From: a bacterium
GTDB taxonomy: Bacteria > Elusimicrobiota > Elusimicrobia > Elusimicrobiales > UBA9959
Assembly (NCBI GenBank): GCA_021811185.1
Contig: JAJZPL010000013.1
Coordinates: 1-64,000, forward strand
Reading direction: 5' to 3'
DNA length: 64,000 bases
The notes under the pieces are model-generated. The model was given only the letters and a program-made list of their open reading frames with translations, made no database searches and had not been told where the DNA came from. Below, one piece after another: positions 1-64,000 of the stretch; positions within the stretch are counted from its first letter, which is position 1, and each line of letters opens with the position of its first letter. The position numbers and the translations under genes were made by a program.

Positions 1-1
1 A

Positions 2-784
2 AATGCAGTCGCGAAAGAGTATTTTGATTGCGGAGTGCAGTTGGTCCCGGAACCCACGCATTCGGCTGTAGCTTCTTCCGGAAAAAAACCGTGGGTTTCG
101 GTCTCTGAGGCGCTTAAGAATTTCCCGAAATTAGACGCGAAGTTTCCGGCTACGGCTACGGATAAAAATATACCGTTCCACAGAGTGCCCGTTATTTCTC
201 CGGAAAAATACGAGTGGATACGCAATACGCCCGAAAATACGTCCGCTTTCGATAACCAATGCGTTAATCCGAAGTGCCGGTACGACAAGAATCAGACCCA
301 CTCCGCGTCCAAGAACCACCTCGGGATTAATCAGACCAGCAAAACGACGCCGCTCTATTGCGAGAAATGCGGCTCGTTATTGCCCAGGCCATTTGTCCGG
401 CTACCAAACGGAAAGTTGCGCATTATGTCCGGTTATACCAGCGCGTATAAACGGATGAATCCTCGGCTTCCGGCGCCTACGCTGACGAGAAACATGAGTT
501 TCCCGTGCTCGGATCAGAAAGTCCATTATTCTCAGAATAGGGTTTTGTCTATCGCGGAAGCTTTCAAGCTCCATACTCTCGATAGGTACGAGTATCGATG
601 GGGGCCGCTTAAAGACGCGAAAGCCTCCAAGGCCGAGCAGGCCTCGGATACGACTATTCGAGAGTCCATAGGCGAGAGTATTCCGCCGTTATTCTTGGAG
701 TTGCTTGGCCGGCGGCTGCAGGAACTTACACAGAAAAACAAATTCAAGGCTAAAGGGAAGCAGTTGGAATTGCTTCCCGTCTAG
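2..784 (+). CDS. DNA (cytosine-5-)-methyltransferase, C-terminal part (cut by window edge)
   Basis: The reading frame is open to the first base of the window, so only the C-terminal half or so is seen. It methylates cytosine in DNA as the protective arm of the neighbouring restriction system. Visible family landmarks are a PEPTHS/PWVSVSEAL segment (residues 17-38), a motif IX-like RMNPRLPAPTLTR (about 150-162), the HYSQNRVLSIAEAFKLHT block, and the motif X-like IGESIPPL near the end. The target-recognition stretch holds two cysteine pairs, CX4C (CVNPKC) and CX2C (CEKC), about 40 residues apart, which could bind zinc. It converges with the endonuclease gene with a gap of three bases. The PCQ catalytic motif lies outside the window. 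The family is clear; the target sequence is unknown. Confidence 0.9.
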   Translation, partial: NAVAKEYFDCGVQLVPEPTHSAVASSGKKPWVSVSEALKNFPKLDAKFPATATDKNIPFHRVPVISPEKYEWIRNTPENTSAFDNQCVNPKCRYDKNQTHSASKNHLGINQTSKTTPLYCEKCGSLLPRPFVRLPNGKLRIMSGYTSAYKRMNPRLPAPTLTRNMSFPCSDQKVHYSQNRVLSIAEAFKLHTLDRYEYRWGPLKDAKASKAEQASDTTIRESIGESIPPLFLELLGRRLQELTQKNKFKAKGKQLELLPV

Positions 785-787
785 TCG

Positions 788-1783
788 TTAAATCCCAAAA
801 ACGCGTTTAATCGGAGTCGAGAATCCGGCTTCGGACGGTAATATAAGCCAGCCTTGGCCCATCTTGCTAACGCCGTGGTTCGGGTTTTTGCCGTGGCGCA
901 TGATGGAGACGCTGGTGGTTCTGCTCCCTCCGTCCTTCGGGCGAACTGTGGGAGCCCAATCTTTGTTGTCCTTCCCCACGGTAGTATCCAAATCGTTCCT
1001 GAAAAAAGCCGCGAGGATGGTCGGGATTCCGTCCACAAAGTCCCAGAAAAGACCTAGAAGTATCTGCGTTTGTTGGTGGTGGGCTTTCCATTCGGCGCTG
1101 AGCAATATGGGAAGACGAGCTTCGCCAATTAAAGGCTTCGCCTTGATTGCAGCGGCAGGAGTATTGCCGCAAGTCGCTTTGACCTCAATCCCGCCAAAAG
1201 GATACGGGCTCCAAAGGTCTTTGTTCGGAAGGGGTTTTCCGTCCTTATCCAAATTTTTACAGATATACTCTTTGCCTTCGTTGGTCAAAGCGCATAGGTC
1301 CGGATACCCGTCCTGGTTCGGATTCTTAATGAGGACTTTATCATGGGCTTTCTGTAATTCCCGAGCGAATAACTCGCCCACAAAGCTGCTTAGATTCCGC
1401 ATCCCCAATATCTCGAAGAAATTTACATCGTACAGAAGGGTTAGGTCGTAAATCAGTTCTATGACTTCGTTCGTAGAAGCAACACAAGTTTTCACTACAT
1501 TGGGATCTATCGTGAATTCTTGGGAAGAGTTCTGGGAGTAGCGGAGTTCCGCGGCGGTCCGAGTGTTTACCGCATAAGAAATCCCGTTCCGATTAGTTCT
1601 GCGCGCTGGCTGGGCGCTGACGGCCAGCGTGGCGGAAGAAAAAAGTTTGGAGAGAGATACTCCCTTCTCCTTTAACAGGGTGTCGATTTTTTCTAAGGGA
1701 AGGCCTGGTTCCAGGCTGGTTCCAGGAGCGTGGCGCTCAAGTGCGGCCTTTATCGCGTTAAAAAAGGAGTTGTCGGGAGTCAT
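788..1783 (-). CDS. Type II restriction endonuclease, PD-(D/E)xK fold (predicted)
   Basis: I do not recognise a named enzyme, but the 331-residue protein carries a PD-(D/E)xK nuclease signature: PD at 161-162 (GYPDLCAL) and EVK at 200-202 (GGIEVKAT), with an acidic GELFARE helix just upstream. A nuclease core beside a cytosine methyltransferase, a C-type regulator and Vsr is the usual makeup of a type II restriction-modification unit, so restriction of the unmethylated target is inferred. Its ATG overlaps the stop codon of the regulator gene (ATGA), so the two are translated from one transcript. Base composition is lower in GC than the genes after 8 kb, which fits transfer as a unit with its neighbours. 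Confidence 0.8.
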   Translation of the reverse strand: MTPDNSFFNAIKAALERHAPGTSLEPGLPLEKIDTLLKEKGVSLSKLFSSATLAVSAQPARRTNRNGISYAVNTRTAAELRYSQNSSQEFTIDPNVVKTCVASTNEVIELIYDLTLLYDVNFFEILGMRNLSSFVGELFARELQKAHDKVLIKNPNQDGYPDLCALTNEGKEYICKNLDKDGKPLPNKDLWSPYPFGGIEVKATCGNTPAAAIKAKPLIGEARLPILLSAEWKAHHQQTQILLGLFWDFVDGIPTILAAFFRNDLDTTVGKDNKDWAPTVRPKDGGSRTTSVSIMRHGKNPNHGVSKMGQGWLILPSEAGFSTPIKRVFGI

Positions 1784-1983
1784 TTGAGTAATTCCTCAAT
1801 CCCGACGCTTAACGCTTTGGCGATAATTTCCAGGTTTTTTACCCCGATGCTCTTTTCTCCGCGTTCAATCTGACCAATATACGCCCTGTGTAAGTCTGCC
1901 GCGTGGGCCAGTTCTTCCTGGGACCAGCCTTTTTGAGACCTGCACTTTCGTATATTTCTGGCAACGCGAAGCTCGATGCGCAT
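1780..1983 (-). CDS. XRE-family controller (C) protein of the restriction system
   Basis: This 67-residue protein is a single helix-turn-helix domain (RKCRSQKGWSQEELAHAADL, then YIGQIERGEKS), the size and pattern of C proteins. These bind DNA next to their own promoter, boost their own operon, and delay endonuclease production until the DNA is methylated. It is the first gene of a two-gene operon with the endonuclease, whose start codon overlaps its stop. A GATAAT -10-like hexamer ends 8 nt before the ATG and no Shine-Dalgarno sequence is visible, so the message is probably leaderless, as is common for C genes. Palindromes suited to C binding lie immediately upstream. Confidence 0.87.
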   Translation of the reverse strand: MRIELRVARNIRKCRSQKGWSQEELAHAADLHRAYIGQIERGEKSIGVKNLEIIAKALSVGIEELLK

Positions 1984-2054
1984 GATAATAAATTATCTAT
2001 TTGATACCCGTAAGTCGACTACCTAAAGGTATCAATATGTGCTAAACTATAGAC
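1984..2054. promoter_or_regulatory. Divergent promoter region with C-box-like palindromes
   Basis: This 71-bp AT-rich gap separates the C/endonuclease operon (left) from vsr (right). Three nested symmetric elements are visible: TTGATACC at 2001-2008 with GGTATCAA at 2028-2035; AGTCGACT at 2013-2020; and TACCTAAAGGTA at 2020-2031. Leftward, GATAAT (1997 down to 1992) is a -10 and AGTCGACT falls at its -35. Rightward, TAAACT at 2043-2048 is a -10 and TACCTAAAGGTA covers its -35. This arrangement suggests one regulator controls both directions. The elements are seen; binding by the C protein is inferred. Confidence 0.6.
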
Positions 2055-2489
2055 ATGACCGATACCGTATCCAAGCGAGTGCGTTCTAAGATAATGCAAG
2101 CCGTGCGTAGTGCCGGAAATAAAACCACCGAAGGAAGGCTAATATCAATTTTCAGGACCAGGGGGATTACAGGTTGGAGAAGGCACGCAAAGGTGGAGGG
2201 GCGGCCAGACTTCGTATTCCCGAAACGGAAGATCGCGGTATTTGCCGATGGTTGCTTTTGGCATGGGCATACATGCCGTAATGTTTCTCCAAAGACAAAC
2301 AAAAAATTCTGGACGGAAAAGATTGAGGGGAATAAGATTAGGGCAAAACGTGTAAACGCTCGCCTTAGAGCTTTGGGGTGGCATGTGTTTAGAATATGGG
2401 AGTGCTCAATAACCAAAGGGCAAATCCCAAAACGATTTTTTGAGATGTTGGCTGCAACTTATAGAAGAGTTGATGGGCGCGGGAAATAA
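2055..2489 (+). CDS. vsr: Very-short-patch repair endonuclease Vsr
   Basis: Vsr nicks DNA 5' of the T in T:G mismatches that arise when a methylated cytosine deaminates, so it repairs the damage caused by the partner cytosine-5 methyltransferase. The 144-residue protein has the family order: RSKIMQAVRS near the N terminus, GRPDFVFPKRKIAVFADGCF with the catalytic Asp, then WHGH, FWTEKIEGNK and LRALGWHVFRIWEC. The DGCFWHG form replaces the HGCFWH of E. coli and is common in the family. The start ATG lies 6 nt after a -10-like TAAACT with no Shine-Dalgarno sequence, so translation is probably leaderless. It diverges from the C gene across the shared control region. Confidence 0.95.
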   Translation: MTDTVSKRVRSKIMQAVRSAGNKTTEGRLISIFRTRGITGWRRHAKVEGRPDFVFPKRKIAVFADGCFWHGHTCRNVSPKTNKKFWTEKIEGNKIRAKRVNARLRALGWHVFRIWECSITKGQIPKRFFEMLAATYRRVDGRGK

Positions 2490-2842
2490 TTTTCTGCGTT
2501 GTACGGACGCCTGCGGCGAACGGTATGGCCGGGTAAGGCCTGTTTGTAGCCGGCCGGCCGCGCAAAGGGGGTGTTAATAAGTGCGGGACTCCGCTTGGTG
2601 GAGCAGTGTGAGCCCGCAGCCGGCCGCCTAAAGCGGCCGGCGTGTGGGCGAGCCTGCGAACCCCGCTTCTCGCGGCGAGGAGCGGTGCGGGGCCGCGTAG
2701 TGGCCACGCCCGCGACGGCTTCTCGCGGATAAGATCCGCCTACCGCAGATCCTGGGGAAAAGCGGAACCTATAAAGTTACCTCGGGATGTTGCGCAAAGA
2801 AGATGCGAACTAAGTCTAAATAACGGCGCCAATTTTCAGAAT
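2490..2842. other. GC-rich structured intergenic segment, no gene recognised
   Basis: No convincing coding region lies here; short frames on both strands lack family similarity and ribosome sites. Bases 2500-2760 are very GC-rich and rich in inverted repeats, including a perfect 9-bp stem with a 5-nt loop (GCCGGCCGC 2619-2627, GCGGCCGGC 2633-2641) and CCCCGC/GCGGGG pairs around 2657-2695. Bases 2760-2842 turn AT-rich and lead into a hairpin terminator. I could not match tmRNA, RNase P RNA, 6S or SRP RNA signatures. It may be an unrecognised structured RNA or merely a composition boundary between the transferred module and the host chromosome. Confidence 0.4.
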
Positions 2843-2878
2843 AAATAAAACCGCCGGTTTTCCCCGGCGGTTTTATTT
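2843..2878. terminator. Bidirectional hairpin terminator
   Basis: AAATAAAACCGCCGG pairs with CCGGCGGTTTTATTT around a short T-rich loop. The T tract follows the stem on the plus strand and its mirror follows on the minus strand. It can stop rightward transcription from vsr and the spacer, and leftward transcription of the PDZ-protein gene that ends at 2907. Confidence 0.85.
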
Positions 2879-2906
2879 CACATTAAAGTGCGCGCCCGAT
2901 CCGCAG

Positions 2907-3800
2907 CTACTTTGCGATCATCTCCACGACCTTCGGCTTCCAGGCACGGGTTTTGGCGTCCCCATTGACCGCGGCAGAGCGCTCCAGGCAGGACAGCCTG
3001 AGAGGCGCGCCTGGTTTCGTGTCGCTAAGGATAGAGTCGAGATGGCCCGCGTTCCTGACCTTAACGCCGTTGACCGCGGTTATAAGGTCCAGAAAGTTCA
3101 CCCCGGCCGCCTCGGCGGGCCCGCCGGAATAGACCACGGAAACCAGCGCGTTCTCGATCCTGCTCTTCCCCAGCGCATCCGCCTGCGCCGGAGTAAGGTC
3201 CAGTGTTCTGAACCCGAATCGGTCCCGCGGCAGAGCAGGAAGGTCCGCCAGTTTGCGTAACGACGCCAATATATCCATGAACCTGCGCGCTTTCCCCTGC
3301 GTGTCGAAATAGAACTGCTGCTTTCCCCAGAAATCGTAATCCAGAAGCACCAGCCACTTCTTGCCGGCGTCCTGCGCGGAAGAATAGCCGAGGCGCATCT
3401 CTTTGAGCGTGGCATCCACGGTGATCGTGACAGGCAATGCGGGCCCGCTGGCCGTGGTCAGGCATGTAATGCTCGCGGGCTTTTTCTTCTGCACGACAAG
3501 CATCATTTCATTAACGACGCCGCCGCGTTTGAGGCTGGAGAGATAAACCTCGATCTCTTTATACTCTTTCAAGGCCGCCTCCGCCTCGGGCAAGCTCAAA
3601 TTTTCCGCCGGTTCATACCAGTACCACTCGGTGGCGTTGGGCAGCGGCCAAAGCGACTGCGGCTGGCTTTCGTGTATGACCGCGGCGCCGGCACCAGACG
3701 GAGCATTTCCTGACGGCGTCTGTTGCGGCAAAGACTCGCCGCCAATAGCCACGCCCGTGGCTAGGAACGCGACAATCCAAAATACGAAGAATATTCTCAT
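2907..3800 (-). CDS. Exported protein with C-terminal PDZ-like domain, function unknown
   Basis: The 297-residue product begins with a signal peptide (MRIFFVFWIVAFLATGVAIG) and is predicted to be exported or periplasmic. Residues of about 205-285 form a PDZ-like domain: LVSVVYSGGPAEAAGVNFLDLITAVNGVKVRNAGHLDS breaks into the usual carboxylate loop, GD/D-like turn and VNG strand. The middle (about 60-200) has no recognised domain. The start is ATG 3800, because GGAGG sits 5 nt upstream; a TTG further out would place that site inside the coding sequence. There is no protease domain, so a binding or scaffolding role is the safest reading. It stands alone between two terminators. Confidence 0.7.
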   Translation of the reverse strand: MRIFFVFWIVAFLATGVAIGGESLPQQTPSGNAPSGAGAAVIHESQPQSLWPLPNATEWYWYEPAENLSLPEAEAALKEYKEIEVYLSSLKRGGVVNEMMLVVQKKKPASITCLTTASGPALPVTITVDATLKEMRLGYSSAQDAGKKWLVLLDYDFWGKQQFYFDTQGKARRFMDILASLRKLADLPALPRDRFGFRTLDLTPAQADALGKSRIENALVSVVYSGGPAEAAGVNFLDLITAVNGVKVRNAGHLDSILSDTKPGAPLRLSCLERSAAVNGDAKTRAWKPKVVEMIAK

Positions 3801-3974
3801 ACTATCCTCCGGCAATTAATCGTGGATTTATGATACAAAAAAACATAAACCGCATTACAGAAGACGAAGCGCCGAACGAAAACCGCCGTAACAGTTCATG
3901 CCTTTGAAACAGAGCGCCAATTTTTAGTTCCCATTCTAGAGGTTCGACAAGGAAGACTTCTTCGGAGACAAAGC
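3801..3974. other. Short intergenic region
   Basis: This gap separates the PDZ-protein gene from a terminator. A 25-codon frame starting at 3830 has no good ribosome site or recognisable product. I see no other organised signal. Confidence 0.4.
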
Positions 3975-4005
3975 AAAACCGCGCCGTCAAAGGCGCGGTT
4001 TTTTA
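3975..4005 (-). terminator. Hairpin terminator of the kinase/Fic operon
   Basis: AAAACCGCGCC (3975-3985) pairs with GGCGCGGTTTT (3992-4002) around TCAAA-rich loop bases. Read leftward the stem ends in a T run, just beyond the stop of the gene at 4033. It could also work rightward. Confidence 0.8.
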
Positions 4006-4032
4006 CTTCCCGGCAATTCCAATAACTCGCCG

Positions 4033-4521
4033 TTAAATCGCGTTAACCTCCGCTACGGACTGGATCTGCATTTTCCTGCCGGAAAAACGTTCAAATACCG
4101 CCTTGTGCCCGGAATGGGAACGCAGATCGTTCCTGCCGTAATAGTGCGAAGCCCATTCGACTAGTTTTCTTAAACCCTCCGCGGACTGTTCTCTTGCCAT
4201 ATGTTTTTTTGATTCCGACCCGCGTTCGAGCAATCTCCTACGGCAGATATCCCACCCGATATCCAGCCAAACCAAGAGGTCGGCCTGATCCAGATATAGT
4301 TCCGCCAACTCACCAAATACACCTTCAACAATCCAGGAACGTTCCCCTTTTGATCTTTCTATCCGACGGAGAACATCCTCGTTAGAACGCTTCCTATCGA
4401 ACCCTCCCGGTTGCCAGAACAAGTCATCCAAATGGATCACGGGGAGGTTATGCTCCTTTGCCATTTTTGCAGCTAGCCATGTCTTACCGCTGCCGCTATT
4501 TCCGATGATAACCGCCCGCAT
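4033..4521 (-). CDS. P-loop nucleoside/adenylate-kinase-like ATPase (DNA topology modulation protein type)
   Basis: The 162-residue cytoplasmic protein has a Walker A motif GNSGSGKT at residues 7-14, then HLDDLFWQPG, a WIVEGVF strand, a DLLVWLDIGW Walker B-like strand and an arginine-rich CRRRLLERG lid. This pattern matches the small kinase-like family often named topology modulation protein or FlaR-like, whose substrate is not settled. ATG 4521 is chosen because AGGGGA lies about 6 nt upstream and the protein then begins at the first beta strand; a start at 4554 would overlap the Fic gene and add an unconserved tail. It follows the Fic gene by 25 bp and is probably co-transcribed. Confidence 0.78.
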   Translation of the reverse strand: MRAVIIGNSGSGKTWLAAKMAKEHNLPVIHLDDLFWQPGGFDRKRSNEDVLRRIERSKGERSWIVEGVFGELAELYLDQADLLVWLDIGWDICRRRLLERGSESKKHMAREQSAEGLRKLVEWASHYYGRNDLRSHSGHKAVFERFSGRKMQIQSVAEVNAI

Positions 4522-4546
4522 AAATGTCCCCTGGATCGCTTTCCCG

Positions 4547-5548
4547 TTAAACACTGTATTTACCCGTCTTATGCCCGCCGGTGCGTTTAACCAGCCCGTC
4601 GGCCAGCAGCGGTTTCAATATAAAGTGCGCGCCGGGTTTGGTCACCTTCAGCGCGGACATTATTTCCCGTATGCCTCGCGGGGCTTCCTTTAGCAGGGCC
4701 AGCAGGCGCTCCTGGTTCTTAGTTAGAGAGATCGACTTCCCCCCCGTTATAGCGCGTATCGAGTCCATACGCTTCCAGGTACGCTCCAAAGCTTCCATCA
4801 CCGTCTCGGCGGAGTATTCCACCCAGCCGGAGATGTCGCCTCCATGCGCTTCAACATGGTCCAGGGCGCGGTAATACGCCTGCCGGTCTTCAAGGATGAC
4901 TTCGTCTACGGCGAAGATATGGCTGGTATCGAATTGCTTACGGTAGAGTTCCCAAGTGGCCAGAGCGCGGCCTACGCGGCCATTGCCGTCGCCGAAGGGG
5001 TGTATATGCTCGAACTGGTAATGCAGTATGGCCGAACTTATCAGCGCGGGCCACTCCCTGCCGGGCCCGTTGAGCCAATCGCATAATTCTGCGGTCATAT
5101 AGGGGACAGAAGCCGGGGCCGGCGGCGTATGCCCCCCCACAAAGACCTGATAATCCCTGAAAGCCCCGACGGGGCCGCGGTCCAGAGCGTTCTTACGGCC
5201 TATAATGGAGTGAAGTTTCAAAACCTGCTTGACAGTTATAGAGGCAACAGTGGAATTCTTACCGATATAGCGCAGGATCTCGAAATAATTAAGGATCTCC
5301 TGCACGGATCGCGGCTTGGCCCCCGGCAAGGTGCCGCCTGCGGCCAGGGTCTTGATCTCAGGCAGGGTTAACGGATTGCCCTCTATTGCTGTGGAGCCGT
5401 GAGCCTGGCGGGCCAGTGCTTCGCGCTGCATATCCGGCAGCCAGCTTACACCTATGGAGGCGCTCTGTATCTTGCTTTTTAGCTCGGCAGCCTGCTCTAT
5501 GACCCGGAACAGGTGCTTAGTAGGAATAAATTTAGGATTATATGCCAT
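4547..5548 (-). CDS. Fic-family protein (AMPylase-type) with C-terminal winged helix
   Basis: Fic enzymes usually move AMP from ATP onto protein hydroxyls. The 333-residue protein has the complete active-site motif HPFGDGNGR at 183-191 and an N-terminal inhibitory helix motif STAIEGN at 52-58, of the (S/T)xxxE(G/N) type, so it should be auto-inhibited (class II layout). The last 70 or so residues (SLTKNQERLLALL to the end) look like a winged helix. ATG 5548 is chosen for the GGGGGG ribosome site upstream. A TTGACT box lies at 5599-5594. The target protein is unknown; a regulatory or toxin-like role is possible, but no antitoxin gene is adjacent. Confidence 0.92.
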   Translation of the reverse strand: MAYNPKFIPTKHLFRVIEQAAELKSKIQSASIGVSWLPDMQREALARQAHGSTAIEGNPLTLPEIKTLAAGGTLPGAKPRSVQEILNYFEILRYIGKNSTVASITVKQVLKLHSIIGRKNALDRGPVGAFRDYQVFVGGHTPPAPASVPYMTAELCDWLNGPGREWPALISSAILHYQFEHIHPFGDGNGRVGRALATWELYRKQFDTSHIFAVDEVILEDRQAYYRALDHVEAHGGDISGWVEYSAETVMEALERTWKRMDSIRAITGGKSISLTKNQERLLALLKEAPRGIREIMSALKVTKPGAHFILKPLLADGLVKRTGGHKTGKYSV

Positions 5549-5817
5549 AATAATATCCCCCCTCGCAATAAGTAAAGCATAGGTAAAGTAATAAGTCAAG
5601 TGGGATGCCGCCAGGCGGAGTTGCCCGGCCAGTGGGTCCCGCCTTATCGATAATCAACCGCACCATGCATCTTCTGAGCATCTAGAACCTGGTAAGCCGT
5701 AACTGCGGCAAAAGCATAGCGACAAACGCGATACGGAAACTGGGCGCGGATGAGCCTTAAGCGGCAGGATGGAACAGATTTAAAAAATGAAGAACCACAA
5801 CCTGTGGGCAGGGCGCC
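5549..5817. other. Intergenic region with Fic promoter candidate
   Basis: Leftward TTGACT (5599-5594) followed 17 nt later by TTTACT could be the promoter of the Fic gene. TTTAC-like heptamers repeat about 11 bp apart between these boxes. Nothing else is recognised up to 5817. Confidence 0.4.
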
Positions 5818-6735
5818 TTATTCGTTTACCCAGTCTTTGCGCACGCGGCCGGTAACGGCGGCCAGGGCTTCGCCCGACTCCACGCTGGCCATGCGGATAT
5901 TAAGCTCGAGGACTTTGCCGGGGAGTTCCACCATCCCGCCCACCACAAGCAGGTCCGCGCCCAGCATTCCGCCCACTTTCTTGGCCGACTCCCGGTCAAT
6001 AGCGCCGCTGTTCTGGAGCTTGAGTTCGCCAAGGACTTTTTCGATTTTATCCCGCTCTACTACCCGCATAGCCTTGCGGTTTATCAGCTCGGTGGTAAAG
6101 CGTTCCGAAATAACGTGCCCGTCCCGGGACAGGCGGCCGTCGGAGTAAGAGAACCCGGCCACGGCTATGGTCTTGCCCCCGCCCGCGTAGCCTTTCAGCA
6201 GCGCGCCCACTATGGGGCCGTATTCCCCGGAGTTCTTGGCGGCGCCCGAAGCGAGCCCCAGCCTGGAGGCGACAGCGCTGCGTATCAGCTCGGCGGCCAC
6301 CGTATGGCCCATGCCTTCGGCCAGGGAAAGCGGCGAAGTCTCGCCCAGGCCGCTGTCCTTGAGGCAGCGCCCGGGGCCGGGGTCCGGGTCGGCGCCCCGC
6401 TCGAGCAGCAACTGCACCACGGCGTTGGCCCCGGCGCAGGCCGCGTAATGCAGCGGCGTGCCGTACATTTTGGGGGGCAGCCCGGTGTACGCCATGTGAT
6501 TCACATCGGCTCCCCGGTCTATCAGCAGCCTGGCCACGTCCAGCCTGTTATTGAGGGCGGCCATGTGCAGGGCCGTCTCGTGCACGTAACCGGCCTTGTT
6601 GGCGTTGGGGTCCGCCCCGGCGTCCAGCAGGGCGCGCACCGCGGCGATATCCCCCCGCTCGGCGGGGCGGTACAGCGGAGGCGTGGCGCAGCCGGCAAAA
6701 AAAGAGAAAAACACGAGTCCGTAAATTTTTTTCAT
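5818..6735 (-). CDS. Lipoprotein with ankyrin repeats and a FlgO/CsgG-like domain
   Basis: The 305-residue product starts with a lipoprotein signal (MKKIYGLVFFSFFAGC; lipid-modified Cys16). Residues 20-150 contain about three ankyrin repeats (RGDIAAVRALLDAGADPNA, ETALHMAALNNRLDVARLLI, GTPLHYAACAGANAVVQLLL). Residues of about 185-300 resemble the FlgO/CsgG-type fold: KTIAVAGFSYSDGRLS, RFTTELINR, VVERDKIEKVLGEL and a conserved GADLLVVGGMVEL strand. FlgO- and CsgG-type proteins act at the outer membrane, so an envelope role is inferred. ATG 6735 is chosen because GAGGA precedes it and it creates the signal peptide. The domain combination is unusual. Confidence 0.75.
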   Translation of the reverse strand: MKKIYGLVFFSFFAGCATPPLYRPAERGDIAAVRALLDAGADPNANKAGYVHETALHMAALNNRLDVARLLIDRGADVNHMAYTGLPPKMYGTPLHYAACAGANAVVQLLLERGADPDPGPGRCLKDSGLGETSPLSLAEGMGHTVAAELIRSAVASRLGLASGAAKNSGEYGPIVGALLKGYAGGGKTIAVAGFSYSDGRLSRDGHVISERFTTELINRKAMRVVERDKIEKVLGELKLQNSGAIDRESAKKVGGMLGADLLVVGGMVELPGKVLELNIRMASVESGEALAAVTGRVRKDWVNE

Positions 6736-6823
6736 TATGTCCTCAGGCGGCGCCGAAGCCGTTATTGTCCACCGGAGCTCATTGCCTGCCCCCCTGTAAA
6801 CCTTCGCTTCAACTATACCAAAC

Positions 6824-6856
6824 AAAAAGGCCCCGCCGAAATCGCGGGGCTTTTTT
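6824..6856. terminator. Bidirectional hairpin terminator
   Basis: AAAAAGGCCCCGC pairs with GCGGGGCTTTTTT around a short loop. Read leftward it follows the frameshifted gene that ends at 6899. Confidence 0.82.
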
Positions 6857-6898
6857 GATCCGAAGCTAAACCGCTGCACGGACGGGAACTATCGCGGC

Positions 6899-7228
6899 TG
6901 CTTGAATTTTTCCGCGATCTGCCGGACAGCCTCTTTCATGTCGGCCCAGGCCTTGTCCATGCCGGCGGTCAGCGTTTCCCAGGCGTCGCCGGTGGTCTCC
7001 CGCATCTGCCTGTGTATCCTTTCCATTTCCGCGAAAAGGATCGTATTTCCTGCCGAAGAAGCGGCCGTCGAACAGGCTGTCTAAATCCTGGTCCAGCAGG
7101 GGCGCTCCGCTGCCTATCTGCCGGTGCACCTTCTCCCGCCATTTTTCAAGTTCTCCCCATTGCGGGTCAAGGACTTCCCCGGGACCGCCCTTTTGACCGG
7201 ATCGCGGCCGTCCGGAAGTTTCTTTCAC
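6899..7228 (-). pseudogene. Frameshifted relative of the Hsp20-like protein's N-terminal region
   Basis: Read leftward from a GTG at 7228, the product (QWGELEKWREK, GSGAPLLDQDLDSLFDGRFF) matches the middle of the protein encoded at 23591-24295 (QWDEFRKWRGR, DSGAPLLEPDFDAYFDDRYF). After KYDPF the match (AEMERIHRQMRE versus AEMERVRRRMAG) continues in a frame shifted by one base. The break is at AAAA 7034-7037 on the plus strand, where three As would keep the frame. The shifted frame then runs to a stop at 6899. The product lacks both the membrane anchor and the crystallin-like domain of its relative. It may be a pseudogene, a programmed slippage site or a sequencing error in a homopolymer. Confidence 0.65.
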
Positions 7229-7244
7229 ATCATATTCCCGGATG

Positions 7245-7273
7245 AATTTACATCTCTGTTCGTGGAGAGTCAA
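7245..7273 (-). promoter_or_regulatory. Sigma70-like promoter for the frameshifted gene
   Basis: Leftward TTGACT (7273-7268) is followed after 17 nt by TAAATT (7250-7245), ending 16 nt before the GTG start at 7228. Confidence 0.5.
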
Positions 7274-7301
7274 GCAATATATACACGGGCAAAAACCGCG
7301 A

Positions 7302-7330
7302 TTGCCTAGCGGCGGAAGAGTTTGTATCCT
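7302..7330 (+). promoter_or_regulatory. Sigma70-like promoter for the DUF4325 gene
   Basis: TTGCCT (7302-7307), a 17-nt spacer and TATCCT (7325-7330) stand 7 nt before the ATG at 7338. There is no room for a leader, so the message is probably leaderless. Confidence 0.45.
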
Positions 7331-7337
7331 GTATTTA

Positions 7338-7676
7338 ATGACCGACTCTAACGAAACCGCGGCGAAGATAAGCGTGCGCGAGGTTTGCGGGGCGAACGCC
7401 CAGACCGGCGCCGACGGGATAAAACTCAACGAGCTGATCCTCAGCCGCTGGGAAGCGTCGAAGACCGTGGAAGTGGATTTCGCCGGCGCTGCCCCGTCCG
7501 TGCCGTTCCTGAACGAAGCGATAGGAAGGCTGATCCTGCTCTTCAAGAAAAACGAGATCATCGCGAAACTGAAGACCACGGGGCTGTCCGCGGCCGACAA
7601 AGCGAAACTGAACGGCGTCGTCGTGAACAGATACCACGCCCTCGCAAACTCGATCAGGTATAATAAGCGCCGCTAG
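7338..7676 (+). CDS. DUF4325 (STAS-like) domain protein
   Basis: This small cytoplasmic protein of 112 residues matches my memory of the DUF4325/STAS-like family: GIKLNELILSRW, then VEVDFAGAAPSVPFLNEAIGRL. Family members often sit beside sensor kinases or defence genes and their function is not settled. The ATG at 7338 begins the conserved part; an earlier in-frame start at 7242 would run through the divergent promoter region. No Shine-Dalgarno sequence is visible, and a promoter-like pair ends 7 nt upstream. It diverges from the frameshifted gene. Confidence 0.72.
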   Translation: MTDSNETAAKISVREVCGANAQTGADGIKLNELILSRWEASKTVEVDFAGAAPSVPFLNEAIGRLILLFKKNEIIAKLKTTGLSAADKAKLNGVVVNRYHALANSIRYNKRR

Positions 7677-7707
7677 AACCGCCGCCCTCTCCCGCTTGCC
7701 GGAACGC

Positions 7708-8163
7708 TCACTTCTTTTCCACCAGGTCCATTCCGCACTTGGGGCACTTGCCTGGCTTATCGCCCTGATAGTCGCCCATCGGGCACATATAGATCTTCGC
7801 GTGCGCCGCGGCCGGCTTTTTTTTGCCGACGTACTTTTCCGGGTTCTCGAGGAAAGGCTTATCGCAGGAAGGGCAGCAGAAATAATAGATCTTGCCCTTG
7901 TAAGAGGCCGAGCCCGTCTCCGGCGTAACCTTGAACTTCTCCCCCGTTACGGGACACACCGCGGCCCTGCCCACTTCCGCTTTGGTTACTTTCCGGGCCG
8001 CGGCTTTCGCCGTTTTTACGGCGGCGCCGGCTTCGGCCCGCTTAACCGTAGAGGTGCTCGCGGCGGCGGGTTTATTCCCCTCGCCGGCGGTTTCCCCGGC
8101 GAAGGCCGCGGAGCCCGCGGCCAGCAGGGCAAGCGCGAATAATACCGTCTTTTTAGTTGTCAT
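7708..8163 (-). CDS. Exported YHS plus heavy-metal-binding domain protein
   Basis: The 151-residue product has a signal peptide (MTTKKTVLFALALLAAGSAAFA) and an Ala/Lys-rich linker. A YHS-type domain follows, with CPVTGEKF at about 70 and YYFCCPSCDKPFLENPEKY at about 93-111. The C-terminal heavy-metal-binding motif has YMCPM followed by PGKCPKCGMDL. Such domains bind copper or related metals and occur in P-type ATPases and efflux adaptors. Here they are stand-alone and periplasmic, so a metal scavenging or chaperone role is inferred. GGGAGG precedes the ATG by 5 nt. The DUF302 gene upstream reads the same way, 25 bp away, and both may form an operon. Confidence 0.85.
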   Translation of the reverse strand: MTTKKTVLFALALLAAGSAAFAGETAGEGNKPAAASTSTVKRAEAGAAVKTAKAAARKVTKAEVGRAAVCPVTGEKFKVTPETGSASYKGKIYYFCCPSCDKPFLENPEKYVGKKKPAAAHAKIYMCPMGDYQGDKPGKCPKCGMDLVEKK

Positions 8164-8188
8164 GTATCCTCCCGGTTAAGTTTAACGA

Positions 8189-8575
8189 TCAAAGAGATTC
8201 GAAGGCGCGCTTCAGCATGGCTTCCACTTCCAGCGCGATCGGCGTGAGCTTGTCGTTCTTTATCAGCCCCATCGCCTGCGTGGGTTTTACCATGGAAACC
8301 ACGGTCTTGCCGTCCTTTTCGTAAACGATAACGTTGCAGGGCAGCATCAGGCCTATGTTCTCCTCGGCGAGAATGGCTTTATGCGCGTTGGCGGGGCTGC
8401 AGGCGCCCAGGATAACGTACTCTTTAAAGTCTATCCCCAGCTTTTCCCTGAATTTTTCTTTAACGTCTATCCTGCTCAGGATGCCGAAGCCTTCTTTTTT
8501 CAACGCTTCCGTGACCGTCTCCACGCCTTTGGCGAAAGGCAGTTCCAGTTCTTTCGAGAAACCGTAATTGATCAT
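8189..8575 (-). CDS. DUF302 domain protein
   Basis: This 128-residue cytoplasmic protein follows the DUF302 pattern: an opening beta strand, VETVTEALKKEGFGILSRID, YVILGACSPANAHKAI, then GLMLPCNVIVYEKDG and a Met/Pro-rich VKPTQAMGL. The biochemical role of the family is unknown; members are often near redox or metal genes, as here. A strong purine ribosome site (GGGGGG) lies 5 nt before the ATG. It is followed by the YHS metal-binding gene in the same direction. Confidence 0.88.
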   Translation of the reverse strand: MINYGFSKELELPFAKGVETVTEALKKEGFGILSRIDVKEKFREKLGIDFKEYVILGACSPANAHKAILAEENIGLMLPCNVIVYEKDGKTVVSMVKPTQAMGLIKNDKLTPIALEVEAMLKRAFESL

Positions 8576-8664
8576 ATAGCCCCCCCTATGTCCGGCTATT
8601 TTAGCAAAACCCGGCGCGGAAAATACGGCGCGGTCTCTCGGAGTAAAAAACCGGGGTTGTAGAA

Positions 8665-10749
8665 TTAATCCGCGCCTGCGGCGTCCGGAAAAGAGGGGAG
8701 GCGTTTTTCCAGCAGCGTGCCTTTGTACGAACGCCGGGCGAGCGAAACAAAATGGAACTGGGACCGCACGGCCGCAGCGTTCGAGGCCGGCCGGGCCCTG
8801 GAATAAGTGCCGTCGGGCTGCAGATACCAGGCCTTGACCGTGTCCGCAAGCCCGCCGCGCAGAACCACGGTCTTGACGTACCGTTTAAGCAGCGGGTCCA
8901 GGATGGGGAACGCTATTTCGAACCGGTTATAGAAGTTCCTCGGCATCCAGTCGGCGCTGGAAAGATAGAGCCTGTCTGCCCCGCCGGAGCGGAAGTAATA
9001 GATCCGGGAATGCTCCAGGAAGCGGTCCACGATGCTGAGCACCGTTATATTCTCGCTCAGTCCCTTTATGCCGGGCTTCAGGCAGCAGATGCCGCGCACC
9101 AGCAGTTCCACTCTTACGCCGGCGCGGGAGGCCTCGTAAAGGGCCTTTATTATATCCGGGTCCACCAGGGAGTTCATCTTGGCCATGATCAGACCGCCGC
9201 CCTCCCTGCGGTGCAGCGCCGTTTCCGCGCGGATCAGCCGCATCACGCCGGCATGAAGATTCACCGGCGCCACCATCAAGGTGCGGGGGCGGGTAAGGCT
9301 CCCCCCGGCGGCGAGGGACCGGAAGTACCGGGCGACCTCGCTGCCGATCTCCGCGTTGGAGGTGAGAAGCCCGAGGTCGGTGTACTGCCTGGCCGTGCCG
9401 GAATGATAATTGCCGGTCCCAAGGTGGGTGTAGGCGGCCGGCCCCTGCGGCAGTTTTTTTATGACCTGCGTCACCTTGCTGTGCACTTTCAGGCCCTTGA
9501 GCGGCGGGATAACTTTTACGCCGGCCGCGCGCAGCTGCCGGGTCCACCGCAGGTTGTTCATTTCGTCGAAACGGGCCTTCAGTTCCAGGTAGACGGAGAC
9601 CTTTTTCCCCCGGGCGGCGGCGTCCTTCAGGGCGTCCATCACCTGGGATTTTATCCCGGCCCGGTAAACCACGTGGGAGATCTCGGTCACCGCGGGGTCG
9701 CAGGCGGCCTCCTTGAGGAAATTCACCACGATGTCGAACGAATCGTACGGGTGATGCAGCAGCACGTCGTGCCTGGCCACGGTGCTCATGATCCGGCCCG
9801 CCTTCCTGAACGGGGCCGGCACGGCGGGAATTATGGCCGGGTATTTAAGGCGCGCGAATCCGTCCAGGCTGTAAACCGCGAACAGCGCCCGGAGGTCCAA
9901 GGGCATGTCGAAACGGTAAAGCGCGGCGGAGTCCAGCCGCAGGGCCGAGGCCAGGAACATGGCGCCTTCCGAATAATACGGGGCGTCCACTTCCAGGCGC
10001 ACCACCCTGGACCGGAGCTTGTTCTGCGCGTTGTCCTCTATGTATTCTTCCAGGGAATCCTCGTCGTCGGGCCGGTAGCGCAGGTCGTGTTCCCGGATCA
10101 TCTTGAACGGAAAGGCCTCTATAACTTCCCGGCCGGCGAACAGTTCGTGGACCTTGGAGCAGATCCAGCGTTCGGCCAGCGCGAAAACGGCCGCGCCCGC
10201 CGGCGCGGCAAGCCGCAGCAGCCGGCGCTCGCGCTCTTCGAGCGTTATGACAGCGTACTCGCCGTGGAACCGCACGAAAATATGCAGCCGGTCGCTCTGG
10301 AGCGCGGGCAGGGGCTCGGCCGTCTTTCTGCGCGTGAATTTTATGGCCTGCAGGCTTTTGCGTATCTCCGCGTCCAGCGCCGGGTCCGGGCCGTCGAAGC
10401 GCGTGTGCACGGTTATGCCCGAGCGCCTGAGCTGGTGCAGGATATCCTCGAGCACCGCGGCCTGGCGGCTTTTCTGGCGCAAAACCTCTTCGCGGATCTG
10501 CACGGAGAGCTGCGCCGCGGTAAGCCCGTCGGGATAACTTTTTTTAGGGGAGTTCCTGGCGGTGCGCGCTATCTCGGCCACCCGGACCATGAAGAATTCG
10601 TTCAGGTTGGAGCTTACGATGGCGGCGAAGCGGAGCCGTTCCAGGGCCGGAACGGTCCTGTCGGCGGCTTCGCTGAGCACCCGGTCGTTAAAGCCGAGCC
10701 AGCTGAGGTCCCTGTTGAAAAGCTGGCAGTGTGGTCGTTTCTCAGGCAT
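8665..10749 (-). CDS. ppk1: Polyphosphate kinase 1
   Basis: Ppk1 makes long-chain polyphosphate from the gamma phosphate of ATP, reversibly, through a phosphohistidine. The 694-residue protein has the N-terminal FNRDLSWLGFNDRVL and SNLNEFFMVRVAEI signatures, the YLELKARFDEMNNL helix, and the active-site region KVHSK with the probable phosphorylated His423. YTHLGTGNYHSGTARQYTDLGLLT follows, then the second phospholipase-D-like half with LVDPDIIKALYEASRAGV and HSRIYYFRSGG. Length is normal for the family. No clear Shine-Dalgarno sequence precedes the ATG. It lies next to a CYTH-type gene and a PPK2 gene, forming a polyphosphate cluster. Confidence 0.97.
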   Translation of the reverse strand: MPEKRPHCQLFNRDLSWLGFNDRVLSEAADRTVPALERLRFAAIVSSNLNEFFMVRVAEIARTARNSPKKSYPDGLTAAQLSVQIREEVLRQKSRQAAVLEDILHQLRRSGITVHTRFDGPDPALDAEIRKSLQAIKFTRRKTAEPLPALQSDRLHIFVRFHGEYAVITLEERERRLLRLAAPAGAAVFALAERWICSKVHELFAGREVIEAFPFKMIREHDLRYRPDDEDSLEEYIEDNAQNKLRSRVVRLEVDAPYYSEGAMFLASALRLDSAALYRFDMPLDLRALFAVYSLDGFARLKYPAIIPAVPAPFRKAGRIMSTVARHDVLLHHPYDSFDIVVNFLKEAACDPAVTEISHVVYRAGIKSQVMDALKDAAARGKKVSVYLELKARFDEMNNLRWTRQLRAAGVKVIPPLKGLKVHSKVTQVIKKLPQGPAAYTHLGTGNYHSGTARQYTDLGLLTSNAEIGSEVARYFRSLAAGGSLTRPRTLMVAPVNLHAGVMRLIRAETALHRREGGGLIMAKMNSLVDPDIIKALYEASRAGVRVELLVRGICCLKPGIKGLSENITVLSIVDRFLEHSRIYYFRSGGADRLYLSSADWMPRNFYNRFEIAFPILDPLLKRYVKTVVLRGGLADTVKAWYLQPDGTYSRARPASNAAAVRSQFHFVSLARRSYKGTLLEKRLPSFPDAAGAD

Positions 10750-10865
10750 ATCGTAGCCGGGCGGAGCGCCGGGGGAAGCCGCGGCCGGTCATAAACATTA
10801 TATGCGGCCGAAGTGAAATCCGGATGAAGGGCGCGTCAATTCCTTGTAAAGAATGCGGCGCGCGG

Positions 10866-11705
10866 TTAAGGCCGGCGCGGGCCGAAGTCCGGCACGTCGT
10901 CCGAAAAAACCTCCGGGCGGGACTGGGGATTTTTCACGAAGCAGCTCAGGATCCTGTGGTACTTGTCCATGGCCTCGGGCTGCAGCTTGAATTTTTTCGA
11001 CAGTTCGGAATCGAACTGCAGCAGTTCGTCCACCTTCGCCATCTTGGAGGCCAGGTCGTTGTCCTTGCTCTTCACCTCGTTCTCGTATTCCCAGAAGTTG
11101 GAGACGGAATGGAAGGAATCCCTGTTGATATGGAAGGCGCTGATATGGTCCAGCGAAGGCTCGAGCGCGCACTTGCCGAGCTGGACCAGGTACTTTTCCT
11201 TGCGGTAGAGGGAGATCACCGGAGCTATCTTGATCCTGGCGATCACCGACGAGCTGAAATGCTTCGAGATCACGTCCCTCATATCCCTGGGGATGAACTT
11301 GGTCAATATATCCCGGAACTTGGACTCGGGAAAGTGAATGATGTCGTGATGGCTTTCCTCTTTTACCAGGCTCTTGATCTTCCCCGAGGAGAATTCGGAA
11401 CGGAAGAGGAGGCCTTTATGGGAAAAGCCGTGGCCCTTGTACTGAAGGTACACGTTGCTGCCGTCGCCCTTGTAGCGGATCCTGAGGCTGGCGCCGGAGT
11501 GAAAGATGTCGAGCTCCGGGGTGTCTATGAACTGGTCCATGAACACCGCGCTTTTGATATGTTTTACGCCCTTCTTGCCGGAAAGATATTTTTTAAGCGA
11601 CTGGGCCGCGTCCGGGGAAAGTTTCTTCTTGGCCTCGATCTCTATCTTGGCGGGGTCGCTGACGCGGAGTTTATGGCAGATAAAGGAAACGACGAAATCG
11701 TTCAT
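10866..11705 (-). CDS. CYTH/triphosphate-tunnel-type protein (VTC-like)
   Basis: The 279-residue protein shows the CYTH signature ExExK as E22, E24 and K26 (KIEIEAKKKL). Alternating charged strands of a tunnel fold follow: FMDQFIDTPELDIF, ASLRIRYKGDGSN, VYLQYKGHG, LLFRSEFSSG, ARIKIAP, SLYRKEKYLVQLG and a late FWEYENEVKSK. Known members hydrolyse inorganic tri- or polyphosphate, make cAMP, or polymerise polyphosphate (yeast Vtc4). Placement between ppk1 and ppk2 points to polyphosphate as substrate, which is inference. ATG 11705 is chosen for its GAGGAGAA ribosome site; a start at 11792 would run into the divergent promoter region. No membrane segment is seen. Confidence 0.82.
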   Translation of the reverse strand: MNDFVVSFICHKLRVSDPAKIEIEAKKKLSPDAAQSLKKYLSGKKGVKHIKSAVFMDQFIDTPELDIFHSGASLRIRYKGDGSNVYLQYKGHGFSHKGLLFRSEFSSGKIKSLVKEESHHDIIHFPESKFRDILTKFIPRDMRDVISKHFSSSVIARIKIAPVISLYRKEKYLVQLGKCALEPSLDHISAFHINRDSFHSVSNFWEYENEVKSKDNDLASKMAKVDELLQFDSELSKKFKLQPEAMDKYHRILSCFVKNPQSRPEVFSDDVPDFGPRRP

Positions 11706-11800
11706 GTTCTTCTCCTCTTGATACGGCCGCGGACGAAAACCTAAAGCTATGATACAATACTTGCGGGGACCGCGGCCCGCAGCCCGCGGCAAAGGAAAAC

Positions 11801-12682
11801 ATGAAACACGACCCGAAGATCCTTCTTAAACCCGGCCGCGCCCTGCGGCTCAAAGATTTCGACCCCGGCTACACAAGCGCTTTCAAGAACAGGAAGGACG
11901 CCAAAGACAAGCTTGCGGCGGACATAGAAAGAATGGCCGCGCTGCAGGACAAGTTTTACGCCGAGAACCGCAGCGCCCTCCTGATCATCTTCCAGGCGAT
12001 GGACGCGGCGGGGAAGGACAGCACGATCAAGCACGTAATGTCGGGGATCAACCCCCAGGGCTGCCAGGTGTTCAGTTTCAAGCAGCCTTCCGCGCTGGAG
12101 CTGAGCCACGATTTTCTGTGGCGGACCACCCAATGCCTGCCCCAGCGCGGCATGATCGGGATCTTCAACCGTTCTTACTACGAGGAGGTTTTGGTTACGC
12201 GGGTGCACCCGGAACTGCTGGTAAAGCAGAACCTGCCCGGCATAAACTCGCCGGGAGACATCCCGAAATATTTCTGGAAAGGCCGGCTCGCGCAGATCAA
12301 CAGCTATGAAAAGATATTAACGGAGAACGGAACGCGCGTGCTGAAATTCTTTCTCCACTTAAGCCGGCAGGAGCAGAAGAAGCGCTTTATAGAACGCATC
12401 GACAACCCCGAAAAGAACTGGAAGATAGCTATGGCGGACGCCCGGGAAAGGGCGTGCTGGCACGACTACCAGAAAGCTTACGAAGAAGCCCTGACCGCTA
12501 CGTCCACCGCGGCCGCGCCCTGGTACATCATTCCCGCGGACAACAAGTGGTTCATGCGCACGGCGGTAGGCGACATCATAGCGAAGACGCTCAAGGAACT
12601 AAAACCCGAGTATCCCGTAACGGCCGGAGCCCAGGCGGCCGAACGCGCCAGGATAAAACGGCTGTTGCTGAACGAACGGTGA
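11801..12682 (+). CDS. Polyphosphate kinase 2 family protein
   Basis: PPK2 enzymes use polyphosphate to phosphorylate nucleotides, mainly to regenerate ADP, ATP or GTP. The 293-residue protein has the P-loop AMDAAGKDST at 66-75, the PSALELSHDFLWR segment at 96-108, and Walker B-type GIFNRSYYEEVLVTRVHP at 120-137. It also has an LHLSRQEQKKRFIERIDNPEKNWK lid and the C-terminal WYIIPADNKWF. It is a single-domain form; whether it favours AMP, ADP or GDP cannot be read with confidence. It diverges from the CYTH gene with 95 bp between them and has an AAAGGA ribosome site. A TACAAT -10-like hexamer lies near 11754. Confidence 0.95.
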   Translation: MKHDPKILLKPGRALRLKDFDPGYTSAFKNRKDAKDKLAADIERMAALQDKFYAENRSALLIIFQAMDAAGKDSTIKHVMSGINPQGCQVFSFKQPSALELSHDFLWRTTQCLPQRGMIGIFNRSYYEEVLVTRVHPELLVKQNLPGINSPGDIPKYFWKGRLAQINSYEKILTENGTRVLKFFLHLSRQEQKKRFIERIDNPEKNWKIAMADARERACWHDYQKAYEEALTATSTAAAPWYIIPADNKWFMRTAVGDIIAKTLKELKPEYPVTAGAQAAERARIKRLLLNER

Positions 12683-12720
12683 GCGGCCGCGCTCCTTTCC
12701 GGGGGGCGGGCCAAAGATCC

Positions 12721-12750
12721 GGGGCCGGGCCTTTTTAAGGACCCGGCCCC
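12721..12750. terminator. GC-rich hairpin between converging genes
   Basis: GGGGCCGGG (12721-12729) pairs with CCCGGCCCC (12742-12750) across a T-rich loop, between the ends of ppk2 and the carbamoyltransferase gene. It lacks a T tract, so it may be a weak or factor-aided terminator. Confidence 0.45.
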
Positions 12751-12772
12751 GTCGTTCCCGCCAAGTTACCGG

Positions 12773-13777
12773 TCAGCGGCCGAGCGTGGCGACCATTACG
12801 GCTTTGATGGTGTGCATGCGGTTCTCCGCCTGGTCGAAGGCGATGCAGGCTTTCGACTCGAACACGTCCTCGGTGACCTCGACGCCGTTCGGCAGGCCGA
12901 ACTGCTCGGACACCTGCTTGCCCACCTTGGTGTCGGCGTTGTGGAAGGCCGGCAGGCAGTGCATGAATTTCACGTTCTTGTTGCCGGTCTTCTTCATGAG
13001 CGCCGGGTTCACCTGGTAGGCCTTGAGCAGCTTGATGCGCTCGGCCCACACTTCTTTCGGCTCGCCCATGCTCACCCACACGTCGGTGTGCACGAAGTCC
13101 ACGCCCTTAACGGCCACTTCGACCTTGTCGGTGATGGTAATGCGGGCGCCGGAGGTTTTGGCTATTTCTTTGCACCGCGCCACCAGTTCGGCTTCGGGCT
13201 GCAGGCCCTTGGGCGCGCCGATGCGCACGTCCATGCCCAGGAGGGAACCGATCACCAGGAGCGAGCGGCCCATGTTGAAGCGGGCGTCGCCCACGTAGGC
13301 GTAGGAGATCTGCTCGAGGGGCTTGTCGCAGTGCTCGGTCATGGTCAGCACGTCGGCCATCATCTGCGTGGGGTGCCACTGGTTGGTAAGGCCGTTCCAC
13401 ACGGGCACGCCGGCGTACTTGGCCAGCTCTTCCACGATCTCCTGGCCGAAGCCGCGGTATTCTATGCCGTCGTACATCCGGCCGAGCACGCGGGCGGTGT
13501 CCTTTACGGTCTCTTTGTGGCCCATCTGGCTGCCGGTCGGCTCCAGGTAGGTGACGTGGGCGCCCTGGTCGTGCGCGGCCACTTCGAAAGCGCAGCGGGT
13601 GCGGGTGGAGGTCTTCTCGAAAATGAGGGCGATGTTCTTGCCGGCCAGCCGCTGCTGCTCGGTGCCGGCGTACTTGGCGGCCTTGAGGTCTTTGGAAAGT
13701 TTCAGCAGGAAAACCAGTTCTTCTTTGGTAAAGTCGAGTTCCTTCAGGAAATTCTTATTTCTAAGGTTGAAGCCCAT
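12773..13777 (-). CDS. argF: Ornithine carbamoyltransferase
   Basis: The enzyme joins carbamoyl phosphate and ornithine into citrulline (arginine synthesis), or runs backwards in arginine catabolism. The 334-residue protein has the carbamoyl-phosphate motif STRTR at 57-61, HPTQMMAD at 135-142, the SMGE loop at 237-240 that binds ornithine, and HCLPA at 273-277. ATG 13777 is chosen because AGGAG lies 8 nt upstream; a TTG two codons earlier would put the site too close. No other arginine gene is nearby, so anabolic ArgF and catabolic ArcB cannot be separated from context. Confidence 0.95.
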
Positions 13778-13852
13778 TTTCAATTCTCCTTTTCTATCTT
13801 GCCCGCGCCAGGGCCGCGGTTAGGAATATTATACTCTTTGCCCAGCCGGGAA

Positions 13853-16405
13853 CTAAAGCGCCCCCGGCCTGCCTAGTTTAAAAAGTTTAAGCAGTTCGAA
13901 CCAGAACAGGCCGGCCACGCCGCCGGCGAAGGCGAGCAGCAGGTCGGCCGGATGCAGCGGCCCGAAGTGGAAGATGCCCCGGAAAAACGGGGCATAAAGA
14001 ACGAGCGCCAGCACGGCCAGCGCCCCGCCGGCGACCCACCACAAAGTCCGGTTGGCCTCCCGCAGGATCCTGAGAAAATTATCTTTCCAGGAAAGGTTGG
14101 TGACGATGAGCAGGAGATTGGCGAACACCAGCGCCGCGAAGGACAGCGCGCGGGCCTCGTCCTCGCCTTTGCCGTTTTTCAACGCCAGCAGAAAAATAGC
14201 GAACACCACGGCCAGCACGCTCAAGCCCTGCAGCAGGCTCAGCAGCACCATCCCGCGGGAGAACAGCGGCTCCCCCAGCCGGCGGGGCGGGCGGTCCATG
14301 ATGTCGTGTTCTTCCCGGTCCGCCTCGAACACCACGGAACAGGCGGGGTCGATGATCAGCTCCAGGAACGCGATATGGCCCGGCATCAGCACGATGGGAA
14401 GCCCGAAGAGGACCGGCAGCAGGGACATGCCGGCGATGGGCACGTGCACGGAAAGGATATAGGCGATGGCTTTGCGCAGGTTGTCGAAGATGCGGCGGCC
14501 CAGCCGGATGGCGTGCACGATGCTGGCGAAATCGTCGTTCATCAGCACCAGGGCGGCGGCTTCGCGCGCCACGTCGGTGCCGCGCGCGCCCATGGCTATG
14601 CCTATATGCGCGGCCTTGAGCGCCGGGGCGTCGTTCACGCCGTCGCCGGTCATGGCCACTATCTCGCCGTTAGCCTTGAGGGCGCTGACGATGGCGAGTT
14701 TCTGCTCGGGCACCACGCGCGCGAACACGCAGGTTTCGCGGATGCGCTCCTTAAGTTCCTCCGGAGCCATAGCCGCCAGTTCGGGCCCGGTAATAGTTTT
14801 ATCCGGGTTCCGCAGGCCGATCTGCCGCGCTATGAAGGACGCGGTTCCGGGATAGTCTCCGGTGATCATGATCACGCGGATGCCGGCGCGGTGCGCCTCT
14901 TTTACCGCCTGCGCCACCTCGGGGCGCACGGGGTCCATGAACCCCACAAGCCCCGAGAATTCGAAATCGAAATCGTGCTGTTTCTCCGGCAGCGCGCCGC
15001 CGAATTCGGCCCTGGCCGCGCCCAGCACGCGCAGCCCGCGGGCGGAAAGCTCCAGCACCCCTTTCATAACCTCAGCCGCTTCAGCCTCGCCGAGGTGGCA
15101 CAGGTTTATTACGGCTTCGGGGGCGCCTTTGGCGGCTATAATGAAATGTTCACGGTCGGGCGCCCGCCAGACATGGGACAAAGACAGCAGCTCTTTCGAG
15201 AGCGGGTACTCGCGCACTATCTTCCAGTCCCGGTGGAGATGCTCCGTGGCGGCCAGACAGCATTCGCCTACGCGCTTAAGCTCTTTTTCTATCGGGTCGA
15301 ACGGGTCCTCCTGGCTCGCCAGGATGGCGTATTCGGTAAGCCTGTGGAAGTCCTCCGGGATCGACGCGGCCTTCTCCTCCAGCTTGTGGGAACGCCCGTC
15401 CGCCCAGAGCTCGCAAAGGCGCATCAGGTTTAGCGTGAGGGTGCCGGTCTTGTCGGTGCACAGCACCGTAGCCGCCCCCATGGTCTCTATCGCCTGCATA
15501 CGGCGCGTAAGCACGTTCTTTTTGGAGATCCGCCAGGCGCCGATGGTGAGGAAGATGACCAGCACTACCGGGAATTCTTCGGGCAGCATGGCCATGCTGA
15601 GCGTCAGGCCGGCCAGGAAGCCGTTAAGCCAGCTGCCGCGCGTAAGCCCGAACACCACTATCACCGCGGCGCACAGCGCCACGCCGGCGATGGCGAAAGT
15701 TCTAACGATCCTGCCCGTCTCGCGGTTCAGGGGCGTTTCTTCCAGGGTAATGGCCTCGAGCGCTTTGCCGATCTTCCCCATTTCCGTATGTATCCCGGTG
15801 GAGAGGACCTCCACCAGGCCGCGCCCCTGCACTACCAGGGTCCCCGAATACACGAAAGGCAGGTCGTCGCCGCCGGGGCGGGCCGCTTCCGCTTTGGCGT
15901 CCCCCGGCGCTTTGCGCACGGCCAGGGATTCGCCGGTAAGCAGGGATTCGTCGGCGGAGAGATTGACGCAGGCCAGGACCAGGGCGTCGGCCGGCACGCG
16001 GTCCCCCTCCTGCAGGTAGACCACGTCCCCGCGGACCACGTCCCGGCCCGGAACGCGCAGTTGCGCGCCGCCGCGGATCACCAGCGCGCGCGGGCTGGCC
16101 AGCGTGCGCAGGGCGTCCAGCGCGTTCTCGGTCTTGCGTTCCTGATAGAAGGTTATGCCTATGACCACCAGCACGAAGGTCATCAGCATCAGGGCGTCTT
16201 TAACGTCTCCTAACACAAGGTAGATCAGGCCCGCGGCGAGCAGCAGCAGGAGCATGGGCTCTTTGAGGACGTTCAGCGCCAGGTCCAGGACCGTCCGCTT
16301 CTTCTGCGCGGGCAGCTCGTTATACCCCTCTTCGCCGAGGCGCCGCGCGGCTTCCTCCGGGGTGAGCCCTTGTATGGAGGCGAGCAGGTCGTTCATGTCC
16401 GGCAT
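13853..16405 (-). CDS. P-type cation-transporting ATPase (P2-like, Ca2+/Mg2+-type)
   Basis: This 850-residue pump hydrolyses ATP to move a cation across the inner membrane. The order is an N-terminal cation-ATPase domain, actuator TGES at 157-160, phosphorylation site DKTGTLT starting at D318, a nucleotide-binding region (KGAPEAVINL), hinge TGDGVNDAPALK, and six C-terminal membrane helices (for example VPIAGMSLLPVLFGLPIVLMP). The TM4 ion-site motif is PEEFP (275-279) instead of the PEGLP of typical Ca2+ pumps. That variant is found in a bacterial branch with uncertain ion preference, so the ion is not assigned. AAGGA precedes the ATG. Confidence 0.93.
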   Translation of the reverse strand: MPDMNDLLASIQGLTPEEAARRLGEEGYNELPAQKKRTVLDLALNVLKEPMLLLLLAAGLIYLVLGDVKDALMLMTFVLVVIGITFYQERKTENALDALRTLASPRALVIRGGAQLRVPGRDVVRGDVVYLQEGDRVPADALVLACVNLSADESLLTGESLAVRKAPGDAKAEAARPGGDDLPFVYSGTLVVQGRGLVEVLSTGIHTEMGKIGKALEAITLEETPLNRETGRIVRTFAIAGVALCAAVIVVFGLTRGSWLNGFLAGLTLSMAMLPEEFPVVLVIFLTIGAWRISKKNVLTRRMQAIETMGAATVLCTDKTGTLTLNLMRLCELWADGRSHKLEEKAASIPEDFHRLTEYAILASQEDPFDPIEKELKRVGECCLAATEHLHRDWKIVREYPLSKELLSLSHVWRAPDREHFIIAAKGAPEAVINLCHLGEAEAAEVMKGVLELSARGLRVLGAARAEFGGALPEKQHDFDFEFSGLVGFMDPVRPEVAQAVKEAHRAGIRVIMITGDYPGTASFIARQIGLRNPDKTITGPELAAMAPEELKERIRETCVFARVVPEQKLAIVSALKANGEIVAMTGDGVNDAPALKAAHIGIAMGARGTDVAREAAALVLMNDDFASIVHAIRLGRRIFDNLRKAIAYILSVHVPIAGMSLLPVLFGLPIVLMPGHIAFLELIIDPACSVVFEADREEHDIMDRPPRRLGEPLFSRGMVLLSLLQGLSVLAVVFAIFLLALKNGKGEDEARALSFAALVFANLLLIVTNLSWKDNFLRILREANRTLWWVAGGALAVLALVLYAPFFRGIFHFGPLHPADLLLAFAGGVAGLFWFELLKLFKLGRPGAL

Positions 16406-16472
16406 AATTTATCCTTGCCAATAGATAAAATTTCCTGCGGGGCGGTCCTTCGTCACAGGTTGCCCGGCGCTA

Positions 16473-16934
16473 TCATTTAGCGGGCTTCTGCCCGCCCTTC
16501 AGCAGGGTCTGCCGCACGCTGGTCAGCAGCGGGTCGCAGACCTTGGGCAGGTACTTCTCCGCCGGCGCGCCGTCAGCGGCGCCAACGGCCGGGGTTGGCG
16601 AGGCAAGCCCGGCGGTGATCTTGACCTCCGTCTTTCCGGCGCCCGCCTCCGCTATGGTCACCCGGGCGGAACGCTGCACGTTAACGGCGTCCGCCGGAAG
16701 GGCGGGGTCGGGGTGGCGGATGCCGCTTATGGTGCCGGCCTCGTAATCGGAGGCCGTCACGGTCCAGCCCTCGGCCTGCAGCGTGGTTACGCAGGCGTCG
16801 AAGACGTCTTTTTTAGGGTATTCGAAGGTCGTGGCGGCGGCCTCCTCCTCCTTGATCTCCGGCGACTTATTGAACGCGATGCCGGAGCAGCCGCAGAACA
16901 GCAAAACCAGGAACAGATACTTTGAATTTTTCAT
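16473..16934 (-). CDS. Small lipoprotein of unknown function
   Basis: The 153-residue product starts with a lipoprotein signal (MKNSKYLFLVLLFCGCSG). The mature part reads as a compact alpha/beta domain: YPKKDVFDACVTTLQAEGWTVTASD, then AGTISGIRHPD, RSARVTIAEAGAGKTEVKI and a C-terminal helix LLTSVRQTLLKGG. This resembles small lipoproteins that carry a DUF3568-like or BamC-like fold, but I cannot assign a family with confidence. ATG 16934 is chosen because AGGAGG stands 4 nt before it and it produces the signal. It starts 32 bp after the RND pump gene ends and is probably in its operon. Confidence 0.65.
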   Translation of the reverse strand: MKNSKYLFLVLLFCGCSGIAFNKSPEIKEEEAAATTFEYPKKDVFDACVTTLQAEGWTVTASDYEAGTISGIRHPDPALPADAVNVQRSARVTIAEAGAGKTEVKITAGLASPTPAVGAADGAPAEKYLPKVCDPLLTSVRQTLLKGGQKPAK

Positions 16935-16965
16935 GGAACCTCCTGTTGCGTTAAAACCTTCTAAC

Positions 16966-19900
16966 TCAAATTCTCCCCGCTGCGGATATCTTAACATCTT
17001 CGCCGCCGGTTTTGGGGCGCCTCCGCTTTTCGAGCGGCGCGGCCAGGCTGTAAGCGCAGGGAACCACGAACAGCGTAAGCAGGGTGGAAAAGAAAACCCC
17101 GCCTATAACCACCACGGCCATGGGCCGCATGGTCTCGGCGCCGGGACCGTAGGCGAGCGCGGGCGGGATGGCGCTGGCTATGGTCGCCAGCGAAGTCATA
17201 AGGATAGGCCGCAGGCGGACGGGGCAGGCGTCCAGCAGCGCTTCGCGGACCGGCATACCGTTATCCCGCCTGCGGTTGGTAAAATCCACCAGCAGAATGG
17301 AATTCTTTTTAACGATGCCCATGAGCAGCAGCAGCCCGATCATGCTGTAGATATTCAGGGAGATCCCCGTCAGGCGCAGGGCCAGGAACGCCCCGCTGGC
17401 GCTGAAGGGCAGCGCCAGCAGCACCACGGCGGGGTGGACGAAACTGTTGAACTGCGACCCCAGCACCATGTAGGACGCCGCGACGCCCAGCACCAGCGCC
17501 AGGAGCAGGTTGGCCATGGATTCCTTGAAAGTCTGGGAGCTGCCGCTCAGCACGATATGGTAACCCTCCGGGAGCAGCGCGGCCGCCGTCCTCTGCACGA
17601 AACTTATGGCGTCGGTCTGAGATTTCCCCGGCGTGATGTTGGCGAACAGCGTTACGGCGCGCTCGCGGTTGTAGCGCGTGATGGTCAGCAGCGAGCTTTT
17701 AGCCTTAAGTTTTACCACCTCGGAAAGCCGCACCATTTCCCCCGCCTCGTTGCGCAGCCAGATGCTGTCGATATCCCGCGGGCGGCTGTTCTCGCTGTCC
17801 AGAAGTTTTACGCGGATATCGTCGCGGTGGCCGGTCTCGTCGGTATATTTTCCTACGCGCAGCCCCCCCACCATGGCGTTGATGGTGTCGGCGATATTGG
17901 CGACCGTAACCCCGCGGGCGGCGGCCTTAGCCCGCTCCGGCTGCACGCTGATCTCGGGCATGTCGGGATTATAATCCGAATCGACGTCCGTCATCAGGCC
18001 GGAGGCGTTCATTTTCTCCTTCATCAGCCCGCTCAGCGCCGCAAGCTTCTCCCAGTCGGGCCCCTGCACGGAGAACTCTATGGGAAAACCGCGCTGGGCG
18101 GAAAAACCGGCCAGCGAGAGGTCCTGCATGGTGGCTTTTAAAACGCCCGGGATCTGCTGGAACCGGCCGCGGATGAACCCCATGAATTCCTGCTGCGTGG
18201 GGCGGCGCTTGAAGGGCGCCGCTACGGGCCGGTCGGAAGGGTCCTTCAGCGTGATGAACATGATGCCCTGGTTCACCAGCCCGCCCTGGAAGCCGCCTAT
18301 GGCGATATAATACGTGTCAACTTCGGGCCGGGCCTTCAATATGGCCTCGGCCTGGCGGAACAGCCCGTCGGTGTATTCCATGGAGGACCCGAGCGGGGCC
18401 TGCAGGTTGGCCAGGAACCGGCTCTGGTCCTGCGGCGGCACGAATTCCTTCCTGACGCCGCGCAGCAGGAAGAGCGACGAGAGGAAGAACAGCAGCGCCG
18501 CGCCTATGACCCGCCAGCGCCGGTCGAGGCAGAACACGAGCGCCCGGCCGTACGCGCCCCGGAGCCTTGCCATAACGCGGTCCATGAACCGCCCCAGCCT
18601 GGTGCTGCCGCCCGGCTGCAGGAACTGGGAAGTGCGCATGGGCGTGAGCGTAAGCGCCTCGAACAGGGAAAGCCCCACGGCCACCGACATGGTGACGCCG
18701 AACTGAAAGAAGAACTTGCCGATGATGCCGCTCATGAAGACCACCGGCATGAAGATGGCGAGGATGGCCAGCGACGAGGCCACCGCCGCCGTGGTGATCT
18801 CGCGCGCCCCCGCCATGGCCGCCCGCACCCGGTCCAGCCCGCCTTCGGCGTAGCGCACGATGTTCTCCATCACCATGATGGCGTCGTCCACCACGATGCC
18901 GATGGAAAGGGAAAGCCCCAGCAGCGTGAAAGTGTTAAGCGTGAAACCGCAGAAATAAAGCACCAGGAAGGACCCGATGAGCGAAGTGGGGATGGCCAGC
19001 AGCACGTTGAAGGCCGAACTGAACGATCCCAGAAACAGCCAGCAGATCAGGGAAGTGAGCAGCACCGACAGGCAGAGGGTGAAGAGCAGCTCGCGGGTGG
19101 AATCCTCGATGAACCGCGTGCTGTCCGTGGTCAGCCCCAGGCGCATGCCGGCCGGCAGGAGCCGGTTAAGCTCCGCCATGCGCGCCCTCACCGCGCGGCC
19201 TATGGCCACCGCGTTGGAACCGCGCTGCTTTATCACGCCCAGGCCCACCGCCGGCTCCCCCTTCAGGCGGGAAATGCGCCGCACGTCGGCCAGGCCGGCT
19301 TCGGCGTAGCCCACGTCGCTTATCTTAAGTTTGCTCCAGACAGGCTGTCCGCTGCGCGCGGCTATCACCAGGTCGTTGAATTCCCGCGGGGTGGAGGCTT
19401 CGCTCTGCACGCGCACGTTCACCTCTTTCGGCCCGTTGTCGAGGTAGCCCGACGGGGTGAGAAGGTGCTGGCTGTTGATGGCGTCGATAACGTCCGTTAC
19501 CGAGATCTGCTCCCGCCGCATTTTGGGCGAGTCCAGCCAGACGCGCATATTCGGGTCGATATAGCCGCCCAGGAACACGTCCCCCACCCCCGGCACCGTG
19601 GTCAGCCGGTCTTTCAGCTGGTCGCGCACGAACATCATCATGTCGCGCATGGTGCGGGTGCCGGTAAGCGCTGCCCACAGGATCGGCTGGTCTTCGGGGT
19701 TGGACTTGGTCACTATCGGGGGATCGATGTCGTTCGGGAGGGTGCGCTGGGCCTGGGCTATCTTCGCCTGCACTTCCTGCAGGGCCACGTCCACGTCCTT
19801 GCTGAGCTCGAACTCTATGGAAATGGTGGTAAGCCCCTCCTGGCTGGTGGACCTCACGTTGCGGATGCCCTCCACGCTCATCACCGCGCTTTCCAGCACG

Positions 19901-20094
19901 TCGGCTACGGCGGTCTCCATGGTGCCTGGCGAGGCGCCTGTCCAGGTGGTGGTGATGGTAAGCACCGGAAAGTCCACGTCGGGCAGCTGGCTTATGCCCA
20001 TGCGCGAAAAACCCAGCGCCCCAAAAATGATAAGGCCCGCCATCACCATCCAGGCGAACACGGGATTTTTTATCGAGATGTCGGACAGCGTCAT
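16966..20094 (-). CDS. RND-family efflux permease (AcrB/MdtC type)
   Basis: The 1042-residue inner-membrane antiporter has the RND layout: TM1 near the N terminus (NPVFAWMVMAGLIIFG), then LPDVDFPVLTITTTWTGASP, two large periplasmic loops and two six-helix bundles. The proton-relay residues are conserved: DD in IVVDDAIMVMEN (TM4) and Lys in MGIVKKNSILLVDF (TM10). Such pumps usually need a membrane-fusion adaptor and a TolC channel; neither gene adjoins. The downstream gene encodes a small lipoprotein. GAGAGGCAAC precedes the ATG. Substrate is unknown. Confidence 0.94.
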   Translation of the reverse strand: MTLSDISIKNPVFAWMVMAGLIIFGALGFSRMGISQLPDVDFPVLTITTTWTGASPGTMETAVADVLESAVMSVEGIRNVRSTSQEGLTTISIEFELSKDVDVALQEVQAKIAQAQRTLPNDIDPPIVTKSNPEDQPILWAALTGTRTMRDMMMFVRDQLKDRLTTVPGVGDVFLGGYIDPNMRVWLDSPKMRREQISVTDVIDAINSQHLLTPSGYLDNGPKEVNVRVQSEASTPREFNDLVIAARSGQPVWSKLKISDVGYAEAGLADVRRISRLKGEPAVGLGVIKQRGSNAVAIGRAVRARMAELNRLLPAGMRLGLTTDSTRFIEDSTRELLFTLCLSVLLTSLICWLFLGSFSSAFNVLLAIPTSLIGSFLVLYFCGFTLNTFTLLGLSLSIGIVVDDAIMVMENIVRYAEGGLDRVRAAMAGAREITTAAVASSLAILAIFMPVVFMSGIIGKFFFQFGVTMSVAVGLSLFEALTLTPMRTSQFLQPGGSTRLGRFMDRVMARLRGAYGRALVFCLDRRWRVIGAALLFFLSSLFLLRGVRKEFVPPQDQSRFLANLQAPLGSSMEYTDGLFRQAEAILKARPEVDTYYIAIGGFQGGLVNQGIMFITLKDPSDRPVAAPFKRRPTQQEFMGFIRGRFQQIPGVLKATMQDLSLAGFSAQRGFPIEFSVQGPDWEKLAALSGLMKEKMNASGLMTDVDSDYNPDMPEISVQPERAKAAARGVTVANIADTINAMVGGLRVGKYTDETGHRDDIRVKLLDSENSRPRDIDSIWLRNEAGEMVRLSEVVKLKAKSSLLTITRYNRERAVTLFANITPGKSQTDAISFVQRTAAALLPEGYHIVLSGSSQTFKESMANLLLALVLGVAASYMVLGSQFNSFVHPAVVLLALPFSASGAFLALRLTGISLNIYSMIGLLLLMGIVKKNSILLVDFTNRRRDNGMPVREALLDACPVRLRPILMTSLATIASAIPPALAYGPGAETMRPMAVVVIGGVFFSTLLTLFVVPCAYSLAAPLEKRRRPKTGGEDVKISAAGRI

Positions 20095-20155
20095 TGTTGC
20101 CTCTCCCCGCGCGGGAGCCGGGCCCCCGCCCGGACGGACGGGGGCCCGGCTCGCG

Positions 20156-21199
20156 TCAATTGCCGGTATAAGTACTTGTGGAACCCGGAGCCGACGGCGG
20201 CAGCGAAGCCGGGAGAGGCGGGGCGGACACCGCCTCCTCCGGCTGCACCGACTTGCCGTCAGCGTCGAAGACGGCGAAAGCGCCGTCCTTGAAGTCCAGC
20301 AGGATCCGCAGCGGCTGCTCCCCGGCGCCGCCGGTGAACCGGACTTTGGCCACGTCCCTCCCGAGGTACGACATGTAAACCGGTTTGCCGCTGGTCCTGT
20401 CGTAGAGGAAGGCCGCGTTCTCGGTGCCGGCCACCTCCACCAGGCGGCGCAGGTCGGGGCTGGTCCACTGTTTCCCCGTGCCCGGCGCCGGGCTCGTCTC
20501 TGGCGGCGGGAGGGTAGCGGCCTTCTCTACCGTGATCCCGCCCTCCTGGTAGGGGTAGTAATTATTGTCCATATAGACGTAGTCCAGGCCGCCCGGGCCC
20601 TGCCACCACCAGGAACCGTTCCACCAGAAGACCCAGCGCGCGTAGGCCGGATCGTACCACCACCACCTGTCGCCGTAATAGCGGGTCCAGTAGAAAGAAG
20701 GGCCGAAATAGAAGCCGTACCAGTCGATATCGTCTTTGTCCAGGTAATGGGCGTACCTCCTGCCCCCGGCCTCGTGCCAGAAGAACCGGTCACGCTCCCG
20801 CTCCAGCCCTCTTTCGCGCTGCATGGAACGCAGGGCGCCGCGGTCGTTGGCTATTTCCGCGTGATAAGCCGGCGGCACCCTGGCCGGGGCCACGCGGATC
20901 TCGTCGCCGTTGCCGAAGCGGCGCGGGGCGGAGAACTGCCTGCTGTCGTTCACCACACGCGCCGGCTCCAGCCGCTCCGGCCGGGAAATGGAAATATTAC
21001 GCATCCTCATTATCCGGCGGCCTTCGCCGCGCCCGGACGAACCGTCCTGCCCGGCCTCGCCGCCCCCGAAGGAGCGTTCCTGCCTGCCCCAGCCGCCACG
21101 CTCTCCCCCCTCTCCCCTGTCTTCGGCGCCAGCGGCCCCGCCTCCGCCAAGGATCAAGGCGGCCAGCAGCGCCAGCCGCGCGAATCGTCCTGTTTTCAT
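20156..21199 (-). CDS. Exported Trp/Tyr-rich protein, function unknown
   Basis: The 347-residue product has a signal peptide (MKTGRFARLALLAALILGGG) and then a low-complexity Gly/Arg/Glu region (residues 25-62). A charged helix (RSMQRERGLERERDRFFWHE) leads to an aromatic patch at about 150-215 with DIDWYGFYFG, YWTRYYGDRWWWYDPAYARW and WWNGSWWWQG. The last 100 residues read as a beta-rich domain (YDRTSGKPVYMSYLGRDVAKVRF). The aromatic patch recalls bacterial YXWW-type surface or cell-wall proteins, but I cannot name a family. It lies between ferritin-like and RND genes in the same direction. Confidence 0.6.
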   Translation of the reverse strand: MKTGRFARLALLAALILGGGGAAGAEDRGEGGERGGWGRQERSFGGGEAGQDGSSGRGEGRRIMRMRNISISRPERLEPARVVNDSRQFSAPRRFGNGDEIRVAPARVPPAYHAEIANDRGALRSMQRERGLERERDRFFWHEAGGRRYAHYLDKDDIDWYGFYFGPSFYWTRYYGDRWWWYDPAYARWVFWWNGSWWWQGPGGLDYVYMDNNYYPYQEGGITVEKAATLPPPETSPAPGTGKQWTSPDLRRLVEVAGTENAAFLYDRTSGKPVYMSYLGRDVAKVRFTGGAGEQPLRILLDFKDGAFAVFDADGKSVQPEEAVSAPPLPASLPPSAPGSTSTYTGN

Positions 21200-21282
21200 A
21201 TTATTCTCCCGGACCGGACCTGTCTACGCGTTATACCGGGGGAAGGCCGCGCGCGGCTTCCCCCCGCTGATCGCCGCCGCCC

Positions 21283-21708
21283 TCAGACCTCCTCGAGCAG
21301 AGTGGTGAAAGTGTCGTGGTGGTCCTCCTCGTCGGTGAGGATCTTCCGGAACAGCTCCTCGGTCACGTCGTCGTGCTCCTTCTTGGCGAGGTCTATGATC
21401 TTCTTGTACATATCGATGGCCTCCACCTCGGCTTTCACATCGTTCTCCAGCTGTTCGGACAGCGAATCCCCGACGAAGATCGGGGCCGGCTTGGTGGTGG
21501 GTATGCCGCCCAGGTAATTCAGCCGCTCGGCTATGATCTCGGCGTGCTTCATTTCCTCTATGGCGATGTTCCTGAAGCCGTCCTTGACCGCGTAGCCTTT
21601 TACGCCTTTCCACAGCACGTGCTGCCACATATACTGGATGCTCACCTGGATTTCCCGCGCTATGGCCTGGTTGAGCAGGTCCAGCATCTCTTTAGAACTC
21701 TTTTTCAT
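21283..21708 (-). CDS. Ferritin-like di-iron protein (bacterioferritin/Dps-like)
   Basis: The 141-residue four-helix protein carries the di-iron ligands in order: a Glu in AIAREIQVSIQYMWQH, E and H in IEEMKHAEII, a Glu in VKAEVEAIDMYKKII, and E and H in ILTDEEDHHDTF. Such proteins store iron or oxidise Fe2+ while removing peroxide. AGGAGGG precedes the ATG. It starts 45 bp after the AhpF-like reductase and reads the same way, which supports a shared role in peroxide and iron control. Confidence 0.85.
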   Translation of the reverse strand: MKKSSKEMLDLLNQAIAREIQVSIQYMWQHVLWKGVKGYAVKDGFRNIAIEEMKHAEIIAERLNYLGGIPTTKPAPIFVGDSLSEQLENDVKAEVEAIDMYKKIIDLAKKEHDDVTEELFRKILTDEEDHHDTFTTLLEEV

Positions 21709-21753
21709 TTTCCCTCCTTTAAGTTTCCACGCTCCCCTCCGGGAAGCGGTCCT

Positions 21754-23430
21754 TTACTGCCAGGCGTCCTTCTTGCCCGCCTTGCTCTTCGTCAGCTTGT
21801 TGTCCGCCAGGTACTTATAGGCGGACAGCGCCGCCTGCGCCCCCTGGCCCACGGCGATGGAGATCTGTTTTTCCTCGGTATCGGTCACGTCCCCGGCCGC
21901 GAAGAGGCCTTTTTCCGAAGTGTTCTGCGTCCGGTCCACCGTGATCTCGCCGAAGGGGTTAAGCCGCACCAGGTCTTTAAGCGGCGAGCTGTTGGGGGTG
22001 AGCCCTATCTCCAGGAATACGCCGTCCACGTCCAGGTCCAGTTTCTCGGCGCCGTCCGGGGACGCCAGCCTGATGCCGTTTAGCTTGTCCCCGCCCAGGT
22101 ATTCGCGCACTTCCATGGGGGCGTGCAGGCTGACGTTGCCGGCTTTTTTCACTTCCGCCACCAGCGCGGCGTCGGCCCGGTATTCCTTCCCGCGGTGCAC
22201 CAGGTGGATCTCCGAGGCGAACCCCAGCAGGTCCCGGGCGGAGGTGAACGCGGAGTTGCCGCCGCCTACCACCGCCACTTTCTTGCCCTTATAAAGAGGC
22301 GCGTCGCAGGTGGCGCAGAAACCTATGCCTTTGCCGATGAACTTTTCCTCGCCGGGCACTCCGAGCCGCTTATATTCCTTGCCCGCGCAGTAGACCACGG
22401 CATGAGCCTTGTACTGCTCGCCTTTTTCCAGGGTCAGCGTGAATTCCCGGCCGTTCCTGTCGATCCTGGTCACGCCCTCCCCCACCGCCTCGGCTATGGG
22501 ATAGAGGGACATGTGCGCGCGGAAAGCTTCGGTCATTTCGGTGCCGCTCACGTCGGGCATGCCAAGATAGTTCTCGATGCCGGCGGTATAGGTTATCTGC
22601 CCGCCCAGTTTCCTGGCCAGCAGCACCACGTCGAGTTCCTTGCGGGCGGCGTAGACGGCCGCGGACATGGCCGCCGGGCCTCCCCCGACGATGGCCATTT
22701 CATAGACGTGGCCGGGCTCCGCTTTCTTGGTTTTCCCGGCCGACTGGACCTCGCGCAGTTCCGCCGTAAGGGCGGCGTATTGCCCGGGGGCCACGGCTTT
22801 AATGATCTCGAGGTAGACGGCCGGCGGGGGCTGGGCGCCCTCAAATGAGTGGACGCCGTTTATAATGGTCTTGGGCACGCCGGAAACCTGGTACTTCTTC
22901 ACTAGCTCCGGGAATTCCGAGGATTCCACCATGTCCGCGCGGATATTGTCGTTGACGAAGGCGAACTCGTGCGCCACGCGCACCATTTCGGGGCAGTACT
23001 GGCAGGTCAGCGTGGTCATCACCTGCAGATGAACCGGCTCCTTGATCTTCCGGACCAGTTCCTCCAGCTGCGGGTCCAGGCTGGACCGCCCCCCGGAGAC
23101 CAGGAGGATGGCTTCGAGCAGCGAGGTGAATTCGTAGCCGCCGGTCATGCCGTAGAACCGGATCCCGTGGTCTTTCCCGCCCAGGATGGCCGTGGCCGGG
23201 GCCCTCTCTATCTTGTAGTTAAGGGCGGTATCCCCGTCGAGCACCAGGTCGCGGACCTCCAGCTTAAGCAGGTCCGTAAGCCCGCACAGCGCCTCCAGCA
23301 GTTCCTGCTGCCGGGCGCAGGCGGCGCAGCCGCTTTTCTGCGTGAAGAACAGCAGGCGTACCGGGGATTTCATGTTCGACAGCAGCAGTTTAACTTCGCC
23401 CTTGGTCTTCTCGTCCATTATGTCAGCCAT
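21754..23430 (-). CDS. Thioredoxin-reductase-like flavoprotein with N-terminal tandem glutaredoxin-type domain (AhpF-like)
   Basis: The 558-residue protein joins two parts. Residues 1-215 are a tandem thioredoxin-fold (protein-disulfide-oxidoreductase type) with CAAC (C35, C38) and CQYC (C142, C145). Residues 243-550 are a pyridine-nucleotide reductase: GGGPAA at 248-253 binds FAD, CATC at 371-374 is the redox disulfide, GGGNSAF binds NAD(P)H, and LFAAGDVTD binds FAD. AhpF has the same plan but only its second motif is active; here both N-terminal folds keep a CXXC. No ahpC is adjacent. It is expected to pass electrons from NAD(P)H to disulfides or peroxidases. Confidence 0.9.
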   Translation of the reverse strand: MADIMDEKTKGEVKLLLSNMKSPVRLLFFTQKSGCAACARQQELLEALCGLTDLLKLEVRDLVLDGDTALNYKIERAPATAILGGKDHGIRFYGMTGGYEFTSLLEAILLVSGGRSSLDPQLEELVRKIKEPVHLQVMTTLTCQYCPEMVRVAHEFAFVNDNIRADMVESSEFPELVKKYQVSGVPKTIINGVHSFEGAQPPPAVYLEIIKAVAPGQYAALTAELREVQSAGKTKKAEPGHVYEMAIVGGGPAAMSAAVYAARKELDVVLLARKLGGQITYTAGIENYLGMPDVSGTEMTEAFRAHMSLYPIAEAVGEGVTRIDRNGREFTLTLEKGEQYKAHAVVYCAGKEYKRLGVPGEEKFIGKGIGFCATCDAPLYKGKKVAVVGGGNSAFTSARDLLGFASEIHLVHRGKEYRADAALVAEVKKAGNVSLHAPMEVREYLGGDKLNGIRLASPDGAEKLDLDVDGVFLEIGLTPNSSPLKDLVRLNPFGEITVDRTQNTSEKGLFAAGDVTDTEEKQISIAVGQGAQAALSAYKYLADNKLTKSKAGKKDAWQ

Positions 23431-23590
23431 ACAGTGTTCCTTTTTCTCCAGGTTTTACCGGAAATCGGCCGGGATGATTCTTACGCTGCTTTCCCGGGCA
23501 TCTGCTTCCTGAACCGGTTAACGGCCTTTCTTCCCCTGATTACAGTAAAAGCGGCGCCTTGTGTCAACGTACATCCGCCGCGCGGCGCGT

Positions 23591-24295
23591 TCAGCGCCCG
23601 CTTTTTTTTGCCTGGAATTCTATTTTTACCAGCTCCCCGGTTACTTCAGTCTTCCCGGTGGCGGCGTCGGCGTCGTAAGGGACCGGAAGCATCTTGATAT
23701 AGCGCCTAGAGGACTCCCGCATTACCACCGGGTCCGGGCGCGTTTTTCCGGGCGAAGATCTTGCGGTGAAAGAGACCTTGATGCGGTCGGCCGTTATGTT
23801 CACGTCCGCGGTCCCGGCTTCAAGACCGGGCACTTTTATGGTGATGACGATCTCCGTCCCCGCCCTCACGGTCTCAGTGGCGAACCGGCCCATCCTCATC
23901 CTCTGTTCGAACCACTTATCCCAGTAGCTTTCGAACAGCGGCATTTCGCGGCCGCCTACCAGGCCGGCCATCCTCCGGCGGACGCGCTCCATTTCGGCGA
24001 ACGGCTCGGGGCTCCCGGCGAAATACCTGTCGTCGAAGTAAGCGTCGAAGTCCGGCTCCAGCAGCGGCGCGCCGCTGTCCAGCTTTCCCTGTATCCTTCC
24101 GCGCCACTTCCGGAATTCGTCCCATTGCGCGTCGGCGGCTTTTTGCGAATAGGCCGCTTTCCCCGGCTCCGGCTTCAGCGGGGACGGGTCGGAACTTTCG
24201 TTGGCGGCCGCCGTCTCCTCGTATATGTAGCAGGCCTGGCCCAGCGTAAGCGCCGTAAGCACCGCGATCGCCATCCACAGGTATTTTTCCCTCAT
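23591..24295 (-). CDS. Membrane-anchored Hsp20/alpha-crystallin-like protein
   Basis: The 234-residue product begins with one membrane helix (LWMAIAVLTALTLGQACYIY), then a charged middle region with WDEFRKWRGR and APLLEPDFDAYFDDRYF. The C-terminal part (about 140-230) looks like an alpha-crystallin domain: EIVITIKVPGLEAGTADVNI, ITADRIKVSF, RYIKMLPVPYDAD and VKIEFQAKK. Soluble Hsp20 proteins hold unfolding clients, so a chaperone-like task at the membrane surface is inferred. The middle region has a frameshifted relative at 6899-7228. It stands alone between the reductase and the hybrid kinase. Confidence 0.65.
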   Translation of the reverse strand: MREKYLWMAIAVLTALTLGQACYIYEETAAANESSDPSPLKPEPGKAAYSQKAADAQWDEFRKWRGRIQGKLDSGAPLLEPDFDAYFDDRYFAGSPEPFAEMERVRRRMAGLVGGREMPLFESYWDKWFEQRMRMGRFATETVRAGTEIVITIKVPGLEAGTADVNITADRIKVSFTARSSPGKTRPDPVVMRESSRRYIKMLPVPYDADAATGKTEVTGELVKIEFQAKKSGR

Positions 24296-24472
24296 GCCAC
24301 CCCCAGTTTTACCAAGTCCGCGCGGACCTGCCGGCCTTCTATTTTAAGGAAAAGGCCGGCGCTTGCCGATAGCGTTCCCGGCGATTATCGTCCCACAGTA
24401 TCAGTACTTAACCCTTTCCCCCGATCCGAAAGTATCTTATTGATAAAGCCGGCTGAAGTCAAGCGGCAAAGC
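24296..24472. other. Intergenic region with a hairpin
   Basis: GCCGGCCTT (24330-24338) can pair with AAGGCCGGC (24352-24360). It lacks a T tract in either direction, so it is not a clear terminator for the hybrid-kinase gene. No gene is seen. Confidence 0.4.
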
Positions 24473-27649
<3,177 letters not shown>

Positions 27650-27816
27650 ATTCCCCGCCCGCAGCCGCCTTCCGCCGCGCCGGCCCGTGCCGGCCGGAGG
27701 CGCAGCCCGGCTTCTCCCGCAACTGTATCAAAATCCCCTCAAAAGTGAAAGGCTTTTATGCCGCCGCGGTTCCAGGCCCGCCACAAGCCCGCTGTGCCGG
27801 GAAGAAAAGCGGGCCC

Positions 27817-30800
27817 TCAGGCGGACTTGCGGCTGTGCAGGGCCAGGTAGAACAACGGGATGGCCACCAGGGAGAAGAACATGGCGCCGACCAGGCCGCT
27901 GATCATGGCCACGGAGAAAGGCCGCAGCACTTCGCCGCCCTTGCCGATGTTCAGGGCCATCGGGAGGAACCCGGCTATGGCCGCCAGATTGGTTATCAGC
28001 ACCGGCCTGAAGCGCAGGGTGCAGGCCTCCATCACCGCGGCGACCGGGGCCAGGCCGGCCTTGGCCGCCCTTTCCGCGAAGGCGATCACGAGGATGCCGT
28101 TATTGACCACTATCCCCATGACCGTTATCATCCCCGTAAAGGACGAAACGTCGAACTCTATCCCGGTGAGTTTCAGCCCGAACACCACGAAGGTGGTGGA
28201 GGCCAGGGTCCCCGCGAAAACAGCCAGCGAGGTAAGGTAGGATTCGAAAATAAAGAGCAGGCACAGCAGGATCAGCAGCACGGAGAACAGCAGTACCGCC
28301 AGCAGTTCGCTGAAGGAACTCTGCTGCTGCTTATAATTCCCCTCCAGCTCTATGGTGTAATCCTGCGAGCTCATGCCTGCCAGCGCCGCCTTGATGTCGT
28401 TCACCACGTCGCCCAGCGGCCGGCCCGAGATCTCCGCGTCCACGCTTACCACGATGGAGCCGTTCTTGTGGTGGACCTCCGGCATCTGGTCCTGCGCGCC
28501 GAAACTCATCAGCCGGGAAAGCGGCAGCACGCCGCCGTTCGCCGTATAGACCGGGATGCGGCCCAGCGCGGCGGCGTCGCCGCGGAATGGGCCGGCGTAC
28601 ATGGCGCGCACGCCGATAAGCTGCACGCCCCTGGCTATGGAGGTGACGGACTCGCCGTAGAGCGCCAGCCCGGAATACCGGAACGCGTCGGCGCTGGTGA
28701 GCCCCAGGAGCGAAAGCCTTTCCTGGTCCGGCACGACCCGGATCTCTTTCTGGGCCGGGGGCAGGTCTATGAGCACCCCGTTAAGCCCGGCGATCTTGTC
28801 GAGCCTGGCCTTAACCCGGCCCGCCGCCTCCAGGGCTTTGGCCAGGTCGCTGCCCACCACGCTGACGACAATGGGCTTGGCGCTCCCGGTAAGGTCGCCC
28901 AGCCGGTCCGGCAGGATCTGGTGGAAGTCGGTGTCCAGGTCCGGGAATTCCTTCGCTACCTTGTCCCTCAGGTCGTCCATTACCGCGAAAGTGGAGCGGT
29001 CCCGGTCCGCCTTCAGCATCACCACGATCTCGCCTACGCCGGGAGGCGCGAACGCCGTGCCCAGGTGCGTGCCGGTTTTCCGGATGAACATCTTAAGTTC
29101 GGGGGTTTTCGAGATCACCCCCTCGACCCTGGTCAGCATGGCGTCCACGGCGCCTATGGACATTTCCGCGGGGGCGTGGTAGTCGAAAACTATGTCCCCC
29201 TCGTCCCATTCCGGCAGAAAGCCCGTGGGCAGCTTGACGAACACCAGCGCGCCGGCCGCCAAGAGGACGAGGATCACCGCCACCACGGTTTTGCGCCAGG
29301 CGAGGGCCGCGGCTATAAATTTCAGGTAAAGGTCCTTCAGCGCCGAAAAAAGCCGCCGTTCTTTTTCCGGTCCGCGCGCCGGGCCGCTCTTCTCCACGAA
29401 ATAATAGATAAGCACCGGCAGCAGGCAGAGCGCCATAACGAGGGAGATCACGATGGTGCTGGCGAGCGTCAGGGCCAGCGGCTTGAAGAACAGGCCGGAC
29501 ACGCCGGAGAGCAGGTTCAGCGGCAGGAAGACCACGATGCTCACCAGGGTAGCCCAGATGGTTATGGGCGCGATATAACTCATCGAAGCGGCCAGCGGGG
29601 ACGGGTCGTTCTCGGACCGGAACCGGACGTAACTTTCCGTTATCACTATGGCGTTGTCGGCTATTATGCCCAGCGCCGCCGAAAGCCCGCCCAGCGTCAT
29701 AATGTTCACCGTCTGGCCCATCCCCTTCAGCGCCAGGAACTCCACCACCAGCACCACCGGCAGGATTATGATGATCGGCAGGGAGTACCGGAACTTTATC
29801 ATGACGTAGTAGACCATGCCCAGGATGATGATAACGCCCAGGGTTATGTCCGTAAGGATGCCGCGGATGGACTCGCGCACGAAATCCGACAGGTCCCACT
29901 TGGCCACGTGCAGCTTGCCGCCGTATTCCTTCTCCAGCTCCGCGAACTTGGCGTCCAGGTCCGAGCCCAGGCGCAGGCCGTCTGCGTCCCCCTGCTTGAG
30001 CACGTCTATGAACAGGCCTTTGTGCCCGTTTATGCTGACCAGCCGCCGGACCTCCGCGCGGCCTTCCGCAACCTCCGCCACGTCGCGCAGGTAAAGGGGC
30101 CTGCCCATGCGGCTGGCTATCACCACGGAGCCGAGGTCCGCCGCGCCGGCCAGCCTGCTGCCGCCCACCGCGAAGGTGGTTTTGCCGTCCTGCGTAACGG
30201 TCCCGAGGAAGGAGACGTTGTTGATATCGGCCACGGCGGCGGAGATGGCCGCGGGGTCGAGATTATATCCCGCCAGTTTCTGCGGGCTGATCTTGATCCA
30301 GAGCTCCGGCTCCTCCGCGCCTACGATATCGAGCCGGGCCACGCCGTCCACGCCTATCAGGCGGGGCACCACGGAATAACGCACGGTGGTATAGAGCTGT
30401 TTTAAGGTAAGGGTGTCGGACCACACGCCGTACTCCGACATGGGATAGGCGCTGGTGGTCATTTTCGTGGCCTGCACCGAAGCCGCCGCCGGCATGAGGG
30501 CGCGGGTCTGGTCGATGCGCGACTGGATGTACTGCCAGGCCTGGTTAAGGTCGGTGCCCCATTTAAGGTAAATATCGATGGTGGCGGTGCCGCGCTCGGT
30601 TACGGAGCGGGTCTCCAGCACGCCGGGTACGGTCTTGAGCGCTTCTTCGAGCGGGCGCGTGATATTCAGCTCCGTGGTTTCCAGCGAGGCGAAGCCGATG
30701 TCGGCCACCACCTGGAACCGCGGGAACTCGCTGTTCGGGAAAACGTCCTTCGGCAGCAGGCGGTACATATACAGGCCGCCCGCGCAAAGGAGCGCCGCGG

Positions 30801-30852
30801 CGAAGACGATGGCGATGCGGTTCAAATCCAGCCAGTCCACGAATTTTTTCAT
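27817..30852 (-). CDS. RND-family permease with altered proton-relay residues
   Basis: The 1011-residue protein has the RND plan (LPKDVFPNSEFPRFQVVADI after TM1, two periplasmic loops, twelve helices). The TM4 motif reads IIADNAIVITES where AcrB-type pumps have DD, and the TM10 motif reads GIVVNNGILVIAF where they have Lys. The pairing suggests Asp408 to Asn and Lys940 to Asn in AcrB numbering. Its ATG overlaps the stop of the TolC-type gene (ATGA), so the two are translationally coupled. No membrane-fusion adaptor is encoded nearby. Export by an unusual energy coupling or by a partner gene elsewhere is possible; substrate unknown. Confidence 0.9.
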   Translation of the reverse strand: MKKFVDWLDLNRIAIVFAAALLCAGGLYMYRLLPKDVFPNSEFPRFQVVADIGFASLETTELNITRPLEEALKTVPGVLETRSVTERGTATIDIYLKWGTDLNQAWQYIQSRIDQTRALMPAAASVQATKMTTSAYPMSEYGVWSDTLTLKQLYTTVRYSVVPRLIGVDGVARLDIVGAEEPELWIKISPQKLAGYNLDPAAISAAVADINNVSFLGTVTQDGKTTFAVGGSRLAGAADLGSVVIASRMGRPLYLRDVAEVAEGRAEVRRLVSINGHKGLFIDVLKQGDADGLRLGSDLDAKFAELEKEYGGKLHVAKWDLSDFVRESIRGILTDITLGVIIILGMVYYVMIKFRYSLPIIIILPVVLVVEFLALKGMGQTVNIMTLGGLSAALGIIADNAIVITESYVRFRSENDPSPLAASMSYIAPITIWATLVSIVVFLPLNLLSGVSGLFFKPLALTLASTIVISLVMALCLLPVLIYYFVEKSGPARGPEKERRLFSALKDLYLKFIAAALAWRKTVVAVILVLLAAGALVFVKLPTGFLPEWDEGDIVFDYHAPAEMSIGAVDAMLTRVEGVISKTPELKMFIRKTGTHLGTAFAPPGVGEIVVMLKADRDRSTFAVMDDLRDKVAKEFPDLDTDFHQILPDRLGDLTGSAKPIVVSVVGSDLAKALEAAGRVKARLDKIAGLNGVLIDLPPAQKEIRVVPDQERLSLLGLTSADAFRYSGLALYGESVTSIARGVQLIGVRAMYAGPFRGDAAALGRIPVYTANGGVLPLSRLMSFGAQDQMPEVHHKNGSIVVSVDAEISGRPLGDVVNDIKAALAGMSSQDYTIELEGNYKQQQSSFSELLAVLLFSVLLILLCLLFIFESYLTSLAVFAGTLASTTFVVFGLKLTGIEFDVSSFTGMITVMGIVVNNGILVIAFAERAAKAGLAPVAAVMEACTLRFRPVLITNLAAIAGFLPMALNIGKGGEVLRPFSVAMISGLVGAMFFSLVAIPLFYLALHSRKSA

Positions 30853-32114
30853 TTTACAGCTCCCGCCCGGAGATAGGCCAGTTCCGCTTTTTTATCCAGG
30901 TAGCTCCCCAGGGCGTCCCGGGACTGCTGCTTGGCGTCCAGGTATTCGGAGAAGATGCTGAGCAGGTCCGTCTCCTTGATCTTCCCCTCGGCGTAGTAAA
31001 GTTTGGCCGTTTCCACGTTGCCTGCTGCGGCCTCGTAATTTTTCCTGAGTCCCTCATAAGAGGCCGAGGCGCTTTGTATCTCCGCCGCGAGCGTTTCCAG
31101 CGCGAGGCGCCTGGTCCTTTGGCTCTCCAGTTCGGTTTCCTTGCGGGCTTCATAGCCCCGCAGCAGCGCCTTCCTTTCCTCGGAGCGCGCGCCGAAGTCG
31201 AAAAGAGGCAGATTTACCGCCACGTAGGTCCGGTAAAGTTCGGTAGCAGGGTCTATAATGTCCAGGTTGCGGGCCAAGCCCAGCGTTAGGACAGGCGCGT
31301 AAGCGAACTTGCTCTGCCGGTAGGCCTCAAGGGCCGAACTGGTCTCCAGCCGGTCCAGCCGCGCCGAGTACAGACCCCCGGCGTCCGCGCAGCAGCTGGA
31401 AACCTCTAGCCCGCCGCCCGCAAGGGCTGGCAGGCGGCTGAACGCTTCGGCGCCCCCCTCGAAAACCAGGTCCTCCGCGCGCAGCTCCGCGCCGACGGTA
31501 TAGGAAAGCGATTTCAGCGCGCCCGCTATCTGCGTCTCCAGCGTCTTCCCCGTCAATTCCAGGGACTTGAACTGGATCTCCGCCCTTACCCGGTCCAGCT
31601 TTACGTCCAGCCCGGCGCCCTCCAGCTTTTCTATATCCTCGATGTGGGAAAAGAAATATTTTTCCGCTTCCGCGTAATCCGCGCGCTTGCCGAGCAGGAT
31701 ATAGAGCCTGTAGTAATCCTGCGTAACGCCGCGCACGATATCCTTCTCATCCAGGTCCCTTAGGAGGCGGGCCTTTTCCAGCTCCAGGCGGCTGGCTTCC
31801 GGGAAGCCCGCGAGCGTTTTGCCCATGTCCCAGGAAAGCTGCGCTCCGACGTTCCCCATCAGGCCGTCCCGCAGGCCGGAGCCCGCCTGGTAATGGTTAT
31901 AGCCGTCCTCGCCTGTAACGGCAAGCGCCGGCAGAAGCGTGCGGCGGTCCCTGGCATAGACCGAACGCGCGGCCTCTATGTTGAGGCCGGAAGCCTTAAG
32001 GGCATGGCTGGCGGAGAGAGCCATCTTGACGCAGCCGTCCAGGTCCAGCGCCGAAAGCCGCGCGGGAAGAACAAGAACGAAGGCGAAATAAAAAAAATAT
32101 TTTATTGTTTTCAT
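30849..32114 (-). CDS. TolC-family outer-membrane channel protein
   Basis: The product of about 421 residues has a signal peptide (MKTIKYFFYFAFVLVLPARLSA) and the alternating long helices of outer-membrane efflux proteins: LDGCVKMALSASHALKASGLNI, DYYRLYILLGKRADYAEAEKYF, YRTYVAVNLPLFDFGAR and NVETAKLYYAEGKIKETDLL. TolC proteins form the outer exit of RND pumps. ATG 32114 is chosen for the signal peptide; ATG 32153 is in frame and cannot be excluded because neither has a strong ribosome site. It is the first gene of a two-gene operon with the RND gene. Confidence 0.85.
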   Translation of the reverse strand: MKTIKYFFYFAFVLVLPARLSALDLDGCVKMALSASHALKASGLNIEAARSVYARDRRTLLPALAVTGEDGYNHYQAGSGLRDGLMGNVGAQLSWDMGKTLAGFPEASRLELEKARLLRDLDEKDIVRGVTQDYYRLYILLGKRADYAEAEKYFFSHIEDIEKLEGAGLDVKLDRVRAEIQFKSLELTGKTLETQIAGALKSLSYTVGAELRAEDLVFEGGAEAFSRLPALAGGGLEVSSCCADAGGLYSARLDRLETSSALEAYRQSKFAYAPVLTLGLARNLDIIDPATELYRTYVAVNLPLFDFGARSEERKALLRGYEARKETELESQRTRRLALETLAAEIQSASASYEGLRKNYEAAAGNVETAKLYYAEGKIKETDLLSIFSEYLDAKQQSRDALGSYLDKKAELAYLRAGAVK

Positions 32115-32252
32115 GATCGGGCAAAAGAAACACCTGGTCCTTAAAACTGGCATTGTACTTAAGATTCGGCCCGCGTTTGCAGGGTACGCGTCAAATGTAT
32201 TCTAAGACAGGCGCATGAAGACCGCGTGAACGCTTGTAAGCTTGGAGCGCGG

Positions 32253-33995
32253 CTACAGGCCTTTACCTGGCCGCCTGCGCAGCCCTGCCAGGTTAAGCAT
32301 GAAAGTTTTGGTGATTTTCAGGGAATCCGCCACGGGCCTGAAGCTGGATTTCTTGTTCCCGTCGATGTAGATGGTGGGGATCTCCACCTGGGCCAGCCGC
32401 CAGCTGCCGCGCATAGCCTCGGAAATAATATCTATCTCCGTCTCGTACCTGCCTGCGCGCACGGCGGGGGAGTTCACCATGGCTTCGGCGCAGGCCCGGG
32501 AAAAGCCGCGGAAGCCCGACTGGGAATCTATCAGGGCCTTGTTCAGGAAAAGGCGGACGAAACTGTTTATAACGTTATTGCCGAAGCGGCTCCGCAAAGG
32601 GACTTTTCCGGAAAAGCCCCGGTAACCGATGATGAACTCGCCGCCTTCGTCCCAGGCCCGCCGGAAAGCCGGAATATCCTCCGGCCGGTGCTGCATGTCG
32701 CCGTCCATGGTAAGGAGCAGCCGGCAGGGTGTTTCTTCCAGGGCGGCGCGCATGCCCGCCAGCAGGGCGGAGCCCTTGCCCCGGTTTTCCCTGAATTTGA
32801 TCACCCGGACATTGCCGGCCGCGGCGGCGGCCTCGTCCAGCCGCAGGCCGGTCTGGTCGGTGGAACCGTCGTCAACGGCGATGACTTGATCGGCGTAGCG
32901 GGCCGCCCCGGAAACGGCCTGGCCGCAGAATTCTTCGATGTTATGGCAGGGGATAACCACGCAGACGCCGGCGCCGGCCGGGGCGGCCGGGGCGGGCTTG
33001 ACTATGCCGGTCGAGTCGAAATACCCCGGCTTGGACGCGGCTTTCACGCCGAGCAGGCGCAGGCCGCTGCCCGGGGAGGCCGGAAGGATAAGATAGCCGC
33101 CGGGCCGTTTAAAGAACTTCTGAAAGCCCGCCTGGCCCAGCGCCTTGCCGGAACCCTGGGCGCGCAGCACCACCGTGGTCCGTTTCCAGTTAAGCCGGAA
33201 CGCCGCCCGCTCGCAGGCGCCGCCGCCGCAGTAGAAAGCCGTAAATTCCACCGGGCGCACGCCGCCTTTGTAGTTAGTGGCGAACCAGGCGGAATCCCCG
33301 CCGGAGAAGACGGCGCCGAGCTTTGGGCCGCCCGCGTCCGCGGCGCTCATAAAGTACTCGGCTTCCACCGCGCGCGGCAGCAGGCGCTTTATACTGGAAT
33401 ATTGAGAGCGGTAAAGCCGGGCCACGGAGGACTTTTCCTTCTTTTCCGCCGGAGAAAGGGGCAGTTTAAGGCTGAACTCCTCGGGATGGAACCGGCGCCC
33501 GGAGTGAAGTGAATAGCTCAACAGGCGCGGACGGTCACGTTCGGGCAGCGAACCCAGCCCGGCTTCCGCCAGCGCGGCCGCGGCGTTATGGTCAGGGTGC
33601 GTCTCGCCCAGGGCCGGGGCCACCACCAGGGTAGGAACGAACTCGGCCAGCAGCAGGCGGAAACGGCGGAATAGGTCGCCGGCAGAAAGCGCGGCCGTGA
33701 GCCCGGAATCCGGCACGCCCCAGAATTCGCTTTTCACCGGGCCTGTCCGGCCCAGCACGGCCGCGGCTTCGGCGCGCCGGAGGAGCCCGTACTTTTTACT
33801 GGCGGAAGAGGTTATGAAAAGTTTCCTGCGCGCCCGCATATGCGCCAGGTGGTTGCGCTCCCCGTCGGTGAGAAAGACCACTTTAACCGCCGCGCCCGCC
33901 CGGCAGGCTTCGCGCATAAGTTTGAAAGAGGAGAGGAACTCGTCGTCCGGGTGCGGGGCGAGTATCAGTATCCTGTCGGCGGAGGTCAGTTTCAT
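32253..33995 (-). CDS. Fusion of PIG-L-type deacetylase and family 2 glycosyltransferase
   Basis: The 580-residue cytoplasmic protein has two enzymes in one chain. Residues 1-190 are a PIG-L/LmbE deacetylase with the zinc motif APHPDDEFL (13-21) and a second zinc histidine in HPDHNAAA. Residues of about 335-570 are a GT2 transferase of the dolichol-phosphate-mannose-synthase type: CVVIPCHNIEE, VIAVDDGSTDQTG, LLLTMDGDMQHRPED and GYRGFSGK. A less conserved bridge (200-330) joins them. PIG-L enzymes remove N-acetyl groups from sugars, and GT2 enzymes of this type load lipid-linked sugars. The neighbour GT39 protein could use such a donor. Start and upstream stop overlap (ATGA). Confidence 0.88.
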   Translation of the reverse strand: MKLTSADRILILAPHPDDEFLSSFKLMREACRAGAAVKVVFLTDGERNHLAHMRARRKLFITSSASKKYGLLRRAEAAAVLGRTGPVKSEFWGVPDSGLTAALSAGDLFRRFRLLLAEFVPTLVVAPALGETHPDHNAAAALAEAGLGSLPERDRPRLLSYSLHSGRRFHPEEFSLKLPLSPAEKKEKSSVARLYRSQYSSIKRLLPRAVEAEYFMSAADAGGPKLGAVFSGGDSAWFATNYKGGVRPVEFTAFYCGGGACERAAFRLNWKRTTVVLRAQGSGKALGQAGFQKFFKRPGGYLILPASPGSGLRLLGVKAASKPGYFDSTGIVKPAPAAPAGAGVCVVIPCHNIEEFCGQAVSGAARYADQVIAVDDGSTDQTGLRLDEAAAAAGNVRVIKFRENRGKGSALLAGMRAALEETPCRLLLTMDGDMQHRPEDIPAFRRAWDEGGEFIIGYRGFSGKVPLRSRFGNNVINSFVRLFLNKALIDSQSGFRGFSRACAEAMVNSPAVRAGRYETEIDIISEAMRGSWRLAQVEIPTIYIDGNKKSSFRPVADSLKITKTFMLNLAGLRRRPGKGL

Positions 33996-35641
33996 TTTCC
34001 GCCCCCGTAGCCGCAGGGCAGGTCCCCGGTAAGGACGGCCCGGTCCCAGGCGAGGAGCGGCGCCTTGCAGGAGGCGCTACGAAACTTGTGGAGGCCGGGC
34101 CGCAGCCCGACGGTTTCCCCGGAGTATTTTTTGCCATCCAGCAACCCGCCCGCCGCGGCGCCGCCGGCGCAGACCAGCCTGTACTCCAGCGGCAGCGCGG
34201 TTTCGAAAATTTCGCCGCGCAGCGCCTGGCCGGCCGCCAGCACGCTCGGGGCCGCGCAGACCGGCTGGTAATTGTCGGAAAAGAACTTAAGGTCCCTGGC
34301 GGTAAACCTGCCGGGGTATTTAAGAAAGACCACCGGCGTAGCCGCGCGAACGCAATCTTCCGGCACGGAATCTTTAATAGTGCCGGCGCGCACGCCCTGC
34401 ACCGCGAAAGTCTCGAGCGCGTAAAAGAACGGCCTGCGCCAGAAAATGCTTTCCCCCTTGGCGTCCATCACCGTGCCGCCAGGCCCGGGCTGCAGCCGGA
34501 GCAGCGCGGAAAGCTCGCCGCGGTAGTCCAGGTTGTTGTCGCGGAACGCGCGCTCGGACAGGAGGCGGCCGCAGACCAGCGCCGCCAGCAGTACCAGCAC
34601 CGCCAGCGCCCTGGCCCTTGCGCCGGAGAACAAGGCCCACAGGCCTTTTACGGCCAGCGCGGCCAGCGCCAGGTAAAGCAGGACGCGGAAAGGAAAAAGC
34701 GTCTGGGCCTCCCTTACCGGGTACAGCGACAGGATGCCCGCGGCGAACAGCGCCGGGGTAAAAAAAGCCGCGGCGCGGGGAGCCACGCGGTCTTTGAACT
34801 TTCTCACGGCGAAATACAGCAGGCCGGCGGCGAGGACAATAACCAGAACCGCCGAAGTATGGCCGGCTCCGTCGGAGCCTCCGCGCAGGCTGTAGAAGAT
34901 CCCCAGGTCCAGGAATCGGGCCAGCGCCCCGGCGCGGTAAAAATACAGGACGAGCAGGCCCGGGAAAACCAGCAGGCCGCAAAGCAGCCCCGCCGCTGAA
35001 ACGGCGGTAAGCCCCGCGGGATAAAGCGCGAACAGTACGGGCAGGCTTAACAGCTCCGGCAGCACCGGGAAGGCGAGGGTCTTAAGGGAAACGCAGGCGT
35101 TAAGGCCGTTGACCAGCCCGACGATAAAGAAATTCCCGAACGAGGGCGGCCGCGCCGAAAAAAGGTAGAGCGAAAGGAGAAAGAGGAGGCCCCAGAGGGG
35201 ATCGGGACGGGCCTGAGCGGCCATCATAGGCAGCAGCGCCCCGGCGAGCAGCGCGGTCGCCAGATATCGCTCCCTGTCTTCGTAAAAGACCGCCCGGGCG
35301 GAGAGGACCAGCAGCAGCAGCAGCGCCGCCAGCAGCGGAAAAGCCAGGCGCCGCATAGTTACCGGGAAGGCCGGGGAGGGTTTGAGCGCCAGCGCGCGGA
35401 TCTCGAGCGCGGTAAGGAACTGGTAGGCGGGCACGTGGTTATCGAAGTAATCCCGGTAGGGCAGCTCCCCCCGTGACGCGGAAAAAGCCGTGTGCATATG
35501 CTGCAGTTCGTCGTTACGAAAAACGGCGCTGCCGCCCAGGAACCAGAAGAAAAGACAAAGCCCGGCGAAGGCCGCGGCGTAGTAGGCGGGGCTGAAAAAT
35601 TTTTTTTCAGGGACGGCTGCCGGGACGGTGGGGTTAGCCAT
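33992..35641 (-). CDS. GT39-like integral membrane glycosyltransferase
   Basis: The 549-residue protein has about ten membrane helices and the GT39/ArnT-like features of lipid-linked-sugar transferases: an acidic FRNDELQHMHT in the first periplasmic loop, then YRDYFDNHVPAYQFL, and a hydrophilic C-terminal domain. The motif and length match the protein at 41141-42790, so they are paralogues. Its start overlaps the DUF2062 stop by 8 bp and its stop overlaps the PIG-L/GT2 start, giving a tight three-gene operon. The expected reaction is transfer of a sugar from polyprenyl phosphate to an envelope acceptor. Confidence 0.82.
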   Translation of the reverse strand: MANPTVPAAVPEKKFFSPAYYAAAFAGLCLFFWFLGGSAVFRNDELQHMHTAFSASRGELPYRDYFDNHVPAYQFLTALEIRALALKPSPAFPVTMRRLAFPLLAALLLLLVLSARAVFYEDRERYLATALLAGALLPMMAAQARPDPLWGLLFLLSLYLFSARPPSFGNFFIVGLVNGLNACVSLKTLAFPVLPELLSLPVLFALYPAGLTAVSAAGLLCGLLVFPGLLVLYFYRAGALARFLDLGIFYSLRGGSDGAGHTSAVLVIVLAAGLLYFAVRKFKDRVAPRAAAFFTPALFAAGILSLYPVREAQTLFPFRVLLYLALAALAVKGLWALFSGARARALAVLVLLAALVCGRLLSERAFRDNNLDYRGELSALLRLQPGPGGTVMDAKGESIFWRRPFFYALETFAVQGVRAGTIKDSVPEDCVRAATPVVFLKYPGRFTARDLKFFSDNYQPVCAAPSVLAAGQALRGEIFETALPLEYRLVCAGGAAAGGLLDGKKYSGETVGLRPGLHKFRSASCKAPLLAWDRAVLTGDLPCGYGGGK

Positions 35642-36095
35642 TTACTTTCGCCAGCTCCTTTTTTTTAAGCAGGACCAGGGCGGACGCGTAAGCCAGCGCC
35701 CAGGCGGCAAGCGCGCAGATAAAAGCCAGCAGCAGGCTGCCGAGCAGGTACTGCGGAACGGCAGCCGCGGCCGCGCGCAGGCCGCCGGCCTTCAGTAAAG
35801 AGCCCGCCTCTACCGGCCGGCCCGTAACGATCCCCCCCAGCGCGGCGCTGGCGTAAACGATGAGAGGGATAAGGGGAGGAACGCTTATATTGGTAGCCGC
35901 TCCGGCGATAAGCCTGTTAAGCCTCAAAAGGGAGGCGGCCAGCAGCGCCAGCACGAGCTGGAAGCCCCAGAACGGCGCAATGCCGAAAAAAACTCCCAGC
36001 GCAACGGCGGAGGCCGCCCTGGAGGGAGAATCCAGGGCCTCCCCGGCCAAGCGGGCAAAAATCTCTCGCCAGTATTCCGGTCTGAATAATTTCAT
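35634..36095 (-). CDS. DUF2062 membrane protein
   Basis: The 153-residue protein has the DUF2062 pattern: SPSRAASAVALGVFFGIAPFWGFQ, then LNRLIAGAATNISVPPLIPLIVYAS, with three or four membrane helices. The family is of unknown function and often adjoins glycosyltransferase genes, sometimes fused to GT2. It is the first gene of the operon with the GT39-like and PIG-L/GT2 genes, so a supporting role in glycan assembly at the membrane is inferred. A CGCAAGGAGGGAGG stretch lies upstream. Confidence 0.87.
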   Translation of the reverse strand: MKLFRPEYWREIFARLAGEALDSPSRAASAVALGVFFGIAPFWGFQLVLALLAASLLRLNRLIAGAATNISVPPLIPLIVYASAALGGIVTGRPVEAGSLLKAGGLRAAAAAVPQYLLGSLLLAFICALAAWALAYASALVLLKKKELAKVNG

Positions 36096-36153
36096 CGTAA
36101 AAAACCGCGCGGCAGCGAATTTGACTTCCTCCCTCCTTGCGATAATTTTATCA

Positions 36154-36171
36154 TTTTAGACACGTCTAAAA
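36154..36171. repeat. Perfect 8-bp inverted repeat at the DUF2062/PAP2 junction
   Basis: TTTTAGAC (36154-36161) and GTCTAAAA (36164-36171) flank two bases. It overlaps the last codons of the PAP2 gene and lies 60 bp upstream of the DUF2062 start. It has operator-like shape; it is too AT-rich to be a strong terminator. Confidence 0.55.
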
Positions 36172-36954
36172 CTTGCAAGCCAGCGCCAGGCCGCCGGGAG
36201 AGGGCAGCAGGGTAAGCGCGGAGTTCCTGCCGCCGCCGCCTGCCACATCCCTTCCCACCAGCGTGCCTATAGCGGCGCCGGCCAGCACATCCGAGGCCCA
36301 GTGCTTGTCCGCGTAGATGCGCTGCGCGGCCACGCCCGAAGCCAGCGCGTAGGACAGCACCTTTACCCAGTTGGAATCAGCGCGCGCCGCGAACACCGAG
36401 GCCACGGAGAAAGCGCTCATGGTATGGCCGGACGGGAAGGACGTTCCCGAGGATTTAAAACCGAACGGGACAAAGCGCCTCTTGCCGTCGCCCGTGTACG
36501 GGCGGGAGCGGCCCACCGCGTATTTAAGCAGGGTGCCGGCGGCGTTGGCCGCCAGGAAAGACTCCGCCGCGAGCACGGCCGTGCCCTGCATGTAGCCGTC
36601 GCCCGCCAGCCTGCCCGCGCCGCCGTAGGCCAGCAGGAAAGCCGCCTCATACCCGCCGTTGCCGAATTTTTCCAGGGTATTGAACACCCCGTCGGCCGAC
36701 GAAGACTTGTTCCTGGAGGCCAGGCGCCGGATCTGGCCGTCCTGGGAGTAAACCAGCAGCCCGGCGGCGGCTATGGCCCCGGCCAGCTCCGCCCCGCCCG
36801 TAGTGAGCCGCAGCGGCGCGGTGAAAACTCGCCCTGTTTCCCGGAGAGAGTCTCCGGGAAAAGTCTTAAGGGCCTGCGCCGACAGCGCCGCCGGCGAGAC
36901 CAGGGGCAGGAGGGCCGGGAGTATAAAGAGGAACTTTTTAAGGACGTTCCTCAT
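36166..36954 (-). CDS. PAP2-superfamily phosphatase, exported
   Basis: The 262-residue product has a signal peptide (FLFILPALLPLVSPAALSAQA) and all three PAP2 phosphatase motifs: KYAVGRSRP (K-X6-RP), FPSGHT, and AQRIYADKHWASDV (H-X3-D). Known members dephosphorylate membrane lipids or polyprenyl pyrophosphates. Only one or two helices flank the motifs, so it may be a periplasmic or outer-membrane-type PAP2. The start overlaps the stop of the PepSY-protein gene (ATGA). Position within glycan genes fits recycling of lipid carriers or trimming of lipid phosphates. Confidence 0.88.
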   Translation of the reverse strand: MRNVLKKFLFILPALLPLVSPAALSAQALKTFPGDSLRETGRVFTAPLRLTTGGAELAGAIAAAGLLVYSQDGQIRRLASRNKSSSADGVFNTLEKFGNGGYEAAFLLAYGGAGRLAGDGYMQGTAVLAAESFLAANAAGTLLKYAVGRSRPYTGDGKRRFVPFGFKSSGTSFPSGHTMSAFSVASVFAARADSNWVKVLSYALASGVAAQRIYADKHWASDVLAGAAIGTLVGRDVAGGGGRNSALTLLPSPGGLALACKF

Positions 36955-37508
36955 TTTCCGGCCTCAGCCGAAGCTTCGGCTTTCTCTTCTTTCGCGGATT
37001 CCTCGTTGTTCAGCACCGGCTTGCCGGTAACCGCGTCGATCCAGACCTCCCTGGTCTTCCCGCCCTCCCTGATGTCGAACGACCAGATATAAAGGCCTTT
37101 TTCCCGCTCAAGTTCGCCTTCCTTTATCACTCCGCCTTTTACGAGTGCCAGCGCGGCCTTCTCCGCGGCCTGGCGGCTTACAGGCTTAACCTTGCGCGCC
37201 GCCCTGGCCGCCGCCGCATCTTCGGCTTCTTCCTTTTTCTCCGCGGCCCTGGTCTCGGTCTTGTCCTGAATAATAAAGCCGGTAGAGGCGTCTACCCAGA
37301 TCTCGCGGATCACCGGCCCGGTACTGATATCGAAAGACCAGACCTCTTTACCTTCCTCTTTTTCCAGCTCCGCGCCCTTTATTATTCCCCCCTTTACCAG
37401 GTCCAGCGCGGTTTTCTGCGCGGCCTCACGGGTTACCGTTTGCCCGGCCGCGGCAAAAGCCGGGACCAGCAGCGCCGCCGCCGTAAGCGTCATAATTGCG
37501 TGTTTCAT
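36951..37508 (-). CDS. Exported protein with two PepSY domains
   Basis: The 185-residue product has a signal peptide (MKHAIMTLTAAALLVPAFA) and two copies of a PepSY unit: TREAAQKTALDLVKGG to EIWVDASTGFII, and SRQAAEKAALALVKGG to EVWIDAVTGKPV. Each ends with the WV/WI-D-A-TG-x signature. PepSY modules are thought to bind or inhibit peptidases. A Lys/Glu/Ala linker joins the repeats. It is co-transcribed with the PAP2 gene through a four-base overlap. Confidence 0.85.
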   Translation of the reverse strand: MKHAIMTLTAAALLVPAFAAAGQTVTREAAQKTALDLVKGGIIKGAELEKEEGKEVWSFDISTGPVIREIWVDASTGFIIQDKTETRAAEKKEEAEDAAAARAARKVKPVSRQAAEKAALALVKGGVIKEGELEREKGLYIWSFDIREGGKTREVWIDAVTGKPVLNNEESAKEEKAEASAEAGK

Positions 37509-37589
37509 ATTTTCTCCTTGGTCTGGATCCCGCGCCGGCGCAGCGGACTGCGCGCTGCCGGCATTCTACATGTTTGCAAACCGCCAGGC

Positions 37590-38225
37590 TTACTTAGCCT
37601 TTTCCAGTTCATCCACGAAGTCCGCGGCTTTAGCTGCCTGGCGCGCCCGCGCGTCCGGCTTTGCGGGGCGGCCGAACTCCGCGGCCAAGGCATCTCCGTC
37701 AGCGGCGAGTTTGGCGTGGGCGGCGAAACCTGGCCGCAGCACGGCCCAGAGCGCCGTCAGGGAAGCGGCGCGCCGCTCGATGACCGCGCGGTCGTAGGGC
37801 CCGTGGAGCCTGGCGCGCAGGACGATATCCATGGCGAGGTAGTCGAACCAGACGAGGCGCGCGGTCAGAACTTCAGCCGGGGGTTCCAGTTCAAGCGCCA
37901 CCAGCATAAGTTGATTGGCCGCCAGCGCCCCGGAGGTGGAAGCTCCGCGGGTACACAGCTCCTTCGCGCGGCCAAGCAGGTCGTCGGCCAGCGCCAGGTT
38001 TACCCCGGAGCGTCCGCCGGCCTCCGCCGGAGCGGGGATGCGCAGCAGCGCCGCTTCGGCCGCGGCCATAAGGCGGCGCGCCTCGGCGGTCTTACCGGAC
38101 GAGCAGGTATCGGCGAGATCTTCCGCGGCCTCGCCCAGGCTCAGGGGGACCGGGGAGGGAGCCGCCGCCGCGAAAGCCGGCGAGAGCAGTACCGCGGCGG
38201 ACATCAGTGCAATTCCAAGTTTCAT
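37590..38225 (-). CDS. Exported alpha-helical protein, function unknown
   Basis: The 211-residue product has a signal peptide (MKLGIALMSAAVLLSPAFAAAA) and then reads as an Ala/Leu-rich helical protein (EAAEDLADTCSSGKTAEARRLM, ANQLMLVALELEPPAEV, AKAADFVDELEKAK). No family is recognised; the repeat-like helices suggest a TPR-like or four-helix-bundle fold. A Shine-Dalgarno sequence (GGAGG) precedes the ATG. It follows the second PAP2 gene by 20 bp and is likely in its operon, under the regulated promoter at 39178-39231. Confidence 0.55.
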   Translation of the reverse strand: MKLGIALMSAAVLLSPAFAAAAPSPVPLSLGEAAEDLADTCSSGKTAEARRLMAAAEAALLRIPAPAEAGGRSGVNLALADDLLGRAKELCTRGASTSGALAANQLMLVALELEPPAEVLTARLVWFDYLAMDIVLRARLHGPYDRAVIERRAASLTALWAVLRPGFAAHAKLAADGDALAAEFGRPAKPDARARQAAKAADFVDELEKAK

Positions 38226-38245
38226 GTTTCCTCCGTAACTGACTT

Positions 38246-39097
38246 TTAAAATCTTGTCGAGGCCATCAAGCCGTAATGATAGGGAAGTATCGTCAGTTCA
38301 GGCTTTTTTTGCGGCGCCGCCGGTTTGACTTCCCGGTCTTTAGAGGCCACCCAGCTGCCTATAGCCCAGCCTATGGCGCCGCCCAGGATCACTTCCGAAA
38401 GATAATGCTTCCGGTCGTAAAGCCGCGACTGCGCCACCGCCAGGGCCCCGCCGTAGACTATAGGCGTATGCCAATAACCGAAAGTGTCCCGCAGGTCAGT
38501 GTCCAGCACCGAGGCCAGGGCGAAAGCGGCCGCGGTATGCCCGGAAGGGAACGAGTAGCGGTGCCAGGTAAAAGGCCTGAAGTTGCTCGGCGATTCCCCT
38601 TTGGAGGGCAGAGCCCGGCCGGTCATATAGCAGAGCGCCGGGTTGATCATAAGCGCCGCTATCAGGCTGGCCTCGGCGGCGTCCGCCGCTATCTTGCGCA
38701 TCTTCAGGCTGCCGAAAGCGTATCCGCCAAGCCATAAGCCCGAGATCAGGGGAACCTGGTATTTAGAATCCCCGAAATGCGTCACCGAATTACTAAGGTC
38801 GCGCAGGGACTCCATCCGGTGCGTGTCGTAATGATCCGCGACGCTGTCGTCTACGAACAGCGAGCCGCCGGTAGCGCCCAGCACCCCGCCGGCAAGCAGC
38901 CACTGCCCCTTGCTCCAATGGGCCGGCTTGGTGGGCAGTTCTTTAATGTCGCCCCAGAGGCGTTTTCCATAACCTATAGGGTCCGGCGCCGGCCGTTCGC
39001 CGCTGAAGGCCGGCTCCGCGGCCTGGGCAAGTATCACCGCCGCGAGAAATGCAGCCGATGCCTTTCTAAGAAGTATTTCTTTCGCGCCTTGCCCCAT
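38246..39097 (-). CDS. PAP2-superfamily protein with degenerate first motif
   Basis: The 283-residue product is exported (signal peptide near residues 10-32) and has PAP2 motifs two and three: FPSGHT and AQSRLYDRKHYLSEV. In the first motif the usual K-X6-RP reads CYMTGRALP, with Cys for Lys and Leu for Arg, and the usual PF/GH spacing follows (SNFRPF). Loss of these basic residues may weaken phosphatase action or shift the substrate. AGGAGG precedes the ATG. The three-copy promoter module stands about 80 bp upstream, and the exported helical protein gene follows. Confidence 0.82.
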   Translation of the reverse strand: MGQGAKEILLRKASAAFLAAVILAQAAEPAFSGERPAPDPIGYGKRLWGDIKELPTKPAHWSKGQWLLAGGVLGATGGSLFVDDSVADHYDTHRMESLRDLSNSVTHFGDSKYQVPLISGLWLGGYAFGSLKMRKIAADAAEASLIAALMINPALCYMTGRALPSKGESPSNFRPFTWHRYSFPSGHTAAAFALASVLDTDLRDTFGYWHTPIVYGGALAVAQSRLYDRKHYLSEVILGGAIGWAIGSWVASKDREVKPAAPQKKPELTILPYHYGLMASTRF

Positions 39098-39177
39098 ATA
39101 GCCTCCTGTAGCCTGAGATGTCTTGCCTTGGGCGTGTTATCCCAACGATCACGTCTTCCCTGAAGCACCGCTGGCAT

Positions 39178-39231
39178 TTTATAGCATACCGCCCTTGCGG
39201 GAGCCTTTCATGAACATTACAGTTCCGTAAT
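39178..39231 (-). promoter_or_regulatory. Promoter module copy 1 (upstream of PAP2-like gene)
   Basis: On the minus strand: ATTACGGAACTGTAAT (39231-39216), 16 nt, CGCAAGG (39199-39193), 9 nt, TATAAA (39183-39178). The geometry is identical to the copies at 41113-41166 and 42871-42924. The palindrome has one mismatch from ATTACA-N4-TGTAAT and overlaps the end of the asparagine-synthase gene. Confidence 0.75.
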
Positions 39232-41058
39232 CCTCCTGTCCCGCAGCCAGAGGGACAATATTACCAGGCGGAAATAAAACCCCGGGTCCGCCCCCGGAGC
39301 GCCGCTGCGCAGATCTTTTAAGCCTTTGGAAAGAACTTCCTGCCGGAAAAGCCCCGTATCCCGCAGGACGGGCCCGGTGAGGGCTTCGGCGCTGATATCG
39401 TTGGACGCGGAGCGCATCCAGCTATTGCAGCGCAGCACGAACCCGTGCTTGCGCCGGGTCAGGATCTCTTTAGGCAGCAGACCGGCCGCCGCCTTGCGCA
39501 GCAGATATTTGCCGCGGAAAAATCGCACTTTAAGGCCGGCCGGCAGGCGGAACATGAACTCCACCAGGCGCAGGTCCAGCAGAGGGACCCGCGCTTCAAG
39601 CGAAGCTCCCATGGTCGTCTTATCCACTTTCATCAGCAGCTGGTCGGCCATGGAAGTCTGCAGGTCAAAGGCTAAAAGCCCGTTAAGGCCCTTCAGCCCG
39701 TCGAACCTGCGAAGCCACTCAGGGCGCCCGGCATTGGAAGACCACGGGGTCATAACGTCCAGGGCGGACTTTACGCGCGGCCCCGCTTCCGCCGCGGCCC
39801 AGTCGGCTGGTCCCTTAAGCGGCACGCCGCGGAAATACGCGCCCGGGCCGGCGCGCCGGGCCAGCGGAGCGGCGGCGCCCCGCAGCCAGGAGGGAAGCCT
39901 TTCCAAGGCCTCGGTGACATAGGCCGCCTTATGCCGGCCATACCCGGCAAAGACCTCGTCCCCCCCCTCGCCCGTCAGCGCCACCTTTACGCTCTTGCGG
40001 GCCTGCCTGGCAAGGTACCAGGTGGGCAGGATGGCGGCGTCGGCTATAGGCTCGTCCATACAGGCTATCATCTCGCCGATATTGTCCAGAATGCCCGCGG
40101 GAAGGCGGAGCGTTTCGTGGCGGGTGGAAAGGAAACGGCTGACGGCCTCGGCGTAACGCGTTTCGTCCACGCTCTCTCCGCCGTCGAACCCGATGGAATA
40201 GGACCTGACCGGCCCGGAAGCGGAGCGCGCCATAAGGGCGGTCACCAGGCTGGAATCCAGGCCGCCGGAAAGGAACACCCCGACGGGGACGTCGCTGGCC
40301 ATCTGGTCGCGCACGACGCGCTCGAGCAGCGGGCGCAGTTCTTCCGCCGCCTCCTCCTCCCCGAGATCCTGCCGCTCTTCCGCCTTCTGCGGCAGCCGCC
40401 AGTAGGAAACCTCCACGGAGCCGCCCCCCTGTTTCACCGTCATCCAATTGCCGGCCGGGAATTTTTCTATCCCTTCGATAAGCGTAGCGGGAGAATGCAC
40501 GTAGCCGTAGGCCAGGTAGTCCGAAACGGAGGCAGGTGAGAGACGGCGCGGAACGCCGGCGGCCAGCAAAGCCCGCAGTTCCGAGGCGAAATACAGGCGG
40601 CCGCCGCTGCGGCAGGTGTAGAGGGGCTTTACCCCCAGAGGGTCCCTGGCCAGGGTCAGCGAGCGTTCTTTTGAGTCCCAGACCGCGCAGGCGAAGATGC
40701 CGTTCAATTCGGCGAAGAAAGCCGGCCCGCGCAACGAAAACCCCGCCAGCAGGGTCTCGGTGTCGGAACTGGTGCGGAACCGCCAGCCTGAGGCCTCGAG
40801 CGGCGCCCTGAGGGTCCGGTGGTTGTATATTTCGCCGTTGAAAACCACCGTAAAACGCCCGTCCGGAGAGGTCATCGGCTGATGGCCGCCCCGGAGGTCC
40901 AGGATGGAAAGGCGCTGGAAGGCTAGCCCCGCGGGCCCATCCGCGAAGCACCCGGAATCGTCCGGGCCGCGGTGCACCAGCGCCGCGTGCATAGCCAAAA
41001 GCTCTTCCCGCTGGCACGGGCGTCCGCTGGTCTCAAAAATTCCGGCGATACCGCACAT
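39217..41058 (-). CDS. asnB: Asparagine synthase (glutamine-hydrolysing)
   Basis: The 613-residue protein has an N-terminal glutaminase domain beginning with the catalytic Cys2 (MCGIAGIF), then RGPDDSG and FNGEIYNH. A synthetase domain follows with the ATP motif SGGLDSS near residues 261-267, then GEGGDEVFAGYGRH and SMADQLLMKVDKTTMG. It amidates Asp with ammonia from Gln, but paralogues in glycan clusters amidate other carboxyl groups, such as sugar acids. Its setting between GT39-like and PAP2 genes makes that second role plausible. AGGGAG lies 7 nt before the ATG. Transcription should start at promoter module copy 2. Confidence 0.93.
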   Translation of the reverse strand: MCGIAGIFETSGRPCQREELLAMHAALVHRGPDDSGCFADGPAGLAFQRLSILDLRGGHQPMTSPDGRFTVVFNGEIYNHRTLRAPLEASGWRFRTSSDTETLLAGFSLRGPAFFAELNGIFACAVWDSKERSLTLARDPLGVKPLYTCRSGGRLYFASELRALLAAGVPRRLSPASVSDYLAYGYVHSPATLIEGIEKFPAGNWMTVKQGGGSVEVSYWRLPQKAEERQDLGEEEAAEELRPLLERVVRDQMASDVPVGVFLSGGLDSSLVTALMARSASGPVRSYSIGFDGGESVDETRYAEAVSRFLSTRHETLRLPAGILDNIGEMIACMDEPIADAAILPTWYLARQARKSVKVALTGEGGDEVFAGYGRHKAAYVTEALERLPSWLRGAAAPLARRAGPGAYFRGVPLKGPADWAAAEAGPRVKSALDVMTPWSSNAGRPEWLRRFDGLKGLNGLLAFDLQTSMADQLLMKVDKTTMGASLEARVPLLDLRLVEFMFRLPAGLKVRFFRGKYLLRKAAAGLLPKEILTRRKHGFVLRCNSWMRSASNDISAEALTGPVLRDTGLFRQEVLSKGLKDLRSGAPGADPGFYFRLVILSLWLRDRRITEL

Positions 41059-41085
41059 AAGCTGCTCCCTTGAACTGCGCCTGCC

Positions 41086-41102
41086 GGCCGGTTCAACCGG
41101 CC
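41086..41102. repeat. Perfect 8-bp inverted repeat in the asnB leader
   Basis: GGCCGGTT and AACCGGCC flank a single base between the -10 hexamer (41118-41113) and the ribosome site. It could be an operator or a leader hairpin. Confidence 0.6.
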
Positions 41103-41112
41103 TTATGCGGTT

Positions 41113-41167
41113 AGTATATCCGGCGCACCTTGCGGCAGGCTTACCGCCGGATTACATTTTTGTAATC
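41113..41167 (-). promoter_or_regulatory. Promoter module copy 2 (upstream of asnB)
   Basis: On the minus strand: GATTACAAAAATGTAATC (41167-41150, a perfect 7-bp palindrome with 4-nt spacer), 16 nt after the core, CGCAAGG (41134-41128), 9 nt, TATACT (41118-41113). It overlaps the 3' end of the upstream GT39-like gene. No -35 box resembling TTGACA exists, which suggests activator dependence. Confidence 0.8.
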
Positions 41168-42790
41168 TCTCAATTGCCCGGCAACACTTCGGCAGCCCGC
41201 CGGGATGAAGCCGCGTTCGACCGCTTTGGAAAAAACCGCGCAAACCGCGTCGGCGCGGTTCCCGAAATCGAACCTGTGCCGCCCCGGAAGCAGGTAGACG
41301 TCCGCGCCGGGAACCAGCGGCCTGCCGTCGAGTTTACGGCCCGCCGCGGCCGGGAGAAAAGAATAACCGCCTTCCACCAGCACATCAAAAGCGGCAGTGG
41401 CGCCACGGCCTGGTGCGGGCCGCAACCTTGCCCCGGCCACTTCGATGAATGGAGAGACTTCAAGAAAATCCTTTTCGCCAATAGCGGTCAAGCTTGCGGG
41501 AAAGGCTTCCTTGTCCAGAGTAACCAGCACCCAATCTTTTTGCCGGGACATATCCGCGCCTATCCGCTCCGGATCCAGCAGGCCGGCCTGCATGCGCCTT
41601 TTAGTAAAAAGCTCCAGCGCGTAATAATACGGCCGCCTGCGGAAGATGTTTTCCCCCTTGGCGTCCATAACATAATCATCCGGATCCGTGAGGCGCAGAA
41701 TATCGCTCCACAGGCGCTCCTCGGCCAGGTTCTGCGCCCTGTCCGAATGGCGCCGCACCAGGAAAACGAAAAAGACCAGCGCGCCGGCCAGGATAACGAC
41801 CCGGACGGAACCGTCCGGAGCTTTTTTCTTAAGGCCTGAAAAAAGCAGGCCGCCGGCCAGTACCGCGGCCGTCTGGGTCACCGGCAGCCTGGTTTCCCTT
41901 TCCAGCACCGGATACAGCACCGAAACCGCAAGCAGGGAAAAAGCAAGGAACCACAGCAGCCGGAGCGGGCCGGCGGCGGCCTTCAGGCGCCGTGCAGGGA
42001 GGAAACCGGCCAGCAGCCAGAGAGCGGCCACGCCGGCCTTCCGCCCGGGGTCGGTATATACGGAGGGCAGAAGATTGTGCAGCAGCGTCCCGTAAAACAT
42101 GGCTTTCAGGGCGCCGAGCTCATAAAAAAGCGACAGGAAAACCAGCCAGACCAGCGCGGCGGCCAGCGCGGCGCCGGCCGCAAAACGCAGAAAACCGCCG
42201 CGCGGTTTGCCGGAGCACAGCCAGGAAAAAAACCAGGCCAGCGCCGCAGCCGGCAGCAGGAACACCAGCGTTTTAAGCGAAACCAGGCTGTTAGCGGCGG
42301 TCAGCAAGCCGAAGCCTGCCCCGGAGCGCAGCGTGTTCTCTTTCTTCAGCAGAAGGTACGTTGAGGCGGCGAAGAGAGCAAGCCAGAGATTGTCGGGGCG
42401 GAACTCCACGGACGCCCCTGAGAAGTTCAGCGCGAACCCGGCCGCCAGAGAGGTCCAGAGGGCCGTTTCCCGGTCAAAAACCGTTTCAGCCGCCAGGTAG
42501 ACGAAATACAGATCCGCCGCGAAGAGCGGCAGCATCAGGAGCCGGCCGTACAGCAGCAGGTGCGGCGTGGCCCCGAACAGGGCTATGAACGGCGCCAGCA
42601 GCATATGAAAAAGCGGCGTATGATTATCGAACAGGTCGCGGTACTGCACCAGGCCGTTGGCCCAGCTCCAGACCGTGTGCATATGCTGCAGTTCGTCGCT
42701 GTCGTACTTCAGGCTGAAGATTTCCAGCAGCCGCGAGGCGGCCAGCAGCGCCGCAACCGAGAGCGGTAAAAATTTTTCATTAAGGCGCAT
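41141..42790 (-). CDS. GT39-like integral membrane glycosyltransferase (paralogue of 33992-35641)
   Basis: The 549-residue product has about ten membrane helices, and the acidic first-loop motif DSDELQHMHT with YRDLFDNHTPLFHML matches its paralogue (NDELQHMHT, YRDYFDNHVP). The C-terminal part is hydrophilic. ATG 42790 gives exactly the paralogue's length, which supports this start, although no strong ribosome site is adjacent and an upstream GAGGGAG lies about 29 nt away. The promoter module copy 3 controls it, and the stretch after the module resembles the leader and first codons of asnB. The role is sugar transfer from a lipid donor; the acceptor is unknown. Confidence 0.8.
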   Translation of the reverse strand: MRLNEKFLPLSVAALLAASRLLEIFSLKYDSDELQHMHTVWSWANGLVQYRDLFDNHTPLFHMLLAPFIALFGATPHLLLYGRLLMLPLFAADLYFVYLAAETVFDRETALWTSLAAGFALNFSGASVEFRPDNLWLALFAASTYLLLKKENTLRSGAGFGLLTAANSLVSLKTLVFLLPAAALAWFFSWLCSGKPRGGFLRFAAGAALAAALVWLVFLSLFYELGALKAMFYGTLLHNLLPSVYTDPGRKAGVAALWLLAGFLPARRLKAAAGPLRLLWFLAFSLLAVSVLYPVLERETRLPVTQTAAVLAGGLLFSGLKKKAPDGSVRVVILAGALVFFVFLVRRHSDRAQNLAEERLWSDILRLTDPDDYVMDAKGENIFRRRPYYYALELFTKRRMQAGLLDPERIGADMSRQKDWVLVTLDKEAFPASLTAIGEKDFLEVSPFIEVAGARLRPAPGRGATAAFDVLVEGGYSFLPAAAGRKLDGRPLVPGADVYLLPGRHRFDFGNRADAVCAVFSKAVERGFIPAGCRSVAGQLRDYKNVIRR

Positions 42791-42870
42791 ACACAAAGGT
42801 AATACCGCACGGGAACTGCTCCCTCGAACCGCGCACTTTGACCAAGCGGCTATGCGGTCCCGCTGCTCCA

Positions 42871-42924
42871 AGTGTAGCGAACGCACCTTGCGGCAGGCTT
42901 ACAGCAGGATTACATCGTTGTAAT
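42871..42924 (-). promoter_or_regulatory. Promoter module copy 3 (upstream of GT39-like gene)
   Basis: On the minus strand: ATTACAACGATGTAAT (42924-42909), 16 nt, CGCAAGG (42892-42886), 9 nt, TACACT (42876-42871). It matches copies 1 and 2 base for base in spacing, and copy 2 also in sequence across GTAAGCCTGCCGCAAGGTGCG (split as GTAAGCCTGC and CGCAAGGTGCG). Confidence 0.8.
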
Positions 42925-42930
42925 ATTTAT

Positions 42931-42962
42931 AAAAAGGAATAAGCCGCCGGAAGGCGGCTTAT
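42931..42962 (-). terminator. Terminator of the two-component operon
   Basis: ATAAGCCGCC (42939-42948) pairs with GGCGGCTTAT (42953-42962) around GGAA. Read leftward the stem is followed by CCTTTTT. It stands between the kinase stop (42987) and promoter module copy 3. Confidence 0.85.
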
Positions 42963-42986
42963 GGACGGGACGTCCGGCGGCCGCCG

Positions 42987-44387
42987 CTACGCGGCCGGGA
43001 TGCGAAGAACGAAAACGGAACCCTCGCCGGGTTTTGACTCCACCGCGGCGGCGCCGCCGTGGGCCAGGGCCACGGCGCGGACCAGGCTTAAGCCCAGGCC
43101 CAGGCCTTTCTCGTGGCGGCTGGCGTCGCCGCGGTAGAGGCGGTCCCAGATGCGCGGAATGTCCCCGGCGGGGATGCCCGGCCCCTGGTCGCGAACGCGG
43201 AACACGGCGGCCCCGTCCTCTTCGGCCAGCGAGATGGAAACCGCGCTGCCGGGCGGCGAGTATTTTACGGCGTTATCCACAAGATTACCCAGCGCCTGGC
43301 GCACCCTGGCGCGGTCGCAGGAAATTTTCATGTCGGAGCCGATCCTCACGGATATGCCAATGCCTTTGGCTTCGGCGGGATAGCCGTATATCTCCCCCAC
43401 CTCGGCAGCCACCCCGGCCAGCCGCACAGGCTCGCATTTAAGCTTCATTGCCCCGGCCTCGGCTTCGGAAATCTCCATAAGCGCGTTCAAAAGTTCCAGG
43501 ATCCGTTCCGTCTCCTCGAGGCAGTCGGAAAGGGCCTCACCGCGGCTTTCTGCCGAAGTATTCTCCGTCAAAGCGGTTTCCGCCACGGCGCGCAGGCGGG
43601 CCATCGGGGTGCGCAGGTCGTGGGCCACGTTATCGAGGGCTTCGCGCATGCCGTCGACCAGCGCCGAGATCCTGTCCAGCATCCTGTTGAAGAGCGCGCC
43701 CGCTTCGTCCAGTTCGTCCGCGGCGCCGCGCACGGGCACCCTGGCGGCAAGGTTGCCGGTTTCAATGGTTCTTACGGTTTCAATAAGGTTCCGCAGCGGT
43801 TTTAACGCGCGGTTGGTGAGGAAAGTGCCGCCGATAAGGGCGAGCAGGATGGCCGGGACCATGACGACAAGGGCGATGTCCTGGAAATTCTCGAGAAAAT
43901 TTTCCCGGTCGGCCGTATCCATCCCCACCTGCAGCACGGCTCCGTCCGGCATACGCCCGGAAAGCAGTTCAAGAACGTCCTCATCCCCCCCGGTGCTTAT
44001 AAAATCCCAGCGCGGCGCTTCGCCCTTGCCGGGCAGTCCTGTGGAAGACGGGTTGAACCGGGCGTAGCCGCCCGCCGTAGACAGGAAACTTACGGTCCCG
44101 TCCCTGGAAAAGATCCTAAGGTAGAAAGGCCCGCCGCCGGCCGCGGCCTGCCAGGCCTCCGTCTTCAGGTTTTTCAGGCCGTTCCTGTTATACTCCAGGC
44201 TGAGCTCGCTGAACCTGGCGGTGATATCGCCGCGGTCCTCCCGCCTGAGCGAAGATGCCAGCAGGAAGTACGCCAAACCCAGAACGCAAAGGCTGCCGGC
44301 CAGGAAAAAGGCGGCATACCACGCGGCCAGTTTGAAACCGGTGGTCCTGGCGGCACGCCTGAAGGAACTACGGATTTTTAAAAACAT
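42987..44387 (-). CDS. Membrane sensor histidine kinase (CusS/heavy-metal-sensor-like)
   Basis: The 466-residue kinase has TM1 ([22 protein letters not shown]), a periplasmic loop of about 130 residues, TM2 ([20 protein letters not shown]) and a HAMP segment ([16 protein letters not shown]). The HisKA box is [19 protein letters not shown] with His near 254, followed by N ([16 protein letters not shown]) and G boxes ([39 protein letters not shown]). The shape and HisKA box are those of CusS-type sensors. It overlaps the response-regulator gene by 20 bp. The stimulus is unknown; the periplasmic loop shows no clear Met/His copper motif. Confidence 0.93.
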
Positions 44388-45045
44388 AGCCCACCCCGCG
44401 GATGGTACTTATCAGACTTTTCTTAAAAGGCTTGTCCAGCTTGTCCCGCAGGCGGCAGACCAGCACGTCCACCACGTTGGTCTGCGGGTCGAAATCGAAG
44501 CCCCAGACATTCTCCAGGATCAGCGCCTTTGAAACCGGGCGGCCCGGATTGCGCATGAAATACTCCAGCAGGGCGAACTCGCGGGGTTGCAATTCTATCC
44601 TGACCCCCTGGCGCGTCACTTCCCTGCGCGGCAGGTTCATCAGGACCCCTTCCGCCTTAAGGACCGAGGGCTCCGCGGCCTCTCCGCCGGAGCGGCGCAG
44701 CAGCGCGTTCACGCGCGCGAGCAGTTCGGAAAAAGAAAACGGCTTCACCAGGTAATCGTCGCCGCCGGCCTGCAGGCCGCGCACCTTGTCGTCCACGGTC
44801 CGCTTCGCGCTGAGTATTATTACCGGCACGCGGGAGCCGCGCCCGCGCATTTGTGAGACGAGGCCCAGGCCGTCCAGTTTAGGCAGCATGATATCCACCA
44901 CGGCGGCGGCATAGTCCGCGCCGAGCGCCTTCGCCAGGCCGTCCTCGCCGTCATAGGCGCAGTCCACGCCAAAACCGGCCTGTTTAAGCCCGCCCGCTAT
45001 GAACGAAGAGATCTTTTTGTCGTCTTCAACGACCAGTAGTTTCAT
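44368..45045 (-). CDS. OmpR-family response regulator (CusR/CopR-like)
   Basis: The 225-residue protein has a receiver domain (acidic pocket VVEDD, phosphorylated Asp51 in [11 protein letters not shown], Lys in [14 protein letters not shown]) and a winged-helix DNA-binding domain ([43 protein letters not shown]). Both halves read like CusR/CopR-type regulators. It is transcribed first, ahead of its kinase. Members of this group bind ATTACA-TGTAAT-like or TGACA-like boxes, so it is the natural candidate for the palindromes in the promoter modules next door; this link is inference. Confidence 0.95.
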
Positions 45046-45054
45046 TGCTTATCC

Positions 45055-45092
45055 TTATGGCCGAATCGTTATGGCCGAATCGTTAAATTATA
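45055..45092 (-). promoter_or_regulatory. Promoter and tandem 14-bp repeat ahead of the response regulator
   Basis: TATAAT lies at 45092-45087 on the minus strand. Just downstream, the same 14 bases occur twice head to tail (45082-45069 and 45068-45055; minus strand CGATTCGGCCATAA). The repeats fill the region from about +1 to +28, and the start codon follows at 45045. Confidence 0.65.
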
Positions 45093-45167
45093 CAATCATT
45101 TTCAGCAGAAGACCTGCGCCGGCGGCATTTAAGCGCGCTCAGCCGCAGGCGCGCGTACAGGAAGATG

Positions 45168-45632
45168 TTACCCTTTAAGCCTGTAGCCCATGCCGCGCAC
45201 CGTTTCGAATAATTTTTCATCATAGCCGCCGTCGACCTTCTTGCGCAGGTTCTTCATGTGCGCGTCCAGCACGTTGCTGACCGAATCGAAATCGAAATCC
45301 CAGAGATGCCCGACGATCTGCTCCCGGAGCAGCACCTGGCTGTGATGGCGCATGAAATATTCCAGCAGGCGAAATTCCTTAAGGGTAAGCTTTATTTCCG
45401 CGCCGGCCCTGAAAACCCTGGCCTTGGAAACGTCCAGCACCAGGTCCCCGACCTTCAGCTCGCCCGGCAGGGATTCGCGGGGCCGCCTGAGGCAGCTGCG
45501 CAGCCCGGCCAGCAGTTTTTTCCAGCCGGCCTCGCCGTCCGGGGCCGTGTCCACGGCGTAGCCTTCCTGCTCGAGCCCGCGCTTGAGCGAGCCGGCCAGT
45601 TTCGCATTGTCTTCGATCACAAGCAATCTCAT
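45168..45632 (-). pseudogene. OmpR-family response regulator with most of the receiver domain deleted
   Basis: The frame encodes 154 residues. It starts with a normal receiver N terminus (MRLLVIEDNAKLAGSLKRG to DGEAGWKK, residues 1-39) but then jumps straight to LLAGLRSCLRRP, the linker before the DNA-binding domain. The intact winged helix follows (LTLKEFRLLEYFMRHHSQ, VLDAHMKNLRKKVDG, ETVRGMGYRLKG). About 75 residues, with the phosphorylated Asp and signalling Lys, are missing in frame. There is no ribosome site and no partner kinase. It may still bind DNA constitutively, but a degraded gene is the simpler view. Confidence 0.8.
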
Positions 45633-45650
45633 ACGGGGAATACGGTCTGC

Positions 45651-46001
45651 GGGAAACTGCCTGATTTCTCCATGTTCATCCCCGACATCAAGAACGACGG
45701 GCACGACACCGGCGTGGCTTACGCGTCGAAGTGGCTTAACTCGTACTTCGCCCCGCTGATGAAGGACCCGGCTTTCATGAAGGACATGCTGCTGGTGATC
45801 ACCTTCGACGAGGACGACAAGTCCACCTCCGCCAACCACATCTATACCGCGCTTTACGGGGATTCCGTAACCCCCGGCAGCGTCTCGAACGACGCCTACA
45901 CGCATTACAGCCTGCTGCGCACCATCGAGGATACGTTCGGCCTGGGGACCCTGAACAAGAACGACGCCAAGGCCTCCCCCATAGCCGGGATCTGGCGCTG
46001 A
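45651..46001 (+). pseudogene. 3' remnant of a phosphoesterase-family gene
   Basis: About 116 codons encode the C-terminal end of a phosphoesterase of the acid phosphatase/phospholipase C superfamily (PF04185-like): KLPDFSMFIPDIKNDGHDTG, KDMLLVITFDEDD, NHIYTALYGDSVTPG, YTHYSLLRTIEDTFGLGTL and a terminal IAGIW. The upstream two thirds, with the N-terminal active-site residues, are gone. The homology starts only about 20 bp from the start codon of the truncated regulator reading the other way, so a deletion joined the two. No start codon is assigned. Confidence 0.8.
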
Positions 46002-46080
46002 CCGGCAAAACCACCCGGGGAAGGGATAAATATGTTTCAATTACACATGCGATACGCGCAGCGCAGCGCGGCGCATTCAT

Positions 46081-47694
46081 ATGGCGGACCCGGACTTGGA
46101 CCAGGAAGAGAACTCGCTGCCCGTTTTAACGGTAGGGGGCCTGCGCCTGCCCGTAGAAGCGGGCGGCGGGGCCTTCTGGCTTAAAGCGGCCGCCGAAGCC
46201 CTCGGGCTCGGCGAGAAAGAGATACGGATAGTTAAAGTGCTCGCGAAAGCGCTGGACATGGCGGACCCGGAGCAGTTCTATTACGAGCTCTCCCTGGCCG
46301 TGGCGGTCCCGCGCGGGTACGCTAACAGCGGGAAGTTCCCCCCTTACAAAACAAAAGCGAAGCCCGCCGCGGCCCGCCCGGCACTTAAGGACCGGCCCAT
46401 AGTGGTGGGCTTCGGCCCCGCCGGCATGTTCGCCGCGCTGGAACTTATAGAGCGCGGGCTTAAGCCGCTGGTCCTGGAAAGAGGCAAAAAGATAGAAGAG
46501 CGTACCGCCGACGTGCACCGGTTCGTGACGGAACGGACGCTGGAACCGGAATCCAACATCCAGTTCGGGGAGGGCGGCGCGGGCGCCTATTCCGACGGCA
46601 AGCTGTTCTCCCGCGTGAACAATTCGGACTACGCCGCCAAGGTGCTGGACACCTTAATAAAATTCGGCGCGCCGCCGGAGATAGGCTATACGGCCAAGCC
46701 GCACGTGGGCACCGACGTGCTGTGCGCCATTGTCCGCAACATACGCGGACACGTGCTCGCGCACGGCGGCGAGATCCGGTACGGCGCCAGGGTCACGGAC
46801 CTCCTGGTTTCGGGCGGCAGGGCCTGCGGCGTGGTGGTGAACGGGCTGCGGGAATACCGCTCTTCGCGCGTCTACCTGGCTATCGGGCATTCGGCCCGGG
46901 ATACTTTCGAACTGCTGCAAAAAAAGGGCGCGGCCCTGGAGCGCCGCGGCATCTCCGTCGGGGTAAGGATAGAGCACCCCGCCGCGGACATCAACCTTTT
47001 CAGGTACGGCGCGAAATACCGGGACTATCCCGGGCTGGGCGCCGCCACTTATTCGCTTAACCACACCAACCGCGCGACAGGCCGCGGCGTGTACACCTTC
47101 TGCATGTGCCCCGGCGGGGAAGTTGTAAACGCCTCTTCTGCCCAGGGCCTGCTGGCGGTGAACGGGATGAGCTGCGCGGCCAGGGCCTCGGCTTTCTCCA
47201 ACGCCGCGCTGGCGGTCACCTGCCGGCCGGAGGACTACAAGGCCGAAGGCCCGCTGGCCGGTTTCGAGTTCCAGGAAGGCATAGAGCGCGCGGCTTTCAG
47301 GGCCGGCGGCGGGGGTTGGGCCGTGCCGGCGCAGAACCTGCTGGATTTCATCGGCGGCAGGGTTTCAGGCGAGGTAATAAAGAATTCGTGCAGGACAGGC
47401 ACGGCTCCGGCGGATCTGCGGGGAATTCTGCCGGGGTTCGCGACCGAGGAGCTTTTAACGGCTTTCGAAAACTTTAGAAAAGCCTACCCGGCCTTCGTCT
47501 CGGAGCGGGCCGTGCTGCTGGCCCCCGAAACGCGCACCTCCTGCCCGGTAAAGGTACTAAGGGACGGGACTTACGCTTCCCTGAACATCGGGAACCTCTA
47601 TCCCCTGGGCGAAGGCGCGGGCTACGCCGGCGGCATAACCAGCTCGGCTATAGACGCAATAAAGGGCGTTGAATACAGTTTGAAGGGACTTTAA
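46081..47694 (+). CDS. FAD-dependent oxidoreductase, COG2509 type
   Basis: The 537-residue protein has an N-terminal alpha/beta domain (1-95), then a dinucleotide-binding motif GFGPAGMFAALELIERG at about 111-127, GKKIEERTADVHRF, NIQFGEGGAGAYSDGKLFSR, RGISVGVRIEHP, and a C-terminal FAD loop NLYPLGEGAGYAGGITSSAIDAIKG. It matches uncharacterised dehydrogenases of the COG2509 group; the reaction is unknown. The start ATG has no clear Shine-Dalgarno sequence. It stands beyond the deletion scar and converges with the M15-like peptidase gene. Confidence 0.88.
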   Translation: MADPDLDQEENSLPVLTVGGLRLPVEAGGGAFWLKAAAEALGLGEKEIRIVKVLAKALDMADPEQFYYELSLAVAVPRGYANSGKFPPYKTKAKPAAARPALKDRPIVVGFGPAGMFAALELIERGLKPLVLERGKKIEERTADVHRFVTERTLEPESNIQFGEGGAGAYSDGKLFSRVNNSDYAAKVLDTLIKFGAPPEIGYTAKPHVGTDVLCAIVRNIRGHVLAHGGEIRYGARVTDLLVSGGRACGVVVNGLREYRSSRVYLAIGHSARDTFELLQKKGAALERRGISVGVRIEHPAADINLFRYGAKYRDYPGLGAATYSLNHTNRATGRGVYTFCMCPGGEVVNASSAQGLLAVNGMSCAARASAFSNAALAVTCRPEDYKAEGPLAGFEFQEGIERAAFRAGGGGWAVPAQNLLDFIGGRVSGEVIKNSCRTGTAPADLRGILPGFATEELLTAFENFRKAYPAFVSERAVLLAPETRTSCPVKVLRDGTYASLNIGNLYPLGEGAGYAGGITSSAIDAIKGVEYSLKGL

Positions 47695-47722
47695 GGGACG
47701 TAACTCCCGCGGGGAGCGGGGT

Positions 47723-48598
47723 TTAAACGGCTTTTTTCTTTGCCGAAGTCCTGGCCCCGGTTTTATGGGCGGGCGCGGCTTTTTTACTTGCCGAAGGGCT
47801 TTTGGATGCTGCCGGACGCACGGCTTTCCGCTTTGCGACGTGCCTCGAGGGCGGCGCATGCTTAAGCCTGCGGCGCCGGCGGCGCACCGGGGCCCTGACC
47901 ACCCAGTAGCGGACCCGGCCCACGTCTACGTGCGTAAAACCTTTAGAAGGATAGTAGCCGACCCCGCCCGCGCCCAGCCGGAGGGCGTACTTTTTTATAG
48001 TGGTGGAACTGTAGCCTGGGATCCTTATATCCGCGGCCCAGCCCAGCATATGCAGGCTGTGCTCCGCGGCGCCCGGCAGCGTGCGGTTAAGTTCCAGGGT
48101 ACGGTACCCGCTCAGCAGGATTATCCCCCGCTTGCCGAAATGGTCCTCCAATGCGTCCAGCAGCTCCACGAGCTTTATGGACATATCGGTTTCCTCGCCG
48201 TTAAGGCTGCAGCGCGTGATGTGGTCGAACTTCTGGATCTCGTCCATGTCGTAGCCGCCGTCCCTGGTCCGGTAGTTCAGGACGATCTTTTCGCCGGTGT
48301 CCCGGCGTGTGACGGAAAGCTTCCCGTTGCCGCCCAGGTTGACCGGCATGGGGGGCTCCGCGGGCTCCGTGCTGATGAAGATATCCCCGCCCTCGCCCTC
48401 CTCCATGTCCTGCACTTCCGCCTCGGTCACGTCCGGAGTAGAAGCGGACGAAGAAGCCGGGTAATCCGGGATAGAGGCGAGCTGGTCCAGCAGGCTGGAG
48501 GAAGGAAGTTCAAGACTGGTGTCGACCACGGGCCCGAGGCCCTGGGCGCCGGCGGTACGCGGGAAAAGCAGAAGAGGCAGGAGAAGCCAGTATTTCAT
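47723..48598 (-). CDS. Exported M15A/DUF882-type peptidase-like protein
   Basis: The 291-residue product has a signal peptide (MKYWLLLPLLLFPRTAGAQ), a Ser/Asp/Glu-rich linker, and at about 140-235 a zinc-peptidase-like domain: ILLSGYRTLELNRTLPGAA, HSLHMLGWAADIRIPG and GFTHVDVGRVRYW with the His/Asp/His metal ligands. DUF882/M15 proteins (YcbK-like) cut or bind peptidoglycan peptides. The last 55 residues are very basic and Ala/Lys-rich (RRRRRRLK, SASKKAAPAH), possibly binding anionic envelope polymers. ATG 48598 is taken; a TTG one codon upstream is also possible. Confidence 0.85.
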   Translation of the reverse strand: MKYWLLLPLLLFPRTAGAQGLGPVVDTSLELPSSSLLDQLASIPDYPASSSASTPDVTEAEVQDMEEGEGGDIFISTEPAEPPMPVNLGGNGKLSVTRRDTGEKIVLNYRTRDGGYDMDEIQKFDHITRCSLNGEETDMSIKLVELLDALEDHFGKRGIILLSGYRTLELNRTLPGAAEHSLHMLGWAADIRIPGYSSTTIKKYALRLGAGGVGYYPSKGFTHVDVGRVRYWVVRAPVRRRRRRLKHAPPSRHVAKRKAVRPAASKSPSASKKAAPAHKTGARTSAKKKAV

Positions 48599-48707
48599 CA
48601 ATGGTCGTCAGGAACGGTTCTATTCTATTTTCAGGGGACAAACACGCCCTGCGGCCAAAAGTTAACGTCTCTACCATAACATTTTAGCAAAAACGCCGGC
48701 GCCGCGG

Positions 48708-49442
48708 CTAACACCCGCCGAGCGAAGCGGGGCGTTCCAGGCTGCTGCGCGCCAGCAGCTCCGCGTCGCGGAAGACCTCCCCGGCGGGGCCGTCCGCGGT
48801 AACGGCGCCTTTATGCAGCACGATGGCCCTCCGGCAGGTTTCCAGCGCGAACTCCAGGTCGTGCGTGGCGATGATCTTGGTGTGGCTGAAAGTTTTAAGC
48901 AGCGAAATAAGCCGCCTGCGGGATAACGGGTCCAGGTTGGAGGTTGGCTCGTCCATGACCAGGACGTCGGGCGACATTGCCAGCACCCCGGCAATAGCCG
49001 CAGCCCGTTTTTCCCCCTGCGACAGCCGGTACGGCGGGCGAGACCGTAACTGGGCCGCGCCGACGGTTTCAAGCGCGCACATCACTTTACCTTCCAGCTC
49101 CGCCTCCGTCACGCCCAGGTTCAGCAGGCCGAAGGCCACGTCCTCGAAGACGGTCGGCATGAACAGCTGGTCGTCCGGGTTCTGGAACACCATGCCTACG
49201 GCGCGCCGCACTGCGGAGAGGTTCTGCTTGTCTACGGTGAGGCCGCCTATCTTAAGAACGCCGGCGGTTGAAAAAAGGCAGCCGGTAAAATGCTGCAGCA
49301 GGGTGGACTTGCCCGCCCCGTTCTCGCCCACCAGCGCTACGGATTCCCCGTGAGCGATCCGGAAAGAGACGCCGGTCAGCGCGGCCGTGCCGTCCGGGTA
49401 GGCATACTGAAGGTCTTCCGCTTCTACGATATGATGGCTCAT
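48708..49442 (-). CDS. cbiO: ECF-type nickel/cobalt transporter ATPase (CbiO/NikO)
   Basis: The 244-residue ABC ATPase energises the transporter. It has Walker A GENGAGKST at about 38-46, a Q-loop (VFQNPDDQLF), signature LSQGEKR, and Walker B VLVMDEPTSNLDP followed by H-loop ATHDLEFA. Its ATG overlaps the T-component stop (ATGA). Order in the operon is nikR, cbiM, cbiQ, cbiO. Confidence 0.94.
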   Translation of the reverse strand: MSHHIVEAEDLQYAYPDGTAALTGVSFRIAHGESVALVGENGAGKSTLLQHFTGCLFSTAGVLKIGGLTVDKQNLSAVRRAVGMVFQNPDDQLFMPTVFEDVAFGLLNLGVTEAELEGKVMCALETVGAAQLRSRPPYRLSQGEKRAAAIAGVLAMSPDVLVMDEPTSNLDPLSRRRLISLLKTFSHTKIIATHDLEFALETCRRAIVLHKGAVTADGPAGEVFRDAELLARSSLERPASLGGC

Positions 49443-50251
49443 TTTAGCGTTCCCGTAAGCGCAGTCCCTAGAATAAGGGGAATATTTACAAATCTGAAAA
49501 CCGCGAACAAAGCCGCCCAGCCCAGAACAAAAACAATCTCCCTGCGGCCTATCCGGGAAAACCGGATCATACGGATATGCCCGTAGAACCCGCGGCAGAG
49601 CATGGCTCGGTAAACGCGCTCCGCGCGGTCCAGCGTCCTAAGCAGCAAATGTCCCACGATCTGGGTGAACAGCCTGAAGTTCATTGCTCCGACGCCGGAG
49701 GACCGCAGGGAGCTGGCGCGGGCCATGCGCTCCGTTTCCCCGGCAAGCACAAATATATAGCGGTTCAGGAAAAGCAACTGAACCACAAAAGGCCTGGGAA
49801 CTCCGATTCTCTCCAATGCCTCGCAGACCGAGTTTATACCTGTTAACGAAAGCAGGGCCAGGGCGGCGGAAACCGTAAGCAGGAAACGCAGAATAATGGA
49901 TAAAAAAGAAACCCAGCCCCCGGAAACAGCGAACGCGCCCAGATGAAGCAGAGTCTGCCTGTCCAGCAGCGGGTTAAAAATACCGACAAGGACGGCGAAA
50001 GGGGAAATAAGCATTATCTTTTTAAGAAGGTATGCCGACGGCAGATCGCCGACCGCGATCAGAAAAACGGGGTACAGAAAAAAAGGCGCCAACGCGGAAA
50101 CTTCGTACTTATTGAAAGAAACTACGGCTGTAAGGAACAGGAAAGTGGTGAAAAGTTTGGCACGCGGGTCCAGCCGGTGCAAAGGGCTGTCCCCGGAGGC
50201 CAGCGTATCCATGTAGCCGATATCGACCAGATTCTTGCCGAGTTCATTCAT
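49439..50251 (-). CDS. cbiQ: ECF-type nickel/cobalt transporter transmembrane component (CbiQ/NikQ)
   Basis: The 270-residue membrane protein has DSPLHRLDPRAKLFTTFLFL near the N terminus, several hydrophobic helices, and the coupling-helix region ARASSLRSSGVGAMNFRL that docks to the ATPase. It couples ATP hydrolysis to the M component. No ribosome site is clear before the ATG; a later ATG (50212) is possible. The gap to cbiM is 65 bp and its stop overlaps cbiO. Confidence 0.92.
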   Translation of the reverse strand: MNELGKNLVDIGYMDTLASGDSPLHRLDPRAKLFTTFLFLTAVVSFNKYEVSALAPFFLYPVFLIAVGDLPSAYLLKKIMLISPFAVLVGIFNPLLDRQTLLHLGAFAVSGGWVSFLSIILRFLLTVSAALALLSLTGINSVCEALERIGVPRPFVVQLLFLNRYIFVLAGETERMARASSLRSSGVGAMNFRLFTQIVGHLLLRTLDRAERVYRAMLCRGFYGHIRMIRFSRIGRREIVFVLGWAALFAVFRFVNIPLILGTALTGTLK

Positions 50252-50316
50252 AGCAATTAAACTGCCGTCGAGGTAAACGCCGGCAGTCCTATTATATCAC
50301 CGCGGGAACGCCTGCT

Positions 50317-51369
50317 TTAGGCCGATATTTTACGGCGGCTTAACCCAAAACCTATAAGCCCGGCCAGCAAAAGCGTGAAAACACCGCCGACGAGCCCCGC
50401 CGCCGAGGTGCCGGCGTCAACCGCGGGCCAGGCTTCTTTACCCACAGGGGCAGTTCCGGTTTTAGCGGCGACCGGTTCCCTGGGCGTTCCGGTTTTCCTG
50501 AAGCCATAATCCGGCAGGAAAGCCGTCTTTTCCTGTAATGAGGCCAGCAGGCCGTGCAGTTTTTCCCCGCTTTGCATTTCTTCCCTGCCGGAAGTCTTTA
50601 GCATCGCCCATTCCAGCCCGTCGGGGTTGGCGGAGGCGAACCAGCTCAAAGCGACGCCGGTAAGAACGGCCGCGGCGGCGATGCCAAGCACGGCTTTTTT
50701 TACGCTTATACCTAGCGGCTTTCTTTCGGCGGCGGCGGCAAGTATTTCAGGCCTGGCGGCCATTACAAAGGACACCACCCCGGAAGTGACCAGCCCTTCC
50801 GCCAGGCCGATCGCCAGGTGTATCGGGAGCATAAGCATGACGAAGGTCTTGAACGGCAGCTCCGAAATGCCGGACGCTGCCGTTTCCAGCACCACGCCGA
50901 AAGCCCCGCACTGGAGCCCGGCTACACCCGCTATTGTCGCCGCGATCGGCAGGCGTTTTTTAACAAGGCCGCGGCCCATTATTTTTTTATAGATAAGCGG
51001 GTAGGCTACGAAACAGGTAAAGAAGCCCATGTTGACGATGTTGCAGCCCAGGGCCAGCAGCCCGCCGTCGGCGAAGAACAAGGCCTGCACCGTCAGCACC
51101 GAGGCCAGCACGAGGAAGGCCGCGTATGGCCCGAGCAGGATGGAAAGGATCATGCCGCCGCCCAGATGCCCGCTTGAACCGGTGCCCGGGATGGTGAAGT
51201 TTATCATCTGCGCCGCGAAGACGAACGCGCCCAGCACGCCCATCAGCGGGACCTTCCTGTCGTCGGCCTCTTCCCGGACTTTCCTCGCGCTGTGCGCGAT
51301 GAGACCCCCTGAAACCACCCACATCGCGCCCCCGACCGCCGGGGATATTAAAGCGTCGGCCATGTGCAT
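50317..51369 (-). CDS. cbiM: Nickel/cobalt ECF transporter substrate-binding component with fused N-like domain (CbiMN/NikMN)
   Basis: The 350-residue membrane protein opens with MHMADALISPAVGG; the N-terminal His2 helps bind the metal in CbiM/NikM. The following helices match CbiM (SGHLGGGMILSILLGPYAAF). The C-terminal part has the PDGLE-type element (ASANPDGLEWAML) of the small N component, so M and N functions are fused. ATG 51369 is chosen because GGGAGGA lies 5 nt upstream and it starts at the conserved MHMAD; a longer frame from 51405 has no support. NikR next door points to nickel rather than cobalt. Confidence 0.93.
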   Translation of the reverse strand: MHMADALISPAVGGAMWVVSGGLIAHSARKVREEADDRKVPLMGVLGAFVFAAQMINFTIPGTGSSGHLGGGMILSILLGPYAAFLVLASVLTVQALFFADGGLLALGCNIVNMGFFTCFVAYPLIYKKIMGRGLVKKRLPIAATIAGVAGLQCGAFGVVLETAASGISELPFKTFVMLMLPIHLAIGLAEGLVTSGVVSFVMAARPEILAAAAERKPLGISVKKAVLGIAAAAVLTGVALSWFASANPDGLEWAMLKTSGREEMQSGEKLHGLLASLQEKTAFLPDYGFRKTGTPREPVAAKTGTAPVGKEAWPAVDAGTSAAGLVGGVFTLLLAGLIGFGLSRRKISA

Positions 51370-51395
51370 GCTGTTCCTCCCGTGTGCTCCGGCGG

Positions 51396-51422
51396 TTGCT
51401 ACCAATATGTATTTCGTGCTAC
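51396..51422 (-). promoter_or_regulatory. Direct GTAGCA repeats upstream of cbiM
   Basis: On the minus strand GTAGCAC (51422-51416) and GTAGCAA (51402-51396) lie 20 bp apart, about two helical turns. Each resembles a half-site of the nikR operator (GTARCACAT). They lie in the 68-bp gap between nikR and cbiM. Confidence 0.4.
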
Positions 51423-51437
51423 TGCCGGCTAAAAAAA

Positions 51438-51848
51438 TTATTTGCCCGCTGTAGTGACGCTGAGCGTGGCGTGCTTTACGCCCTTAACGGACTTAAGGGA
51501 ATCGGCCAGGGCCTTTACCTTGGCGCCGGGGCCTTTTACGGCGATGATCTCCAGGCAGTTGTCGTGGTCCAGGTGCACGTGCTGGGCGGAAATTATCATA
51601 GTTCCGTGGTCGTGCTGGATATCCAGCAGTTTATTCACCACCTCGCGCTTGTGATGGTCGTAAACCATGGTGATGGCTCCGGCCACCGCCCCGCCTCGCG
51701 CGAACACGTCGCCCACGAATTCCTTGCGGATCAGGTCGGCGATGGCCTTGGAACGGTTGGAATACCCCTCCGCGCCGATGAACGCGTCGAAATGCCTGAG
51801 GAGATCCCCCTCCAGCGAAACGCCGAACCTTACGAGTTTGCCTTTCAT
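51438..51848 (-). CDS. nikR: Nickel-responsive transcriptional regulator NikR
   Basis: The 136-residue repressor has an N-terminal ribbon-helix-helix (VRFGVSLEGDLLRHFDAF, SNRSKAIADLIR) and a C-terminal ACT-type nickel-binding domain. The four high-affinity nickel ligands are all present: His in IQHDHG, two His in QHVHLDHD, and Cys in NCLEI. With Ni2+ bound it blocks transcription of nickel import genes. It is the first gene of an operon with the nickel transporter, so the operon is probably self-limited by nickel. An inverted repeat covers its start codon. AAAGG stands 7 nt before the ATG. Confidence 0.96.
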   Translation of the reverse strand: MKGKLVRFGVSLEGDLLRHFDAFIGAEGYSNRSKAIADLIRKEFVGDVFARGGAVAGAITMVYDHHKREVVNKLLDIQHDHGTMIISAQHVHLDHDNCLEIIAVKGPGAKVKALADSLKSVKGVKHATLSVTTAGK

Positions 51849-51877
51849 GTGTTACCTTTAAATTAATAGTAGCACAT
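51847..51877 (-). promoter_or_regulatory. Candidate NikR operator
   Basis: On the minus strand ATGTGCTAC (51877-51869), 13 nt and GTAACACAT (51855-51847) form a 9-bp inverted repeat with one mismatch. It covers the start codon and leader of nikR. The dimension is close to the GTATGA-N16-TCATAC operator of E. coli NikR, though the sequence differs. Confidence 0.65.
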
Positions 51878-51933
51878 AGAAAAAGCGGCGGTCAAGTTAA
51901 CGCGTTACAGGCGAACCTGCCGCCGCCCGGTGT

Positions 51934-53769
51934 TTACAGGAACCTGGCCTTTACCCCGGCGGAGAAAGTCCGGCCCGGCTGCGGGAACCAGCCGTTGAAG
52001 ACGTCGGCCGTTTCGGCGTAATGCCGGTCCAGCAGGTTCGAAACCCCGCCCCAGACCTCCAGCGCGCCCAGCCGGCGTGAAACGGTAAGACCGAACACCC
52101 AGTACTCGGGCAGGCGCAGCCCGCTTTTTCCCAGACCCGTGTACTGCTCCGACACTCCCCGCCCGGCAAGCTCGGCGTCGAAGCCGGCCAGGGCGGCCCT
52201 CGCGCTGAAAGTGAACCTGTCCTTCGGGCTGAAGTTGGCCTGCCTATACCCCCCCGCCCCGCTTTTAACCATGCTGGCGTTCCGGACATATCCGGCCGAC
52301 AGCGCGGCCTTGCCCGCCTTATACCCGGCCTGCGCCTCCAGCCCGGTATTATAGCCGGCAGCGAGGTTCGCCGCCGCCCAGGTTACCGGGTCCAGCGCGA
52401 TGCGGTCTTCGATATCCGAATAATATCCGGCGAGGCCGGCGTACCAGCCGGCCGGCGAGCCGTAATAGACCGCGGCGGCGGAATTAAGGCTGGTCTCCGG
52501 CTTAAGCCCCGGGGCCGGAGCTGCCCACGGGTTGTACAGGTCCGCGAAGGTGGGCGCCTGGAAGCCCGCGGCTTCGGAGGCCGAGAACTTCCATTTTTCG
52601 TCGGGCGCGTAGACCGCCGCCAGCTTAGGGCTTACCCTGCCGGAATACGCCCCGCTGCGGTCCAGCCTGGCCCCGGGCGTAAGTTCCAGCCCGGGCGAGG
52701 GGTTGAACGTTTTCTGCGCGAAGACGCCGAAAGAAGTTATGGAATGATCCCCGTAAGTTCCCGAATCCAGCCCGGAAACCGTACTTTCAACGCCGAGCAC
52801 CGCGGTTTTGTACAGCGTGGCCCTGGCGGAGAGGGCGCGGTCGGTCACCCTGGCGGCGCTGTCGGCCCCCCATTGAAAGGCCGTAATGTCGTTCGCGGAG
52901 TAAGAGGAATCCGCCCTGAACGCGAAGTTCCCGGTCCCCCCGCTCCACGAGCCGGACAGAAAACTGCGCTCCGACTTCTGCCAGTCGGTGAGAGAATTGG
53001 CGGCCTTCTCCCGGCTGCCGTTCCACCCGCTTACCGGCACCGGCGTGCCCGAAGGAAGCCCCGTCCTGAGGCCAGAGAACAGGCCCGTAAGGGTAAACCT
53101 GCCCGCCGCGCCCAAGGCCAAAGAAGCCCTTCCTTCGGCGGAATCCTTACGCAGCGCCGAGTTCCGCTGGAAGCCGTCCGAAGAGCCCGAGGCGCCGCTA
53201 AAAAAAACATCCGCGTTCGCGCCCGCAGCGCCGGCTTTCAACGAGTAAAGCCGCGTATCATAGGCGGAAAGCTCCGCGCCGGCCTCCGCCAGCCGCGCGC
53301 CCGGCGCCAGCCTGCGCGTGAACAACTGCACTACGCCGCCCTCCGCGCCCGAGCCGTAAACCGAGGACACCGCGCCAGGCAGCACTTCTATTTTTCCAAG
53401 CCCCGCCGACGGGAACAGGGAAAGGTCCACCGTGCCGGTAATGTCCGCCGGCAGGCGGACATCGTCCAGATAAACGGCGGTCTGCCTGGCCTGGAACCCG
53501 CGCATGGACACGGTGGCCAGCCCGCCGGGCCCGTTGAGTTTGCGGATAGCGAGGGGCGCCGCCTCCTCTAAAAGGTCCGGCAGGGAAAGGTCCCCGCCGC
53601 GTTCCATTTCCGGCGCGTAAAGGGTAAGCGCGTCGGCGGGCGGCAGACTGCGGCAGGACGCGGCCCTGGAGACGGAAAAGAAAACATCCGGCCCGGGCTC
53701 GTCTGCGGCATGAAGAGCTATAACGGAAAAACACAACAGGAACGACAAGGACAAACAAGGTGCTTTCAT
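51934..53769 (-). CDS. TonB-dependent outer-membrane receptor, BtuB-like
   Basis: The 611-residue product has a signal peptide (MKAPCLSLSFLLCFSVIALHA), a plug domain (SLPDLLEEAAPLAIRKLNGPG, VSMRGFQARQTAVYLDDVRL, GKIEVLPGAVSSVYGSGAEGG) and a C-terminal 22-strand barrel ending in FSAGVKARFL. ATG 53769 is chosen because GGGAGG lies just upstream and it begins the signal peptide; a start at 53922 would translate the riboswitch. A cobalamin riboswitch precedes it, so it should import cobalamin or a related corrinoid. No btuFCD or tonB genes are in the window. Confidence 0.93.
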   Translation of the reverse strand: MKAPCLSLSFLLCFSVIALHAADEPGPDVFFSVSRAASCRSLPPADALTLYAPEMERGGDLSLPDLLEEAAPLAIRKLNGPGGLATVSMRGFQARQTAVYLDDVRLPADITGTVDLSLFPSAGLGKIEVLPGAVSSVYGSGAEGGVVQLFTRRLAPGARLAEAGAELSAYDTRLYSLKAGAAGANADVFFSGASGSSDGFQRNSALRKDSAEGRASLALGAAGRFTLTGLFSGLRTGLPSGTPVPVSGWNGSREKAANSLTDWQKSERSFLSGSWSGGTGNFAFRADSSYSANDITAFQWGADSAARVTDRALSARATLYKTAVLGVESTVSGLDSGTYGDHSITSFGVFAQKTFNPSPGLELTPGARLDRSGAYSGRVSPKLAAVYAPDEKWKFSASEAAGFQAPTFADLYNPWAAPAPGLKPETSLNSAAAVYYGSPAGWYAGLAGYYSDIEDRIALDPVTWAAANLAAGYNTGLEAQAGYKAGKAALSAGYVRNASMVKSGAGGYRQANFSPKDRFTFSARAALAGFDAELAGRGVSEQYTGLGKSGLRLPEYWVFGLTVSRRLGALEVWGGVSNLLDRHYAETADVFNGWFPQPGRTFSAGVKARFL

Positions 53770-53773
53770 TTTT

Positions 53774-53942
53774 CCTCCCGCGAAGAGGCCGCGCATAGCG
53801 GGAGGCCGGGGCGGTGCGCCCCTTGTGCCCTCCCTGGAAGGCTGCGGCAATCCTGGCGGTAGACCGGGCTTGGCGCGCGGTGAAGCGCGCCTTACCGTTG
53901 CGGGGCAGCTCCGGATTCTCACCGGATTCCTCCGCCTGGACC
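53774..53942 (-). ncRNA. Cobalamin riboswitch with ribosome-site-sequestering hairpin
   Basis: Read leftward, the element has the cobalamin signature: GGAGGAATCCGGTGAGAATCCGG, then AGCTGCCCCGCAACGGTAA, and later AAGCCCGGTCTACCGCCAGG. Near the gene, CCTCCCGC (53805-53798) is complementary to GCGGGAGG (53781-53774), which contains the Shine-Dalgarno sequence of the TonB receptor. When cobalamin binds, this hairpin can hide the ribosome site and cut translation. A TATAAT -10 lies at 53954-53949. A second hairpin (GGGGCG/CGCCCC) lies between aptamer and ribosome site. Confidence 0.93.
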
Positions 53943-53954
53943 GACTAGATTATA

Positions 53955-54112
53955 GCAATTGCCCCGGCTTGACGTCCGTCGTAGGCCTAAAGTCCCTGAA
54001 GCGGGTGGGTCTAATACCTCGTAACAACGGGACCATGAACCCATAGGACCGCCGTCCAAAAGGATTATCATTACAAGTAGGAAGTTCCATTATTTCCGCG
54101 AGGAGAGTACAG
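53955..54112. other. Divergent spacer ahead of the clostripain gene
   Basis: Only a strong GAGGAGAG ribosome site (before 54113) is clear. The stretch around 54030-54070 has paired GGACC/GTCC elements and an odd repetitive look (GGGACC, AACCCATAGGACC). I could not match it to a known riboswitch. Confidence 0.4.
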
Positions 54113-55504
54113 ATGAAAAAAACAGCCATAAGCAAGTTCCTGCTGGCCTCGGCTTTCATGGCCGCGCCCGCCGCCGCGCAGGACATAAGCTTCGACAGCC
54201 TGCCTTCGGTGAAGGACATCATAAGCCAGGCCCGCACCTCTGGAATTTCAGTCCCCCAGCCCTCGGTGACACGGGACGACAGGGCGCCCAAAGAATGGAC
54301 GCTGATGGTTTTCATGAACGGCAAGAACAACCTTTCGAGCTACGTTCACACCGACATGAACGAAATGGAGCAGGCCGGCTCCACCGACAAGATGAACGTG
54401 GTGGTGGAAGCCGGCAGGATCTACCAGGCTCCGCCTTCCTATCCCAACTATCCCGGCGACGATTACGACAATCCCTGGGGCGGCGGCGTAGTGCCGCACC
54501 CCGGCTGGCCCAACCCTAACTGGAACATGCCCCCCGCCATGGGCCGCGACGCCGCCGCGGGCGCGCGCTCCTCCGACTGGACCGGCGTGCGCAGGTATTA
54601 CGTTTTAAAAGACACCGATACCGCGGTCACAAGCTCGCAGCTGCTGGAAGAACTGCCCAAGACCGACATGGGCGACTGGAACCAGCTGGTGCAGTTCGTA
54701 AAGTGGGCCAAGGCCAAATACCCCGCCAGGAAATATATGCTGATCGTGTGGAACCATGGCGACGGGTGGAAGACCAAGAGCCTGGGCTCGCGGATCCTCA
54801 AAGGTATTTCGTACGACGACGAGACCGGCAACGGCATCACCTCCGTGCAGCTGGGCCAGGCCCTCGCGCAGATGGGGCAGCTGGACATCTACGCCTCCGA
54901 CGCCTGCCTGATGCAGATGGCCGAAGTGGTGTACGAGCTTAAGAATTACGCGCCGGTCATAGTAGGCTCCGAGGAGACCGAACCCGGCGACGGCTGGGAC
55001 TACGCGGCTTTCCTCTCCCGCGTCAACCCGGCCAACCTCAGCCCGGAAGCCGTAGCCAAGGCCGCCGTGGAAGGGTACAACGCCTCTTACTCGGCCAAGG
55101 GCTCCGGCACCACCATGGCCGCGGTGCGCTCCGCCCAGGCCGAGCCGCTGCGCCTGCTTACCGACCAGTGGGTGGACCTCGCCATGGCTCAGGACAAGGC
55201 CGCGCTGAAAGCCGCGCTCAGCGAATCAAAATCTTTCGGCGGCGCTGATTCGCGCGACTTCCTGAATTTCATCGCTATCGCCGGGACCAAGGTCCCCGCG
55301 CTGGCCGCGAAGGGCAGGGAAATAACCGCGCTGGTACAGCAGAAGATGCTCATAAAGAACGCCACCACCGGCGATTCCTACAATAACGCCCTCGGGCTCG
55401 GCATCTACCTGCCTTCCTACGGCTTCGACGCGAACTACTCGAAGATGTCGCTCTCCAAGGCCGGGAAGTGGGACGAGTTCGCCAGTTGGCTTTCCGCGCA
55501 GTAA
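54113..55504 (+). CDS. Clostripain-family (C11) cysteine peptidase, exported
   Basis: The 463-residue product has a signal peptide (MKKTAISKFLLASAFMAAPAAA) and the C11 catalytic pair: His in MLIVWNHGDGW (about 215-225) and Cys in LDIYASDACLMQM (about 258-270), after the opening strand WTLMVFMNGKNNL. Clostripain enzymes cut after Arg or Lys and often mature by self-cleavage. A Pro/Gly/Asn-rich insert (YPNYPGDDYDNPWGGG) lies at about 107-135. GAGGAGAG precedes the ATG. It is followed by a strong terminator and has no partner genes. Confidence 0.9.
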   Translation: MKKTAISKFLLASAFMAAPAAAQDISFDSLPSVKDIISQARTSGISVPQPSVTRDDRAPKEWTLMVFMNGKNNLSSYVHTDMNEMEQAGSTDKMNVVVEAGRIYQAPPSYPNYPGDDYDNPWGGGVVPHPGWPNPNWNMPPAMGRDAAAGARSSDWTGVRRYYVLKDTDTAVTSSQLLEELPKTDMGDWNQLVQFVKWAKAKYPARKYMLIVWNHGDGWKTKSLGSRILKGISYDDETGNGITSVQLGQALAQMGQLDIYASDACLMQMAEVVYELKNYAPVIVGSEETEPGDGWDYAAFLSRVNPANLSPEAVAKAAVEGYNASYSAKGSGTTMAAVRSAQAEPLRLLTDQWVDLAMAQDKAALKAALSESKSFGGADSRDFLNFIAIAGTKVPALAAKGREITALVQQKMLIKNATTGDSYNNALGLGIYLPSYGFDANYSKMSLSKAGKWDEFASWLSAQ

Positions 55505-55525
55505 AGAACGGCTTGTACAAAAAAC

Positions 55526-55557
55526 AAGGACGGCCCTTCGCATAAAGGGCCGTCCTT
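55526..55557. terminator. Bidirectional hairpin terminator
   Basis: AAGGACGGCCCTT (55526-55538) pairs with AAGGGCCGTCCTT (55545-55557). ATTTTAT follows on the plus strand; TGTTTTTTG follows on the minus strand. It ends both the peptidase gene and the converging hyp operon. Confidence 0.9.
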
Positions 55558-55574
55558 ATTTTATCCCCCGGCGC

Positions 55575-57869
55575 TTACTCCGCGGCGCGCTCCCCGCTAT
55601 ACCCGTTAATAGCGTACCAGGCCTGGCCCAGCGCTATCCCCCCGTCGTTGGACGGCACGCGGGAATTGGCCAGCACCTTGAGGCCCGCCCGCGAAAGGCG
55701 GACGGCCAAGTCCTCCAGCAGGGCGCGGTTCTGAAAAACCCCGCCTGAAAGACAGACAGTTTCCAGCCCAGCTTCACCAGCCAGTTTTATCGCCAGTGAG
55801 GAGGCGGCCGCGGCCACACCGGCATGGAACCGGGCGGAGATCACCGCCGCGGAGACCCCGGCAAGCCTGTCCGTTACCGCGGCCCTGACTGCCGGGACCG
55901 GGTCCAGTTCCAGGCAGGTTTCGCCCTGTACCAGCCCGAAAGCGTATTCCCCGTGCTTCTTGCCGTCGAGCAGGCTTTCCATCTCCATGGGGCCCTGCGC
56001 CTCGTAGGTGGCTTCGTCCCGCACGCCGGAGATAAAACTGAAAGCGTCGAAAATACGGCCCATGCTGGAAGTGGCGGGACAGTTAAGCCCGGTCTCCAGC
56101 ATCCGCTCTACGGTATTTAGTTTCGCGCCCGGAACCTTCTTAAAGAGGTCCCCGGCGGCCTTGCGCCAGGCAGGCCCGAAAGCCTCCTTAACGAGCGCCA
56201 GCGCGGGGCGCCAGGTCTCGAAAGCGCCTATATCCCCGCCCGGCAGAGGGAAATATTTAAGATGGCCGGCCCGGCGCCAGGTATGCTTGCCGAACACCAG
56301 GAATTCGGAGCCCCAGATCTTCCCGTCGGCGCCGTAGCCGGTGCCGTCGAAGGAAATTCCTAAAAAAGGATCCTTAAGCCCGTGCTCGGCCGCCACGCTC
56401 AGGGCGTGCGCCGCGTGGTGCTGCACGGCTATCTTCGCGCCCGGCAGGGAACCGGCGATGAAGGAAGAGGCGTAATCCGGGTGCAGGTCGTGCACGATCA
56501 CGCCGGGCCTTACCTTAAGCAGGCCGGATAGCTTGCCCAGCGTTTCCCTGAAGAACTCCTGGTTCTTGGGCTCGGACAGGTCCCCGATGTGCTGGGAGAG
56601 GAAAGCTTCGGAACCGCGCGTGAGACAGAAGGCGTTCTTCAGGTCCGCCCCGCAGGCCAGCAGCGGCGCCCCGCCGGCCGGAAGTTTTATGCCCGCCGGG
56701 ACGTAGCCCCTGGCGCGGCGGGCCAGGCGCAGTTCCCCCGCCGCTTCGAAGGCCACGCTGTCGTCGGCCCTGTTGTGGATGGGCCGGTTATGGGAAAGGG
56801 TGAAGGAGGCCGCGGCGGCGAGCCGCCCGGAAACTTCGGCGGCGTCCTTGCAGATAGGTTCGTCCCTCAGGTTGCCGGAGGTCATGACCAGCGGCCCGGC
56901 GAAGCCTTTCTTCGCCAGCAGCGCGAAGAGGGCCGCGTGCAGCGGCGTATACGGCAGCATGACGCCGAGCCTGGAAAGGCCGGGCGCGGGCTCTGAAAAA
57001 GCGCCCTTGCGGCGCAGCATCACTACCGGGGCTTCGGAAGAAGCGAGCGCGGCGGCCTCGGTCTTCGAAACCAGGCAGAGTTTCTTAGCGGCCGCGAGCG
57101 ACGGGACCATCACGGCGAAAGGCTTATGGGGGCGGCGCTTCACCGCGCGCAGCCGGCGGAGCGCCGGGGCTGTGTCGGCCCGGCAAGCCAGGTGGAAACC
57201 GCCCAGGCTCTGCAGCGCGCCGATACGCCCGGCGAGAAGGAGCCCGGCGGTCTTTTCGAGCGCGGCCATGCCCGCATACTTTTTCCCCCCGGCGGAAAGT
57301 TCCACGTCGGGGCCGCAGACCGGGCAGGCGTTGGGCTGGGCGTGGAAACGGCGGTCGAGCGGGTTAGTGTATTCCCGCAGGCAGTGCGGGCACATGGCGA
57401 AGCCGGCCATGGTGGTAGCCTGGCGGTCGTACGGCACGGACTTAACTATGGTAAAACGCGGGCCGCAATTGGTGCAGTTGGTGAAAGGGTAAAGGTATCG
57501 CCTGTCACGAGGCGCCAGCATTTCGCGGCGGCAGTCCCCGCAGAGCGCCAGGTCGGCCGGGATGACGGCGCCCGCCGGGGCGTGCCCCCCGCTTTTGGCT
57601 ATGGCGAACAATTTCTCTCCGGTGGGCGTGAGAGGGAGCACGGAAACGGAATCTATGCGGGAAGCGGGCGGCTTACGGCGGCTGATCTCGCGGATGAACT
57701 CCCGGACGTTCTGGGGCAGGCCCTCGGCCTCCACGGTAACGCCGGCGGCGTCGTTCTTCACCCAGCCGGCCAGGCCGTAGGCCAGGGCCAGTTTGTAGAC
57801 GTGCGGCCGGAAGCCTACGCCCTGCACCACGCCTTTGACCAGGATCTTCCGCCTTATCGTGTAGATCAT
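55575..57869 (-). CDS. hypF: Carbamoyltransferase HypF ([NiFe]-hydrogenase maturation)
   Basis: HypF turns carbamoyl phosphate into a carbamoyl group on HypE, the first step towards the cyanide ligands of the active-site iron. The 764-residue protein has an N-terminal acylphosphatase domain (VKGVVQGVGFRPHVYKLA), and two zinc fingers (CGDCRREML to FTNCTNCGP, and CPHCLREY to NACPVCGP). A YrdC-like domain follows (LQSLGGFHLAC, KPFAVMVPS), then a Kae1-like C-terminal domain with HHAAHALSV and SGGVFQNRALLE. It is the last gene of the operon and starts 6 bp after the membrane-protein gene. Confidence 0.97.
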   Translation of the reverse strand: MIYTIRRKILVKGVVQGVGFRPHVYKLALAYGLAGWVKNDAAGVTVEAEGLPQNVREFIREISRRKPPASRIDSVSVLPLTPTGEKLFAIAKSGGHAPAGAVIPADLALCGDCRREMLAPRDRRYLYPFTNCTNCGPRFTIVKSVPYDRQATTMAGFAMCPHCLREYTNPLDRRFHAQPNACPVCGPDVELSAGGKKYAGMAALEKTAGLLLAGRIGALQSLGGFHLACRADTAPALRRLRAVKRRPHKPFAVMVPSLAAAKKLCLVSKTEAAALASSEAPVVMLRRKGAFSEPAPGLSRLGVMLPYTPLHAALFALLAKKGFAGPLVMTSGNLRDEPICKDAAEVSGRLAAAASFTLSHNRPIHNRADDSVAFEAAGELRLARRARGYVPAGIKLPAGGAPLLACGADLKNAFCLTRGSEAFLSQHIGDLSEPKNQEFFRETLGKLSGLLKVRPGVIVHDLHPDYASSFIAGSLPGAKIAVQHHAAHALSVAAEHGLKDPFLGISFDGTGYGADGKIWGSEFLVFGKHTWRRAGHLKYFPLPGGDIGAFETWRPALALVKEAFGPAWRKAAGDLFKKVPGAKLNTVERMLETGLNCPATSSMGRIFDAFSFISGVRDEATYEAQGPMEMESLLDGKKHGEYAFGLVQGETCLELDPVPAVRAAVTDRLAGVSAAVISARFHAGVAAAASSLAIKLAGEAGLETVCLSGGVFQNRALLEDLAVRLSRAGLKVLANSRVPSNDGGIALGQAWYAINGYSGERAAE

Positions 57870-57875
57870 TGAAGC

Positions 57876-58697
57876 CTAGTTCCTGCCGCCCGTTACCACC
57901 TGGTTCTTCGCATAATCCAGCTCGCTGCCGAACATGCTGTGCGGCACCAGGTAGACGGCGGCGGTCACCACGAAGGCGGCTATGAGCCAGGGCCGGTAAT
58001 TGCGGTCTTTGTAGACGAAGTACAGCGCGGGCAGCCAGGCCAGCAGCATAACGAGGGTCTTGTTGTCGGTCAGGTCCCCACCGAACGGGAAGCCCGTCCA
58101 CGCCTGGCCGAAAGCATAATGCTGCACCAGCGGCCCGAACACGAAACCGCCCAGCAGCAGGAAAACTATATTAAGCCACACCGCGTGCTTTACCGAAAAG
58201 CCCGTGGTGAAAACGGAAAGGAAGATGCGCACGGAAAAGAACATGAAAAGGAAAATAAAGATTATATGAGGGATCAGCGCCCAGGCCGGCACGGCACCCT
58301 TGAACCTGGTTACTACGGGCTCTTTGGTAAGCTCCGTCCCAGCTCCGGCCGTTCCGATGAAAACCCTATACTCCAGCTTCCCGGCAGGGGGCTGGTCAGG
58401 CAGGAGCCCCGACAGCAGGCCGTCGGCGTAAGCGAGCGCGATCGTCCGAGGAACTTCTTCCGACTTATAACGGCGCCAGGAAACGTAGCCCTCAAGTTTT
58501 GAAGAAGACTTGATTTTAAGTACGCAGTCTTTTCCAGCCGTGGTGCAGCTCCTGGGAAAACGGTAAGAACTGACCTGCGCGCCGGCGGCGTTAAGCGACC
58601 CGCCTTTAACGGGGTAGGTCGGGCCGGTCATCCGCTGGAAAACGGCGAAGGAGGCCGTAATTATGAAACTGAGGAGCCAGAAAAGGGTTTTTTTCAT
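57876..58697 (-). CDS. Membrane protein of unknown function within the hyp operon
   Basis: The 273-residue protein has an N-terminal membrane segment or signal (MKKTLFWLLSFIITASFAVF), a beta-rich extracytoplasmic domain (about 25-130: GKDCVLKIKSSSKLEGYVSWRR, LEYRVFIGTAGAGTEL), and four C-terminal helices (ALIPHIIFIFLFMFFSVRI and later). I do not recognise a family. It lies 7 bp after hypE and 6 bp before hypF, so it is surely co-transcribed with hydrogenase maturation genes. It could anchor or help the hydrogenase or move a small ligand precursor; this is inference from position only. Confidence 0.6.
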   Translation of the reverse strand: MKKTLFWLLSFIITASFAVFQRMTGPTYPVKGGSLNAAGAQVSSYRFPRSCTTAGKDCVLKIKSSSKLEGYVSWRRYKSEEVPRTIALAYADGLLSGLLPDQPPAGKLEYRVFIGTAGAGTELTKEPVVTRFKGAVPAWALIPHIIFIFLFMFFSVRIFLSVFTTGFSVKHAVWLNIVFLLLGGFVFGPLVQHYAFGQAWTGFPFGGDLTDNKTLVMLLAWLPALYFVYKDRNYRPWLIAAFVVTAAVYLVPHSMFGSELDYAKNQVVTGGRN

Positions 58698-58704
58698 ACA
58701 GGCG

Positions 58705-59715
58705 TCAGCAGATGCGGGGCAGCTGCTCGCCTTCGAGCATCAGCATTACGCGGGAACCGCCTATGGAGGTATTAAGACGGACCTGCGGCTTTTTTTCTTT
58801 TATCATGCGGCCCACTATGGCGGCCTTGCGCCCGTAGCGGTGGGAACGAAGCGCTTTAAGCACGCGTTCGGCCGCCGCGGGGGCGACGAACAGCGCGATC
58901 TTCCCCTCGTTGGCCACGTACATGGGGTCCAGGCCCAGCATGGCGCAGGCGTTGGCCGTGGCCGGCGAGACGGGCACGGAGTTCTCCTCGACCACGGCGC
59001 TGAGGCCGCAGGCGCCGGAAACTTCGTTGAGCACGGTAGCGAAGCCGCCGCGGGTGATGTCGCGCATGGCGCGCACGCCGGGGGAACGCAACGCGCTCTC
59101 TATCAGGCCGTTAAGCGGGGCGGCGTCGCTTTTGATGCCCCCCTCGAGGCCGAGCTTGCTGCGGGCGTTCATCACGGCCACGCCGTGGTCGGCCAGGCCG
59201 CCGCTCACTATTATAACGTCTCCGGACTTCACCTGGGCGCTGGTAAGGCTGCGGCCGGCGGGGATAAGGCCCACGCCGGAGGTGTTTATGAAGATCCCGT
59301 CGGCTTTGCCCTTCTCCACCACCTTGGTGTCGCCGGTGACTATGTTGACGCCCGCCTCGCGCGCCGCGCGGCGCATGGAGGCCGTTATCCGGAGCAGCAG
59401 GTCGGCGGGGAAGCCCTCTTCCAGGATGAAGCCGGCCGAGAGCGCGGCGGGCCTCGCGCCTTTTACCGCCAGGTCGTTGACCGTGCCGCAGACCGCCACC
59501 CGGCCGATATCCGCGCCGGGGAATTCCACCGGGGTCACCACGTAGGAATCCGTGGTAAAGGCCAGCGTGAGCCCGCCAAGTTTCACCTCGGCGGAGTCTT
59601 CCAGCAGCCTGAGCGCGGAGTTGGAAAAACTTTTCAGGAACACCTGTTCCACCAGCTCGCGGCTGAGCCTCCCGCCGCTGCCGTGCCCCAGTACGACTTT
59701 TTTAAATCCGGGCAT
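58705..59715 (-). CDS. hypE: Hydrogenase maturation protein HypE
   Basis: HypE accepts the carbamoyl group from HypF on its C-terminal Cys and dehydrates it to a thiocyanate, which gives the CN ligand. The 336-residue protein has the ATP-binding LGHGSGGR, FTTDSYVVTP, NDLAVKGARP, VTGDTKVVEKGKADGI and TRGGFATVLNE motifs, and ends in the required PRIC tail with Cys at the very end. It overlaps the LysR gene by 14 bp, and GGGGGGCGGAAC inside that gene supplies its ribosome site. Confidence 0.97.
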   Translation of the reverse strand: MPGFKKVVLGHGSGGRLSRELVEQVFLKSFSNSALRLLEDSAEVKLGGLTLAFTTDSYVVTPVEFPGADIGRVAVCGTVNDLAVKGARPAALSAGFILEEGFPADLLLRITASMRRAAREAGVNIVTGDTKVVEKGKADGIFINTSGVGLIPAGRSLTSAQVKSGDVIIVSGGLADHGVAVMNARSKLGLEGGIKSDAAPLNGLIESALRSPGVRAMRDITRGGFATVLNEVSGACGLSAVVEENSVPVSPATANACAMLGLDPMYVANEGKIALFVAPAAAERVLKALRSHRYGRKAAIVGRMIKEKKPQVRLNTSIGGSRVMLMLEGEQLPRIC

Positions 59716-60622
59716 GTTCCGCCCCCCCCGCGGCCTTCCTGCCCGCGTCGAAAATCCCCATAAAGTTCTTCGCCGCCGGATTCAATTTCCGTTCGCGGCT
59801 GTAGATAAGGAAAATAGGGCGCAGGAACTGCGCGTCGGAGATGCTCAGGGTGTGCAGGCTGACGCCGTTCTCGTCGTCCCGCACGGCCGAGCGCGGCAGC
59901 AGGGAAACCCCGGAGCCGGAAGCGACGGCGGTCTTGATGGTCTCGATGTTGTCGAACTCCATCTTTACCCGGCCCTTTACGCCGTGGCTGCGCAGAAAGG
60001 CGTCGGTATAACGCCGCGAAGGGAAGACCCGGTCGAAGAAGATGAAGTCCTGGCCGGACAATTCCCTTACGCTCACCGAACTGCGGCCGGCGAGCGGCGA
60101 AGAGGAGCCGGCCACCAGGACCATCTCGTCGCTGGCCACCTGGCGCATCGCAAGGCCCGGGGCCTTGCGGTAAGGGCAGGCCATAAAGCCGAAATCTGCC
60201 CGGCCAGAGGTGATGTCGGAATAGATCTGGGAGAACTGCCGGTACTCCACGCTGATCCTGGTGCCCGGGTTCCTGGAAAGGAACCGCTTGATATAGTGCT
60301 GGATCATGTAGATCCCGGCGCTGTAAATGGAGGAAACGCGGACCTCATAATGGGGCCGTTCCGCGGAAAGAGAAGTTATGCACTTCAGCGCCCCGTCGTA
60401 AACGGACACGATCCTGCGGGAAGCTTCGTAGAACTTATCGCCGCAGGGCGTAAGCAGGATGCGGCCGGCCTGGCGGCGGTAGAGCTTGCACTTGAGCACC
60501 AGCTCGAGTTTTTTGATCTGCTGGCTCACGGCCGACTGGGAAATATAATTCAGTTCGGCGGTCTTGGAAAAACTGCCGGTGTCGGTAAGGTCCCGGAAAA
60601 CTTTGAGGGTTTCTATGTTCAT
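59702..60622 (-). CDS. LysR-family transcriptional regulator
   Basis: The 306-residue protein has the LysR winged HTH (LKVFRDLTDTGSFSKTAELN, SQSAVSQQIKKLE) and a two-part effector domain (VRVSSIYSAGIYMIQHYI, RADFGFMACPY, ASGSGVSLLPRSAV). It sits between hypD (24 bp upstream) and hypE (14-bp overlap), which is unusual because LysR genes normally diverge from their targets. The ligand is unknown. Co-transcription suggests feedback control of the hyp operon or linked hydrogenase genes. Confidence 0.93.
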   Translation of the reverse strand: MNIETLKVFRDLTDTGSFSKTAELNYISQSAVSQQIKKLELVLKCKLYRRQAGRILLTPCGDKFYEASRRIVSVYDGALKCITSLSAERPHYEVRVSSIYSAGIYMIQHYIKRFLSRNPGTRISVEYRQFSQIYSDITSGRADFGFMACPYRKAPGLAMRQVASDEMVLVAGSSSPLAGRSSVSVRELSGQDFIFFDRVFPSRRYTDAFLRSHGVKGRVKMEFDNIETIKTAVASGSGVSLLPRSAVRDDENGVSLHTLSISDAQFLRPIFLIYSRERKLNPAAKNFMGIFDAGRKAAGGAEHARI

Positions 60623-60646
60623 AATCGATGCCTTAAGCGAACTCCG

Positions 60647-61777
60647 CTAACCGCCGTACTTGAACCAGGCCGCGCAGGCGCCCTCGGAAGACACCATGCA
60701 GGGGCCTACCGCGGAAGAAGGCGTGCAGGCCTTCCCGAACAGGCGGCAATCGGGCGGCAGGGCCTTGCCGAGCAGGATCTGGCCGCACAGGCAGCCTTTG
60801 GGCTCCGGGGCGTCCTTGTACGGGACCCTGAACTTCTTAACGGCGTCGAAAGCGGCGTACGCTTTTGAAAATGAAAGCCCGGTGCCTTTCAAAGTGCCGA
60901 TGGCCCGCCAGGAAGCGGCGGACACGGTGAAGGCCTCGGCCATAAGCTTCCTGGCGGCCGGATTGCCGTCCTGCGGCACGGCGCGGAAATATTCGTCCTC
61001 CACGCGGGGCTCTCCGGAGACGACCTGCCGGAGCAGCATGTTAATGCCGGCCAGGATATCCAACGGTTCGAAGCCGGTGACCACGCAGGGCACGCGGCGC
61101 TTCTCCGCCACGAAGCGGTAAGGGGCCAGGCCGATAATCGCGCTGACGTGTCCGGGCAGCATGAAGCCGTGGATCCTGTTCTCCGGGTCGGAAAGCAGCA
61201 TCTCCAGCGCCGGCGGCACCAGCTTGAAGAAAGCGGTGGAGGAAAAATTTTTTAGGCCGAGTTTTTTCGCCCTCGCTACGGCCGCGGCTATGACCGGGGC
61301 TGTGGTCTCGAATCCCACGCCAATGAACACCACTTCCCTCCCGGGGTTAGCCTCCGCCAGGGCGACAGCGTCCAGCGGGGAATAGACCACCCGGACGTCC
61401 GCGCCGCGCTCGCGCATGGAGTTAAGGTCCAGCCCCTTGGAGCCTTTTACCTTCATCATGTCGCCGAAAGTGGTTATGATAACGTCCGGGAGGCCGGCCA
61501 GCGCCAGCACGCGGTCGATGTCGCCCTGCGAGGTCACGCAGACCGGGCAGCCCGGCCCCGAAAGCATGCGGAGCTCTTTGGGCAAAAGCCTGCGCATGCC
61601 GCTGGCGGCGATGGCCATGGTATGGGTGCCGCACACCTCCATAAAATTAACGGTGCCGCCGGTTTTTGAGGCGGCAGCGGCGGAAAGCTTTTCCATATCG
61701 CGCATGGCCGCGGAGGCCAGGGTTTTGTCGCGCCAGAGCGGGGAGCCGAAGCGCGCGGCAGCTGCGGAGGTCTTCAT
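60647..61777 (-). CDS. hypD: Hydrogenase maturation protein HypD
   Basis: HypD is a [4Fe-4S] protein that, with HypC, builds the Fe(CN)2CO unit. The 376-residue protein shows the family cysteine motifs: NFMEVCGTHTMAI, LRMLSGPGCPVCVT, and the C-terminal cluster ligands including GCLCGQILLG and CRLFGKACTP. Its start codon overlaps the hypC stop (ATGA), in keeping with the HypC-HypD complex. The HypD Cys in the EVCGTHT motif, thought to carry the cyanide, is present. Confidence 0.97.
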   Translation of the reverse strand: MKTSAAAARFGSPLWRDKTLASAAMRDMEKLSAAAASKTGGTVNFMEVCGTHTMAIAASGMRRLLPKELRMLSGPGCPVCVTSQGDIDRVLALAGLPDVIITTFGDMMKVKGSKGLDLNSMRERGADVRVVYSPLDAVALAEANPGREVVFIGVGFETTAPVIAAAVARAKKLGLKNFSSTAFFKLVPPALEMLLSDPENRIHGFMLPGHVSAIIGLAPYRFVAEKRRVPCVVTGFEPLDILAGINMLLRQVVSGEPRVEDEYFRAVPQDGNPAARKLMAEAFTVSAASWRAIGTLKGTGLSFSKAYAAFDAVKKFRVPYKDAPEPKGCLCGQILLGKALPPDCRLFGKACTPSSAVGPCMVSSEGACAAWFKYGG

Positions 61778-62034
61778 AACTTGTTGTGCGCCAGCGGGCC
61801 GGACATGGCGTCCCCGTGGCCGGCGCCGTAGATCTCTTCGAAAAGCTTCAAGGTTTCAGCGGCCTCTTCGGGCTCCAGCACCTGGATGGCGAAACCGGCG
61901 TGTACCAGCACGTAATCGCCGCACTTAGCCGCCGGGACCAGGTCAAGGGACACGGCGCGTTTTACGCCGTTGAAGTCCGCTTCGGCGTTGTTGTCTTTTA
62001 CTGAGATGATCTTACCGGGAACCGCGAGGCACAT
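61774..62034 (-). CDS. hypC: Hydrogenase maturation chaperone HypC
   Basis: The 86-residue chaperone begins with the diagnostic MCLAVPGKI, whose Cys2 binds the iron during active-site assembly. It has the usual beta-barrel pattern (ADFNGVKRAVSLDLVPAAKCGDYVLVHAGFAIQVL). It heads the operon and overlaps hypD by four bases. An AGGAG ribosome site lies 5 nt before the ATG and a TATAAT -10 lies at 62089-62084. Confidence 0.97.
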   Translation of the reverse strand: MCLAVPGKIISVKDNNAEADFNGVKRAVSLDLVPAAKCGDYVLVHAGFAIQVLEPEEAAETLKLFEEIYGAGHGDAMSGPLAHNKL

Positions 62035-62083
62035 GAAAGCTCCTGGGCAGCGGGTATTGGTTTTATTAATATCGCGTCCATAA

Positions 62084-62089
62084 ATTATA
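62084..62089 (-). promoter_or_regulatory. -10 element of the hyp operon
   Basis: TATAAT on the minus strand, with a leader of about 45 nt to the hypC ATG. No good -35 is seen in the GC-rich bases upstream, so an activator may be needed. Confidence 0.5.
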
Positions 62090-62176
62090 CTATTTTAACC
62101 GCCGGCCCCCTCGCGGCGGCGGGCCGGTTCCGGTGCGCCGCGAACGCCGGGCTTAGTATTGCCGCCGTTTTTTTGG

Positions 62177-62182
62177 TATACT
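62177..62182 (+). promoter_or_regulatory. -10 element ahead of the tRNA pair
   Basis: TATACT, 34 nt before tRNA-Tyr, with TTAGTA at 62153-62158 as a weak -35 (18-nt spacer). Confidence 0.4.
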
Positions 62183-62215
62183 ATATGTCCGGAAGTTAAT
62201 TGCTCTTTTATACAT

Positions 62216-62299
62216 GGTTGGGTGACTGAGCGGTCAAAAGTAACGGTCTGTAAAACCGTCGGGCTACGCCCTACGAAGGTTCGAATCCTTCCCCAACCA
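62216..62299 (+). tRNA. tRNA-Tyr (anticodon GTA)
   Basis: The acceptor stem GGTTGGG pairs with CCCAACC. The anticodon loop CTGTAAA carries GTA. A long variable arm (CGGGCTACGCCC) and the T-loop GGTTCGAATCC follow. The CCA end is not encoded. It is 84 nt long and lies 25 nt upstream of tRNA-Leu, so they are probably transcribed together. Confidence 0.95.
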
Positions 62300-62324
62300 T
62301 ATTTCATGTCTGCATCGATTTTAT

Positions 62325-62408
62325 GCGCGGGTGGCGGAACTGGCAGACGCGCACGGCTCAGGACCGTGTGACCGAAAGGTCTTATGGGTTCAACTCCCTT
62401 CCCGCGCA
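62325..62408 (+). tRNA. tRNA-Leu (anticodon CAG)
   Basis: The acceptor GCGCGGG pairs with CCCGCGC. The D arm TGGCGGAACTGGCAGACGC, anticodon loop CTCAGGA (anticodon CAG), long variable arm TGACCGAAAGGTCTTA and T arm GGGTTCAACTCCC are all present. CCA is not encoded. A terminator hairpin begins 13 nt downstream. Confidence 0.95.
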
Positions 62409-62420
62409 TTAATTTAACTA

Positions 62421-62450
62421 GGCTGTACGTTTTTAAACGTGCAGCCTTTT
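62421..62450 (+). terminator. Terminator of the tRNA pair
   Basis: GGCTGTACGT pairs with ACGTGCAGCC (one G-U) and is followed by TTTT. Confidence 0.85.
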
Positions 62451-62471
62451 AAATTTATAATAGCGCGGGAA

Positions 62472-62604
62472 GCGAGCCAACAATTTGGCTCGCGGAGGGA
62501 GTTGAAAGCCGGAGCTTCGAGGGCAGCAGCCCGCAGAAGCGAGGCGGGGCCGCGACCTTCGAGCGGCGACGGCCGCGAGAAGAGTTGTGGCCAACTCCCC
62601 CGCC
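62472..62604. other. GC-rich nested inverted repeats downstream of tRNA-Leu
   Basis: GCGAGCCAA (62472-62480) pairs perfectly with TTGGCTCGC (62485-62493) around 4 nt. Then GGGAGTTG (62497-62504) pairs with CAACTCCC (62592-62599) and encloses smaller hairpins such as GGGC-AGCA-GCCC and GCGGC-GACG-GCCGC. Short frames on both strands look spurious. The segment shares style, and the string GGGGCCGCG followed by GTGGCCA, with the spacer at 2640-2710. I cannot identify it; a structured RNA or a dispersed repeat is possible. Confidence 0.45.
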
Positions 62605-62615
62605 CCAATATAAGG

Positions 62616-62644
62616 AAAAAGGCTGTTCGTCTCACGAACAGCCT
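62616..62644 (-). terminator. Terminator of the prepilin peptidase gene
   Basis: AGGCTGTTCGT (62620-62630) pairs with ACGAACAGCCT (62634-62644). Read leftward the stem is followed by TTTTT. Confidence 0.88.
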
Positions 62645-62664
62645 CGTCATCTTTCTCTTCGCTT

Positions 62665-63450
62665 TTAAAAAGGTAGGACAAAAAAGAAAGCTTCAGGCTT
62701 CACCAGCGAATATAAATTGATCACCGCCCCCGCCGCCAGGAAAGGCCCGAAAGGCATGCTGGACATCCTGTCCGCCTTCTTCATCACCAGCAAACTTATC
62801 CCGTAAATCGACCCGAAGAACGAAGCCATTATCACGCAGGTTATCACCCCCTGCCAGCCGCAGAGCGCCCCTATCCCCCCCATCAGGAAGATATCGCCCT
62901 CGCCGACCGCGTCCTTCTTATATATAACTTTCCCTACAAGCGCCAGCGCCCAGATGAACCCGGCCCCGGCCGCGGCCCCTATAGCCGCGGAAGCGAGGCG
63001 CTCTCCCCAGGCGCCCTCGAAATACGGGTTGACCAGGCTGCCGCCTGCCCCCAGCAGGAACAGCGCCAGGGAAAAAGCGTCGGAGATGAGCATAGTATCG
63101 AAATCGATCACGCTTACCACTATAAGCAGGTAAACGGCCGCCAGCGCCACTGCCAGCCAGCCCGGGCTCACTATCCACTTGGCGGCGAAAAGGGCCGTAA
63201 GCAGCCCCGTAAGCAGCTCTATGGCGGGGTAGCGCGGCGAGATGGGTTCTTTGCAGGCGCGGCAGCGCCCCTTAAGCAGCACGAAGCTGAGAATGGGGAT
63301 ATTGTCGTAGAATTTTATAGGCGTCTGGCAGTTGGGACAATGGGAAGCCGGCCAAAGGATCGACTTGTCTTTCGGAAGGCGCAGGATGCAGACGTTGAGG
63401 AAACTGCCGAAGAGCAGTCCGAGGGGAAAAGCTATGAGAGCGGCGAGCAT
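62665..63450 (-). CDS. Type IV prepilin peptidase (PilD-like)
   Basis: The 261-residue membrane enzyme cleaves the leader of type IV pilins and methylates the new N terminus. It begins with FGSFLNVCILRLP, has two zinc CXXC pairs (CPNC at about 38-41, CRACK near 62) in the methylase domain, and the two catalytic aspartates in VIDFDTMLI and GEGDIFLMGGIG. Length and eight hydrophobic segments are typical. It lies 82 bp after the pilin gene with a terminator between, so they are probably separate units with a shared task. Confidence 0.95.
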   Translation of the reverse strand: MLAALIAFPLGLLFGSFLNVCILRLPKDKSILWPASHCPNCQTPIKFYDNIPILSFVLLKGRCRACKEPISPRYPAIELLTGLLTALFAAKWIVSPGWLAVALAAVYLLIVVSVIDFDTMLISDAFSLALFLLGAGGSLVNPYFEGAWGERLASAAIGAAAGAGFIWALALVGKVIYKKDAVGEGDIFLMGGIGALCGWQGVITCVIMASFFGSIYGISLLVMKKADRMSSMPFGPFLAAGAVINLYSLVKPEAFFFVLPF

Positions 63451-63481
63451 CTTTATATTCTAACATTTGTAATGGGAACAT

Positions 63482-63511
63482 AAAAAAACCCCGCGCCTTG
63501 CGACGCGGGGT
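63482..63511 (-). terminator. Terminator of the pilin gene
   Basis: ACCCCGCG (63488-63495) pairs with CGCGGGGT (63504-63511) around CCTTGCGA; read leftward the stem is followed by seven Ts. Confidence 0.88.
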
Positions 63512-63532
63512 CTTTTATCGGCTTACCTTCGA

Positions 63533-64000
63533 TTAGAAGGAAGTCCAGGCGTCGATGCCCTTTATGTCCTTGTGGGTGCAGTTCGCCATGAAGGAACCCC
63601 AGATGGCGCTGGCCGTCGGGTTATTAACATAGCCCCAGCCGCCGCCGTCGAACGTTCCGGTGGTGGTATACACTCCGGGAGCGGACATGGTGCTGTATAC
63701 GGTGACCAGGCTGCTGTCGGCGTGACCGGTGGTAGGCAGTTTGGCCACGGGGATCTCGTTGATGTACTTGCCGTTGTTGGTAAGAACGGCAAGGTTGTCG
63801 GCCGGGAACCAGCCTTCGTTGTCGCCGTAATACACCTGCAGAGCGCTGCGGACCGAGGAAAGCGCGCCCTTGGTGGCGCCTTCTTTGGACTTGTTGATGA
63901 GGTCGGCGAACTTCGGTATGGCTATGGCAGCCAGAATACCGATGATGGCGACGACGATCATCAGCTCTATCAGGGTGAAGCCTTTCTTGTTATTTTTCAT
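63533..64000 (-). CDS. Type IV pilin-like protein (major-pilin type)
   Basis: The 155-residue protein begins exactly at the window edge. It has the prepilin leader MKNNKKG with cleavage before F8, a Glu at position 5 of the mature chain (FTLIE), and the hydrophobic helix [18 protein letters not shown] globular domain with two strands and conserved [23 protein letters not shown] and a C-terminal NCTHKDIKG follow. It is the substrate of the neighbouring prepilin peptidase. The pattern is that of pilin-like proteins I associate with Elusimicrobiota; the promoter and ribosome site are outside the window. Confidence 0.93.

Follow-up and report, generated by a model that had tools for sequence, protein, structure and literature searches.

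The locus and its CYTH protein

The DNA analysed here, in the following the window, is a stretch of 64,000 nucleotides from an Elusimicrobiota genome (G000). Its polyphosphate locus comprises the features compiled in Table 1. The cluster of three open reading frames, which had been described in an earlier interpretation (the sequence-only reading), is real; its outer coordinates, 8665-12682, agree exactly with the ORF calls. PPK1 reached 660.9 bits with TIGR03705 (cut-off 465.85), and PPK2 matched PF03976 with an E-value of 5.3e-66 and TIGR03709 with 378.9 bits (cut-off 247.2). No minus-strand terminator-like site is listed in the gap between the CYTH gene and ppk1, no sigma-70-like site was found in a scan of positions 8400-13000, and Rfam gave no match in positions 7000-14000. 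In the window's own locus, for which 20 kb were compared, no Pho genes were recognised.

Table 1. Position of genes and intergenic stretches at the polyphosphate locus of the window
Feature	Position	Strand	Remarks
Polyphosphate kinase 1 (PPK1), 694 aa	8665..10749	-	TIGR03705 and four PP_kinase Pfam domains
CYTH-PPK1 gap, 116 bp	10750..10865	-	both genes on the same strand
Stand-alone CYTH/TTM protein, 279 aa	10866..11705	-	ATG start; PF01928; acidic-patch hydrolase signature
CYTH-PPK2 intergenic stretch, 95 bp	11706..11800	none	divergent
PPK2-family polyphosphate kinase, 293 aa	11801..12682	+	PF03976, TIGR03709; occasional neighbour, not conserved part

The protein encoded between the two kinases, a predicted triphosphate-tunnel metalloenzyme (TTM), matched the Pfam family PF01928 (CYTH) with an E-value of 2.8e-9 (37.5 bits, cut-off 23.2); the match spans residues 21-108 only, i.e. 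the N-terminal half. All 27 family members searched in Pfam (E up to 1) matched PF01928 as well. The ExExK signature, which had been recognised before, is present as E22-I-E24-A-K26 and is kept in 53 of 53 family sequences. At E ≤ 1, Pfam gave for the window protein CYTH and one sub-threshold match; neither a CHAD domain nor PPX/GppA (PF02541) was matched. The closest profile match of the family was the group containing ygiF (probability 88%, E 3e-6); it scored 47.0, whereas none of 30 shuffles of the columns exceeded 22.0. A PDB sequence search with the single protein gave no match; the CYTH profile produced three weak ones, the best being 3sy3 (GBAA_1210 protein, E 0.14), which we take to be a CYTH protein. 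An AlphaFold2 model computed from 8 close sequences had a mean pLDDT of 37.8, too low to reveal the eight-stranded tunnel typical of the superfamily. At the limits used, no homologues were found in plasmids and viral contigs. A scan of genome contigs returned 8 loci, five of them titled Elusimicrobia or Elusimicrobiales and three only "bacterium"; as the scan patterns miss distant members, these 8 loci are no proof of a confinement to Elusimicrobiota.

Conservation of the catalytic residues

By means of hhalign, residues E22, E24, K26, R75, and R77 were placed on E4, E6, K8, R56, and R58 of Escherichia coli ygiF, and K90, E104, D186, E208, and E210 on K69, E83, D143, E160, and E162. All ygiF catalytic residues checked, among them the ExExK, RxR, and ExE motifs, have counterparts in the window protein, for which hydrolysis with two metals is predicted as for ygiF. 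After exclusion of the fragments of G004 (L065) and G213 (L104), all 53 sequences retain E22, E24, K26, R75, R77, K90, D186, and E208 without exchange, and 52 of them retain E104 and E210. The roles of ygiF E4, E6, R56, K69, E160, and E162 were taken from PMC4641920. Accordingly assigned, the features of an acidic-patch hydrolase are present: the metal-2 glutamates (ygiF E4, E6, E162), the metal-1 glutamate E160, the catalytic R56, and K69. Judged by sequence, this residue pattern fits a two-metal hydrolase and not a Vtc4-like polymerase, a class IV cyclase, or a thiamine triphosphatase.

Polyphosphate synthesis of the Vtc4 type had been considered in the sequence-only reading. The polymerase Vtc4 belongs to the TTM superfamily like the CYTH protein, and this common fold superfamily, together with basic residues and a DKYxR motif in the C-terminal part, none of which varies among the 53 sequences, would suit a polyphosphate polymerase or a chain-length sensor adjoining PPK1. 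However, the acidic patch and metal site 2 are missing from Vtc4, in which basic residues occupy the patch positions of the hydrolases (PMC4641920), whereas the patch is intact here at the frequencies given above for E22, E24, E104, E208, and E210. Moreover, no VTC match (PF09359) is listed in Pfam among the 27 members, and hhalign assigned a probability of 0.2 to an alignment with four Elusimicrobiota VTC proteins. Because the patch that Vtc4 lacks has been retained, a polymerase or sensor is disfavoured, and we consider this role quite improbable.

Alternatively, the protein could be a class IV adenylyl cyclase or a thiamine triphosphatase, which stands beside ppk1 by history. Compatible with this are the generic CYTH annotation, a weak match to the NCBIfam model cyaB (14.3 bits, below the cut-off of 57.95), and the interpretation as a cyclase that passages of PMC6416229 give for an Acidithiobacillus CYTH-CHAD protein encoded close to ppk. 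According to published rules (PMC8233210), class IV cyclases possess the motif HFxxxxExExK, a small residue instead of the first Arg of RxR, and Ala instead of the second Glu of ExE; thiamine triphosphatases possess W/YxRxR. In all 53 sequences, by contrast, there is no HF ahead of ExExK, position 17 being D, N, or E and never F; R75, the first Arg of RxR, is kept; and S73 is found where W or Y is expected. Position 210, the second residue of ExE, is Glu in 52 cases, Gln in one, and never Ala. As far as sequence motifs can tell, neither the adenylate reading nor that of thiamine triphosphate passes these tests, and we give both very little credence.

Linkage to PPK1 and distribution of PPX

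Of 340 genomes from this uncultured phylum, 53 contain the CYTH family; these are 54 genome matches minus G287, a weak match with stops. PPK1 was counted in 66 genomes, i.e. 72 minus six matches of 17-26 bits (G029, G041, G174, G187, G239, G328), which were taken for PLD-like proteins. Among the 53 CYTH-family genomes, 51 contain PPK1 and the remaining two carry mere fragments; among the 287 others, PPK1 occurs in 15 (Fisher 2e-44, kinship not corrected for). Conversely, 15 of the 66 PPK1 genomes are without the CYTH family. As a control, PPK1 was found in two of 93 relatives having only other CYTH paralogues, as counted from listings.

PPK1 is in view at 41 of 54 CYTH-family loci; the distance is at most 200 bp at 27 and at most 1.3 kb at 35 of the 54. 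The genes are convergent at 32 of the 41 loci, on the same strand at 8, and divergent at one. Pairs within 200 bp span nine families and 14 genera; thus, the neighbourhood is not peculiar to one genome. Co-occurrence in 51 of 53 genomes, combined with the proximity at 27 of 54 loci, indicates a pairing beyond chance. One might still assume that the adjacency is an inherited gene order without any functional tie: in a tree of the CYTH sequences, from which L112 (G222; CYTH matched in two pieces) was left out, the grouping largely follows the families and a small number of rearrangements suffices, the same-strand order and the order with PiT and without PPK1 forming one clade each. Yet the pair has been kept through three orientations and at 38-50% protein identity, it persists in family f21 outside the class, and the PPK1-less genomes hold fragments only. 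We find this explanation hardly credible.

The sequence-only reading had combined PPK1, the CYTH protein, and PPK2 into a three-enzyme system. PPK2 is in view at three of 54 CYTH loci, a lower bound due to contig ends: in the window, in G026, where an extra gene intervenes, and in G165, where PPK2 lies on the far side of PPK1. As a conserved design, the trio was rejected; the conserved unit is PPK1 plus CYTH. What holds of the previous interpretation is the predicted tunnel enzyme tied to polyphosphate, which probably serves in trimming.

Further neighbours in view at the 54 loci are PhoR-like (26) and PhoB-like (22) proteins, PiT (21), SixA (19), and DUF47 (18). The scan for Ppx/GppA covered a part of the phylum, namely 199 relatives plus another 34 genomes, and detected it in four and five of these, respectively. 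Eight of the 66 PPK1 genomes possess it, and in seven of these it adjoins PPK1, the position that CYTH holds in other genomes; as PPX/GppA belongs to a different Pfam family, it is a possible functional analogue of CYTH, not a homologue. A distance of at most 200 bp between CYTH and PPK1 occurs in none of the eight PPX-bearing PPK1 genomes and in 27 of the 58 others (p 0.017), or in 0/5 versus 14/22 genera (p 0.016), but these p values overstate independence, since few neighbourhood events occurred on the tree. Five PPX-bearing genomes (G164, G190, G231, G232, G233) have retained CYTH, beside PiT in four of them and 6.4 kb from PPK1 in G231; hence, one enzyme does not simply take the place of the other.

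Within 200 bp of PPK1, two of CYTH, PPX, metallophosphatase, and SixA were never found together in the 66 genomes. This mutual exclusion depends on the chosen distance: in G208, CYTH is 129 bp and SixA 342 bp away from PPK1, and with a limit of 1.3 kb, CYTH co-occurs with SixA or metallophosphatase at several loci, e.g. in G200 and G215. In 22 of the 66 genomes none of the four lies within 200 bp; 14 of these have CYTH at 0.5-8.1 kb from PPK1, and among the other eight are cases at contig ends as well as G231, whose SixA is 240 bp away. The idea of a split ygiF, i.e. CYTH plus a separate CHAD protein, was rejected as a general model; a scan of the 66 PPK1 genomes detected CHAD in 31, and none was detected in G000.

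Proposed function and related systems

The observations to be explained are the family membership, the intact catalytic residues, the linkage and co-occurrence with PPK1, the phosphate genes near many relatives, and the scarcity of Ppx/GppA. Our preferred reading, to which we assign a probability of about 65%, is that of a stand-alone acidic-patch TTM that would hydrolyse inorganic poly- or tripolyphosphate with the help of two metals and act as the catabolic partner of PPK1 within the genes for phosphate homeostasis in Elusimicrobiota. Its repeated position beside PPK1 in mostly PPX-less genomes makes the CYTH protein a good candidate for the polymer trimmer, a putative polyphosphatase serving PPK1 and possibly replacing PPX. 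The substrate would be polyphosphate made by PPK1, either the long chain or leftover short chains and PPPi; where PPX is absent, the CYTH enzyme may substitute for it, and PPK2, where present, would separately convert polyphosphate back to nucleotides. In a mechanism modelled on ygiF and AtTTM3, E208 would bind metal 1 with the triphosphate end inside the tunnel, and metal 2, held by E22, E24, and E210, would activate the water that cuts off the terminal phosphate; R75 would assist cleavage, and R77 and K90 would bind phosphate. A more far-reaching version, in which most polyphosphate-making Elusimicrobiota rely on this stand-alone subfamily as their dedicated polyphosphatase in place of PPX and in which it shares an exchangeable catabolic slot at PPK1 with PPX, calcineurin-like metallophosphatases, and SixA-type proteins, is tentative, and we lean towards doubting it.

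The enzyme could also be a narrow tripolyphosphatase, which clears PPPi as a by-product of polyphosphate use and does not set polymer length. Two TTMs that have been studied well, ygiF and AtTTM3, use PPPi and short chains as substrates (PMC4641920), the ygiF-containing group is the nearest profile, and a task distinct from that of PPX would suit the five genomes in which both enzymes occur. Such an activity alone leaves unexplained that only 8 of 66 PPK1 genomes have PPX, although PPK2, metallophosphatase, SixA, or a reversed PPK1 could cover this scarcity. On balance, we regard the narrow activity as unlikely.

How PPX-less cells with PPK1 break down polyphosphate is an open question, raised for haloarchaea in passages of PMC13318637; likewise, the physiological substrate of bacterial TTMs is unsettled, PPPi being described in passages of PMC3440374 as hardly demonstrated in living cells. 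Both questions could be assayed in the natural system that is provided by the linkage of CYTH to PPK1, and often to phosphate genes, throughout a phylum, and a polyphosphatase assignment would correct annotations of such CYTH proteins in the style of "adenylate cyclase".

With respect to known systems, ygiF is a CYTH-CHAD inorganic triphosphatase adjoining glnE, whereas the window protein is without CHAD and adjoins ppk1. A precedent for the proposed function is the TTM of Clostridium thermocellum (CthTTM), compared by description only; it has reported polyphosphatase activity and is named as a possible exopolyphosphatase in passages of PMC3440374 that mention no ppk linkage. A CYTH protein near ppk is already published: the Acidithiobacillus CYTH-CHAD fusion, in a folD-ppk-parA context, was proposed as an ancient PPK partner in polyphosphate metabolism, according to passages of PMC10892726 and PMC6416229. 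There, the fusion has been interpreted as a cyclase or a phosin, whereas the protein described here is unfused and cyclase-motif-negative. New in comparison with Acidithiobacillus are the unfused CYTH and its comparison with the PPX distribution across a phylum.

The CYTH family and its predicted active site

The sequence-only reading proposed PPK1, a 279-residue CYTH protein and PPK2 as a three-enzyme polyphosphate system, and its three ORFs are borne out by the ORF calls. In the 20 kb compared, PPK1 and PPK2 are the sole recognised phosphate-set genes in the window itself. The genome (3.09 Mb, 79 contigs) has Elusimicrobiota MAGs as its named relatives. The Pfam match of the CYTH protein is restricted to its N-terminal half, and its score is far under the cyaB cut-off. 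The DUF302 and YHS genes downstream of PPK1 hint at metal handling beside polyphosphate.

Features of the window and of compared loci (L, locus; G, genome; C, contig)
Feature	Position	Strand	Remark
PPK1	8665-10749	-	strong family match
CYTH protein, 279 aa	10866-11705	-	Pfam cut-off passed
PPK2	11801-12682	+	strong family match
DUF302 protein and YHS/heavy-metal-binding-domain protein	8189-8575 and 7708-8163	-	downstream of PPK1
ORF with ankyrin-like repeats, then CsgG/FlgO-type lipoprotein-domain-like stretch	5818-6879	-	by eye
SixA-type histidine phosphatase	L055:7544-8038		divergent from CYTH
Calcineurin-like metallophosphatase, ~215 aa	L148:3912-4559 (G156)		also L150, L151, L157, L162
CYTH, second copy	L064:6828-7628 (G183:C7)		diverged, distant from PPK1
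CYTH, second copy	L107:7259-7987 (G216)		diverged, near first
CYTH variant	L057:808-1578 (G150)		long branch in tree

Among 199 related genomes, 27 encode homologues of this stand-alone protein, including the genome that holds the window; in the phylum as a whole, 53 of 340 genomes do (54 matches minus the spurious G287), family f21 outside the class among them. A 27-member alignment has 44 invariant columns, with 38-70% identity to the window protein. In hhalign comparisons, the family reached a probability of 0.6% with a short cyaB-like group of the phylum and 0.5% with a NeuTTM-like group (both labels are our own); judged from these alignments, the other CYTH proteins compared are different. 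The group containing ygiF, together with three proteins from f2 and one from f14 (L145), gave a probability of 88% and an E-value of 3e-6 over 194 columns covering both domain halves, the score being 47.0 versus at most 22.0 in thirty column shuffles. As the alignments are small, the evidence for full-length homology to TTM proteins is good but not final.

According to PMC4641920, metal 1 of ygiF is held by E160 and metal 2 by E4, E6 and E162, R56 and K69 serve catalysis and binding, and Vtc4 possesses metal site 1 and lacks site 2, basic residues replacing the acidic patch. In the alignment with ygiF, residues E22, E24, K26, R75, R77 and K90 of the window protein map onto E4, E6, K8, R56, R58 and K69, and E104, K169, D186, E208, E210 and K248 onto E83, R126, D143, E160, E162 and K191. 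Ten of these residues are invariant in all 53 sequences; E104 and E210 are each replaced by glutamine in one. The 53 sequences do not fit the motifs by which PMC8233210 recognises class IV cyclases or ThTPases. Because the catalytic residues of ygiF are kept and these motifs are not matched, a hydrolase is the best prediction. The E104Q variant (G150) has also lost a near-invariant EESHHD stretch; the second copy of G216 (L107a), in which glutamine replaces glutamate 210 of metal site 2, may have lost its activity or altered its function.

Association with PPK1 and distribution of Ppx/GppA

PPK1 is present in 66 of the 340 genomes (72 matches minus six of 17-26 bits) and in 51 of the 53 carrying the CYTH family, and none of the 274 PPK1-less genomes has an intact family member. 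The two exceptions, G004:C380 (L065) and G213:C31 (L104), hold CYTH fragments only, as if both genes had been lost together; assembly faults may contribute, since the genomes are MAGs and G222, which has PPK1, also shows CYTH in two pieces. In contrast, only 2 of 93 relatives whose sole CYTH matches are other paralogues possess PPK1 (G007, G198).

PPK1 is in view at 41 of the 54 CYTH loci of the 53 genomes, in convergent orientation at 32, on the same strand at 8 and divergent at 1; it lies within 200 bp at 27, in nine families and 14 genera, and within 1.3 kb at 35. The same-strand order is restricted to the window's family f1, one clade in the tree. Also in view are a PhoR-like kinase (26), a PhoB-like regulator (22; both counted by similarity to one pair, so that other regulators may be included), PiT (21), SixA (19), DUF47 (18), PstS (6), PPK2 (3), alkaline phosphatase (3) and CHAD (2); the protein family was checked for most queries, and the counts are lower bounds because several loci end at contig ends. 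At 16 of the 54 loci (L055 and other f10/f15 loci), SixA lies divergent from CYTH at 21-75 bp.

The exopolyphosphatase Ppx/GppA was found in 4 of 199 relatives, although among 14 control genomes the search detects it in 10. Of 34 additional genomes with PPK1 or CYTH, 5 carry it. It is present in 8 of the 66 PPK1 genomes, in seven of them within 200 bp of PPK1. CYTH lies that close to PPK1 in none of these eight versus 27 of the 58 PPX-less genomes (p 0.017; by genus p 0.016). Three of the eight are devoid of the CYTH family (G154, G324, G332); CYTH adjoins PiT in one clade (G164, G190, G232, G233) and lies 6.4 kb from PPK1 in G231. We give a probability of roughly 65% to the prediction that the CYTH protein is a TTM polyphosphatase or tripolyphosphatase partnering PPK1. 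The main rival, a narrow tripolyphosphatase, fits the five genomes that hold both PPX and CYTH, but does not by itself account for the rarity of PPX among PPK1 genomes.

Excerpts of PMC10892726 and PMC6416229 report a CYTH-CHAD gene in ppk context in Acidithiobacillus, CYTH being suggested in one paper as an ancient PPK partner, and an excerpt of PMC6537752 cites stand-alone CHAD proteins in polyphosphate operons; going by these excerpts, the general CYTH-polyphosphate link is therefore already known. New is a PPK1-linked family, unfused whereas the Acidithiobacillus CYTH is fused to CHAD, in genomes mostly without PPX. Titles and abstract openings, with incomplete coverage, yielded nothing on this family or on CYTH as a PPX substitute, which is weak evidence of absence. 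The enzymes of the locus are ordinary; their arrangement is informative.

Other possible partners of PPK1

A calcineurin-like phosphatase follows PPK1 within 200 bp in the CYTH-less genomes G156, G175, G197, G206 and G229, and is a candidate for a second kind of polyphosphatase. In five CYTH-less genomes its gene starts at most 50 bp from the 3' end of PPK1. The CYTH-bearing G191, G215, G219 and G221 carry a relative on the 5' side of PPK1, at a distance of about 1.3 kb. SixA follows PPK1 within 200 bp in the CYTH-less G007 (where the 5' side of PPK1 is a contig end), G171, G198, G209 and G224, and appears to belong to the polyphosphate set as well; in G007, G198, G209 and G224 it is accompanied by CHAD.

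One of CYTH, PPX, metallophosphatase and SixA lies within 200 bp of PPK1 in 44 of the 66 genomes, two together in 0 of 66, and none in 22, 14 of which have CYTH at 0.5-8.1 kb. This suggests that PPK1 has an exchangeable partner, with few independent events; the presence of both PPX and CYTH in five genomes speaks against simple redundancy. The exclusion breaks at wider distances: G191, G215, G219 and G221 have the metallophosphatase at about 1.3 kb as well as CYTH, G208 has CYTH at 129 bp and SixA at 342 bp, and both lie within 1 kb of PPK1 in G200 and G215.

Follow-up and report, generated by a model that had tools for sequence, protein, structure and literature searches.

Three promoter modules beside a CusR/HprR-like two-component system, with CGCAAGG as the predicted fourth half-site of an OmpR-family array

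Background

The Legionella LciR element is composed of an inverted repeat and two 4-bp elements placed between this repeat and the -10; full induction required all of these parts, and with any one of them mutated it was lost or almost lost (PMC6989116). In Escherichia coli the CusR/HprR box of hiuH is CATTACAAAATTGTAATG (PMC9302797). The ATTACA/TGTAAT palindromes which the preliminary description of the present locus ascribed to CusR-type regulators are indeed documented for CusR, HprR and LciR (PMC9302797, PMC6989116). The sites of Mycobacterium tuberculosis PhoP consist of 7-bp motifs with a strict 4-bp spacer, tandem trimers and tetramers being bound with higher affinity (PMC4832192).

Three copies of one promoter module

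The window, that is, the whole stretch of 64,000 nucleotides that was analysed, carries three copies of a promoter module on its minus strand:

39231-39178, minus strand: module copy 1, upstream of the PAP2 gene 38246-39097, overlapping the asnB 3' end
Copy 1 half-sites: 39231-39227 (inverted ATTAC), 39220-39216 (GTAAT), 39209-39205 (GAAAG), 39198-39194 (GCAAG, within CGCAAGG)
39183-39178, minus strand: copy 1 -10, TATAAA
41166-41113, minus strand: module copy 2, upstream of asnB, overlapping the 3' end of 41141-42793
Copy 2 half-sites: 41166-41162, 41155-41151, 41144-41140 (GTAAG), 41133-41129 (GCAAG)
41118-41113, minus strand: copy 2 -10, TATACT
42924-42871, minus strand: module copy 3, upstream of the membrane-protein gene 41141-42793
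Copy 3 half-sites: 42924-42920, 42913-42909, 42902-42898 (GTAAG), 42891-42887 (GCAAG)
42876-42871, minus strand: copy 3 -10, TACACT

With columns numbered along the minus strand and the palindrome's initial A as column 1, every copy has ATTAC at 1–5, N6, GTAAT at 12–16, N16, CGCAAGG at 33–39, N9 and the -10 hexamer at 49–54. This fixed geometry had been noticed in the preliminary description, and every coordinate and spacing in it proved correct, as did the placement of two copies (1 and 2) inside the 3' ends of upstream genes (asnB and 41141-42793, respectively). Copy 3 has the kinase gene on one side and the membrane-protein gene 41141-42793 on the other. From the end of the -10 to the start codon the distance is 54–80 bp. 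The copies had also been said to lack a good -35, and none was found in any of them at 15–19 bp spacing, the best match to TTGACA being 2/6 in each.

The 64-kb window contains the exact palindrome 3 times, whereas order-1 Markov sequences would be expected to give it 0.007 times in the same length. A scan of the genome for the full pattern, which had been suggested as a check, gave no random scatter: with up to 3 mismatches allowed just the three window sites were recovered in the 3.09-Mb genome, and the reversed control gave 0.

Genes behind the modules

The following genes lie behind the sites, the last three being probably co-transcribed with the PAP2 gene upstream of them:

41141-42793, minus strand: polytopic membrane protein, target; weak PMT_2 match (18.4 bits, below the 26.1 cut-off)
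39217-41058, minus strand: AsnB, glutamine-hydrolysing asparagine synthetase, target; TIGR01536 (452.6 bits, above the 267.1 cut-off)
38246-39097, minus strand: PAP2-superfamily phosphatase, target (Pfam/NCBIfam)
37590-38225, minus strand: secreted protein without known family, downstream; conserved in genome G018
36951-37508, minus strand: secreted protein with two PepSY domains; its gene immediately follows the module in genomes G016 and G017
36166-36954, minus strand: second PAP2 phosphatase

Pfam and NCBIfam bear out the earlier assignments of PAP2 and asnB. The gene 41141-42793 had been called GT39-like; a PMT_2 match does exist, and its score, under the cut-off, leaves that name weakly supported. 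Likewise, the envelope-glycan regulon proposed in the preliminary description is plausible, the secure assignments being PAP2, PepSY and AsnB only. No metal-efflux gene was found behind the window's sites. The modules would serve a small local regulon of AsnB, PAP2 phosphatases, a PepSY protein and a glycosyltransferase-like membrane protein, most likely an envelope-modification response.

CGCAAGG within an 11-bp register

Ten distinct sites from the window and its relatives were aligned (11 were listed, of which the two G019 entries C187:86 and C234:11558 represent a single locus, present at the ends of two overlapping contigs and identical at 150/153); duplications and common descent make the ten non-independent. 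GNAA occurs at columns 12, 23 and 34 in 10/10 of them, with G(A/T)AAG at 23–27 and G(C/T)AA at 34–37, again in 10/10. Columns 23, 25, 26, 27 and 29 are invariant, and the whole of columns 23–29 was outside the pattern used to search the relatives; columns 33–39 were partly selected by it. Self-similarity of bases 12–16 peaks only at offsets of 11 and 22 bp (identity 0.64 and 0.66), the flanking 10-bp offset giving 0.42 and other offsets ≤0.30.

Because this 11-bp register of GNAA matches the tandem period of the OmpR/PhoB family, with direct half-sites as in tandem sites of the OmpR family, CGCAAGG is read here as containing the fourth half-site of an array composed of one inverted and three direct half-sites. 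The array ends 10 bp before the -10, in the place of the -35, and its fourth half-site is the most degenerate. The preliminary description did not include G(T/A)AAG at columns 23–27, the second of the direct half-sites, and it is this element that makes CGCAAGG interpretable.

Regulator and sensor kinase

The adjacent two-component system is encoded as follows:

44368-45045, minus strand: OmpR-family response regulator, the putative binder of the three modules
42987-44387, minus strand: cognate sensor histidine kinase (HAMP, HisKA, HATPase_c)

The regulator shares 45 % identity with CusR and HprR of E. coli, retains the phospho-acceptor Asp50 together with Lys100, and belongs to the OmpR/PhoB family by its matches to Response_reg (85.7 bits) and Trans_reg_C (94.1 bits), each of which exceeds the cut-off. 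Its best NCBIfam match is the heavy-metal model TIGR01387 (CztR/SilR/CopR), at 235.3 bits and below the cut-off of 279.2, and the kinase scores 217.4 bits against the heavy-metal sensor model TIGR01386, below 292.55. The designation of the pair as CusS/CusR-like can be kept for the identity to CusR; neither protein reaches the curated heavy-metal cut-offs. The periplasmic sensor region of the kinase contains 0 His, 0 Cys and 2 Met vs 10 His and 8 Met in CusS, and so is not a His/Met-rich, metal-liganding region of the CusS kind.

Distribution among relatives

Homologous modules were found in 4/31 other genomes of the genus: G016, G017, G018 (two copies) and G019 (three distinct copies). None was found in the 27 genomes from other genera of the family (59 family genomes in all). 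Orthologues of the regulator 44368-45045, 66–91 % identical, are present in exactly these four module-bearing genomes, the best match in the remaining genus genomes being ≤48 %. Co-occurrence of module and orthologue is thereby perfect (5/32 genomes; Fisher p = 5e-6 for such a match under label shuffling, in a set in which related genomes are not independent, G016/G017 and G000/G018 being pairs). The sites lie within ~6 kb of the regulator orthologue, except for the overlapping G019 end piece, which makes up part of a separate short contig. One of the G019 copies immediately precedes the regulator gene, an arrangement that would fit control by the regulator of its own synthesis; the regulator gene of the window is without a module of its own upstream. 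The preliminary description had pointed to the adjacent CusR/HprR-like regulator as the reader of the sites, and co-occurrence and linkage in 5/32 genomes, together with the G019 copy, speak for it: the modules are almost certainly read by the product of 44368-45045, as far as genome comparison can tell.

In the window the genes behind the sites are PAP2, AsnB and the membrane protein. G018 has AsnB followed by PAP2 there; G019 has the regulator, AsnB and PepSY/PAP2; and both G016 and G017 have PepSY/phosphoesterase/PAP2/PAP2/membrane protein. The window's membrane-protein gene, with copy 3, is flanked by the kinase gene and asnB; in G018 its nearest homologue is downstream of the PAP2 genes. 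The promoter evidently stays with its neighbourhood while the gene order shifts.

A sequence-only covariance model run across the genus returned the known sites alone as clear matches (E < 1e-11); the tail from E ~0.001 up was mostly partial matches to columns 16–47 and was excluded. One full-length match at E 0.007, G017:C19:116861, could plausibly be a module and precedes an RND efflux operon.

Beyond the family, the nearest module occurs in G164, from another family of the same class, where it directly follows the gene of a homologous kinase, the sensor being 33 % identical, and has genes for AdoMet decarboxylase and spermidine synthase (speD/speE) on its other side. The combination of lipid phosphatases with polyamines is reminiscent of PmrAB-type envelope-charge responses, and by this analogy such a response is likely here.

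Arrays of paralogous regulators

Loci of paralogous regulators in the same genus (45–48 % identical) were scanned by palindrome only, with 2 mismatches allowed. Five of them carry ATTAA/G-N6-TTAAT-N6-(T/C)TAAG-N6-(T/C)TAAT-N11-TANACT, that is, four equivalent places with other letters, and these arrays have a full TTAAT half-site at the fourth place, for example ATTAA-N6-TTAAT-N6-TTAAG-N6-TTAAT-N11-TACACT. Their -10 is at column 50 vs column 49 in the window modules. A search with the TTAA-type pattern gave 26 sites in 18/59 family genomes and zero in the control; many of these sites immediately follow a histidine kinase gene and precede the gene of a small secreted protein.

Half-site letters switch together at all places between the GTAA and TTAA types. 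Since the letters of all half-sites co-vary in this manner, a separate factor at the fourth place is unsupported.

Proposed mechanism and alternatives

Starting from the observed geometry, conservation, linkage and co-occurrence, and from a layout common to the E. coli sites and those of the paralogous regulators, we consider it highly probable that the modules are activator-dependent promoters of the adjacent two-component system, each with four half-sites spaced by 11 bp and no second factor. The phosphorylated product of 44368-45045 would bind the four half-sites at their 11-bp period, the inverted pair ATTAC-N6-GTAAT (about -60 to -45) being occupied first, and would then extend along the two direct ones, G(A/T)AAG near -38 and GCAAG near -27. 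The last subunits, placed on these two, would contact the polymerase in place of the -35, and RNA polymerase would be recruited to a -10 that has no -35, as in class II activation of the PhoB/CusR kind. Binding, the order of occupation and activation over repression are suggested by analogy with the relatives; dependence on phosphorylation and the nature of the signal are likewise inferred.

It is unlikely that the regulator represses instead, the array over the promoter blocking polymerase. The array does span about -60 to -22, but a promoter with no usable -35 should have little activity unless an activator is present, and LciR, the closest tested relative, activates from the equivalent position.

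Somewhat less probable again is binding by another regulator, be it the degenerate response regulator 45168-45629 or an unlinked CusR-like paralogue, in which case the neighbouring pair would be linked and nothing more. OmpR-family paralogues are many in this genome (82 matches), and similar arrays do serve paralogues; only the 44368-45045 orthologue, however, shows the match of presence and absence, and the 43–48 % paralogues occur in module-free genomes and own TTAA-type arrays. As for 45168-45629, a receiver domain is not detectable in it and its matches in relatives are the main regulator only.

The least probable alternative, raised in the preliminary description, is that a second, unrelated factor binds CGCAAGG and acts alongside the regulator at the palindrome; the heptamer is well conserved and 16 bp from the palindrome, but it keeps precisely to the 11-bp spacing of the two other GNAA half-sites, and in paralogous arrays the equivalent place holds a full TTAAT, whose letters co-vary with the other half-sites.

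Wider meaning

Taking the modules as promoters activated by the adjacent two-component system, a promoter code and its target genes would be assigned to a specific system in an uncultivated lineage without transcript data, and the supposed unknown factor at CGCAAGG would be removed. We would suggest, tentatively and as something rather doubtful, that the CusR-like regulators of one clade in this phylum no longer control metals and instead run regulons for envelope modification (PAP2, AsnB and PepSY; speD/speE in G164) from one rigid four-half-site promoter, the GTAA or TTAA letters alone separating paralogues. If this were true, regulons of uncultivated bacteria could be assigned to their regulators from DNA alone.

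Comparison with known systems

The modules resemble the LciR and CusR systems (PMC6989116, PMC9302797) in having an inverted repeat followed by two short conserved elements that precede the -10, a fixed -10 distance and adjacent regulator genes. Of the LciR/CusR-type repeat ATTACAAnnTTGTAAT, ATTAC-N6-GTAAT is exact in all copies and the inner AA..TT is partly kept; the -10 begins at column 49 in all modules. The two 4-bp elements of LciR may well correspond to the half-sites at columns 23 and 34, and the "two short elements" reported for LciR-type promoters would become readable as further half-sites in 11-bp register.

At E. coli hiuH the order is ATTAC-AAAATT-GTAAT-GCTGCT-GTAAG, with a -10, TATCCT, at column 50; the equivalent stretch of copy 3 is ATTAC-AACGAT-GTAAT-CCTGCT-GTAAG, so that hiuH, like copy 3, has CTGCTGTAAG behind the palindrome. 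A -10 at column 50, with half-sites at columns 1, 12 and 23, is common to hiuH and cusC of E. coli and to the plasmid genes silC and silE; cusC, silC and silE combine this hiuH-like layout with GTCA cores. The window differs from the LciR/CusR systems in that its -10 is one base closer (49 vs 50 in E. coli), its last half-site GCAAG is clearer than in E. coli, its targets are PAP2, AsnB and PepSY rather than metal efflux, and its sensor is without His or Cys. The SilRS promoters silC and silE share the half-sites at columns 1, 12 and 23, and are set apart by the GTCA core vs GTAA in the window and by silver/copper targets. With the tandem repeats of PhoB and PhoP (PMC4832192) the modules have in common the 11-bp period, several head-to-tail half-sites and a regulator at the place of the -35; unlike these, the most upstream half-site in the window is inverted, which puts a palindrome ahead of the tandem array. 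The architecture, as we read it, is one already known, and what is new is its place, its target genes and a sensor without metal ligands.

Regulator locus

The intact response-regulator gene (44368-45045, minus strand) is adjoined by a relic, and the phosphoesterase piece listed with it is apparently, in this genome, a gene remnant.

45168-45629, minus strand: response-regulator relic (Pfam: Trans_reg_C only)
about 45640-46001, plus strand: phosphoesterase C-terminal piece

The relic's product keeps its winged-helix domain intact and lacks most of its receiver domain (Pfam detects Trans_reg_C alone). In G016, of the same genus, the relative of the phosphoesterase piece is a full PF04185 gene (L027:10526-11518) within the same regulon. 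Immediately 5' of the regulator gene start there is a short direct repeat, TATGGCCGAATCGT twice (45057-45084).

Related promoter arrays

The four-half-site promoter also exists in a second version, of TTAA type, which adjoins paralogous regulators in 18 of the 59 family genomes (pattern search, 26 places), usually between a kinase gene and a gene for a small secreted Ala/Pro-rich protein. In loci around paralogous regulators it stands at:

L099:1483, minus strand
L101:6865, plus strand
L102:5123, plus strand
L103:1654, minus strand
L104:1835, minus strand

The congeneric G017 carries a GTAA-type array (C19:116861-116914 = L100:2862) with a perfect GTAAT in fourth place. Downstream lie genes for a membrane-fusion-like protein and an RND efflux pump; MFS and ChrB-like genes adjoin the locus, and no regulator gene was found within the 6 kb read.

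Outside the family, the one clear module (G164:C10:13673-13726 = L137:6674-6727) stands between a kinase gene with a homologous sensor domain, immediately 5', and speD/speE on its 3' side, which ties this type of regulator to polyamine synthesis.
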